This document shows, in pieces, positions 1 through 35,837 of a DNA stretch of 35,837 nucleotides (positions are counted from its first letter, which is position 1; each line of letters begins with the position of its first letter). Origin of the DNA: Bacteroidota bacterium (lineage in GTDB: Bacteria > Bacteroidota > Ignavibacteria > UBA10030). The notes under the pieces are model-generated. The model was not told the origin of the DNA and ran no database searches. It saw nothing but the letters and a program-made list of their open reading frames with translations. The position numbers and the translations under genes are program-made. Location: the NCBI GenBank assembly GCA_016928255.1, contig JAFGLB010000156.1, forward strand, positions 1 through 35,837. Direction: 5' to 3'.

Positions 1-189
1 AGCGGGATTCTGAAAAGCGGAACAAAAAACGCGTCCCGCAGAAAGCGCGGGATGCTGGAAAACGCACCCCGCATAGAGCGCGGGATGCAAAAAACGCACC
101 CCGCATAGAGCGCGGGATGCAAAAAACGCACATGGCTAATGGTGGGTTTAAGTTTTTATTATTAAGTTTAAAGTTAACCAGTGCAGCGG
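1..189. repeat. Hairpin-rich repeat, copy A
   Basis: A GC-rich unit of 32-33 bases containing the inverted repeat CCCGC...GCGGG recurs about three times (register near 30, 63 and 95, with a partial start at 127). It is followed by a unique tail (gctaatggtgggttta, then an AT-rich part, then gttaaccagtgc). The same leader, one unit and the same tail recur at 943-1067, so the two copies bracket the toxin-antitoxin pair. The repeat starts at the first base of the window and may extend outside it. No spacers separate the units, so it is not a CRISPR array. Its role is unknown. Confidence 0.75.
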
Positions 190-243
190 TTCCCGCCTTA
201 CGGGATTAGTTCCGGTCGTTAGGCGGCCGGAATAGTAAATCGC

Positions 244-552
244 TTATAGGAGTCTGAGGTAATCTCGTGCTCCATGTAAAATTCTATGGACTAGGATAGC
301 ATCGTCTTCAATTGTGTAGAATAAAAGATAATTATCAACAACTATGTAGCGATAACCCATTTGAGTAAGTTCTTCTTCTTTAGGTATTCGTCCGAGATGT
401 GGATGTTTTGAAAGTAGTAAAAGGTTCTTTTCAATCTTCGATGCAAGCGTTTCTGCTGCTGTCGGCCGATCAGCTGCTATATAATTAATAATTTCTGAAA
501 AATCATCTTCAGCAATACAAAGCAGGCGGATTTCATAATTAGGCCGCTTCAT
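244..552 (-). CDS. RelE/ParE-family toxin
   Basis: This 102-residue protein has the size and pattern of the RelE/ParE toxin superfamily: an N-terminal strand and long helix (DDFSEIINYI), the HPHLGRIP segment, then strands ending in YRYIVVDNYLLFYTI and the C-terminal VHRILHGARDY. Members of this family are either ribosome-dependent mRNA interferases or gyrase poisons; the sequence alone does not settle which. The HILHGARDY-type ending is common in ParE-like members of chromosomal modules. Its start overlaps the end of the upstream antitoxin gene by 14 bases, the usual translationally coupled arrangement with antitoxin first. The module lies between two copies of a repeat, which suggests it arrived as a mobile unit. 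Confidence 0.88.
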   Translation of the reverse strand: MKRPNYEIRLLCIAEDDFSEIINYIAADRPTAAETLASKIEKNLLLLSKHPHLGRIPKEEELTQMGYRYIVVDNYLLFYTIEDDAILVHRILHGARDYLRLL

Positions 553-811
553 TAATTTGCTTTCTAAGATTTTTCATAACGACAGAAAGCGGGCGGCCTT
601 TATCGCCTGCAGCTCGTTGCGATTGAGCGACAGCCAATTTATTGAAAAGGTCTATTTTTAATTGTAAGTTGCTGTAGTGTGCCATGGACATAACAACCAT
701 GTCGCCTTCACCATTGCGAGTGATAAAAATTGGTTCATTTGACTTATGTGCCAGGTCGGATATTTCATTGGCTTTGTTTCTTAGATCTGAAATTGATTTT
801 ATTAAGGGCAT
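539..811 (-). CDS. Phd/YefM-family antitoxin
   Basis: This is the antitoxin partner of the downstream RelE/ParE toxin. The N-terminal half (PLIKSISDLRNKANEISDLAHKSNEPIFITRNGEGDMVVMS) matches the Phd/YefM fold, which binds its own promoter as a dimer, while the charged C-terminal half would wrap and neutralise the toxin. The ORF track starts at 823, but the first ATG there is part of a GGAGG ribosome-binding site five bases before a second ATG (MPLIK), so I place the start at 811, giving 90 residues. Autorepression by the toxin-antitoxin complex is expected from the family. The AT-rich stretch just upstream (tatatatatg, 820-845) probably holds its promoter. Confidence 0.87.
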   Translation of the reverse strand: MPLIKSISDLRNKANEISDLAHKSNEPIFITRNGEGDMVVMSMAHYSNLQLKIDLFNKLAVAQSQRAAGDKGRPLSVVMKNLRKQINEAA

Positions 812-942
812 TGTATCCTCCATTTATATATATGTAAATTATATCATTTAACTGATATTGTCAATCCATTTATCCGGCCAGCTAACCAGGCACTTCCCGT
901 AAAAACGCGGGGTGTCCCGCAACACTGTGATTCCGCTCAATA

Positions 943-1067
943 AGCGGGATTCTGAAAAGCGGAATAAAAAAACGCGTCCCGCATAGAGCGCGGGATGCAA
1001 AAAACGCACATTGCTAATGGTGGGTTTAGGTTTTTATTATTAAGTTTATAGTTAATCAGTGCGGCAG
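943..1067. repeat. Hairpin-rich repeat, copy B
   Basis: Second, shorter copy of the element at the window start: the leader agcgggattctgaaaagcgga, a single CCCGC-atagag-cGCGGG hairpin unit, and the same tail through gttaatcagtgc. It has the same orientation as copy A with only a few mismatches. The ORF reported here on the minus strand (937-1146) is just a read-through of this repeat and is not a gene. The region 824-1305 has no other gene. Confidence 0.75.
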
Positions 1068-1097
1068 CGTGTTGTGTGCATACCGCGGAGCGGGATC

Positions 1098-1128
1098 CCT
1101 GCCTACGTGCCATAGGCACTACGGCAGG
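1098..1128. repeat. Palindromic hairpin
   Basis: CCTGCC-TAC-GTGCC-ATA-GGCAC-TAC-GGCAGG forms a stem with a 3-base internal loop and a 3-base apical loop. A second perfect stem, CCCGCCA-7 nt-TGGCGGG, lies at 1177-1197. Both sit between the repeat and the lipoprotein gene. They could be dispersed palindromic elements; neither has a T-run, so terminator function is doubtful. Confidence 0.55.
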
Positions 1129-1305
1129 CAGGCTCGATTCGACCACGATTTACCTGAGAAACAGTAAGTCTGCCTGCCCGCCATGCTTTTTGGCGGGTTG
1201 AATCGGGACTTATTTACTCCGAAAAGTTTTTTTTGGGGCTTGTTCCGTGTTGTTAAAAGGATGCGCCATTGCTATAGGAAAAATTCGAAACAATAGGAGA
1301 AAAAC

Positions 1306-1812
1306 ATGAAAAAAGTTTTAATGGCCTTTTTTGTTTTGATTAGTTTCTCTGGGTGTTCTACTCTTTTAGAATCAATTCTAGATTTGGATTATATACGCAG
1401 TTATTCAGGAAAACCTTTATCCCGCGAAGAAGTCGCTATTGTCACCCACAAAGACCCTTATTCTCAAGAAATATTTTTTAAGGCCGTTGATGGACAAAAA
1501 ATTAAAACGACATCCACAGGCTTTATTGAGCTTTTACCCGGTGAGCATATTATCGATGTTAAATGGGCAAATATGTATGGCGATAAGATATATACATCCA
1601 AGAGCGCAAACTCTATTAACTCACAATTTAAAGCAGGGCATACTTACATTATTGTGCCCAATTTTGATAAACAGACAAAAGAAGCATGGAATCCAAGCGT
1701 AATAGATATAAGTTCAGAAATAGATTCTTCCGAATATAAAGATTTAAAAAAGGCAATCGACAACTATTTCCAACGCGAAAGAAAGGCGTATTCCGAAGGT
1801 AATAATAAATAG
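1306..1812 (+). CDS. Small lipoprotein of unknown function
   Basis: A 168-residue protein with a clear lipoprotein signal: a basic start, a hydrophobic stretch and the lipobox FSGC around residue 17, so it should be lipidated and held in a membrane facing the periplasm. The mature part contains YSGKPLSREEVAIV, a segment reading VDGQKIK...IELLPGEHIIDVKWAN, and AGHTYIIVP. This pattern (a short carbohydrate-like DG turn, then LPGxH) occurs in small lipoproteins of unknown role in many bacteria. A good Shine-Dalgarno (aggag, 7 bases before ATG) supports the start. It stands alone in the accessory region between repeats and broken genes, so its neighbours do not inform its function. Confidence 0.72.
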   Translation: MKKVLMAFFVLISFSGCSTLLESILDLDYIRSYSGKPLSREEVAIVTHKDPYSQEIFFKAVDGQKIKTTSTGFIELLPGEHIIDVKWANMYGDKIYTSKSANSINSQFKAGHTYIIVPNFDKQTKEAWNPSVIDISSEIDSSEYKDLKKAIDNYFQRERKAYSEGNNK

Positions 1813-1813
1813 A

Positions 1814-2002
1814 GATGGAAGAATATTAGGGAAAATAACTATAACAACGCACTCAACCCGGCTTTTTCCTTGGCTGCGCCGCTTAAAAGATTGGGATTAT
1901 GTTTATTGGCTAGGAGATGAGCGTGGATTTATTTCTATTGATTCTGAGTGATTAGTAATATCAGCAGATCGTCACATGGATGAGATTATAGAGCACGAAT
2001 AG
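1814..2002 (+). pseudogene. Decayed ORF with internal TGA
   Basis: One frame reads ILGKITITTHSTRLFPWLRRL and then DWDYVYWLGDERGFISIDSE, a TGA at 1949-1951, then LVISADRHMDEIIEHE and a stop. The text on both sides of the TGA reads as one protein, and a tryptophan codon (TGG) is the simplest original. I recall small hypothetical proteins with a similar pattern (an IDSEWLVI-like segment), but cannot confirm this without a search. No start codon or ribosome-binding site is evident, so I call it a remnant. The region to 2146 shows nothing else. Confidence 0.4.
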
Positions 2003-2146
2003 TTAGAGATTGGTAATCATAATTGGTACCTCCTAATTGATAATCTCAGGAGACAGCAGAAAAAGGAATAAACCGGAAGCCAAAGTCGGCAGGTTCTTTT
2101 AATATAAAAATTGTAAGCGGCAGCCAATTTATATACGAAACAAGAT

Positions 2147-2380
2147 TTGAAGCCAAATATTCTTTTCGTTTGTGGTAGAAATAAATGGCGAAGTCCAACG
2201 GCTGAATTTTTATGTCGAAAAGATGAACGCTTAAACGTCCGCCCGGCAGGCGTAAGCAGTAAGAGTAATTATCAGATTTCTGCAGATGACATTCAATGGG
2301 CAGATATAATTCTCGTTATTGAAGCTAATTATAAGGCACGTATTGCAGCACAGTTTTGCAATCTTCATTACTGTATATAA
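2147..2380 (+). pseudogene. Truncated low-MW tyrosine phosphatase-like gene
   Basis: The N-terminus (NILFVCGRNKWRSPTAEFL) carries the phosphatase P-loop C-x5-R-S of the low-molecular-weight protein tyrosine phosphatase family, and the next part (SADDIQWADIILVIEANYKARI) matches the short single-domain members of about 105 residues. After residue 70 the sequence diverges (FCNLHYCI) and stops at 77, before the region where these proteins carry the general acid aspartate (usually DDY-like). I found no continuation in other frames, so the 3' end is probably lost rather than simply frameshifted. The start would be TTG with no convincing ribosome-binding site. Probably non-functional. Confidence 0.6.
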
Positions 2381-2688
2381 AATGCAGCGGGAGCAGGGAG
2401 GGTAATAACAATCTATAGGATTTACGGGTCTGTCGCAAGACAATTTCTTAAAATGATTGGCTGAAAGATATTTTTAGGTACCCGAAACGATCCTTCGGTA
2501 AATAAAAAACTTTTCTATATCCGTCTTGAATATTAGTGAAAGAACAAGTATAATGCATTAATTAAAAAAAACGGAATTTGGTATTAATAGACGGTTACTC
2601 AGAACAAAGTAATTCTCTGTGCAGAAAACAATAATTAAACTGGATTCCGATGTAATTCCCGATGTCTAAAATGGAGGATAATGCAATT
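2381..2688. other. Gene-free stretch before the Hdr operon
   Basis: About 300 bases with no supported gene. It becomes AT-rich toward the operon and must contain the promoter of the DsrE-TusA-Hdr genes, but I cannot point to a certain -10/-35 pair or operator. It also marks the border between the accessory stretch and the long conserved operon. Confidence 0.5.
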
Positions 2689-3114
2689 ATGGAAAGAAAA
2701 AAGATGTGCCTGGCACTTTTTAGCGGCAGTTTGGATAAGCTGACTGCAGCGGGAGTTATTCTAAGCGGTGCAGCAGCGGACGATATGGATGTGGATGTCT
2801 ATGTGCTTCTGCAAGGAGCTCGGGCATTCAAGAAAGAAATAGGCGACAATCTTGAACAGCTCTCAATGGCGGAAAATGCGAACCTGAAAAAAGAGTTTAT
2901 AGAATCTCTGAGTAGACTTAAAGTCAAGACTTGGATTGAATTTTTTAGGGAAGCTAAATCACTGACTAATGTGAAAATTCATATCTGCGGTTTAGCGGGA
3001 AAAATATGGGGCGGTGAAAAATTGGAAGATTTTGTCGATCTGGCTGATGATATATGCGGAATTAACGCTTATATTACCAGTGCACAAGAAGCGGATATTC
3101 ATTTGTTCATTTAA
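2689..3114 (+). CDS. DsrE/DsrF-like sulfur-trafficking protein
   Basis: The protein (about 141 residues) has the DsrE/DsrF-like fold seen in sulfur-relay proteins: an N-terminal strand and loop (MCLALFSGSLDKLTAAGVILSGAAADDMDVDVYVLL), a charged middle helix region, and the C-terminal VKIHICGLAGKIWGG...DDICGINAYITSAQEADIHLFI, where the cysteine of HICG lies in the position typical of the reactive cysteine. DsrE-type proteins pass sulfane sulfur to or from TusA, and tusA is the next gene. The ORF track starts at 2662; I prefer the ATG at 2689 because homologous proteins begin close to this KKM-hydrophobic strand and a GGAGGA lies upstream, though its spacing is slightly long. First gene of the operon; cytoplasmic. 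Confidence 0.75.
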   Translation: MERKKMCLALFSGSLDKLTAAGVILSGAAADDMDVDVYVLLQGARAFKKEIGDNLEQLSMAENANLKKEFIESLSRLKVKTWIEFFREAKSLTNVKIHICGLAGKIWGGEKLEDFVDLADDICGINAYITSAQEADIHLFI

Positions 3115-3129
3115 TTAAAAGGAAAAAAA

Positions 3130-3381
3130 ATGACCATAGAAGAATTGAAGGAATTGAAAGCAAATAAAACTGTAGATGCCCGCGGTACAGCTTGTCCCGG
3201 TCCATTGTTGGAGGCTAAAAAGACTATCGGTACTATACAGGCCGGCGATATCATGGAAGTTCTCTCGGCTGATGAAGGCAGTAAAGTGGATATTCCGAAG
3301 TGGTGCACAAAACAGGGTCATGAATACTTAGGTACGATAGAAGAGAGCGGCTATTTCAAGATATTCCTTAAAAAGAAATAG
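3130..3381 (+). CDS. tusA: TusA-family sulfur carrier
   Basis: An 83-residue TusA/SirA-like protein. It shows the family signature DARGTACPGPLLEAKK with the sulfur-carrying cysteine at about residue 22 (CPGP), followed by GDIMEVLSADEGSKVDIPKWCTKQGHEYLG. TusA binds sulfur as a persulfide and hands it to partner enzymes. In sulfur-oxidising and sulfate-reducing organisms, TusA genes accompany Dsr and Hdr genes, and here it sits between a DsrE-like gene and Hdr/Qmo subunits with only 15 bases to its neighbour, so a role delivering or accepting sulfur for this complex is more likely than tRNA thiolation. Ribosome-binding site aaaagga precedes the ATG. Confidence 0.9.
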   Translation: MTIEELKELKANKTVDARGTACPGPLLEAKKTIGTIQAGDIMEVLSADEGSKVDIPKWCTKQGHEYLGTIEESGYFKIFLKKK

Positions 3382-3386
3382 CAGGT

Positions 3387-3788
3387 GTGCCGGTGGTTAA
3401 AAAGAATAACGCCAGGATTCTCGTATTTTCTACAGAAAAAATTTCAGATCCTGCCATAGATATGGCAGGACTTTTAAAGCTGTATTATCCTTCGAAGGTA
3501 TATACTATCGCGGTACCTTGTTCCAGTGCTATTAAACCACGCTGGATTTTACATGCCTTTAACCAGGGTTTTGATGGAGTCTTTATTGCCGCCGACGGCA
3601 GTGATTGTCCCTATGGAGAGTCTTGTACTGCAAAGACCGGCATCCTGGTCAAACAAACTCATGAGTTGATGAAAGAAAAAAATATCAATCCAGCCCGCCT
3701 GAAAATGGCAGCGATTTGCTCAGTTTGCAGCGAATCGTTTGTCAAGCACATGAAAAGCTTTAATGAAGCACTGCAGAAAGGTAAATGA
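3387..3788 (+). CDS. MvhD/FlpD-like iron-sulfur subunit
   Basis: This 133-residue protein resembles the MvhD/FlpD (F420-non-reducing hydrogenase delta) family, which passes electrons into HdrA. It keeps the frame of the family: ILVFSTEK...DMAGLLKLYYPSKVYTIAVPCSSAIKPRWILHAFNQGFDGVFIAADGSDCPYGE. The cysteines normally found near the N-terminus (FxCxWC) are absent (FSTEKISD) and the first Cys of GCHPGDC is replaced (AADGSDC), while PC, DC and a C-terminal CSVCSE remain. So cluster binding must differ from classical MvhD or be lost. The start is GTG at 3387; a second GTG at 3393 is possible. It lies between tusA and hdrA; in QmoB this domain is fused to the HdrA part, whereas here it is separate. 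Confidence 0.72.
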   Translation: MPVVKKNNARILVFSTEKISDPAIDMAGLLKLYYPSKVYTIAVPCSSAIKPRWILHAFNQGFDGVFIAADGSDCPYGESCTAKTGILVKQTHELMKEKNINPARLKMAAICSVCSESFVKHMKSFNEALQKGK

Positions 3789-3792
3789 TTCT

Positions 3793-5100
3793 ATGGCTGC
3801 AGTTGAAAAGCTGAGTTTCGACGTACTCGTTGTGGGCGGAGGTATTGCCGGTATCGAGACAGCCATAAACCTGGGTAACAACGGGCTTAATGTTCTTTTG
3901 GTTGAAAAAGACCTGACACTGGGCGGCAAAATGATTATGCTGAGCAAAGTGTTTCCTACTTTGGATTGCGGTGCTTGCATCACCACTCCTAAGATATCTG
4001 AAGTCGCGCGTCATCCCAATGTAACTATCTTTACAAATACGGTGATAAAATCGATCAAGAAGCAAGACATGCATTATTTCAAATCTTTGCTCGTTCGCAA
4101 TCCCCGATATGTTATCGAGAGTGCATGTACCGGCTGTCAGCTGTGTGAAATGGCATGCCCGGTAGTCGTTCCGGATCAATACCAGTACGAGATGGTTGGA
4201 CGTAAAGCTGCATATATACCTTTCAGCATAGCCTGCCCGCGAGTGGCGGCTATAGATATAGAACACTGCACTTTATGCGGTGCTTGTGAACGTGTTTGTC
4301 CGCCTAAATGTATCGATTTTACTCAAGAACCTATCGAGTTCCAGGTAATTATCAAAGCGGTGATTATAGCCACCGGTTTCAATCTATTCGATCCGGCTCA
4401 AATCAAGCGTTTCCAATACGGCCAGGCTAAAAATATAATTACAGCTATGCAGATGGAGCGTCTGCTGGCGCCGACACGGCCGTATAATCACGTGCTGCGT
4501 CCGGGTGACGGAAAAATTCCCGACAAGATTGCCTATGTATTGTGTGTCGGTTCGCGTGACCGTACAGTGAACAATCCTATCTGTTCACAGATTTGCTGTA
4601 TGTATTCCATTAAGCAAGCGCAGCTTCTGATGGGTGCACTGCCTATGGCGGACGTAACTATATATTACATCAACATTCGCTCGTACGGAAAAGGATTCGA
4701 AGAATTCTACGAGCAAGCTAAAGGGATGGGTGTGAACTTTATCAAGGGCAAAGTAGGTACAATAAGTGAAAAGGAAAATGGCAGTCTTATTTTGCGTTAC
4801 GAGGATATATGTACCGGAAAACTGAAGGAAGCTGAGCATGACCTTGTTGTTTTATCGGCAGGAGTACTTGCCAATCAAGATGCGACCGGTTTTTTTTCTG
4901 ATGATCGCTGGGAGAAAGATGAGTTCCATTTTGCCAGACAAAATGATTTATTCTTCAATCCGGCTTTGAGCAGCATTGAGGGAGTTTTTCTAGCAGGCAC
5001 AACTTACGGTCCGATGGATATTCCTGATACTATACTGTCGGCAGGAGCCGCTTCTATGGAAGCGATTCGATATATCAAACAAATGGCCCTGAAGATATGA
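3793..5100 (+). CDS. QmoA/short HdrA-like flavoprotein
   Basis: A 435-residue FAD protein of the HdrA/QmoA family. It opens with the FAD-binding motif VVGGGIAGIE (residues 13-22) and then FPTLDCGACITTPKISEVARHPNV, the conserved cysteine region (C59, C62) of HdrA/QmoA. Two ferredoxin motifs follow: CTGCQLCEMACP (112-123) and CTLCGACERVCP (159-170). The C-terminal half is FAD-binding (ICCMYSIKQAQL, EGVFLAGTTYGPMDIPDTILSAGAASMEAI). Length fits QmoA better than full HdrA of about 650 residues. The ORF track starts 10 codons earlier inside the upstream gene; I use ATG 3793, just after that gene's stop. It overlaps the next gene by ATGA, implying coupling. Probably the flavin hub of a Qmo-type complex. 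Confidence 0.88.
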   Translation: MAAVEKLSFDVLVVGGGIAGIETAINLGNNGLNVLLVEKDLTLGGKMIMLSKVFPTLDCGACITTPKISEVARHPNVTIFTNTVIKSIKKQDMHYFKSLLVRNPRYVIESACTGCQLCEMACPVVVPDQYQYEMVGRKAAYIPFSIACPRVAAIDIEHCTLCGACERVCPPKCIDFTQEPIEFQVIIKAVIIATGFNLFDPAQIKRFQYGQAKNIITAMQMERLLAPTRPYNHVLRPGDGKIPDKIAYVLCVGSRDRTVNNPICSQICCMYSIKQAQLLMGALPMADVTIYYINIRSYGKGFEEFYEQAKGMGVNFIKGKVGTISEKENGSLILRYEDICTGKLKEAEHDLVVLSAGVLANQDATGFFSDDRWEKDEFHFARQNDLFFNPALSSIEGVFLAGTTYGPMDIPDTILSAGAASMEAIRYIKQMALKI

Positions 5101-7031
5101 GCAAAAAAATCGGCGTATATATTTGCCGCTGCGGCTGCAATATCTCGGACTATGTAGATGTGGAAAAAGTTCGGGCGAGCGCAGAAAAGGAAGCAGACGT
5201 AGTTTTGGCGAAGACTATGGTATTTGCTTGCGCCGATTCAAGTCAAAAGGAGATTATAAACGATATCCAGAACGGGGTGATTAACTCTTTCGTCATAGCT
5301 TCCTGTTCGCCCAAACTGCACCTGCCTACCTTTCAGGCTGTGGCTGAGAGGGCCGGATTGAACAAGTATGAGTATGTACACGCTAATATAAGAGAGCAGG
5401 CATCTTGGGCTCATTCAGACGATAAAGAAGGCGCTACGGCTAAGGCAGTCCAATTAGTGAGAGCCGCCATTGCTAAAGTCCGTTTTGCCACAGCGATCGA
5501 GCCAATCGAGATACAGACACAGCAAGCTGTTTTGGTTATAGGTGCAGGTGTGGCAGGCATGAAAGCCGCTACATCTCTTGCTAAGATGGGAGTAAAAGTA
5601 TATCTAATTGAAAAAGAACATTTCATAGGCGGCCGAGTTGCACAGTGGGATGTTCTCTGCCTCACAGAAGAAACCGGTAAGGATTTGGTTACCCGTTTCT
5701 ATAACGATGTTGTGATGGACAAGGATATCACGCTGTTTACCGGCGCTGAGCTGATCGAAAGCAGCGGCAGTAAAGGCAACTTCAAGGTAAAGATTAAAAT
5801 CACACCGCGCTACATTAAAGATTTCTGCGAAAAGGAAAAAATGCGCCGGGCAATAGAGGTTTGCCCGGTCGAGGTAATCGATGATTTTAATTTTTCCATT
5901 ACAAAACGTAAAGCTATCTATCACAACTTTCCGAGTCAGTACCCGCTGGTTGCAGTGATCGATATGAAGAATTGTACACGCTGCGGCAAATGCGAAAAGG
6001 AATGCGATAAGATTGATTTTTCCCAGAAAGAAAAGATTATCGAGATCGATGTTGGATCGATCCTGGTTGCGACGGGATTTGACCCATACACGCCTAGAAA
6101 AGGAGAGTTTGGATATGAGGAGTATGACAATGTTATCACTTTGCCTCAGTTCAAGCGCCTGGTCGCAATCAACGACAAGGAGTTAAAATGGAATGGCCGG
6201 CAAGTTAAGACTATTGCATATATCTACTGTGTCGGCAGTCGTCAGCTGGAAGGTGAGAATAAATACTGCTCTCGCTATTGCTGCTCGACAACAATCTGTG
6301 CCGCGATCAAGGCAGGAGAAAAATTCCATGATCTTTCTCATTTTCACTTTACACGAGGTATCCGTACCTACGGCAAACAGGAAATGTTCTTCTATGAAGC
6401 CTCGAAACAAGGTCAGGTTTTTCTGCAGTCCTTTGAAGATGAACCGCCACGAGTAATGCGAAAGAACGATCGTACCATCGTTTGTATAAATGATATTCTA
6501 ACTAATCGAAGAGAGATTGAAGTTGATGCCGATCTTGTTGTACTGGTTACCGGTATGGTACCGCGTTCTCATGGACGAATCAGCGAAATCTTGAAACTCC
6601 CTCGAGGCCGGGATCGGTTTTTCAATGAAATCCATATGAAGCTCCGTCCGGTAGAAACTGTGATTGATGGTGTTACCATAGCTGGTGCCTGCCAGGGTCC
6701 GCAGAATGTCGTGGAAGCTATAAATTCCGCCCTCTCGGCAGCAATTAAATCCTACTCATTCGTCAGCCGGGATACACTGCAGGTTGAGCCGATTGTGGCC
6801 GAGATTGATGCCGGACTGTGCACATGGTGCGGAGCCTGTGCTAAAGCTTGTCCATTTGATGCTGTTACTCAAATCAACTTAGAAGGTAAAGAGATTGCCT
6901 CTGTAAACATGACAGTCTGCAAAGGGTGCGGTATGTGTCTGCCTGTCTGCCCGGTAAACGCTATCCAGTTGAAAACATTTAGTGATGATGAAGTAGAGAA
7001 GATGATCGGAGTGTTGGCCCAGGAGCTGTAA
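5097..7031 (+). CDS. Full-length HdrA/QmoB-like iron-sulfur flavoprotein
   Basis: A 644-residue HdrA-family subunit. Order: an N-terminal HdrA domain (VYICRCGCNISDYVDV, ASCSPKLHLPTF, ANIREQASW), an FAD domain beginning VLVIGAGVAGMKAATSLAKMG near residue 143, an inserted ferredoxin-like motif CTRCGKCEKECDKIDF, and a C-terminal 2x[4Fe-4S] ferredoxin (CTWCGACAKACPFDAV and CKGCGMCLPVCPVNAI). Together these transfer electrons through several clusters and can support flavin-based electron bifurcation in methanogen HdrA. It starts in the ATGA overlap with the previous hdrA-like gene. With the short HdrA it forms a pair like QmoA-QmoB, but the MvhD part of QmoB is encoded separately upstream. Whether it bifurcates electrons is inference. 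Confidence 0.87.
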   Translation: MSKKIGVYICRCGCNISDYVDVEKVRASAEKEADVVLAKTMVFACADSSQKEIINDIQNGVINSFVIASCSPKLHLPTFQAVAERAGLNKYEYVHANIREQASWAHSDDKEGATAKAVQLVRAAIAKVRFATAIEPIEIQTQQAVLVIGAGVAGMKAATSLAKMGVKVYLIEKEHFIGGRVAQWDVLCLTEETGKDLVTRFYNDVVMDKDITLFTGAELIESSGSKGNFKVKIKITPRYIKDFCEKEKMRRAIEVCPVEVIDDFNFSITKRKAIYHNFPSQYPLVAVIDMKNCTRCGKCEKECDKIDFSQKEKIIEIDVGSILVATGFDPYTPRKGEFGYEEYDNVITLPQFKRLVAINDKELKWNGRQVKTIAYIYCVGSRQLEGENKYCSRYCCSTTICAAIKAGEKFHDLSHFHFTRGIRTYGKQEMFFYEASKQGQVFLQSFEDEPPRVMRKNDRTIVCINDILTNRREIEVDADLVVLVTGMVPRSHGRISEILKLPRGRDRFFNEIHMKLRPVETVIDGVTIAGACQGPQNVVEAINSALSAAIKSYSFVSRDTLQVEPIVAEIDAGLCTWCGACAKACPFDAVTQINLEGKEIASVNMTVCKGCGMCLPVCPVNAIQLKTFSDDEVEKMIGVLAQEL

Positions 7032-7050
7032 ATAAAATGACGATAGTTTT

Positions 7051-7329
7051 ATGAAAGACGAAAAGCGGGAAACTTATAAAATAAAGCGAGACTCTTTTCA
7101 AGTCGCACAAGAAGTCAAAGACAGCTTGAAGCAGTTCAACGCCGTTAAAAAAAAGATTTTAGATGCAATGGGCAATGAGGGTTGTACTATTCCACAGATT
7201 GCCGCTCAGACGGGAATAAACCGTTCAGAAGCACTTTATTATGTTATGTCTATGCTGAAATTTGGCTGGATACAGGTAGTCGGTGTCGATGATAAGGATG
7301 AGTATTATATTTATCAAGGGAAAAAATAA
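7051..7329 (+). CDS. Small winged-helix protein of the Hdr operon
   Basis: This 92-residue protein has an N-terminal charged helix and a helix-turn-helix (MGNEGCTIPQIAAQTGINRSEALYYVMSMLKFGWIQVV) ending in a strand pair (DDKDEYYIYQGKK), the layout of a winged helix. Such a small DNA-binding-like protein is unusual between two electron-transfer subunits, and it is tightly packed: 19 bases after the HdrA gene and its last bases touch the start of the membrane subunit gene (7329). It could be a local regulator, or the winged helix may serve as a protein-protein part of the complex; the sequence does not decide. I do not recognise a named family beyond the fold. Confidence 0.7.
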   Translation: MKDEKRETYKIKRDSFQVAQEVKDSLKQFNAVKKKILDAMGNEGCTIPQIAAQTGINRSEALYYVMSMLKFGWIQVVGVDDKDEYYIYQGKK

Positions 7330-8411
7330 TGTCAAGCCCGGATCTGAAATTTGGGAAAAAACTGGTAAAATACGGTGCCGTTGACTTTAACGCATGCTAC
7401 AACTGCGGGACTTGTACAGCCGTTTGCGCTCTGTCGAATGAGGAAGAATCATTTCCACGAGAAATGGTACGTTTCAGCGTTCTGGGACTCAGCGAGGATG
7501 TCAAGGGATCGCTGAAACCATGGCTTTGCTATTACTGCGGCGAATGCTCAACGCACTGTCCGCAGCTTGCTCAGCCGGGTGAGCTTATGATGTCGCTGCG
7601 ACGCTATCTTATATCCTGCTATGACTGGACCGGACTTTCCGGGCTATTGTACCGGAATCTATCAGCATATATCGCAGCTTTTCTGTTTATTGCCATAGGT
7701 ATTTTCGGATTGTTTTTCTCCGGCATTTGGAATCAGGCGGAATGGATGCATTACGGACACCTCTTTGAAATAATGGCCATTGCCTCCGTCTTTACAGTCA
7801 TTCTCCTGCCGAATATAATACGAATGTGGTACGCAACGGTTTGGAAACAGACAAAAAAACTGCATATCAAAACCTATTTTCTATCTCTCCCCGAGTTATT
7901 TATACATATGTTCACTCAGAAGCGCACTTTGTCATGTAATGATGAAATGAGCAACAAGATCTGGTGGTTTGAACATTTTATCGTCGTGATTGGCTACATG
8001 GGTTTACTGTTTACCACTGTAGTTTTGGATTGGTTCGCTGCTACAAATATATTAATTATTGTCCTTGGCTACTTTCTCAGTGCTGTAGTTTTTATTGTCT
8101 CATTTCACTTTATCTTCAATCGCATGCGTAAGAAAACGGAAAAAAGTTCTTTTTCACACCCTTCCGATTGGTTTTTTGTGATTTGGCTCTTACTAATGGG
8201 ACTTTCAGCTTGTGCTGTCAGGTTACTGATCGACCTTGGATTACTCTCAGCATACTTTTGGCTATACCTGCTACATCTTACTATACTGGTACAATGGGCT
8301 CTGGTTATTGTCCCCTTCGGGAAATGGACACATTTTCTTTATAGATCTTTTGCTATGTACTTTGATAAGATAGTTAAAGACACAGCTAATACTGCGGTTC
8401 GTACCGTCTGA
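7329..8411 (+). CDS. QmoC-like HdrC/cytochrome b fusion
   Basis: A 360-residue membrane protein that combines an HdrC-like part and a NarI/HdrE-like part, as in QmoC. The N-terminus holds two [4Fe-4S] motifs, CYNCGTCTAVC (23-33) and CYYCGECSTHCP (67-78), with the HdrC-type SFPREMVRFSVLG between them. From about residue 110 there are roughly six hydrophobic segments with histidines in or near them (HYGHLFE, WWFEHFIVVIGY, LLHLTILVQW, GKWTHFL) suited to bind heme b. The role would be to exchange electrons between membrane quinones and the cytoplasmic HdrA pair. It starts on the last base of the winged-helix gene and is the last gene of the operon. Fourth Cys of cluster one is followed by Ala rather than Pro, which is common in HdrC. 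Confidence 0.87.
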   Translation: MSSPDLKFGKKLVKYGAVDFNACYNCGTCTAVCALSNEEESFPREMVRFSVLGLSEDVKGSLKPWLCYYCGECSTHCPQLAQPGELMMSLRRYLISCYDWTGLSGLLYRNLSAYIAAFLFIAIGIFGLFFSGIWNQAEWMHYGHLFEIMAIASVFTVILLPNIIRMWYATVWKQTKKLHIKTYFLSLPELFIHMFTQKRTLSCNDEMSNKIWWFEHFIVVIGYMGLLFTTVVLDWFAATNILIIVLGYFLSAVVFIVSFHFIFNRMRKKTEKSSFSHPSDWFFVIWLLLMGLSACAVRLLIDLGLLSAYFWLYLLHLTILVQWALVIVPFGKWTHFLYRSFAMYFDKIVKDTANTAVRTV

Positions 8412-8740
8412 CGGCTTTATTTAGGTCTTCACTTAAATGTTTCATACTACATCTTATGCATTAGTACGTTTTTTCTCCTCTTGCGGCTTGATTGACTAGT
8501 ATAATTTCCATTGAGAAGTATGTTGCTTATCCCGTATTTTATTCGGAATTATTTCTGTATGCCCTTTTGTGTTTAATCTTATTTAGTAATTAAAGCATAA
8601 CGAGTTCTATCTGTATGAAACAGAAGAAAAACGTATAAATACTTTGGTTCAGGTGTCTTAGATGAGTAATATTGGTATATTATTCTCAACAATGATTTAA
8701 TTACCGAAGTAACAGAACACTTTTGTGAAGGGTAAGTGAA
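8412..8740. other. Gene-free stretch after the Hdr operon
   Basis: AT-rich sequence with no supported gene or clear hairpin terminator. The minus-strand ORF at 8579-8809 overlaps the start of the next gene and has no homology-like character, so I leave it out. A promoter for the membrane ferritin-like gene probably lies in the last 100 bases. Confidence 0.45.
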
Positions 8741-9613
8741 ATGAATATAAGTGAGCAACTGCGCAAGAAACTGCTCGTCTTTCAAAAAAATGAAATAACC
8801 GAGCATCACATCTACACAAAGCTGGCGAAGAGGATCAAGGTTCCTGAGAATTGCCGGATACTGGAAAACATAGCCGAACAGGAATTACAGCATTACCATA
8901 CCTGGCGAACTTATACAAAACAGGATGTACAACCATCGACTTGGAGAATCTGGAAATATTATTGGATCAGCCGTATCTTCGGATTTACCTTCGGCGTCAA
9001 GCTGATGGAACGCGGGGAGGAAGATGCTCAGGGCAGTTATGAGCAGCTGAAAGACGTTATTCCCGAAGCAGAAGCCGTCATACGTGAAGAGAACCAACAT
9101 GAGACAGCTTTGCTCAAACTGCTGGACGAAGAAAAGCTGCGTTACACAGGTTCAATGGTTTTGGGCCTGAATGATGCACTGGTGGAGCTAACCGGTGCAC
9201 TGGCGGGTCTGACTTTAGCACTACAAGATACAAAGCTGATTGCCCTGACAGGTTCTATCACCGGCATTGCGGCCGCATTGTCGATGGGAGCATCCGAGTA
9301 CCTGTCAACGCGTGCCGAGGAAACTGTAAAGAATCCGTTGAGGGCGTCGATTTATACAGGCGTGACCTATCTGGTCACTGTGCTGCTTCTAATTTTGCCT
9401 TATCTGATTCTAGAAAATTACTATTTATGTTTAGGCTGCACGCTGGCCGAGGCTATTATAATCATTGCCTTGTTCAACTATTACATCTCGGTAGCCATGG
9501 ATAAACCGTTCGGAAAGCGATTTCTTGAGATGGCCGGATTGAGCCTGGGCATTGCAGCGTTCAGTTTCTTTATAGGCTTTCTTATGCGCACTTTTCTGCA
9601 TATTGATATCTGA
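8741..9613 (+). CDS. Ferritin-like/VIT1 membrane metal transporter
   Basis: A 290-residue protein with two parts. Residues 1-130 form a ferritin/rubrerythrin-like four-helix region with metal-ligand motifs NEITEHHIY, EQELQHYH and EENQHE. Residues 135-290 are a VIT1/CCC1 membrane domain (LGLNDALVELTGALAGLTLAL, AALSMGASEYLSTRAEE, then three hydrophobic helices). This architecture is that of MbfA-type proteins, which bind and export iron or manganese and protect against oxidative stress. The start has a good ribosome-binding site (gaagggtaagtga). It is alone, 330 bases after the Hdr operon; the association with Fe-S-rich genes may reflect iron handling but is only inference. Confidence 0.87.
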   Translation: MNISEQLRKKLLVFQKNEITEHHIYTKLAKRIKVPENCRILENIAEQELQHYHTWRTYTKQDVQPSTWRIWKYYWISRIFGFTFGVKLMERGEEDAQGSYEQLKDVIPEAEAVIREENQHETALLKLLDEEKLRYTGSMVLGLNDALVELTGALAGLTLALQDTKLIALTGSITGIAAALSMGASEYLSTRAEETVKNPLRASIYTGVTYLVTVLLLILPYLILENYYLCLGCTLAEAIIIIALFNYYISVAMDKPFGKRFLEMAGLSLGIAAFSFFIGFLMRTFLHIDI

Positions 9614-9758
9614 GCAATCCGGAACTGTCAAGAAAACAATCTGTATGTCGGGGAAGTCAAATCTGTTTACCTTAGGAACCGGTCGGCCGACCTGATCTTC
9701 ATTTAGTTGTATAGAAGTACTTGCCAAACACCATAATTTATTGTAAGTTTATATATAT

Positions 9759-9782
9759 AAAATGTTAAACGTTTAACATTTT
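9759..9782. promoter_or_regulatory. 24-bp palindrome, likely LacI operator
   Basis: AAAATGTTAAAC|GTTTAACATTTT is a perfect palindrome with the central CG and the symmetric half-sites typical of LacI-family operators. It lies 38 bases before the ATG of a LacI-type gene, so autoregulation of the operon is the simplest reading. No second copy was seen in the window. Confidence 0.75.
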
Positions 9783-9820
9783 CTTCAATTAATTATCAAT
9801 TTGCAGTGAGGCGGTTCTAC

Positions 9821-10819
9821 ATGCTGACTATTCGCGATGTAGCAAAAAAAGCTAAAGTCTCGGTTATGACTATCTCCCGTGTTATTAATAATCCGGATAA
9901 AGTAAGCGCTAAAACTTATCAGGAAATCTGTCAGACAATGGAACATCTTGGTTACCAGCCGAGTCACATTGCGCAATCACTTGTTAGAAAAAGAACCTAC
10001 ACTCTTGGTGTTGTAATGCCGAATATCAAAAATACTTTTTTTAACAGCTGGTTTCGAAGCTTGGAAGAACATGCAAAATCTTTTAACTATACCCTGCTAT
10101 TAGGCGACACCGGTGAGGATATCAAGCATGAAATGAATCATGTTCGTTTACTGCATTCTCACAGGGTTGACGGTATTATTATTGTTCCGCATTCCTGCGA
10201 TACTGTATCTTATTTAATAAAATCTAAAATGCCGTTTGTTGTAGCGGACCGATTTATCCCGAAAGTTAAATCTGATTATGTTTTAACAGATCATTATGCC
10301 GGCGCATTTGAGGCTGTGGAGTATCTTGTTTCGCTTGGTCATAAAAAAATTGCGGTATTGAAAGGTCCGGGATTGATTTATCCCGATATAGAACGATTTC
10401 GCGGATTTTTAGATGTTATGAAAAAACATAATATCAAAGATCCCGAGTTATATGTTAGAAACTGTGATTTTCAGGAATCGCTGGCATATGAAGCTGTCAA
10501 AGATCTGCTCGGAAGACGAGATCCTCCAACAGCTATATTTTCTTTCAATAGTATAATGACAATTGGAACGATCAAAGCCGTCCAATCTATGAAGCTTTCT
10601 ATTCGGGATAATATATCACTGATAGGATTTGACGCAATTCCAGGTCAGTCAATTTTTAGACCTGCAATAACATATGTCCTGCAACCGATAGAAGATCTTG
10701 CAAGAAACGCGGTTCAAATATTATTAAAAAAAATTGAACATCCAAATAGCAGGAAAAAATATAGATTATTTCTAAAACCGAAGTTGATTATTGGCGAATC
10801 CTGCGGATACGTTAAATAG
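9821..10819 (+). CDS. LacI-family transcriptional regulator
   Basis: This 332-residue protein begins with the LacI DNA-binding region (MLTIRDVAKKAKVSVMTISRVINNPDKVSAKTYQEI) including the recognition helix and hinge (IAQSLVRKRTYTLGVVMPN), followed by a periplasmic-binding-protein-like effector domain (VDGIIIVPH, GHKKIAVLKGP, ISLIGFDAIP). The ORF track begins at GTG 9806; the ATG at 9821 has a GAGG 9 bases upstream and gives the standard N-terminus, so I use it. A perfect palindrome upstream is a strong candidate for its own operator. The effector is likely a sugar or sugar phosphate linked to the next two sugar-nucleotide genes. Confidence 0.92.
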   Translation: MLTIRDVAKKAKVSVMTISRVINNPDKVSAKTYQEICQTMEHLGYQPSHIAQSLVRKRTYTLGVVMPNIKNTFFNSWFRSLEEHAKSFNYTLLLGDTGEDIKHEMNHVRLLHSHRVDGIIIVPHSCDTVSYLIKSKMPFVVADRFIPKVKSDYVLTDHYAGAFEAVEYLVSLGHKKIAVLKGPGLIYPDIERFRGFLDVMKKHNIKDPELYVRNCDFQESLAYEAVKDLLGRRDPPTAIFSFNSIMTIGTIKAVQSMKLSIRDNISLIGFDAIPGQSIFRPAITYVLQPIEDLARNAVQILLKKIEHPNSRKKYRLFLKPKLIIGESCGYVK

Positions 10820-10882
10820 TTAGTTTGATTAAAATAAATGAGAAATAAAATTATAATCATATCAATAATAAATGAGGTCTAA

Positions 10883-11839
10883 ATGAAAAAAGCATTAGTT
10901 TGCGGGGCAGGGGGATTTATCGGAGGACATCTTGTGAAGAAGCTAAAAAAAGAAGGGTACTGGGTGCGAGGAATTGATATTAAAAATCACGAGTGGTCGC
11001 CGGATGCAGCTGATGAATTTCTTTTGCTCGATCTTCGTATAGAAGAAAATTGTCGTAAAGCTCTTACGCTGGGATCCGGCACGTTTGATGAAGTTTACCA
11101 GCTGGCGGCTGATATGGGAGGAATGGGATTTATCCATTCGGCAGAAACCGAAATAATGCACAATAGCGCCCTTATAAATATTTATATGACAGATCTGGCT
11201 GCTCAAATGGGAGTGCCGCGTTATTTCTTCTCCTCTTCGGTGTGTGTCTACCGGGATATGAAACCCGGCGAACCGGAAATGGAAGAGAAAGAAGCAATTC
11301 CTGCACATCCGGATAATGAATATGGGTGGGAAAAACTTTATTCAGAAAGAATCGCTCAGGCCTATGAACGTCGTTATGGAATACAGGTACGTATAGCAAG
11401 ATTTCAAAATTGCTACGGTCCGGAAGGAACCTGGATGGGCGGCCGCGAAAAGGCACCGGCCGCAATGTGCCGAAAAGTTGCCGAGGTGCAGGATGGCGGG
11501 ATTGTTGAAGTGTGGGGTGACGGATCTGCAATTCGATCTTACACTTATGTCAGCGATATGGTAGACGGAATATTTCTTATTATGCATTCAGATTTGCATG
11601 GAGCTGTTAATATTGGCTGTCCGCAATATGTAACTGTCGATGAATTGGTGGATACTGTGGCTAAAGTTGCCGGTAAAAAAATAAAAATAAAACATGTCCA
11701 GGGACCTGTCGGTGTTCAGTCTAGAAATTTTTCAAATGAACGCATTTATTCAATCGGATGGAAAGCAAAAATAAATCTTGAGGAAGGTATTAAGCTGACT
11801 TATCCATGGGTGGAAAAACAGGTAAAAAACCATCGTTGA
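10883..11839 (+). CDS. GDP-mannose 3,5-epimerase-like SDR
   Basis: A 318-residue extended short-chain dehydrogenase/reductase. It has the NAD motif GAGGFIGGH (8-16), the QLAADMGGMGFI stretch, SSSVCVY, the catalytic YGWEK tyrosine/lysine pair, and NCYGPEGTWMGGREKAPAAMCRK, WGDGSAIRSYTYV and GPVGVQSRNFSNE. These match plant-type GDP-mannose 3,5-epimerase, where the AADMGGMGFI and GTWxGGREKAPAA segments are distinctive; that enzyme makes GDP-L-galactose and GDP-L-gulose. Substrate in this bacterium could be another NDP-hexose. It sits in an operon between a LacI regulator (63 bases upstream) and a nucleotidyltransferase/kinase that could supply the sugar nucleotide. Confidence 0.85.
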   Translation: MKKALVCGAGGFIGGHLVKKLKKEGYWVRGIDIKNHEWSPDAADEFLLLDLRIEENCRKALTLGSGTFDEVYQLAADMGGMGFIHSAETEIMHNSALINIYMTDLAAQMGVPRYFFSSSVCVYRDMKPGEPEMEEKEAIPAHPDNEYGWEKLYSERIAQAYERRYGIQVRIARFQNCYGPEGTWMGGREKAPAAMCRKVAEVQDGGIVEVWGDGSAIRSYTYVSDMVDGIFLIMHSDLHGAVNIGCPQYVTVDELVDTVAKVAGKKIKIKHVQGPVGVQSRNFSNERIYSIGWKAKINLEEGIKLTYPWVEKQVKNHR

Positions 11840-12113
11840 TTAATTTGCATAAGTGCGGTTAAATCGGAGATTATTTCTTTCTCTTGATTCTTGTTCAATA
11901 TCAATTATTGTCGATCTGATTAAAACGACTGCATCAGGCAATATTTAAGCTCAATCAATCATTGAAAATACAGTATCATTTCTGCCAAAGGAAGATGGAA
12001 TGTGAAAAAATCTTAAAGCAAAAATAATTGATGAATTGATAAAAGCATGAAGATCTCATGGAAGAGTGTGGCAGAAGTATTTCATAAAAAACAAAAGGAG
12101 CGGTTGTTTCAAA

Positions 12114-13259
12114 ATGAGTATGAAGAAAAAGGTTTTTGTAACCGGTTGTTATGATATGCTCCATAGCGGTCATATTGCTTTTTTTCAGGAAGCAGCCCTG
12201 CACGGAGATGTGTATGTCGGATTAGGATCAGATAAGACTGTTTACAATTTGAAAGGAAAGTATCCGATAAACAATCAGGATGAAAGAAAATATATGATTG
12301 ATTCTTTGAAGTATGTGAAACAATCCATGATTAATACAGGAAGCGGTATAATGGATTTTTCTAAAGAAATTGAAATGGTCAATCCCGATATTTTTATAGT
12401 CAACGAAGATGGGAATACTCCGGCCAAAGAAGAATTTTGCAAAAAAAAGGGGATAGAATATCTAGTTTTAAAAAGAGTACCATACGGAAATCTCCCTTCC
12501 CGCTCCACTACTGCACTCAGGCAGGAATGCACTATGCCGTTTCGCATTGATCTTGCAGGCGGGTGGCTTGATCAGCCTTTCGTCGGGATATATTCAAAAG
12601 GTCCAGTCATAACCATATCCATTGAACCGACAATTGAGTTCAATGAAAGAAGCGGAATGGCTTCAAGTACAAGAAGAAAAGCCATTGAGCTTTGGCATAC
12701 AGACGTACCGCCCGGAGACAGAGAAAAACTTGCAAAAATGCTTTTCAGTTATGAAAATCCGCCGGGAACAAAAATTATTGCCGGCTCACAGGACTCAATA
12801 GGAATTGTGATGCCTGGATTAAATAAACTCGACTATGAGGGAAATTACTGGCCTGCAAAAATTACATCGATATGCGATGAGGATGTTTTGTCATGGCTTG
12901 AAAGACATATCTATCTTATAACATTGGGCCCGAGAGTTAACGGATACGATGTCCTGGATAACACTGAGATAAATAAAGAAAATGCGAAGGCGTTAAGTGA
13001 TGCAGCTGAAATGTGCTGGATATCTATTCTAAACAAAAAAATAAAAGAGTATGGTATATTTTTAAAAAAATCATTTGAAGCACAGGTTAAAATGTTTCCC
13101 AACATGGTATATGATGATATTTTCAAGGTAATTGATAGATATAAGAACCGGTCATACGGCTGGAAATTATCAGGTGCAGGCGGCGGCGGATATTTAATAT
13201 TCATCGCGGATAAGAAAATTGAAGGAGCTATTCAGATTAAAATAAGACGGTCTTCATAA
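12114..13259 (+). CDS. Nucleotidyltransferase/GHMP sugar kinase fusion
   Basis: A two-domain enzyme of about 381 residues. Residues 1-130 are a cytidylyltransferase-like domain with the HxGH signature (GCYDMLHSGHIAFFQEAA) plus the family's later KRVPYGNLPSRSTTALR. Residues 140-381 are a GHMP kinase: MPFRIDLAGGWLDQPF, the variant motif SGMASSTRRKAIELW in place of the usual PxxxGLGSSAA, GSQDSIGIVMPGLNK and the C-terminal motif KLSGAGGGGYLIF. It would phosphorylate a sugar and activate it to an NDP-sugar in one polypeptide, the same logic as FKP but with an unrelated nucleotidyltransferase. I take ATG 12114 rather than the GTG at 12066; AGGAG is somewhat far upstream. The gap 11840-12113 holds no clear gene. 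Confidence 0.8.
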   Translation: MSMKKKVFVTGCYDMLHSGHIAFFQEAALHGDVYVGLGSDKTVYNLKGKYPINNQDERKYMIDSLKYVKQSMINTGSGIMDFSKEIEMVNPDIFIVNEDGNTPAKEEFCKKKGIEYLVLKRVPYGNLPSRSTTALRQECTMPFRIDLAGGWLDQPFVGIYSKGPVITISIEPTIEFNERSGMASSTRRKAIELWHTDVPPGDREKLAKMLFSYENPPGTKIIAGSQDSIGIVMPGLNKLDYEGNYWPAKITSICDEDVLSWLERHIYLITLGPRVNGYDVLDNTEINKENAKALSDAAEMCWISILNKKIKEYGIFLKKSFEAQVKMFPNMVYDDIFKVIDRYKNRSYGWKLSGAGGGGYLIFIADKKIEGAIQIKIRRSS

Positions 13260-13331
13260 ATGAACAAACCAACAAAAAAAAGGTGATTATGTAAGAATGT
13301 AACCGTAGAATAATTATAAGTATATTATTTT

Positions 13332-13631
13332 ATGGTGAGTTACAGCAAAATCAGTTATCATGACAACTTTTTGAACGGCAGAAAGTGTGTATTTTGCGGA
13401 TCGTTCAAAGTCTGTACAACAAAACGTGGATATGTAAAATGCAATAAATGCCAGAGACAAAAAGGAAGCCATCTTCTTCGCCGGGAGTTGAAAATCACAC
13501 TTGGTTTTTATCAACAACAACCGGCGTATCGATTGGCGAGCGATCTTGGCATAAATTATAAAACAGTCATGCGAGTCTATATAACTATCGTGGTGTTTCA
13601 AAATATCATTTTCCTATGTATTTTAAAATAG
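13332..13631 (+). pseudogene. Transposase N-terminal fragment (IS1595-like)
   Basis: A 99-residue ORF with a zinc ribbon (CVFCGSFKVCTTKRGYVKCNKCQRQKG) and a following helical segment (FYQQQPAYRLASDLGINYKTVMRVY) like the N-terminal region of IS1595-family transposases. Such transposases run to over 200 residues with a catalytic DDE-type part, which is missing here; the reading frame degenerates after MRVY. I saw no terminal inverted repeats or target-site duplication. It marks an old insertion between the sugar-nucleotide operon and the NapH-like gene. Confidence 0.65.
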
Positions 13632-13664
13632 AGGGCGAAATATGAAGTTATAGTTAATATGATT

Positions 13665-13693
13665 TTTAGTACAAAAATTTTTAATTTAGTACA
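13665..13693. promoter_or_regulatory. Direct repeat TTTAGTACA x2
   Basis: TTTAGTACA occurs at 13665-13673 and again at 13685-13693, start to start exactly 20 bases, about two DNA turns. The pair ends 19 bases before the likely GTG start of the NapH-like gene. The spacing fits binding of a dimeric regulator to one DNA face, but the short length means chance is not excluded. Confidence 0.35.
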
Positions 13694-13712
13694 TTTTGTA
13701 ATAGGCCTGTAA

Positions 13713-14645
13713 GTGGGAAAGGTATATAAGAAATTGAAAGAATCCTTTTTAAAGGATCCCTTGACCAAGGAGAGTACAAACCACTATAAGGTCAGTCGTG
13801 CGTTGCTCGTCTACAGCACTTTTGCTATTCTTGTCTTATGGCCGTTGGGTGCAATAATACTTCTCCGGGGAAATGCATTTGGTCTTGCTATCGCTCTCTT
13901 TTTTTCTGGTCTACAAGGTCCCTTTCTCATCGGTTATGCTTTCGCTCACACCGCCCTTAAACAGTGGTGGCGGTGGTTTGTTCTGGCCTCAGGCGGATTG
14001 GGAATTCTTTTATTCTCATTGATCGACGCCGTCAACCTCGATATAGATGGATTCTTCGAACTCTTGATTCTGGGAATAGCAGGTCCGGCTATCGGTCACA
14101 CAATGATAACTACAATTGTCGGACCGCTCATTTTTGGTCGTGTTCTGTGCAGATGGGGGTGCTGGCGTGCAATGGTATTAGAGCGTCTTCCGATCGGAAA
14201 AGGTTCAGGCAGGCGTAAAGGTGTTTGGGTCTGGATGCCGCTCGTCGGAATAAGCATCAGCTTAATAGCTGCTGTTCTTTTTGCTTTAACCTCTAAAGGT
14301 ATACGTACTGAAAGCTTTTGGTCTGTAGCATTCGGTATTGCCGTTTACTATGTGGTCTCTATCGCGATGGCACTGTATTTGCAAGACCAACGCGCATTCT
14401 GCAAATACCTTTGTCCTGCTGGTTTCATACTGCATTGGACCAGCCGTTCGGCGCTTCTACATGTTTCCGGCGACGCTGAGATGTGCACCGATTGTAATGT
14501 GTGCACAGAAGTATGTCCGATGGATATTCCTGTAGCCCGGCGTGTGAAATCGGGCACAAGTATTAGCAAAGGTGATTGCATTCTTTGTCAGCGCTGTGTT
14601 GAGAGCTGTCCGATCGGCGTATTGAAAACGATTTTTAAAAAATAA
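13713..14645 (+). CDS. NapH-like membrane 4Fe-4S ferredoxin
   Basis: A 310-residue integral membrane protein of the NapH/NosR/CcoG-like family. Hydrophobic segments occur near residues 28-75, 88-107, 120-145, 170-190 and 200-225; the motifs CRWGCWR (after GRVL) and CKYLCP occur in the loops, followed by a C-terminal cytoplasmic pair of [4Fe-4S] motifs, CTDCNVCTEVCPMDIP and CILCQRCVESCPIGV. Such proteins move electrons from quinol toward redox enzymes or help maturation. The start is GTG at 13713 with a weak ribosome-binding site. No NapG/NapA/NosZ genes are adjacent, so the partner is unknown. Two copies of TTTAGTACA spaced 20 bases lie upstream. Confidence 0.82.
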   Translation: MGKVYKKLKESFLKDPLTKESTNHYKVSRALLVYSTFAILVLWPLGAIILLRGNAFGLAIALFFSGLQGPFLIGYAFAHTALKQWWRWFVLASGGLGILLFSLIDAVNLDIDGFFELLILGIAGPAIGHTMITTIVGPLIFGRVLCRWGCWRAMVLERLPIGKGSGRRKGVWVWMPLVGISISLIAAVLFALTSKGIRTESFWSVAFGIAVYYVVSIAMALYLQDQRAFCKYLCPAGFILHWTSRSALLHVSGDAEMCTDCNVCTEVCPMDIPVARRVKSGTSISKGDCILCQRCVESCPIGVLKTIFKK

Positions 14646-14815
14646 TTATCAGCCGATGCAGAAGAGATAAATACAAACAAAGATTTATAGCGGATGGGAA
14701 ATTAAAGTGCTTTTTTATTAATACATTTTATTTGCATTATTTCTTATCCTTTATCTGTGAAAAATTTTTATATTTAGCCGTAAATATTTAGTCTGGATTT
14801 TACACTTATAAAAGC

Positions 14816-16057
14816 ATGAGAATTTTACAGGTTATAATAGTGTTAATTCTCGCAGCTGCTGAAGGAATTTCACAGCGAAATGACCCGGCAGTGTTAGTGG
14901 CAGTATCAACAAGCAGTTATCAGGGCAGCCTGCAGAACGGAAGCTGGTCCCCCGACAATCAATTTATAATGTGTACAAACTGGAAAAGCGGTTATAATCA
15001 ATATCCAGCTGATATACTTTTAATTGAGTTGGAAGATTATTCAATTATATCTTTAACGACAGACGGAGAAAGCAATGTAAATATGCCGGGTTTAACATGG
15101 AATCCTGTTATAGATAGAGTGATATTCTCTTCAGAAAAAAGCGGCAATGGAGATCAGGTTCATATAATGGATCCTCACGGATTGCCCGGAAGTGCTGTTA
15201 GAATATCACCCTGGTCGGATAGAATGTGCTGGGAACCGGGCTTTTCACCGGACGGCGAATGGATTACATATGAGGCACATTATTTTCATAATCCAAATAG
15301 AGGTATTGTTGAAACATATAAAATCGACGGAACACAAGGACCTTTTCAATTAACCGATACCAACATTAGCGCAAATCAGCCAAGCTGGTCTCCCGCCGGC
15401 GACAAAATTCTCTATCAGGCCTTTGATGGAGATACCTGGGATATTTGGACAATGGACGTAGACGGTTCAAATAAACAGAACGTAACTGGATCGGATCCGG
15501 GTGATAAAACAGATGCTACCTTCTCACCTGACGGAAAGTGGATCGTTTATAGCGCAGATAACGGGACATTGCTTTATGCAAATATTTTTATAAAAAACCT
15601 GGAAACAGGACAATTAATCCGGGTCACTGATTATTCAGGCTACGACGGCGCCCCTTCCTGGTCAACCGATGATAGAATTGTCTTTGAATCAACAGAAAGA
15701 AATCCCGATGATTCAAACGGATCTATGCTTTGGATAATTAATGCTACAGTTAAGGGAACAACATTCATTTCAGAGAACAATACAGGTATGCCTAAATATT
15801 ATTATATGTCACAGAATTATCCAAATCCGTTTAATCCGACGACCATTATAAATTATCAATTGCCTGTAAAAGGTTTAGTTACATTAAAGATTTATGATGT
15901 GGTCGGAAGGGAAGTCGCTGCTTTGGTTGATGGGATACAGAATGCGGGATATTACAACGTTACATTCAACGGTGCAGGTATTTCGAGCGGAGTATATTTC
16001 TACAGGCTTCAAGCGGGGACACTTTGTAACACAAAGAAACTTTTACTCATGAAGTGA
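14816..16057 (+). CDS. Secreted TolB-like propeller with T9SS sorting domain
   Basis: A 413-residue secreted protein. After a signal peptide (MRILQVIIVLILAAAEGISQ) come several WD40-like/TolB-type repeats with the SPDG or SPAG turns (WSPDNQFIM, FSPDGEWITY, WSPAGDKILYQ, FSPDGKWIVYS, WSTDDRIVFES), i.e. a beta-propeller. The last 80 residues are a type IX secretion sorting domain: QNYPNPFNPTTIINYQLP, VTLKIYDVVGREV, SGVYFYRLQAG and a basic end KKLLLMK. Proteins of this type are exported by T9SS and attached to or released from the cell surface. The short upstream region is AT-rich. It is followed by a small gene 73 bases on, not obviously related. Confidence 0.9.
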   Translation: MRILQVIIVLILAAAEGISQRNDPAVLVAVSTSSYQGSLQNGSWSPDNQFIMCTNWKSGYNQYPADILLIELEDYSIISLTTDGESNVNMPGLTWNPVIDRVIFSSEKSGNGDQVHIMDPHGLPGSAVRISPWSDRMCWEPGFSPDGEWITYEAHYFHNPNRGIVETYKIDGTQGPFQLTDTNISANQPSWSPAGDKILYQAFDGDTWDIWTMDVDGSNKQNVTGSDPGDKTDATFSPDGKWIVYSADNGTLLYANIFIKNLETGQLIRVTDYSGYDGAPSWSTDDRIVFESTERNPDDSNGSMLWIINATVKGTTFISENNTGMPKYYYMSQNYPNPFNPTTIINYQLPVKGLVTLKIYDVVGREVAALVDGIQNAGYYNVTFNGAGISSGVYFYRLQAGTLCNTKKLLLMK

Positions 16058-16130
16058 TTGTATAACTATAATGAAGGTGGATAAAGAAGACGGACTAATT
16101 TGCCGGCAGTCGGGAAAACAGGAGGGATAA

Positions 16131-16526
16131 ATGGGAAATGATATTTCATATAAAATTTTTTTATCGGAAGATGGAAAATATATTGTGGCAAAACATTGCG
16201 GGCAGTTAAATAGCAAGCTTATTATGGAGCGTACGCTTGAGGCGCACGCTCTTGGCGAGAGACTGGGCATAAAACGGCATTTAATGGACGTAACTGAAGC
16301 AACAAATACAGAACCGATCATTGATACATATAAGTTTGCACATAAAGATGTCAGGAGAACACCCGGAATAAGTACAGGAGTGCGGGTAGCTGTGCTGGTA
16401 AGGCCGGAGGATCACTCTCACGATTTTGCCGAGACAGTTACGAGAAATGCAGGTCAGAATATTACAATATTCAGAGACCGCGAATCGGCAATAGATCATT
16501 TATTAAAAGATATTCCGGATAAATAA
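16131..16526 (+). CDS. SpoIIAA/STAS-like small protein
   Basis: A 131-residue protein with pattern strand-strand-helix-strand-helix (YKIFLSEDGKYIVAKHCGQLNSKLIMERTLEAHALGER, HLMDVTEA, RVAVLVRPEDHSHDFAETV, ITIFRDRESAIDHLLKD) like the SpoIIAA/STAS-like family common in Bacteroidota and Ignavibacteriota. Function in these bacteria is unknown; a signalling or protein-interaction role is usually assumed. A strong ribosome-binding site (ggaggg) precedes the ATG. It lies between the T9SS-sorted protein and an esterase on the same strand. Confidence 0.6.
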   Translation: MGNDISYKIFLSEDGKYIVAKHCGQLNSKLIMERTLEAHALGERLGIKRHLMDVTEATNTEPIIDTYKFAHKDVRRTPGISTGVRVAVLVRPEDHSHDFAETVTRNAGQNITIFRDRESAIDHLLKDIPDK

Positions 16527-16579
16527 CTTACCTATACGGCAATTTCTCTATAAGAAGAAATATTAAAGAAGAATAAAAA

Positions 16580-17491
16580 ATGAAAAAGATTATTTTAGCT
16601 TTGGCGATATTGTATTCTGTACAGTCTTTTTCTCAGGAATATATACCGTTATGGACTGCAGATAAAATGCCGAACTCAAGGGGCATAATTTTGCCTGACA
16701 GCATATCGAATGAACGGATTTACCGTGTGGGTCTGCCAGGAATGTGGGTGTTCCTTACATCAAAGCAGGAGAATAAGGGCGGCGCTGTTGTGATATTTCC
16801 CGGGGGAGGTTATCATCATGAAGCATATAACATTTCAGGACTGCAGTTAGCCAAGTGGTTTAACACATTCGGTATCAGCGCGTTTGTGCTGAAATATCGT
16901 TTACCGAATTCTGTTGATTTAAAAGATCATTCCATAGCTCCTCTTCAGGATGCACAGCGCGCATTGCGTATAATTAGAGCATATGCAAATTCATGGGGCA
17001 TTAATCCGGATAAAATCGGGGTTTTGGGAACCTCATCCGGCGGACATCTTGCTTCAACTATTGGAACACATTCGGAAGATGTTGCCGCAGCAGGCGATTC
17101 GCTGGATAGATATTCATATGTGCCGAATTTTATGATCCTTGTTTCGCCGGTTATTGATTTTGGAATGAAAGGGTATGGTTTTCATAAGGGACTTCTCGGT
17201 GATAACGCATCTGAAAAGATGATTGCCGAATATTCGAACCAGCTTCGTGTTACATCAAAAACACCGCCGGCATTTATTGTTCACGCGCAGAACGACAATG
17301 TCGTTCCGGTCTACCATAGCCTGGTATTTCATAAGGCGCTTCTTGACAGCGGTATCTCTGCAAGTCTGCATATTTTTCCGCAGGGCGCGCATAAAATTGC
17401 GCTTCGGGATAATCCCGGCTCAACAGCACTCTGGACAGAATTATGTGAACAGTGGATGAAGGAAATGGGATTTATTGAAACGAAGCATTAA
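16580..17491 (+). CDS. Exported acetyl esterase-like alpha/beta hydrolase
   Basis: A 303-residue alpha/beta hydrolase with a signal peptide (MKKIILALAILYSVQSFSQ). It shows the oxyanion-hole strand VVIFPGGGYHHEAY, the nucleophile elbow GTSSGGHLAS, the acid near VHAQNDNVVPVYHS and the histidine in FPQGAHKIALRDN. This matches BD-FAE/acetyl-xylan-esterase-like hydrolases that remove acetyl groups from plant polysaccharide fragments. The export signal and the sugar-utilisation genes further downstream fit that role, but the exact ester is not determined. It has its own ribosome-binding site and is followed after 21 bases by another hydrolase, so the two may be co-transcribed. Confidence 0.83.
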   Translation: MKKIILALAILYSVQSFSQEYIPLWTADKMPNSRGIILPDSISNERIYRVGLPGMWVFLTSKQENKGGAVVIFPGGGYHHEAYNISGLQLAKWFNTFGISAFVLKYRLPNSVDLKDHSIAPLQDAQRALRIIRAYANSWGINPDKIGVLGTSSGGHLASTIGTHSEDVAAAGDSLDRYSYVPNFMILVSPVIDFGMKGYGFHKGLLGDNASEKMIAEYSNQLRVTSKTPPAFIVHAQNDNVVPVYHSLVFHKALLDSGISASLHIFPQGAHKIALRDNPGSTALWTELCEQWMKEMGFIETKH

Positions 17492-17512
17492 AAAATTACT
17501 TTTACGCAGGTA

Positions 17513-18367
17513 TTGGAAAATTATTTGAGTGTCATCGAACAAATAAATTTATTTTCTAGCCGGTATGGGAAGAGCATAAGTATCAACAATACAACCTGGC
17601 GCTACTATATTCTTGGTACCGGCGAACCAATTTTATGGCTTACAGGCGGAATGCGCCGTGCGGCGCTTGGATTTGCTTTTATGGAAAAGCTTGCGAAAAA
17701 TCATGTTGTTATAGCACCTGACTATCCGCCTGTGCATTCCATAGACGATTTTTTTGCCGGTCTGGACGCCATTCTGCGGACGGAAAAAATTACATCATTC
17801 GTTCTTGGCGGCCAGTCTTACGGCGGAATACTGGCGCAGGCCTATCTAGCGCGCAATGTCCATGCGGTTGAAAAGCTTATACTATCAAGTTCTGGTCCGG
17901 TTAATGCTATAGGCAAAGCCTGGTCTCCTATGTTGAATATTGTTACTGCTGTTATGCGAATCCTTCCCGAAAAGATGCTTAAAGAAAAATTTTCAAAAGA
18001 ATTAAATAAACATATTAATGTTCAAGAATCCGAGCGGGCTGAATGGCTGGAGATCATACGTAAAATCATACAAAATGATTTGACACGCTCTGATGTGTTG
18101 TCGCATTTTACAGTTGCTGTCGATATTTTAAAAAAGGGGATTGTCACTTCTGCAGCTTATAAGAATTGGACTGGCCGTGTTATTGTCTTGAGCGCTGAAA
18201 ATGACCCTACTCAGCGAAAGTCTGATCTCCCGCGGTATGAGCAATTGTTTAATCGTCCGGTAAAGGTTTTGAATCTGGGCAAGCTCGGACATACTGCAGC
18301 ACTTTTTGATCCAGATAAATATGTCGATTTGCTGGAGCGTGAACTCGGCTTAACTATTTTAAAATGA
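17513..18367 (+). CDS. Cytoplasmic alpha/beta hydrolase
   Basis: A 284-residue alpha/beta hydrolase with no signal peptide. It has the nucleophile elbow GGQSYGGILAQ, an early WLTGGMRRA turn in the oxyanion region, the acid in ENDPTQRKSD and the histidine in KLGHTAALFDPDKY. The family covers esterases, haloperoxidase-like and C-C bond hydrolases, so the substrate cannot be given. The start is a TTG at 17513 with a weak ribosome-binding site (gcaggtat). It ends shortly before a hairpin terminator that faces the opposite strand gene. Confidence 0.78.
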   Translation: MENYLSVIEQINLFSSRYGKSISINNTTWRYYILGTGEPILWLTGGMRRAALGFAFMEKLAKNHVVIAPDYPPVHSIDDFFAGLDAILRTEKITSFVLGGQSYGGILAQAYLARNVHAVEKLILSSSGPVNAIGKAWSPMLNIVTAVMRILPEKMLKEKFSKELNKHINVQESERAEWLEIIRKIIQNDLTRSDVLSHFTVAVDILKKGIVTSAAYKNWTGRVIVLSAENDPTQRKSDLPRYEQLFNRPVKVLNLGKLGHTAALFDPDKYVDLLERELGLTILK

Positions 18368-18391
18368 AAAATGGATAATAATTGAATAAGA

Positions 18392-18426
18392 TAAAAAAGA
18401 ACGTTCCCAAGAAAAATTGGGAACGT
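18392..18426 (-). terminator. Rho-independent terminator
   Basis: ACGTTCCCAA-GAAAAA-TTGGGAACGT is a perfect 10-base-pair stem. On the plus strand it is preceded by an A-run (18394-18398), so on the minus strand the stem is followed by TCTTTTTTAT, the classic U-tract. It therefore ends the minus-strand J-domain gene; for the converging plus-strand hydrolase it lacks a T-run, so any bidirectional action is weak. Confidence 0.85.
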
Positions 18427-18458
18427 GGGGGATGGAGTATAGTAACGAGGGGGATAAA

Positions 18459-19430
18459 TCAGAAACGATATTTTGTTTTTAACCATTCATACGCCGCGTT
18501 TATTTCCTTAGATTTGGTTTCAGCGAGTTCTTTTAATTCAGGACCCAAATGCTGCACCTTATCGGGATGGTATTGGGCGATAAGATCAATGTAATTGGAA
18601 CGTATCTGCTCTTTTGTTACTTTTCCTTTTAATCCGATTAATTTGCCGTAATAGACATTCTTTTGCTCTTCGGTTGCTGTAGCAGGAGAAAAAGCACGCT
18701 TTGTTGATGGATCCTGATAACTTTTACGTTCATGATTATTTTGGCGCCCGGAAGTGCGGGCATAATCTGAATAATGATAGGTATAAGAGAGAGGGTCGAT
18801 TGTTTTTGAGACTTTTTTAAACAAATCGGATTTCCGTTCTCCTGATATTAAAAGATAATCGAGCAGAAGATGGTTAAGTTTGTTCAAACGGTTCATTTTG
18901 TTGGAAAGGGCATATTCAATTAGAAGCTTTTCGTTCATTTTTCTTGAGTAGAGAGCAAGGATTCGCTTGACCTTTTTATTGCCGTCGAGTACTGTCCCCG
19001 CGTAATTGAAAATGGGGCCTATTTTCCGCTGATGTGCAGGTTGGAGTGTGAGTGAATAAAGTATCGCAAATTCTGTAAAAACCGAATCGACTGACGTGTA
19101 TTTTCGTACCTGAAATGATGCATTAACACACCGGATTCGGCCTTTAATAACAGAGGCAAACTCGCTGAGAGCGGATGTAAGCGTAAGGTTTAAATTCTTA
19201 AAGCACAAAGCATTCAGAATAGGTTCGAGCCGCTGATTGTGAATAATATGATTAATATCGTCTTTCTTAAAACTGAAATAATCTATGTATCCCGATGAAC
19301 TGTAGCGTACAGTACTGAAGACACTCCATATTTGTTTATATAATTCATCGTATAAAGTGAAGGCCTCGGGATACTTATGCTGGCCGGCCAGCATATCGGC
19401 GATATTTCGCATTTTTTCTATTGAAGTCAT
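18459..19430 (-). CDS. Protein with C-terminal J domain
   Basis: A 323-residue protein whose last 70 residues are a J domain (YYGKLIGLKGKVTKEQIRSNYIDLIAQYHPDKV...KSKEINAAYEWLKTKYRF) including the HPD tripeptide that stimulates DnaK. J domains are usually N-terminal; here it is C-terminal, joined by a polar linker (SGRQNNHERKSYQDPSTKRAF) to about 230 residues of unknown, helix-rich sequence. Such adapters deliver specific clients or recruit DnaK to a site. It begins 5 bases after the upstream XRE regulator stop, so the two form an operon, and it ends with a strong terminator. There is no clear ribosome-binding site; translation may be coupled to the upstream gene. Confidence 0.82.
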   Translation of the reverse strand: MTSIEKMRNIADMLAGQHKYPEAFTLYDELYKQIWSVFSTVRYSSSGYIDYFSFKKDDINHIIHNQRLEPILNALCFKNLNLTLTSALSEFASVIKGRIRCVNASFQVRKYTSVDSVFTEFAILYSLTLQPAHQRKIGPIFNYAGTVLDGNKKVKRILALYSRKMNEKLLIEYALSNKMNRLNKLNHLLLDYLLISGERKSDLFKKVSKTIDPLSYTYHYSDYARTSGRQNNHERKSYQDPSTKRAFSPATATEEQKNVYYGKLIGLKGKVTKEQIRSNYIDLIAQYHPDKVQHLGPELKELAETKSKEINAAYEWLKTKYRF

Positions 19431-19435
19431 AATTA

Positions 19436-19918
19436 TTATGAATTCTTATTCTTGTTAAACATATTTGTTTTTGGAGAAAAAGAATACGTATTGATGGTAT
19501 TGCGAATATGACCGAGCAAATTTTTATTTTCCGATAACTCCGCCAGGATAGAAAATCCGATATTGATTTCCACAAATTTTCTCATTTCAAACTTCAATTT
19601 TAAATCGTCGAGACTGCGTATATCCAGGCCGTTGGTTTCCAGGTGATAATAAAAGGATTTGATAAGCGGCAGTCCGTTTATCTTGATTCCGGACATCCAG
19701 CTTTTGAGTTTGTATGAATCAAGCGGCTGGGATTTGACGGCTTCCTGCAAAGTTGAGAGGCGGACTCCGAGTATCTTAGCAGTTTTCTTAAGGAGCAGAT
19801 CATTGAAAGGCCGTTTACCGCGTTCGAGATTGGAATAATATCCCTGTGAAATCCCGAGCCTGGCGGCGAGGTCCGTGGTCTTCAGCTGTTTTTCTTTACG
19901 GAGTTCTGTTAATGTCAT
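19436..19918 (-). CDS. XRE-family HTH regulator
   Basis: A 160-residue protein with an N-terminal XRE helix-turn-helix (MTLTELRKEKQLKTTDLAARLGISQGYYSNLERGKRPFNDLLLKKTAKILGV) and about 100 C-terminal residues of unknown function. The ORF track begins at 19954, but the ATG at 19918 has AGGA eight bases upstream and gives the standard XRE start. It heads a two-gene unit with the J-domain gene, suggesting it regulates that gene and perhaps itself. The pair could be a stress or phage-related module, but nothing else nearby says so. Confidence 0.82.
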   Translation of the reverse strand: MTLTELRKEKQLKTTDLAARLGISQGYYSNLERGKRPFNDLLLKKTAKILGVRLSTLQEAVKSQPLDSYKLKSWMSGIKINGLPLIKSFYYHLETNGLDIRSLDDLKLKFEMRKFVEINIGFSILAELSENKNLLGHIRNTINTYSFSPKTNMFNKNKNS

Positions 19919-20467
19919 TCTAAAAATCCTGAATGATAATAAGAAATATTTCATATTATGTCAAGTAATAATTAGAAATATATCAGATTATTCTTCAATC
20001 CCTGCCATAATTTTATAATTGCGCAAAATGGATATTTTTTTATTCAAAGTGGCTGTAATATGATTCTTTATAGCCTTATTTTTTAAAGGTTATAATGTAA
20101 GTCTCAAGGAATAATAGTATAAGTATAGAATTAAGAGCGGCGGGCAGAAGAAGTATTAAAGCACTGGTTAAAAAAAGCGGATAAATGAAGTCCTTTTCCG
20201 TACTGTGATGAATGATAGGGTTTGATGTGGATCTTCCGGAATGGTCCTGGAAAAAACGAATATTTGATTCTAAAATTTCGACAATTAAGTATTTGAACTT
20301 CAGTACAAATAATCAGGCGGTAAAGTCCGTATCTGCTTTATTGATCTGCATAATATATGCTTGCATATGCATCAACGTAAGTGCATATTATATATTGTTG
20401 CATAAAATTCTTTGAGTATTTGTTATTCCAATATTAAATAAAACCAATCTTTTTGAAAGGGTAAATT
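19919..20467. promoter_or_regulatory. Divergent regulatory region with TGCATA motifs
   Basis: About 550 bases without a supported gene separate the XRE operon from the arabinose operon. The tract 20347-20404 contains TGCATA four times (20347, 20362, 20382, 20399) plus the palindrome TGCATATGCA, with AT-rich steps between. This lies 64-120 bases before the first arabinose gene and is the best operator/promoter candidate for it. The ORF at 20212-20415 is not convincing. Confidence 0.4.
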
Positions 20468-21604
20468 ATGAAAAAACAGATATTCTTTTATGCATTGATG
20501 TCAATATTAATTATTCCAATTTCGTGCACAATTAATAAAAAGGATACAAGCATGATAGAAAAAACCTTGTACGGCAAGCTGCCGGATGGACGTGAAGTAT
20601 ATCAATTTACGTTAAAGAATAAAGCCGGCGCGACGATGAAAGTGATAAATTACGGGGCAATTGTTACATCTATGACGGTTCCTGACCGCAGCGGAAAATA
20701 CGAAGATGTTATTCTGGGATACGATTCTTTAGACGCTTACATAAAAGATAATACATTCTTTGGTTCTGTTGTCGGACGTTACGGCAACCGGATCGGAAAA
20801 GGCAAGTTTAAATTGGAAGGAAAAGAATACCAGCTGGCTTTGAATGACGGTCCGAATCACCTCCACGGCGGTAAAGTAGGTTATAATAAAGTGCTCTGGA
20901 CTGCTAAAGAGGTCCAGGATACAACAGGACCGGCTATCGAATTAACATATATAAGTGCGGACGGCGAGGAAGGATATCCAGGCACGGTTACATTATCTGT
21001 TGTTTATACTTTGACTGAGAATAATGAATTTAAGGCGGAGTATAAAGGCACGACGGATAAAACAACAGTGCTGAATCCGACGCAGCATTCATATTTTAAT
21101 TTATCCGGATCGTTCAATAATACCATTCTGGATCATGTCATATCAATCAATGCCGATGCAATGACACCGGTTGACAATACTCTTATACCGATTGGGAAAC
21201 TCCTCGACGTTACTAACACGCCCATGGATTTGCGCAATCCTACCGTGATAGGTGCGCATATAAATGATGATTTTGAACAGCTTAAAATTGCGGGTGGATA
21301 TGATCATAACTGGGTATTGAATAACTACGATAAGAAGGTCCGTGCCGTTGCAGAAGTATACGAACCGAAAAGCGGCCGCTTGATGACCGTTCTTACAGAC
21401 CAGCCGGGTGTTCAATTTTATTCCGGTAACTTCCTTGACGGAACCAGAAAAGGCAAAGGAGTCACATATCAAAAGAGAAGCGGTCTCTGCCTTGAAGCGC
21501 AATGCTATCCGGATACACCCAACAAACCGGAATTTCCGTCCTGCACTCTAAAGCCTGGCGAAGAGTATCGTCAAACGACAATATATCAATTCTCAACTAA
21601 ATAG
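20468..21604 (+). CDS. Exported aldose 1-epimerase (mutarotase) lipoprotein
   Basis: A 378-residue galactose-mutarotase-family enzyme with a lipoprotein signal (lipobox IPISC near residue 20). It has the family landmarks GRYGNRIGKGKF, NDGPNHLHGGKVGYNK (with the catalytic histidine region), LNPTQHSYFNL and LCLEAQCYPDTPNKP with the catalytic glutamate. It interconverts alpha and beta anomers of free sugars in the periplasm, which supports uptake of arabinose by the following symporter gene. Ribosome-binding site gaaaggg. First gene of the arabinose operon; ends 18 bases before the symporter start. Confidence 0.92.
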   Translation: MKKQIFFYALMSILIIPISCTINKKDTSMIEKTLYGKLPDGREVYQFTLKNKAGATMKVINYGAIVTSMTVPDRSGKYEDVILGYDSLDAYIKDNTFFGSVVGRYGNRIGKGKFKLEGKEYQLALNDGPNHLHGGKVGYNKVLWTAKEVQDTTGPAIELTYISADGEEGYPGTVTLSVVYTLTENNEFKAEYKGTTDKTTVLNPTQHSYFNLSGSFNNTILDHVISINADAMTPVDNTLIPIGKLLDVTNTPMDLRNPTVIGAHINDDFEQLKIAGGYDHNWVLNNYDKKVRAVAEVYEPKSGRLMTVLTDQPGVQFYSGNFLDGTRKGKGVTYQKRSGLCLEAQCYPDTPNKPEFPSCTLKPGEEYRQTTIYQFSTK

Positions 21605-21622
21605 GATAAGGAGATATTAAAC

Positions 21623-23383
21623 ATGGGCACTCTTCAAGCTATAGATTGGATTTTGATTTTTCTCTATTTTGTCCTTGTTTTCGGCATTGCATGGTGGGCA
21701 TATTTAAAAGAGAAAAAATCAAAGACTTCAAGTGAATATTTCCTTGCGGGTCGTAATTTGGGATGGTGGATCATCGGCGCCGCGATTTTTTCTTCAAATA
21801 TCGGTTCAGAGCATCTAGTAGGACTTGCCGGTACAGGTGCAACCGATGGTGTTGCAATGGCTCATTACGAGTTGCATGCCTGGTGCCTTTTGGTCCTTGC
21901 CTGGGTTATGGTGCCTTTTTACATGCGATCAAAAGTATTTACCATGCCTGAGTTTCTGGAGAAAAGGTTTTCACCTGTCAACCGTACTGTATTATCGCTT
22001 ATATCTCTGGTTGCATATGTCCTGACCAAACTGGCTGTAGGTATTTTTGCTGGCGGTGTCGTTTTTGCCGCACTGATGCCTGAAGTGCAAATAGGCCCAT
22101 TTAATAGTTTCTGGGTTGGTTCTTTCGTTATTGTAATCTTAACCGGAATCTATACGGTTTTAGGAGGAATGCGTGCTGTGGCTTATACCTCGGCAATACA
22201 AACTTTCATTATTGTTGTCGGATCCAGTCTGGTTACATACTTCGGCATTAAAGTATTAGGAGGGTGGGATGCACTGTACGAGATTTGCGGTTCGGAAATG
22301 TTCAACCTATGGAAGCCCATAGTACCGGCCACCGTCGAAGCATCATGGGCGCCGGTTAAGGAAGCCGGGCGCATGGCTTGGTACTTCAATAGTAATTATC
22401 CCTGGATAGGTATGCTTTTTTGTGCCCCGATTATTGGATTGTGGTACTGGTGTACTGATCAATATATCGTTCAGCGTGCTCTTAGTGCTCAAAATGAGCA
22501 AGATGCGCGGCGCGGATCAATCTGCGCAGGATTTTTAAAGATTCTACCCGTTTTTATTTTCATTATCCCCGGTATGATTGCCTTTGCTATAGCAAAAAGC
22601 GGAGCTATACCTGTTATACAACAACAGTTATTTGATTCCCAGGGTGTATTGATAACAGATAATGCTCAACAGGCTTTTCCACTGCTGGTAGCACATATCC
22701 TGCCCGTTGGTGTACGCGGAATTGTTGTTGCTGGTCTTCTTGCCGCACTCATGAGCTCATTAGCAGGTGCATTTAACGCTTCCGCTGCTTTGTTCACTAT
22801 TGATTTTTATTCAAAAGTTCGGCCCAATGCCTCTCAGGAACGGTTAGTCTGGATAGGAAGACTGGCTACAGTCGTTATGGTAATTATAGCCTTGTTTTGG
22901 ATTCCAATCATCCAGGGCGGTAGAGGATTATACGATTATCTTCAGGGTGTTCAAGCCTATCTGGCACCTCCGATATTTGTCGTTTTTTTCTTTGGTGTGT
23001 TTAATAAACGGCTTAATGCCAAAGGATGTCTCTGGGCTTTGATTTCCGGTTTTGCCATGGGTTTGTTCAGGCTGGCTGTAGATACACCGGTAAAATTAAT
23101 TGAAAATTTCAGCTATACCGAAGGATCATTCTTCTGGATTGTTAATAACATTTTCTTCCAGTATTACAGTTTGCTGATCTTCCTTGTTAGTCTCGCGGTG
23201 ATGATTATTGTCAGCTATATGACCGAGGAACCGAACTATGCAAAAATCAGCGGCTTGACTTATGGCACCAGGACTGCTGAAGACCATAAAGCATCTCGTG
23301 CTACCTGGAATAAATGGGATATCTTAGGTTCTGCAGCTATTCTGATCATTATTCTAGTTACATATCTGTATTTTACAGGATAA
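21623..23383 (+). CDS. Sodium/sugar symporter (SSS family)
   Basis: A 586-residue integral membrane protein of the solute:sodium symporter family with 13-14 predicted helices. It shows the N-terminal WILIFLYFVLVFGIAWWA, the SSS signature region SEYFLAGRNLGWWIIGAAIFSSNIGSEHLVGLAG, and AYTSAIQTFIIVVG. Given its place between the epimerase and araB, it most likely imports L-arabinose with Na+, though SGLT-type proteins also carry glucose, galactose or xylose. Good ribosome-binding site (aaggaga). The operon has no SusC/SusD pair, so arabinose, rather than oligosaccharides, may be the main form crossing the inner membrane. Confidence 0.92.
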   Translation: MGTLQAIDWILIFLYFVLVFGIAWWAYLKEKKSKTSSEYFLAGRNLGWWIIGAAIFSSNIGSEHLVGLAGTGATDGVAMAHYELHAWCLLVLAWVMVPFYMRSKVFTMPEFLEKRFSPVNRTVLSLISLVAYVLTKLAVGIFAGGVVFAALMPEVQIGPFNSFWVGSFVIVILTGIYTVLGGMRAVAYTSAIQTFIIVVGSSLVTYFGIKVLGGWDALYEICGSEMFNLWKPIVPATVEASWAPVKEAGRMAWYFNSNYPWIGMLFCAPIIGLWYWCTDQYIVQRALSAQNEQDARRGSICAGFLKILPVFIFIIPGMIAFAIAKSGAIPVIQQQLFDSQGVLITDNAQQAFPLLVAHILPVGVRGIVVAGLLAALMSSLAGAFNASAALFTIDFYSKVRPNASQERLVWIGRLATVVMVIIALFWIPIIQGGRGLYDYLQGVQAYLAPPIFVVFFFGVFNKRLNAKGCLWALISGFAMGLFRLAVDTPVKLIENFSYTEGSFFWIVNNIFFQYYSLLIFLVSLAVMIIVSYMTEEPNYAKISGLTYGTRTAEDHKASRATWNKWDILGSAAILIIILVTYLYFTG

Positions 23384-23449
23384 TTGAATTGTGATAATAC
23401 CATGAGTCTTTATATGGTATCGCGTTAATATTAAATAAAGAGAAAAAAA

Positions 23450-25153
23450 ATGAGTAAGTATATAATAGGACTTGATTTCGGAACGAACTCCTGCCGCTCT
23501 TTAATTGTAAATGCAGCTGACGGCAAGGAATTAGCAAGTAATGTTTTTCCATATCCATCAGGAAAAGAGGGTGTTATTGTAGACTCTGCCGATCCTCAAT
23601 TGGCAAGGCAGAATCCTCAAGATTACATTCTTGGAATCGAAGCAACAATTAAAAAGGCCTTAAAAAAGGCGAAGCAAGTCCATTCGAAATTTTCTCCAAA
23701 GGATGTAATAGGAATTGGTGTTGATACTACCGGCAGCAGTCCGCTGCCGGTAGATATCAACGGACAGCCGTTGTGTTTTAATAAAAAGTTCAGGAAAAAT
23801 CCCGCCGCAATGGTTTGGCTGTGGAAAGACCATACAAGTTATGCAGAGGCTGCACAGATAACTGAACTCGCAGCAAAACTGCGTCCGCATTATCTTTCAA
23901 AAATCGGCGGTACGTATTCATCCGAGTGGTGGTGGAGTAAAATTCTTCACTGTAAAAATACCGCACCCGAAGTATATGAATCTGCCGGCAGCTGGGTAGA
24001 AATCTGCGATTGGATACCTGCACATCTTGTTGGCGAACTCCGCCCGAACAAAATAAAACGAAGCATCTGCGCTGCAGGCCATAAAGCGATGTATAATAAA
24101 TTATGGGACGGCTTGCCGGATGAGGAATTTCTGAATTCACTTTCACCCGGATTCGGTTCTATAAGAAACCGTCTCTATGACCTGGCGTTTACTGCAGAAA
24201 GCCTGGCCGGTTATTTATCGGAAGAATGGGCTAAGCGGTTGGGACTTACAACCAGTGTTGCAGTAGCAGTTGGCGCATTCGATGCACATATGGGAGCTGT
24301 GGGTGCAGGAATTTCAACGGGTACGATGGTAAAAATACTCGGTACAAGCACCTGCGATATAATGATCTCGCCGAATCAAAGAATTTTAAATGATATTCCG
24401 GGTGTATGCGGAATTGTCGACGGTTCAGTGGAAGGCGGGTATTACGGTGTAGAAGCAGGCCAGTCGGCTGTCGGCGATATTTTTCTCTGGTTCGTTAATA
24501 ATCTCGTCCCCAATTCATTCGGCAAAACGCAGGATGAAAAATTCAAAAATCTTCAGGCCGCCGCTAAAAAATTAAAGCCCGGCGAAACAGGACTGCTGGC
24601 GCTTGATTGGAATAACGGAAACCGCACTATTCTTGTAGATGTCCGTCTGAGCGGCTTGATTCTCGGACAAACACTTCATACGGAACCGCATGAAATTTAC
24701 CGTGCCCTGATAGAAGGAACGGCATTTGGAGCTCTTGCAATAATAGACCGTATTGAAGAATACGGATTGAAGATAAACGAGATTGTCAATTGCGGCGGGC
24801 TTGCTTCCAAGAATCCGCTGTTAATGCAGATTTATGCGGATGTAACCGGCAGACCTATGAAAATATCCAAAAGCGACCAGACACCGGCATTAGGTGCATC
24901 GATTTTTGCAGCGGTTGCAGCCGGTAAAAAAGCAGGCGGTTTTTCTTCGGTCGATGAAGCCAAGCAGAAAATGACAGGGACAGGCAGGAAATTTATGCCT
25001 ATCAGGGAAAATCATGAAATATATAAGAAGTTATATATCGTATATCGCCAACTGCATGACGGATTCGGTACTAAAAAATGGTCCGGCAGTATGTTTAATG
25101 TTATGAAAGATTTGATGGCAATACGCGATCAGGTAAGAAAAAAAAATAGATAG
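23450..25153 (+). CDS. araB: L-ribulokinase
   Basis: A 567-residue FGGY-family kinase that phosphorylates L-ribulose to L-ribulose 5-phosphate. The N-terminus GLDFGTNSCRSLIV is the phosphate-binding turn; later signatures are GIGVDTTGSSPLPVD, GGTYSSEWWWSKI, VAVGAFDAHMGAVGAGI, GTSTCDIM and the C-terminal NCGGLASKNPLLMQIYADVTGRPM. This set, especially FDAHMGAVGAG and the araB-type long middle, separates ribulokinase from xylulokinase. Start ATG with ribosome-binding site aaagagaaa. araA and araD lie downstream in the same operon, so the full pathway is encoded here. Confidence 0.95.
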   Translation: MSKYIIGLDFGTNSCRSLIVNAADGKELASNVFPYPSGKEGVIVDSADPQLARQNPQDYILGIEATIKKALKKAKQVHSKFSPKDVIGIGVDTTGSSPLPVDINGQPLCFNKKFRKNPAAMVWLWKDHTSYAEAAQITELAAKLRPHYLSKIGGTYSSEWWWSKILHCKNTAPEVYESAGSWVEICDWIPAHLVGELRPNKIKRSICAAGHKAMYNKLWDGLPDEEFLNSLSPGFGSIRNRLYDLAFTAESLAGYLSEEWAKRLGLTTSVAVAVGAFDAHMGAVGAGISTGTMVKILGTSTCDIMISPNQRILNDIPGVCGIVDGSVEGGYYGVEAGQSAVGDIFLWFVNNLVPNSFGKTQDEKFKNLQAAAKKLKPGETGLLALDWNNGNRTILVDVRLSGLILGQTLHTEPHEIYRALIEGTAFGALAIIDRIEEYGLKINEIVNCGGLASKNPLLMQIYADVTGRPMKISKSDQTPALGASIFAAVAAGKKAGGFSSVDEAKQKMTGTGRKFMPIRENHEIYKKLYIVYRQLHDGFGTKKWSGSMFNVMKDLMAIRDQVRKKNR

Positions 25154-25199
25154 ATTTAAACTCCAGCCTAAAATACAATAACCCAGGCGGATAGGCACT

Positions 25200-27158
25200 A
25201 TGAAAAAATGGCCGGCGTTTTGTGCATTGTTTTTATTATCCGTTGTTCAATGCATGGCACAGTTTTTAGAATTTTCCGATTATCCGATTTCCATGGTGGA
25301 TATTAGGAAAGTTGAACTTACCGATAATTTCTGGCTTCCCAAGATAAAGATCGTACAGAACAACACGATCAGTTACGGCTTTGAAAAATGCCGGAGCGAA
25401 GGCAGGCTGGAAAATTTTATGATTGCCGGCGGTAAAATGAAAGGCAAAGTCAGAGGTAAGATGCCTTTCGATGACACAGATGTTTACAAGATTATCGAAG
25501 GTGCATCTTATTCTTTAATCAGTGCTCCTAATAAAGAGCTGGATGCGTATCTTGATTCGGTTATCAGTATTATCAAAACAGGCCAGGAATCCGACGGGTA
25601 TATAACAACATGGTTTACTATAGATCCCGATAATCCTCCCGCACCATGGGTGCCTAAAAACGGCAAGCGCTGGACGCGTGCAGGATCGAGTCACGAACTT
25701 TACAACAGCGGCCATTTGTTTGAAGCCGCAGCTGCGCACTACAGAGCAACCGGTAAAAGAAATTTCCTCGATATAGCGGTTAAAAACGCCGATCTGCTTG
25801 TCGAGAACTTCGGTCCAGGCAAGCTTACCATACCGCCGGGTCATCAGATTGTTGAAACCGGATTGATACAACTCTATCGAATTACGGGCAATGAGAAATA
25901 TTTAAAATTAGCTAAATGCTTCCTCGACTGGCGGGGAGATTCCACCACACACAATTTATACGGAGAATACAGCCAGGATCACAAATCCGTACAACAGCAG
26001 GATGAAATTGTGGGACATGCCGTACGCGCCGTTTACATGTATGCCGGTATGACAGATATTGCTGCCATCCAAAAAGATACGATGTACTTGAAAGCTGTAA
26101 TGAATATCTGGAAAAATATGGTTGAAAGAAAAATATACCTCACCGGCGGTATCGGTGCAAAGCATGAAGGCGAATCGCTGGGCAGGGATTATGAATTACC
26201 CAACCTGACTGCTTACGGCGAGACTTGTGCATCTATCGGCAATGTTTACTGGAATACGCGTCTTTTCATGCTTTCAGGCGATGCAAAATATTTCAATATA
26301 ATCGAACGAACTCTGTATAACGGATTAATTTCCGGGATTTCGCTCGACGGCAGGAGTTTCTTCTATGTGAATCCGCTTGAATCGGACGGAAAATTTAAAT
26401 TCAACTCAGGTTCAAATACACGTCAGCCATGGTTTGATTGTTCATGCTGTCCTACAAATTTGATCCGTTTTATTCCTTCTCTGCCCGGGCTGATTTACGC
26501 TGTCCAAAAGGATACTCTGTATATCAATCTATATGCTTCCAATAAAGCCGAATTTAACACAGAGAACGGTGTGACCACGATAGAACAGCAGACGGAATAT
26601 CCTTGGAACGGTGAAGTAAAAATTAAAATCAATCCGCATAAGGACTCATATTTTACCTTAAAGCTGAGAATGCCGGGATGGGCGCAGAATGAAGTTGTAC
26701 CGGGCGATTTATATACTTACACAGATAATCTTAATGACAGGATCGATATTGCTGTTAACGGCAGAAAAATTGAATACAGGAATGACAGAAATTATGCTGC
26801 AGTCACCAGATTATGGAAGCAGGGAGATCAAATAACAATAAGTTTACCCATGAAAGTACGACGCGTTGTTTCAAATATTAAAGTCAAAGATAATGTAGGC
26901 ATGACGGCGCTCGAATACGGGCCGATTGTTTATTGCCTTGAAGGGATTGATAATAATCAGCTGGATAATATTTCTATTCCGGCGGATGCGAAACTTGCTG
27001 TTAAGAAGCAAAATGATTTACTCGGCGGTGTTAATATAATTATGGGTGAAATTCAGGCCGGAGACGGCGAAAGCAGGCTGAATATTACTGCAATACCGTA
27101 TTATGCATGGCTGAATCGATGGCCGGGAAAAATGAAAGTCTGGCTGCCGCAAAGATAA
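25200..27158 (+). CDS. GH127 beta-L-arabinofuranosidase
   Basis: A 652-residue exported glycoside hydrolase of family 127. After the signal peptide (WPAFCALFLLSVVQCMAQ) come FWLPKIKIVQNNTI, GRLENFM, PFDDTDVYKIIEGASYSL and GQESDGYITTWF. The zinc/catalytic residues of the Bifidobacterium HypBA1 type are visible: GETCASIGN (Glu about 341, Cys about 343) and WFDCSCCPTN with adjacent Cys about 416 and 417, one of them the expected nucleophile. It should release arabinofuranose from plant beta-arabino-oligosaccharides. Periplasmic or surface location; no type IX sorting domain. It is flanked by araB and a GH31 gene in the arabinose operon. Confidence 0.92.
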   Translation: MKKWPAFCALFLLSVVQCMAQFLEFSDYPISMVDIRKVELTDNFWLPKIKIVQNNTISYGFEKCRSEGRLENFMIAGGKMKGKVRGKMPFDDTDVYKIIEGASYSLISAPNKELDAYLDSVISIIKTGQESDGYITTWFTIDPDNPPAPWVPKNGKRWTRAGSSHELYNSGHLFEAAAAHYRATGKRNFLDIAVKNADLLVENFGPGKLTIPPGHQIVETGLIQLYRITGNEKYLKLAKCFLDWRGDSTTHNLYGEYSQDHKSVQQQDEIVGHAVRAVYMYAGMTDIAAIQKDTMYLKAVMNIWKNMVERKIYLTGGIGAKHEGESLGRDYELPNLTAYGETCASIGNVYWNTRLFMLSGDAKYFNIIERTLYNGLISGISLDGRSFFYVNPLESDGKFKFNSGSNTRQPWFDCSCCPTNLIRFIPSLPGLIYAVQKDTLYINLYASNKAEFNTENGVTTIEQQTEYPWNGEVKIKINPHKDSYFTLKLRMPGWAQNEVVPGDLYTYTDNLNDRIDIAVNGRKIEYRNDRNYAAVTRLWKQGDQITISLPMKVRRVVSNIKVKDNVGMTALEYGPIVYCLEGIDNNQLDNISIPADAKLAVKKQNDLLGGVNIIMGEIQAGDGESRLNITAIPYYAWLNRWPGKMKVWLPQR

Positions 27159-27205
27159 AAAGAGCATGATGCAGATGATAATAAATCGATTTCAAGGATA
27201 TTACT

Positions 27206-30052
27206 ATGTTTAATTGCCGGCGGCTGAAAATTCAAGCAATATTTTTACTGCTGATTTTATTTCAGTTATGCTCTGCTTTTGAAAAACAATCCGATGGTAT
27301 TTTTCTGGTATTGAAGAAAAGAAGTGATAGTGATGTACAATGGCTGAAGGTTCAGGTCTGCAGTGAAAGCATAATCCGGGTTATTGCATCTCCAGTCAGG
27401 TCTTTTTCAAACCATCCGAGTCTTATTGTTGAAAAGAAAGTATGGGAACCTGTTGACTGGACGGTGAAAGAGACGGGGAGATGGATTATACTATCTACAG
27501 CGAAACTTGCTGTTCGTATTAATTCGAAAACTGGAGCAATTTCATTTTTCAGCGCGAATGGCAAACCGGTGCTGGAAGAAGAAGACAGCGGCGGGAAGAT
27601 TATAACATCTGCAGAAGTTATGGGTGAAAAGGCATTCCATATTCAGCAGGTATTTAAATCGGCCGAAGACGAGGCGTTTTACGGGCTGGGCGGGCATCAG
27701 AATTCCATTATGAATTATAAGGGTCACGATGTGGATTTATGGCAGCATAATATGGTGGCAGTTGTGCCTTTTCTGGTCTCAAGCAGGAATTATGGAATTC
27801 TCTGGGATAATAATTCAAGAACGAAATTCGGCGATATCCGCGAATACGAGCCGATTTCTTCATTAAAACTCACAAGCGATGACTGCGCTGAAGGATGTCT
27901 GACGGCGGAGTATTATAGGGATTCAAATTTCGACACTGTATTTGCAGTTCGTAATGAACAACGGATTGAACATGAGTTTATTGATGTTAACGACAGCTTC
28001 CCTGAAGGATTCTTACAAAATGCAGCTGCTGTAAGATGGAGCGGTAAGATACAATGCCATAAATCAGGTATCCATAAATTCAGGTTATATTCAAGCGGCT
28101 ATATAAAAATGTGGCTCGATGGAAAGTTAGTTGTTGACGGCTGGCGGCAGAATTGGAATCCATGGACGCATTTTGCAAAACTAGACATGAAATCCGGAAG
28201 CAAATATGATATAAAAATTGAATGGATTCATTCAGGTGGATACATCGGATTGAAATGCCTTGAACCTGATAATAAGGATTATGTAAACAGATTGTCGCTT
28301 TATTCCGAGGTTGCCGATCAAATTGATTACTATTTCGTAAATGGAGATAATCCTGACGAAGTAATTCATGGCTATCGGAAAATAACGGGTAAAGCACCGA
28401 TGATGCCTAAGTGGGCAATGGGTTTCTGGCAATCGCGCGAGCATTATAATTCACAGTCCGACATAATTTCAACTGTAGAAGAATACCGGAAACGCAGAAT
28501 ACCGCTTGATAACATTGTTCAAGATTGGTTTTACTGGAAAGAAGACAAATGGGGGGATTCCGAATTCGATTCAACCCGTTATCCTGATCCGAAAGGAATG
28601 ATAAAAAAACTTCATAATGATCTTAATACGAAAATTATGATATCTGTCTGGCCGAAATTTTATGCAGGATCGAAGTATTATGATCTCTTTAAAGAAAATG
28701 GCTGGCTGTACATGCGCAATATTGAGAAAGGACAAAAAGATTGGGTTGGTCCGGGATATATATCGACTTTTTATGACGTGTACAATGCTGATGCAAGAAA
28801 GGCTTTCTGGGAAATACTAAATAAAAATCTTTTCAGTCTCGGCATCGATGCCTGGTGGCTGGATTGCACGGAGCCGGATATTCAATCAAATCTTTCAAGA
28901 ACGGAAACTATACTTCGTCAAAATCCGAATGCATTAGGAACCGCTTCAAGATATCTGAATGCGTATTCTCTATTGAGTGCGAAAGGTGTTTACGAAGGTC
29001 AACGCAGTGCAAATGCCGATCAGCGTGTTTATATACTGACCCGGTCTGCTTTTGCCGGCCAGCAAAAATATGCAGCAACTACCTGGAGTGGAGACATAGC
29101 TGCCCGCTGGTATGATATGAAGGCTCAAATCTCATCCGGCACAAATTTTTCTATTTCCGGAATACCATACTGGTCGATGGATATCGGCGGTTTTTCTGTA
29201 GAACCCAGGTATGAACGGCCGGATGATAATGATTTGGATGAATGGCGCGAACAGATGACGCGCTGGTTTCAATTCGGAGCTTTCTGTCCGATTTTCCGTT
29301 CCCATGGCCAATTTCCATATCGTGAAATTTTTAATATTGCACCGGATAACCATCCGGCTTATAGTTCCATGCTCGCATATAATAAATTACGCTATAGATT
29401 GATGCCGTACATATACTCCCTCTCGGGTATGGTTACACACGAAGACTATACAATTATGCGTCCCTTGGTTATGGATTTTGGCAGCGATAATAAAGTTTTT
29501 GATATTAACGATCAGTATATGTTCGGACCCGCATTTCTTATAAATCCGGTCACTGAATATAAGGCAAGAAAACGGAATATATATCTGCCTTCAGGTTCAG
29601 GGTGGTATCATTTCCAGACAGGCAGATATTATGAAGGCGGGCAGAATGTGCAGGCAGACGCGCCGTATTCTGAAATGCCGATTTTTATAAAAGAAGGCTC
29701 GATTATTCCGTTCGGACCTGATATTCAGTACACATCTGAAAAGCCGGCAGATACAATTAAATTGTTTATTTATACAGGCAAAAATTCCGGCTTTAATCTT
29801 TACGAAGATGAGGGTGATAATTATAATTATGAAAAAGGATTGTATTCAATTATTACATTTAAGTGGGAAGAGAGTAATAAGTTGTTAATGGTTGAAGACC
29901 GCAGGGGTGATTTTCCCGGTATGCTGAAGAATAGAATTTTTGAGATCGTTCTGATTGGGAAAAACCAGAGTGCAGGATATGAAAATGCAAAACCGGTAAA
30001 AGCAGTTTTTTATTCAGGGGAAAAGATAAGAGAAAAATTTGATTTTGAATGA
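27206..30052 (+). CDS. GH31 alpha-glycosidase with PA14 domain
   Basis: A 948-residue exported enzyme. A signal peptide (IFLLLILFQLCSAF) is followed by the GH31 N-terminal domain (EAFYGLGGHQNSIMNYKGHDVDLW), a PA14-type insert at about residues 230-355 (AEYYRDSNF, KFRLYSSGYIKMWLDGKLVVDGW) and the catalytic barrel. The nucleophile aspartate is in DAWWLDCTEPD (near 553) and the acid/base aspartate in TWSGDIAARW (near 631). The C-terminus is the beta-sheet region of GH31. PA14-bearing GH31 enzymes include xyloglucan alpha-xylosidases, so it may trim arabinoxylan- or xyloglucan-like side chains together with GH127. Exact bond is unproven. Confidence 0.9.
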   Translation: MFNCRRLKIQAIFLLLILFQLCSAFEKQSDGIFLVLKKRSDSDVQWLKVQVCSESIIRVIASPVRSFSNHPSLIVEKKVWEPVDWTVKETGRWIILSTAKLAVRINSKTGAISFFSANGKPVLEEEDSGGKIITSAEVMGEKAFHIQQVFKSAEDEAFYGLGGHQNSIMNYKGHDVDLWQHNMVAVVPFLVSSRNYGILWDNNSRTKFGDIREYEPISSLKLTSDDCAEGCLTAEYYRDSNFDTVFAVRNEQRIEHEFIDVNDSFPEGFLQNAAAVRWSGKIQCHKSGIHKFRLYSSGYIKMWLDGKLVVDGWRQNWNPWTHFAKLDMKSGSKYDIKIEWIHSGGYIGLKCLEPDNKDYVNRLSLYSEVADQIDYYFVNGDNPDEVIHGYRKITGKAPMMPKWAMGFWQSREHYNSQSDIISTVEEYRKRRIPLDNIVQDWFYWKEDKWGDSEFDSTRYPDPKGMIKKLHNDLNTKIMISVWPKFYAGSKYYDLFKENGWLYMRNIEKGQKDWVGPGYISTFYDVYNADARKAFWEILNKNLFSLGIDAWWLDCTEPDIQSNLSRTETILRQNPNALGTASRYLNAYSLLSAKGVYEGQRSANADQRVYILTRSAFAGQQKYAATTWSGDIAARWYDMKAQISSGTNFSISGIPYWSMDIGGFSVEPRYERPDDNDLDEWREQMTRWFQFGAFCPIFRSHGQFPYREIFNIAPDNHPAYSSMLAYNKLRYRLMPYIYSLSGMVTHEDYTIMRPLVMDFGSDNKVFDINDQYMFGPAFLINPVTEYKARKRNIYLPSGSGWYHFQTGRYYEGGQNVQADAPYSEMPIFIKEGSIIPFGPDIQYTSEKPADTIKLFIYTGKNSGFNLYEDEGDNYNYEKGLYSIITFKWEESNKLLMVEDRRGDFPGMLKNRIFEIVLIGKNQSAGYENAKPVKAVFYSGEKIREKFDFE

Positions 30053-30089
30053 CATCACGATTTTTTAAATAATTATAGAAGGTGTCAAA

Positions 30090-30779
30090 GTGCTTAAAAA
30101 AATAAAGCGACAAGTTCTTGAAGCGAATCTGTATCTGGCGGATTTGAATCTTGTAACCTTAACATGGGGAAATGTAAGCGGTATTTCACGCGAAGAGGGA
30201 TTTGTAGTTATAAAACCAAGCGGTGTTGATTATAAAAAAATGAAGTTGAATGATTTGGTGGTAGTGGATTTATCCGGAAAAGTTGTTGAAGGCGATTTGA
30301 GGCCGTCATCGGATACGCCGACACATCTGGAATTATATAAGGCATTTACAGGCATTGGCGGCATTGCGCACAGCCATAGTGAATATGCCACGGTATTTGC
30401 TCAGGCTTGCAGGGAAATCGTGTGTTACGGCACCACGCATGCAGATACGTTTGACGGAAATGTTCCAGTGACAAGATTTTTGAAAAAAGGTGAAGTTGAA
30501 AAGAATTACGAAATTAACACAGGAAAAGTAATTATTGAGCGGTTCGGCAAACTTGATCCTGCAGCCGTGCCGGGAGTTCTGGTTGCCGGCCATGCACCGT
30601 TTACATGGGGGAAAGATGCATATGATGCGGTAAAAAACAATTTAATATTGGAGAAGATAGCAAAGATGGCGTTGAACTCGCTTGGATTAAATCCCAGGCT
30701 CAGACAATTGCCGGATTATATTTTAAGAAAACATAATCAGAGAAAGCATGGACCGAATGCTTATTACGGTCAGAGATAA
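30090..30779 (+). CDS. araD: L-ribulose-5-phosphate 4-epimerase
   Basis: A 229-residue class II aldolase/epimerase that converts L-ribulose 5-phosphate to D-xylulose 5-phosphate. Signatures are LTWGNVSGI, IKPSGVDY, VEGDLRPSSDTPTHLELYKAF, the zinc-binding HSHSEYATVFAQA and VLVAGHAPFTWGKDA (third metal histidine), then the C-terminal HGPNAYYGQ typical of AraD. The start is GTG with ribosome-binding site agaaggtg. It follows the GH31 gene by 37 bases and precedes araA. Confidence 0.95.
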   Translation: MLKKIKRQVLEANLYLADLNLVTLTWGNVSGISREEGFVVIKPSGVDYKKMKLNDLVVVDLSGKVVEGDLRPSSDTPTHLELYKAFTGIGGIAHSHSEYATVFAQACREIVCYGTTHADTFDGNVPVTRFLKKGEVEKNYEINTGKVIIERFGKLDPAAVPGVLVAGHAPFTWGKDAYDAVKNNLILEKIAKMALNSLGLNPRLRQLPDYILRKHNQRKHGPNAYYGQR

Positions 30780-30811
30780 TTATTACATAAAAAAAACTTA
30801 TAAGGACTAAT

Positions 30812-32305
30812 ATGATAAATCTTAAGCAATATGAAGTATGGTTCGCAACCGGCAGTCAGCATTTATACGGGCCTGAAACGCTCAGGCAGGTTGCGCAGAA
30901 TTCGCAGGCAATAGTTGATGGATTGAATGCTTCCGGAAATATTCAAGTGAAAATTGTTTTCAAGCCTGTTTTGACAACCCCGGAAGCTATTCACTCTCTT
31001 TGCCTCGATGCAAATTCACAGCCGAACTGCATTGGTATGATTATGTGGATGCATACTTTTTCCCCGGCTAAAATGTGGATAGGCGGATTAAAAACGCTGG
31101 TTAAACCGTTCGTTCATCTGCATACACAATCGAATCGTGATATTCCATGGGATTCAATCGATATGGATTTCATGAACCTTAATCAGGCGGCACATGGAGA
31201 CAGGGAATTCGGTTTCATTTGCACACGCATGGGTAAGAAACGCAAGGTCATAGTCGGCTACTGGCAGGATCAATCCATTCATCAACAGTTGGATACATGG
31301 ACGCGCGTTGCAGCTGCATGGGCAGATGCACAAGGCGGAAAGATCGCACGTTTTGGCGATAATATGCGCGATGTAGCGGTTACGGAAGGCGATAAAGTAG
31401 AAGCACAGATCCGTTTGGGTTACTCGGTGAACGGTTATGGAATTGGAGAATTGGTTAAATATGTGAATGAAATATCGGATGCCGATATCGATAAATTGAT
31501 TGCAGAATATGAAGCAAAGTATGCTGTTGCGGCTTCAGCAAAAAAAGGCGGTGAGAAATATATCAATCTTCGCGAAACGGCCCGTATTGAATTGGGAATG
31601 CGAGCATTTCTTAGTGAAGGTAAGTTCAAGGCATTCACAACAACATTCGAAGACCTCTATGGGTTAAAACAATTACCCGGTCTGGCTGTTCAGCGTCTTA
31701 TGGCAGATGGTTATGGATTCGGCGCGGAAGGCGACTGGAAAACAGCGGCGTTAGTACGCTCCATGAAGGTGATGGCAACAGGCTTGAAAGGCGGAACATC
31801 CTTTATGGAAGACTACACATATCATTTAAATCCGGCAGGGATGAAAGTGCTGGGTGCACATATGCTGGAGGTATGCGAATCCATTGCTGAAGGAAAACCG
31901 TCGCTGGAAGTACACAAGCTTGGTATTGGAGGCAAAGACGATCCGCCGCGGCTTGTTTTCAATGTTCCTAATGGTGCGGCTTTAAATGCGTCTTTGATAG
32001 ATATGGGGACGCGTTTCCGCTTGATTGTCAATGAGGTTGATGTTGTTTCGCCGGATCGGCCTCTGCCAAAACTGCCGGTTGCGCGTGCAATTTGGATTCC
32101 CAAGCCAAATCTCCAGATAGGAGCCGCAGCATGGATATTGGCAGGAGGTGCGCATCATACAGGATTTAGCCAGGCAATCACTGCAGAGTACTTGGAAGAT
32201 TTTGCAGATATCGCAGACATGGAATATCTCTTAATTGACGGATCAACTAAAATCTCTCAGTTCAAAAAGGAACTTCGTTGGAACGAAGCATCGTTTGGGC
32301 GGTGA
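30812..32305 (+). CDS. araA: L-arabinose isomerase
   Basis: A 497-residue cytoplasmic isomerase converting L-arabinose to L-ribulose, first step of the pathway. Diagnostic segments: [14 protein letters not shown] at the N-terminus, [69 protein letters not shown] with the metal-ligand glutamate, [25 protein letters not shown] with metal-ligand residues, and [13 protein letters not shown]. Length equals the usual about 500 residues. Good ribosome-binding site (aaggact). Last gene of the operon; a weak hairpin (gtcttt/aaagac, 32322-32348) follows without a T-run. Confidence 0.96.
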
Positions 32306-32386
32306 ATTAAACAGATAAACAGTCTTTGTGGATCTTAATCGGAAAGACAGAAAAAAGCCGGGCTGATTTCAATTTTCCGCAAATAG

Positions 32387-32485
32387 TTGATTGCAGATGC
32401 TGATATACACGCATACGTTGCCGGCGGCGAAGTCTTGAAAACTAATCAGAATTCTTTCGGCTGGATCAGGGATGTTGCCAATTAA
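32387..32485 (+). pseudogene. Possible C-terminal gene remnant
   Basis: One frame reads ADADIHAYVAGGEVLKTNQNSFGWIRDVAN and a stop, protein-like in composition, with a stop just before it and no start codon. It lies between araA and the converging kinase gene (277-base gap). It could be the end of a lost gene. I do not recognise the family, and chance is possible. Confidence 0.25.
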
Positions 32486-32582
32486 AGAAATGGGACGTTT
32501 TTACCGGCTTGTTCTGATTGAACAACATTTTCCGCACAAGCAGAGAGTGATTGATACAAATCAGGATATATATGCCGGAGAA

Positions 32583-33863
32583 TTATTTGACCGGGAGAGA
32601 AATATAAAAAGTCGAACCTTTTTTGAGCTGACTTTCAACCCAGACGCGCCCATTGTGCGCTTCGACAATTTTGCGGACTATTACAAGTCCCAGTCCTGTG
32701 CTCGACTCGCCCGATGTAGTTTGAACACTTGTCCTTGAAAACGGTTTAAAAAGCTTGTTCAATTCATTAGGAGGGATTCCCTGGCCTTCATCGCTTACGG
32801 ATATAATAAGATTATTATTTTCCTGTCTGGAGAGGATTGCGACTTTCGATTGCGGGAATGAAAATTTTATGGCATTTGAAATAAGATTATTCAGGGCTTG
32901 TTCTATTTTTTTTCTGTCAAGCTGAAGGACCGGCAGGTTCTCTTCCGAATTATATTCGACCGTAATTTGTTTTCTCCCGGCAATGACGCGGTTTAAAGAG
33001 ACATTATTGCGGATAAGGTCGACGATATTTACCGATTCAAGATGTATTGAAAGTTTTCCGGATTCGATAACGCTCACATCCAGCAGTTCCTCGATAAGAC
33101 CCCGCATGAATTTACTCGATTGCTTGATCATTTCAAGAAATTCCTTTATCTCAGAGCATGCTTTGTCTTTTAATTCTTCCGTAATAAGATCCGCCGCGGT
33201 ATAAATGGTTGTCAGAGGATTGCGCAGGTCGTGCGCTGCGATGCTCAAAAAACGGTTCTTTTCCTGGTTGAGTTTTTCAAGCTGGACATTTTTTTGCTCA
33301 AGCTGCCTGTGAATTTCCATAAGGTCTGCGTGCGCTTTATGGAGTTCGTTGTTTTTCTGGACTGCATTATCGTATGTTGAGAGCAGAAGATCGATAATCT
33401 GCATGCGATCGGAATCGATGAAGTATCTTTCACCTGCGAATACTATTTCTATTTCACCGTCTTGAGGGATATTTTTCCGAATTTGCAGATTCGCAAAAAT
33501 ATTTTTTATGCAGGCAATGAGAAACGAATCCTCGTAAGGCTTGGTTAGAAAGTTATCGGCACCTGCCTGCAGCCCTTTTATTACATCCTGCGGATCGGAT
33601 AAAGATGTAAGCAGCATTACAGGTATGGACTTGAGCTCAGGATCACTTTTAACGGTTTTGCACAATGCAAATCCATCCATCACAGGCATAATGATGTCAG
33701 TGATAATCAAGTTCGGCCTATTCCGTCTGATGACTTCAAGGGCATCGGATCCGTTATTTGCTGAATTGACCGCGTAGCCGTTTTCTTCAAGTATGAAACG
33801 GAGCATTTTAGTCTGAGTGGGGCTGTCTTCGACTATAAGGATATTTGCCTTGGCATCTGTCAA
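32583..33863 (-). CDS. Receiver-histidine kinase hybrid
   Basis: A 426-residue cytoplasmic signalling protein. Order: a receiver domain (ILIVEDSPTQTK, phospho-acceptor aspartate in LIITDIIMP, LTS, and the conserved lysine in TKPYED), a linker coiled coil (DLMEIHRQLEQKNVQLEKLNQEKNRFL), a HisKA dimerisation domain with the histidine in AAHDLRNPLTT, and an HATPase domain with N box (LNNLISNAIKFS), DEGQGIP and STGLGLVIV. Receiver-first kinases sense input from another kinase and relay it; no cognate partner gene is adjacent. The start codon is TTG with GGA about nine bases upstream. It diverges from the next gene across 343 bases. Confidence 0.9.
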   Translation of the reverse strand: MTDAKANILIVEDSPTQTKMLRFILEENGYAVNSANNGSDALEVIRRNRPNLIITDIIMPVMDGFALCKTVKSDPELKSIPVMLLTSLSDPQDVIKGLQAGADNFLTKPYEDSFLIACIKNIFANLQIRKNIPQDGEIEIVFAGERYFIDSDRMQIIDLLLSTYDNAVQKNNELHKAHADLMEIHRQLEQKNVQLEKLNQEKNRFLSIAAHDLRNPLTTIYTAADLITEELKDKACSEIKEFLEMIKQSSKFMRGLIEELLDVSVIESGKLSIHLESVNIVDLIRNNVSLNRVIAGRKQITVEYNSEENLPVLQLDRKKIEQALNNLISNAIKFSFPQSKVAILSRQENNNLIISVSDEGQGIPPNELNKLFKPFSRTSVQTTSGESSTGLGLVIVRKIVEAHNGRVWVESQLKKGSTFYISLPVK

Positions 33864-34206
33864 TTATTATTCCATCGTTAATAATGCATTTGTATTGATG
33901 CTAAAATACCGAGCATGTTTTTTCTATACGTGTTTTATCCCCTTGCGAATACACCAGTTAAATTCATATATAAAATATAAGAACAATTTATAAATTTCTT
34001 TTTACATTCAAAAGATAATATAATTAGGCCGAAAAAGCTCAACTATGCGGATAATGACAAAAAAGGCAGATACTGCTTCATTGAAAAACTTTTCTTTCTC
34101 TCTTCTTTGTAGTGCTAATTTAAGTTATATTTAGGTAATAAGAATAATCCTATATGTTAAATGAGAATATATGGTTTATTTTAACGAAGGTTTTTAGAGG
34201 GCTGAT
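33864..34206. promoter_or_regulatory. Divergent promoter region
   Basis: An AT-rich 343-base stretch between the kinase gene (minus strand) and the PAS sensor gene (plus strand). It must carry both promoters but no specific operator or hairpin stood out, and no ORF is convincing. Confidence 0.5.
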
Positions 34207-35837
34207 ATGAATATATTTAGCGCCCTTAAAAAACTTATCTTGCCCCCTCAATTCCATGATGAGGAACAGAATCGTGTTGCATTGATTCTTACCATCATTG
34301 CATTAAGCTCTTTCATTATTTTGGCTATTGTTGTTGTTTACAGGCTTATTGCAGGTCATCTCCGAGAACTCCTGCCTATTCTGATCATGTGTTTTGTTGT
34401 TTTTATATCGATTGTTTTGCTGCACCGAAAAAAACTGAGATGGTCAGGTACCGTATTATTGTGGTGTCTGCTGGGAGTGGTTGATTACCTTGCATGGATA
34501 AACAGCGGTCTTCATGATATTGTATTATTCAGTATTCCCGGAGTCCTTGTAGCAGCCGGACTTATTTTAAACCGCAATCACTATCTGTTGGTTACATCTG
34601 CAGCATTTCTTTCGATAGTTATGATCGGTTATTTTGAGATCGCCGGCGTGATACAGAATGCATACAGCGTTTATACAGGCTGGAGTGATGTAATTGACTT
34701 CATTTTTATAGTAGGACTGACGGCGATTATTACCTGGTTCCTTTCCGATAACCTGCGTAAAAACATGCTCAGGCTGCAGAATGATGAAAAGGAAATTAAT
34801 ATTCAATCGTATCAATTGAAGGAATCCGACAGGCGTTACCGTGCTCTTTTTGAAGGTGCCAATGACGCAATTTTTATTCTTACAGGCGACAGGTTTGTTG
34901 AATGCAATTCGATGGCGTTAAAAATGTTCGGCTGTGAAAATCCGTCCGATATTATAGGTCATCAGCTGAAAGAATTCAGTCCTTTATCACAGCCGGGTGA
35001 TTTAAGTTCGGATGAAAGAATGATAGTAATTATTAATTCGGCTCTTTTGGGGAGGCCGATGCGGTTCAATTGGAAATATTCTCGTAAAGATGGGACTTTA
35101 TTTGACGCAGAAGTCTCTTTGAACAGAATTGAATTCGGCGGCAAGGTATATCTCCAGGCTCTGGTCAGCGATATCACAGAACGTCTCCAGGCTGAGGAGA
35201 CTTTAAGAAAAAGCGATGAAAAGCTGCGTAACATAGTTGAGAACAGCCGCAATATTTTTTATTCCTGCAATAAGGATCTCGCTTTCACTTATATAAGTCC
35301 CCAATCTGTCGACATCTTTGAATGTGAACCCGGCGAGGAGGTGGTCAGTTTTAAGGACTTTATAACAGACAATCCTGTCAATAAGCTTGGATATGAACAT
35401 GCGATGAAAGCAGTTCAAACCGGCGAGAGGCAGCAGGCATACGAACTTGAATTGTTGAGCAGGAAGGGAAGCCGCATCTGGCTGGAAATTCAGGAAGCTC
35501 CGGTTGTGAGAGACGGCCGGACTATTTCACTGGTCGGCGTAGCTACCGATATTACTAAACGGCAAAGAGCTGAAAAGGCATTGCAGGTCAGCGAGAAAAA
35601 ATACAGAGATATTGTTACCTGGGCTCCTATCGGAATTTATCAGTCGACTCGCAGCGGAAAGCTGCTCAGTGCAAACAGCAGTATCGCGCTGATGTTGGGG
35701 TACGATTCGGAGAATGAATTTGTTGGGTGCAATATGGGAGAGGTTATTTACAACGACCAGCAGGACTTGGAACAGTTTATTTTTCAGCACGATATGGCGG
35801 GTCAGAATGTTTCGATGAATTATGAAACACAATGGAA
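34207..35837 (+). CDS. Membrane multi-PAS sensor, partial
   Basis: An open frame from ATG 34207 runs without a stop through the end of the window (543 complete codons), and is absent from the ORF track because it is unfinished. The start has a good ribosome-binding site (gaggg five bases upstream). Residues 25-175 hold about five or six membrane helices (VALILTIIALSSFIILAIVVVY, ELLPILIMCFVVFISIVLL, WSDVIDFIFIVGLTAIITWF), then three PAS domains begin near 210 (YRALFEGANDAIFIL), 338 (KLRNIVENSRNIFYSC) and 463 (KKYRDIVTWAPIGIY), with PAC-type ends (VSDITERLQAE, VATDITKRQRAE). The output domain, likely a kinase or GGDEF, is outside the window. Minus-strand ORFs here are shadows. Confidence 0.88.
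   Translation, partial: MNIFSALKKLILPPQFHDEEQNRVALILTIIALSSFIILAIVVVYRLIAGHLRELLPILIMCFVVFISIVLLHRKKLRWSGTVLLWCLLGVVDYLAWINSGLHDIVLFSIPGVLVAAGLILNRNHYLLVTSAAFLSIVMIGYFEIAGVIQNAYSVYTGWSDVIDFIFIVGLTAIITWFLSDNLRKNMLRLQNDEKEINIQSYQLKESDRRYRALFEGANDAIFILTGDRFVECNSMALKMFGCENPSDIIGHQLKEFSPLSQPGDLSSDERMIVIINSALLGRPMRFNWKYSRKDGTLFDAEVSLNRIEFGGKVYLQALVSDITERLQAEETLRKSDEKLRNIVENSRNIFYSCNKDLAFTYISPQSVDIFECEPGEEVVSFKDFITDNPVNKLGYEHAMKAVQTGERQQAYELELLSRKGSRIWLEIQEAPVVRDGRTISLVGVATDITKRQRAEKALQVSEKKYRDIVTWAPIGIYQSTRSGKLLSANSSIALMLGYDSENEFVGCNMGEVIYNDQQDLEQFIFQHDMAGQNVSMNYETQW

Follow-up and report, generated by a model that had tools for sequence, protein, structure and literature searches.

What role does a small helix-turn-helix protein play in the interior of an otherwise redox operon? 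The question is raised by DNA from a Bacteroidota bacterium (assembly GCA_016928255.1, contig JAFGLB010000156.1, positions 1-35,837, forward strand); the window is the whole stretch of 35,837 nucleotides that was analysed.

The operon and its small gene

Seven genes lie on the + strand in the order DsrE-TusA-MvhD-HdrA(short)-HdrA-wHTH-QmoC, where wHTH is the winged-helix protein. The first encodes a DsrE2-like sulfur carrier/transferase (2662..3114; Pfam DrsE_2, E = 4e-9; 82% identical to the copy in the closest relative, L003), for which an inner ATG (MERKKM) may be an alternative, true start. A TusA-family sulfur carrier (3130..3381; Pfam TusA, E = 1.5e-23) and an MvhD/FlpD electron-transfer subunit (3387..3788; Pfam FlpD, E = 6e-28) follow. 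Next are two flavoproteins: one short and HdrA/QmoA-like (3763..5100; NCBIfam HdrA2, E = 1e-135 over part of the model), whose start likely lies at 3793, judging from the L003 sequence; and one full-length and HdrA/QmoB-like (5097..7031; NCBIfam HdrA2, E = 3e-166).

The winged-helix gene (7051..7329) encodes 92 residues, as supported by its open reading frame, a family profile and an AlphaFold model. It begins after a gap of 19 nt from the HdrA end at 7031, and its stop codon shares one base with the start of the QmoC-like gene (7329..8411), in the sequence TAATG. The original prediction, which placed a 92-residue helix-turn-helix protein inside a redox operon and against the start of the membrane subunit, is confirmed in these respects. 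The QmoC-like protein carries two 4Fe-4S motifs and a membrane domain with conserved His, and these Cys and His residues are invariant in the alignment. It matches NCBIfam qmoC (NF038018) at E = 4e-43, with 148 bits against a curated cut-off of 300. With two HdrA-like flavoproteins and a membrane subunit of the HdrC/E type, the operon has the composition of a QmoABC system.

Other features of the window include a ParE toxin/Phd-YefM antitoxin pair at its left end (244-823, -) and a rubrerythrin-VIT1 fusion 330 nt 3' of QmoC (8741-9613, +), which resembles the iron exporter MbfA; the corresponding L003 site has no such fusion. A short frame at 13332-13631 (+), with a zinc ribbon and a helix-turn-helix like the N-terminus of IS1595-type transposases, is perhaps a remnant; it has no Pfam match at 1e-3.

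Distribution and conserved position

L003, from Candidatus Aminicenantes, holds all seven genes in identical order. Its winged-helix protein is 70% identical to that of the window, and for the remaining six proteins identity is 74-85%. The winged-helix gene is absent from 5 sampled genomes of the window's genus and from about 26 others of its family. This absence from relatives, together with the high identity across phyla, suggests horizontal transfer.

Profile searching of 396 genomes of the Aminicenantes phylum recovered 25 members of the winged-helix family. Two more came from these genomes with a QmoC profile, and three from searches directed at the phylum and class of the window. The sampling covers two phylum-level groups, each species being represented by a single genome, and counts from related genomes are not independent observations. 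In 28 genomes, window included (24 from the Aminicenantes phylum and 4 from the window's class), the gene sits immediately between those for HdrA and QmoC, and across these loci in both groups the identity of the protein falls to about 20%. The original prediction had proposed asking whether the gene keeps its place in homologous operons; it does so in the window and 27 further genomes. The adverse result that it had named, absence from most homologous operons, is seen only outside one clade of QmoC.

In two loci, L170 and L171, the gene instead lies 3' of HdrC-HdrB, an arrangement read on L171 and matched by spacing in L170. A further member, L169, sits at the end of a broken contig. Profile matches outside Hdr loci included none that were convincing: the weak remainder is TetR/ArsR-like, four candidates (L030-L032 and L181) were rejected on this ground, and the L182 match has no Hdr neighbour. 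Among the plasmids searched, QmoC relatives were absent and a single distant HdrA was present.

Coupling and co-inheritance with the redox genes

The winged-helix gene is translationally coupled to its neighbours in most loci. Its overlap with the QmoC start is -1 or -4 in most, and its overlap with the HdrA stop is -4 to -11 in many. Such start/stop overlaps would favour a fixed stoichiometry. The gene on the 5' side encodes a long HdrA in 25 loci and a short HdrA in three (L110, L111 and L114).

The winged-helix gene is also co-inherited with one clade of QmoC. Mapped onto a tree that comprises 70 QmoC-like proteins, 43 of them homologues without the gene, its presence requires 3 changes versus 21.6 for shuffled labels, and none of 500 shuffles gave a value as low. 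Co-inheritance within an operon is by itself no demonstration of binding.

Substitutions among the neighbouring genes show which partners are constant. In L110, NiFe-hydrogenase genes replace TusA/DsrE and the winged-helix gene is retained; it is likewise retained in L170 and L171, though HdrC-HdrB stands in for QmoC. Because L110 has hydrogenase genes in place of TusA/DsrE, HdrA and either QmoC or HdrBC are the constant associates; the sulfur carriers are not. TusA is present in 20/22 operons with the winged-helix gene versus 0/30 without it. This linkage was rejected as non-significant, because the tree offers only 2-3 independent contrasts; L110 and L114 also carry the winged-helix gene without TusA.

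In none of the loci found is the winged-helix domain fused to HdrA or QmoC, which counts against a subunit role. One candidate fusion to HdrA in L009 (a frame of 571-599 aa) was rejected: HdrA is in a different frame, and the long frame is an open high-GC frame.

Three further arrangements were observed among related loci. The L110 operon encodes the large and small NiFe-hydrogenase subunits plus MvhD within its HdrA-wHTH-QmoC genes (7373-10401, -). L173, a second, HdrA-MvhD locus within its genome (G000:C203:1-11190), has an HdrC-like gene and no winged-helix gene. In many related operons (L101:3615-6413 and L183:3542-6253, for example) the short HdrA contains an inserted stretch, NAD(P)H-binding and GltD/NfnB-like, some 450 residues long; the window has no such insert.

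A winged helix with ArsR kinship

The predicted structure confirms that the 92-residue protein is a winged helix. The AlphaFold model has a mean pLDDT of 87, with a helix-helix-helix-strand-strand order and a long N-terminal helix pair. Searched alone, the window protein matches no Pfam or NCBIfam family above its cut-off. Because its single-sequence helix-turn-helix matches are sub-threshold (HTH_IclR, E = 9e-4), it is the family profile and the model that support the winged-helix label. Weak matches recur among 26 members, to HTH_20 in 21 and to HTH_5 in 15.

Fold searching returned only generic winged helices (ArsR, SmtB, MarR and others; best E = 2e-3). The best matches include SmtB and E. 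coli 3cuo (YgaV). Four operons (L113, L117, L170 and L171) encode a separate ArsR protein at the operon head, 5' of tusA; the two of these that were scanned both exceed curated Pfam and NCBIfam cut-offs. Aligned to these four by hhalign (94.9%), the winged-helix family is a remote homologue, a kinship that counts against a subunit role. Across 27 sequences of the family, wing tyrosines 85 and 88 are invariant. The ArsR proteins of L171 (1432-1800, +) and L170 (9416-9856, -) carry Cys close to each end of the fold (HADFC/EAC type), like sulfane-sulfur sensors such as BigR; the BigR match scores 57.7 bits, below the cut-off of 155.

Regulator, sensor or assembly factor?

The main rival explanation is that the protein is an ordinary ArsR/IclR-like autoregulator of its own operon, encoded inside it by chance. 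Its winged-helix fold and remote ArsR homology would fit this role, as would the lack of any other regulator within the fetched stretch at most loci. The recognition helix (residues 57-67) argues otherwise. It contains K/R in 2 of 27 members, and its mean content is 2.3 polar/basic and 1.3 acidic residues, versus 6.0 and 0 in the four operon ArsR proteins. The S-Q-H polar face of the latter is gone, and hydrophobic and acidic residues are gained, so that the helix is not of the polar/basic, DNA-reading type of ArsR/SmtB proteins. This charge and polarity evidence is suggestive, not proof. The upstream DNA of the window and L003 likewise contains no shared inverted repeat or operator palindrome, four operons already encode the separate ArsR at their head, and the internal, QmoC-coupled position is fixed. 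Together these observations make an autoregulator unlikely. With its DNA-reading surface apparently lost, the protein is more likely to be dedicated to the complex, as a part or a controller, than to act as a gene switch.

The original prediction also proposed that the single Cys of the protein (EGCTIP) senses redox state or persulfide. This residue adjoins the start of helix 2 of the helix-turn-helix in an operon with sulfur carriers, which would suit a sensor. The alignment that was to reveal a conserved Cys instead shows Cys at position 45 in the window protein only (1/27), with A/K/R/L/M/Q/H in the other 26, including Ala in the 70%-identical protein of L003. Since 20 of the 27 also have no Cys at all, the proposal is rejected for the family, and a Cys sensor appears highly improbable; neither the conserved Cys nor the metal ligands of ArsR/SmtB sensor sites are found. 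A factor that helps to assemble or mature QmoC or HdrA, without belonging to the finished complex, would likewise be small, QmoC-coupled, non-catalytic and missing from other QmoC clades. Against this, the gene is retained where soluble HdrC-HdrB replaces QmoC, and the protein has no homology to known maturation factors, which leaves such a role quite improbable.

Relation to known systems

The fold of DsrD is a winged helix. DsrD is described, in the portion of PMC10591310 that cites Ferreira 2022, as an allosteric activator of DsrAB and a small protein of dsrABD operons. Both proteins are small, cofactor-free, of winged-helix type and encoded in dissimilatory sulfur redox operons, but here the partner genes are Hdr/Qmo, not dsrAB. 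Identity with DsrD was rejected: Pfam and PDB profile searches gave no DsrD match, and the Pfam matches listed for family members do not include PF08679. A search of 50 genomes, run without a positive control, detected no DsrD; dsrA is absent from the window genome and present in 7 of 30 carriers of the winged-helix gene.

The ArsR/SmtB proteins BigR, YgaV and sHdrR share the homologous winged-helix core, whereas the present family has an altered recognition face, no conserved sensor Cys pair and an internal, QmoC-coupled place. Type II QmoABC is closer to HdrA, occurs with or without Dsr, and is of open function (PMC10504309). The window operon resembles it in its HdrA-like QmoA/B and QmoC-like subunit, an assignment made by resemblance; it differs in adding TusA, DsrE, a separate MvhD and the winged-helix gene. 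In the sHdr cluster shdrC1B1A-H-C2B2, a protein of unknown function, sHdrH, is encoded just 3' of hdrA (PMC11582611). The likeness lies in gene position, and that sulfur-oxidising cluster has no QmoC. The open-licence literature yielded no paper combining hdrA, qmoC and helix-turn-helix.

A proposed role in the HdrA-QmoC complex

Taken together, the protein is probably a dedicated, non-catalytic component of a type II Qmo-like HdrA-MvhD-QmoC complex, a former ArsR domain that has given up DNA reading. The original suggestion of a structural or redox-responsive part is supported in part, by the conserved internal place, the constant Hdr-Qmo association and a helix that is not DNA-reading; its redox Cys is not. 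We infer physical binding, the identity of the bound subunit and an allosteric action.

The proposed mechanism would involve: an HdrA-MvhD-QmoC complex usually supplied by the sulfur carriers DsrE/TusA; an ArsR-type domain that abandoned sequence-specific DNA reading; and conversion of the hydrophobic and acidic former recognition helix, with the invariant-tyrosine wing, most likely into a protein-docking face. Docking would occur on the HdrA core or at the HdrA-QmoC/HdrBC junction, in fixed stoichiometry. Once bound, the protein could stabilize or allosterically tune electron transfer, much as DsrD acts on DsrAB. More tentatively, this unnamed family derived from transcription factors may supply HdrA-QmoC with an integral subunit of allosteric or docking function, the second such case after DsrD.

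The function of type II Qmo/Hdr complexes is not settled, and a small, constant partner would provide a handle for purification and for finding what controls electron flow. The gene tags one clade of QmoC and may serve as an annotation marker, and labels such as "HTH regulator" within redox operons can mislead. If the proposal is true, a winged helix would directly control a redox enzyme of sulfur metabolism, with DsrD as the one earlier instance.
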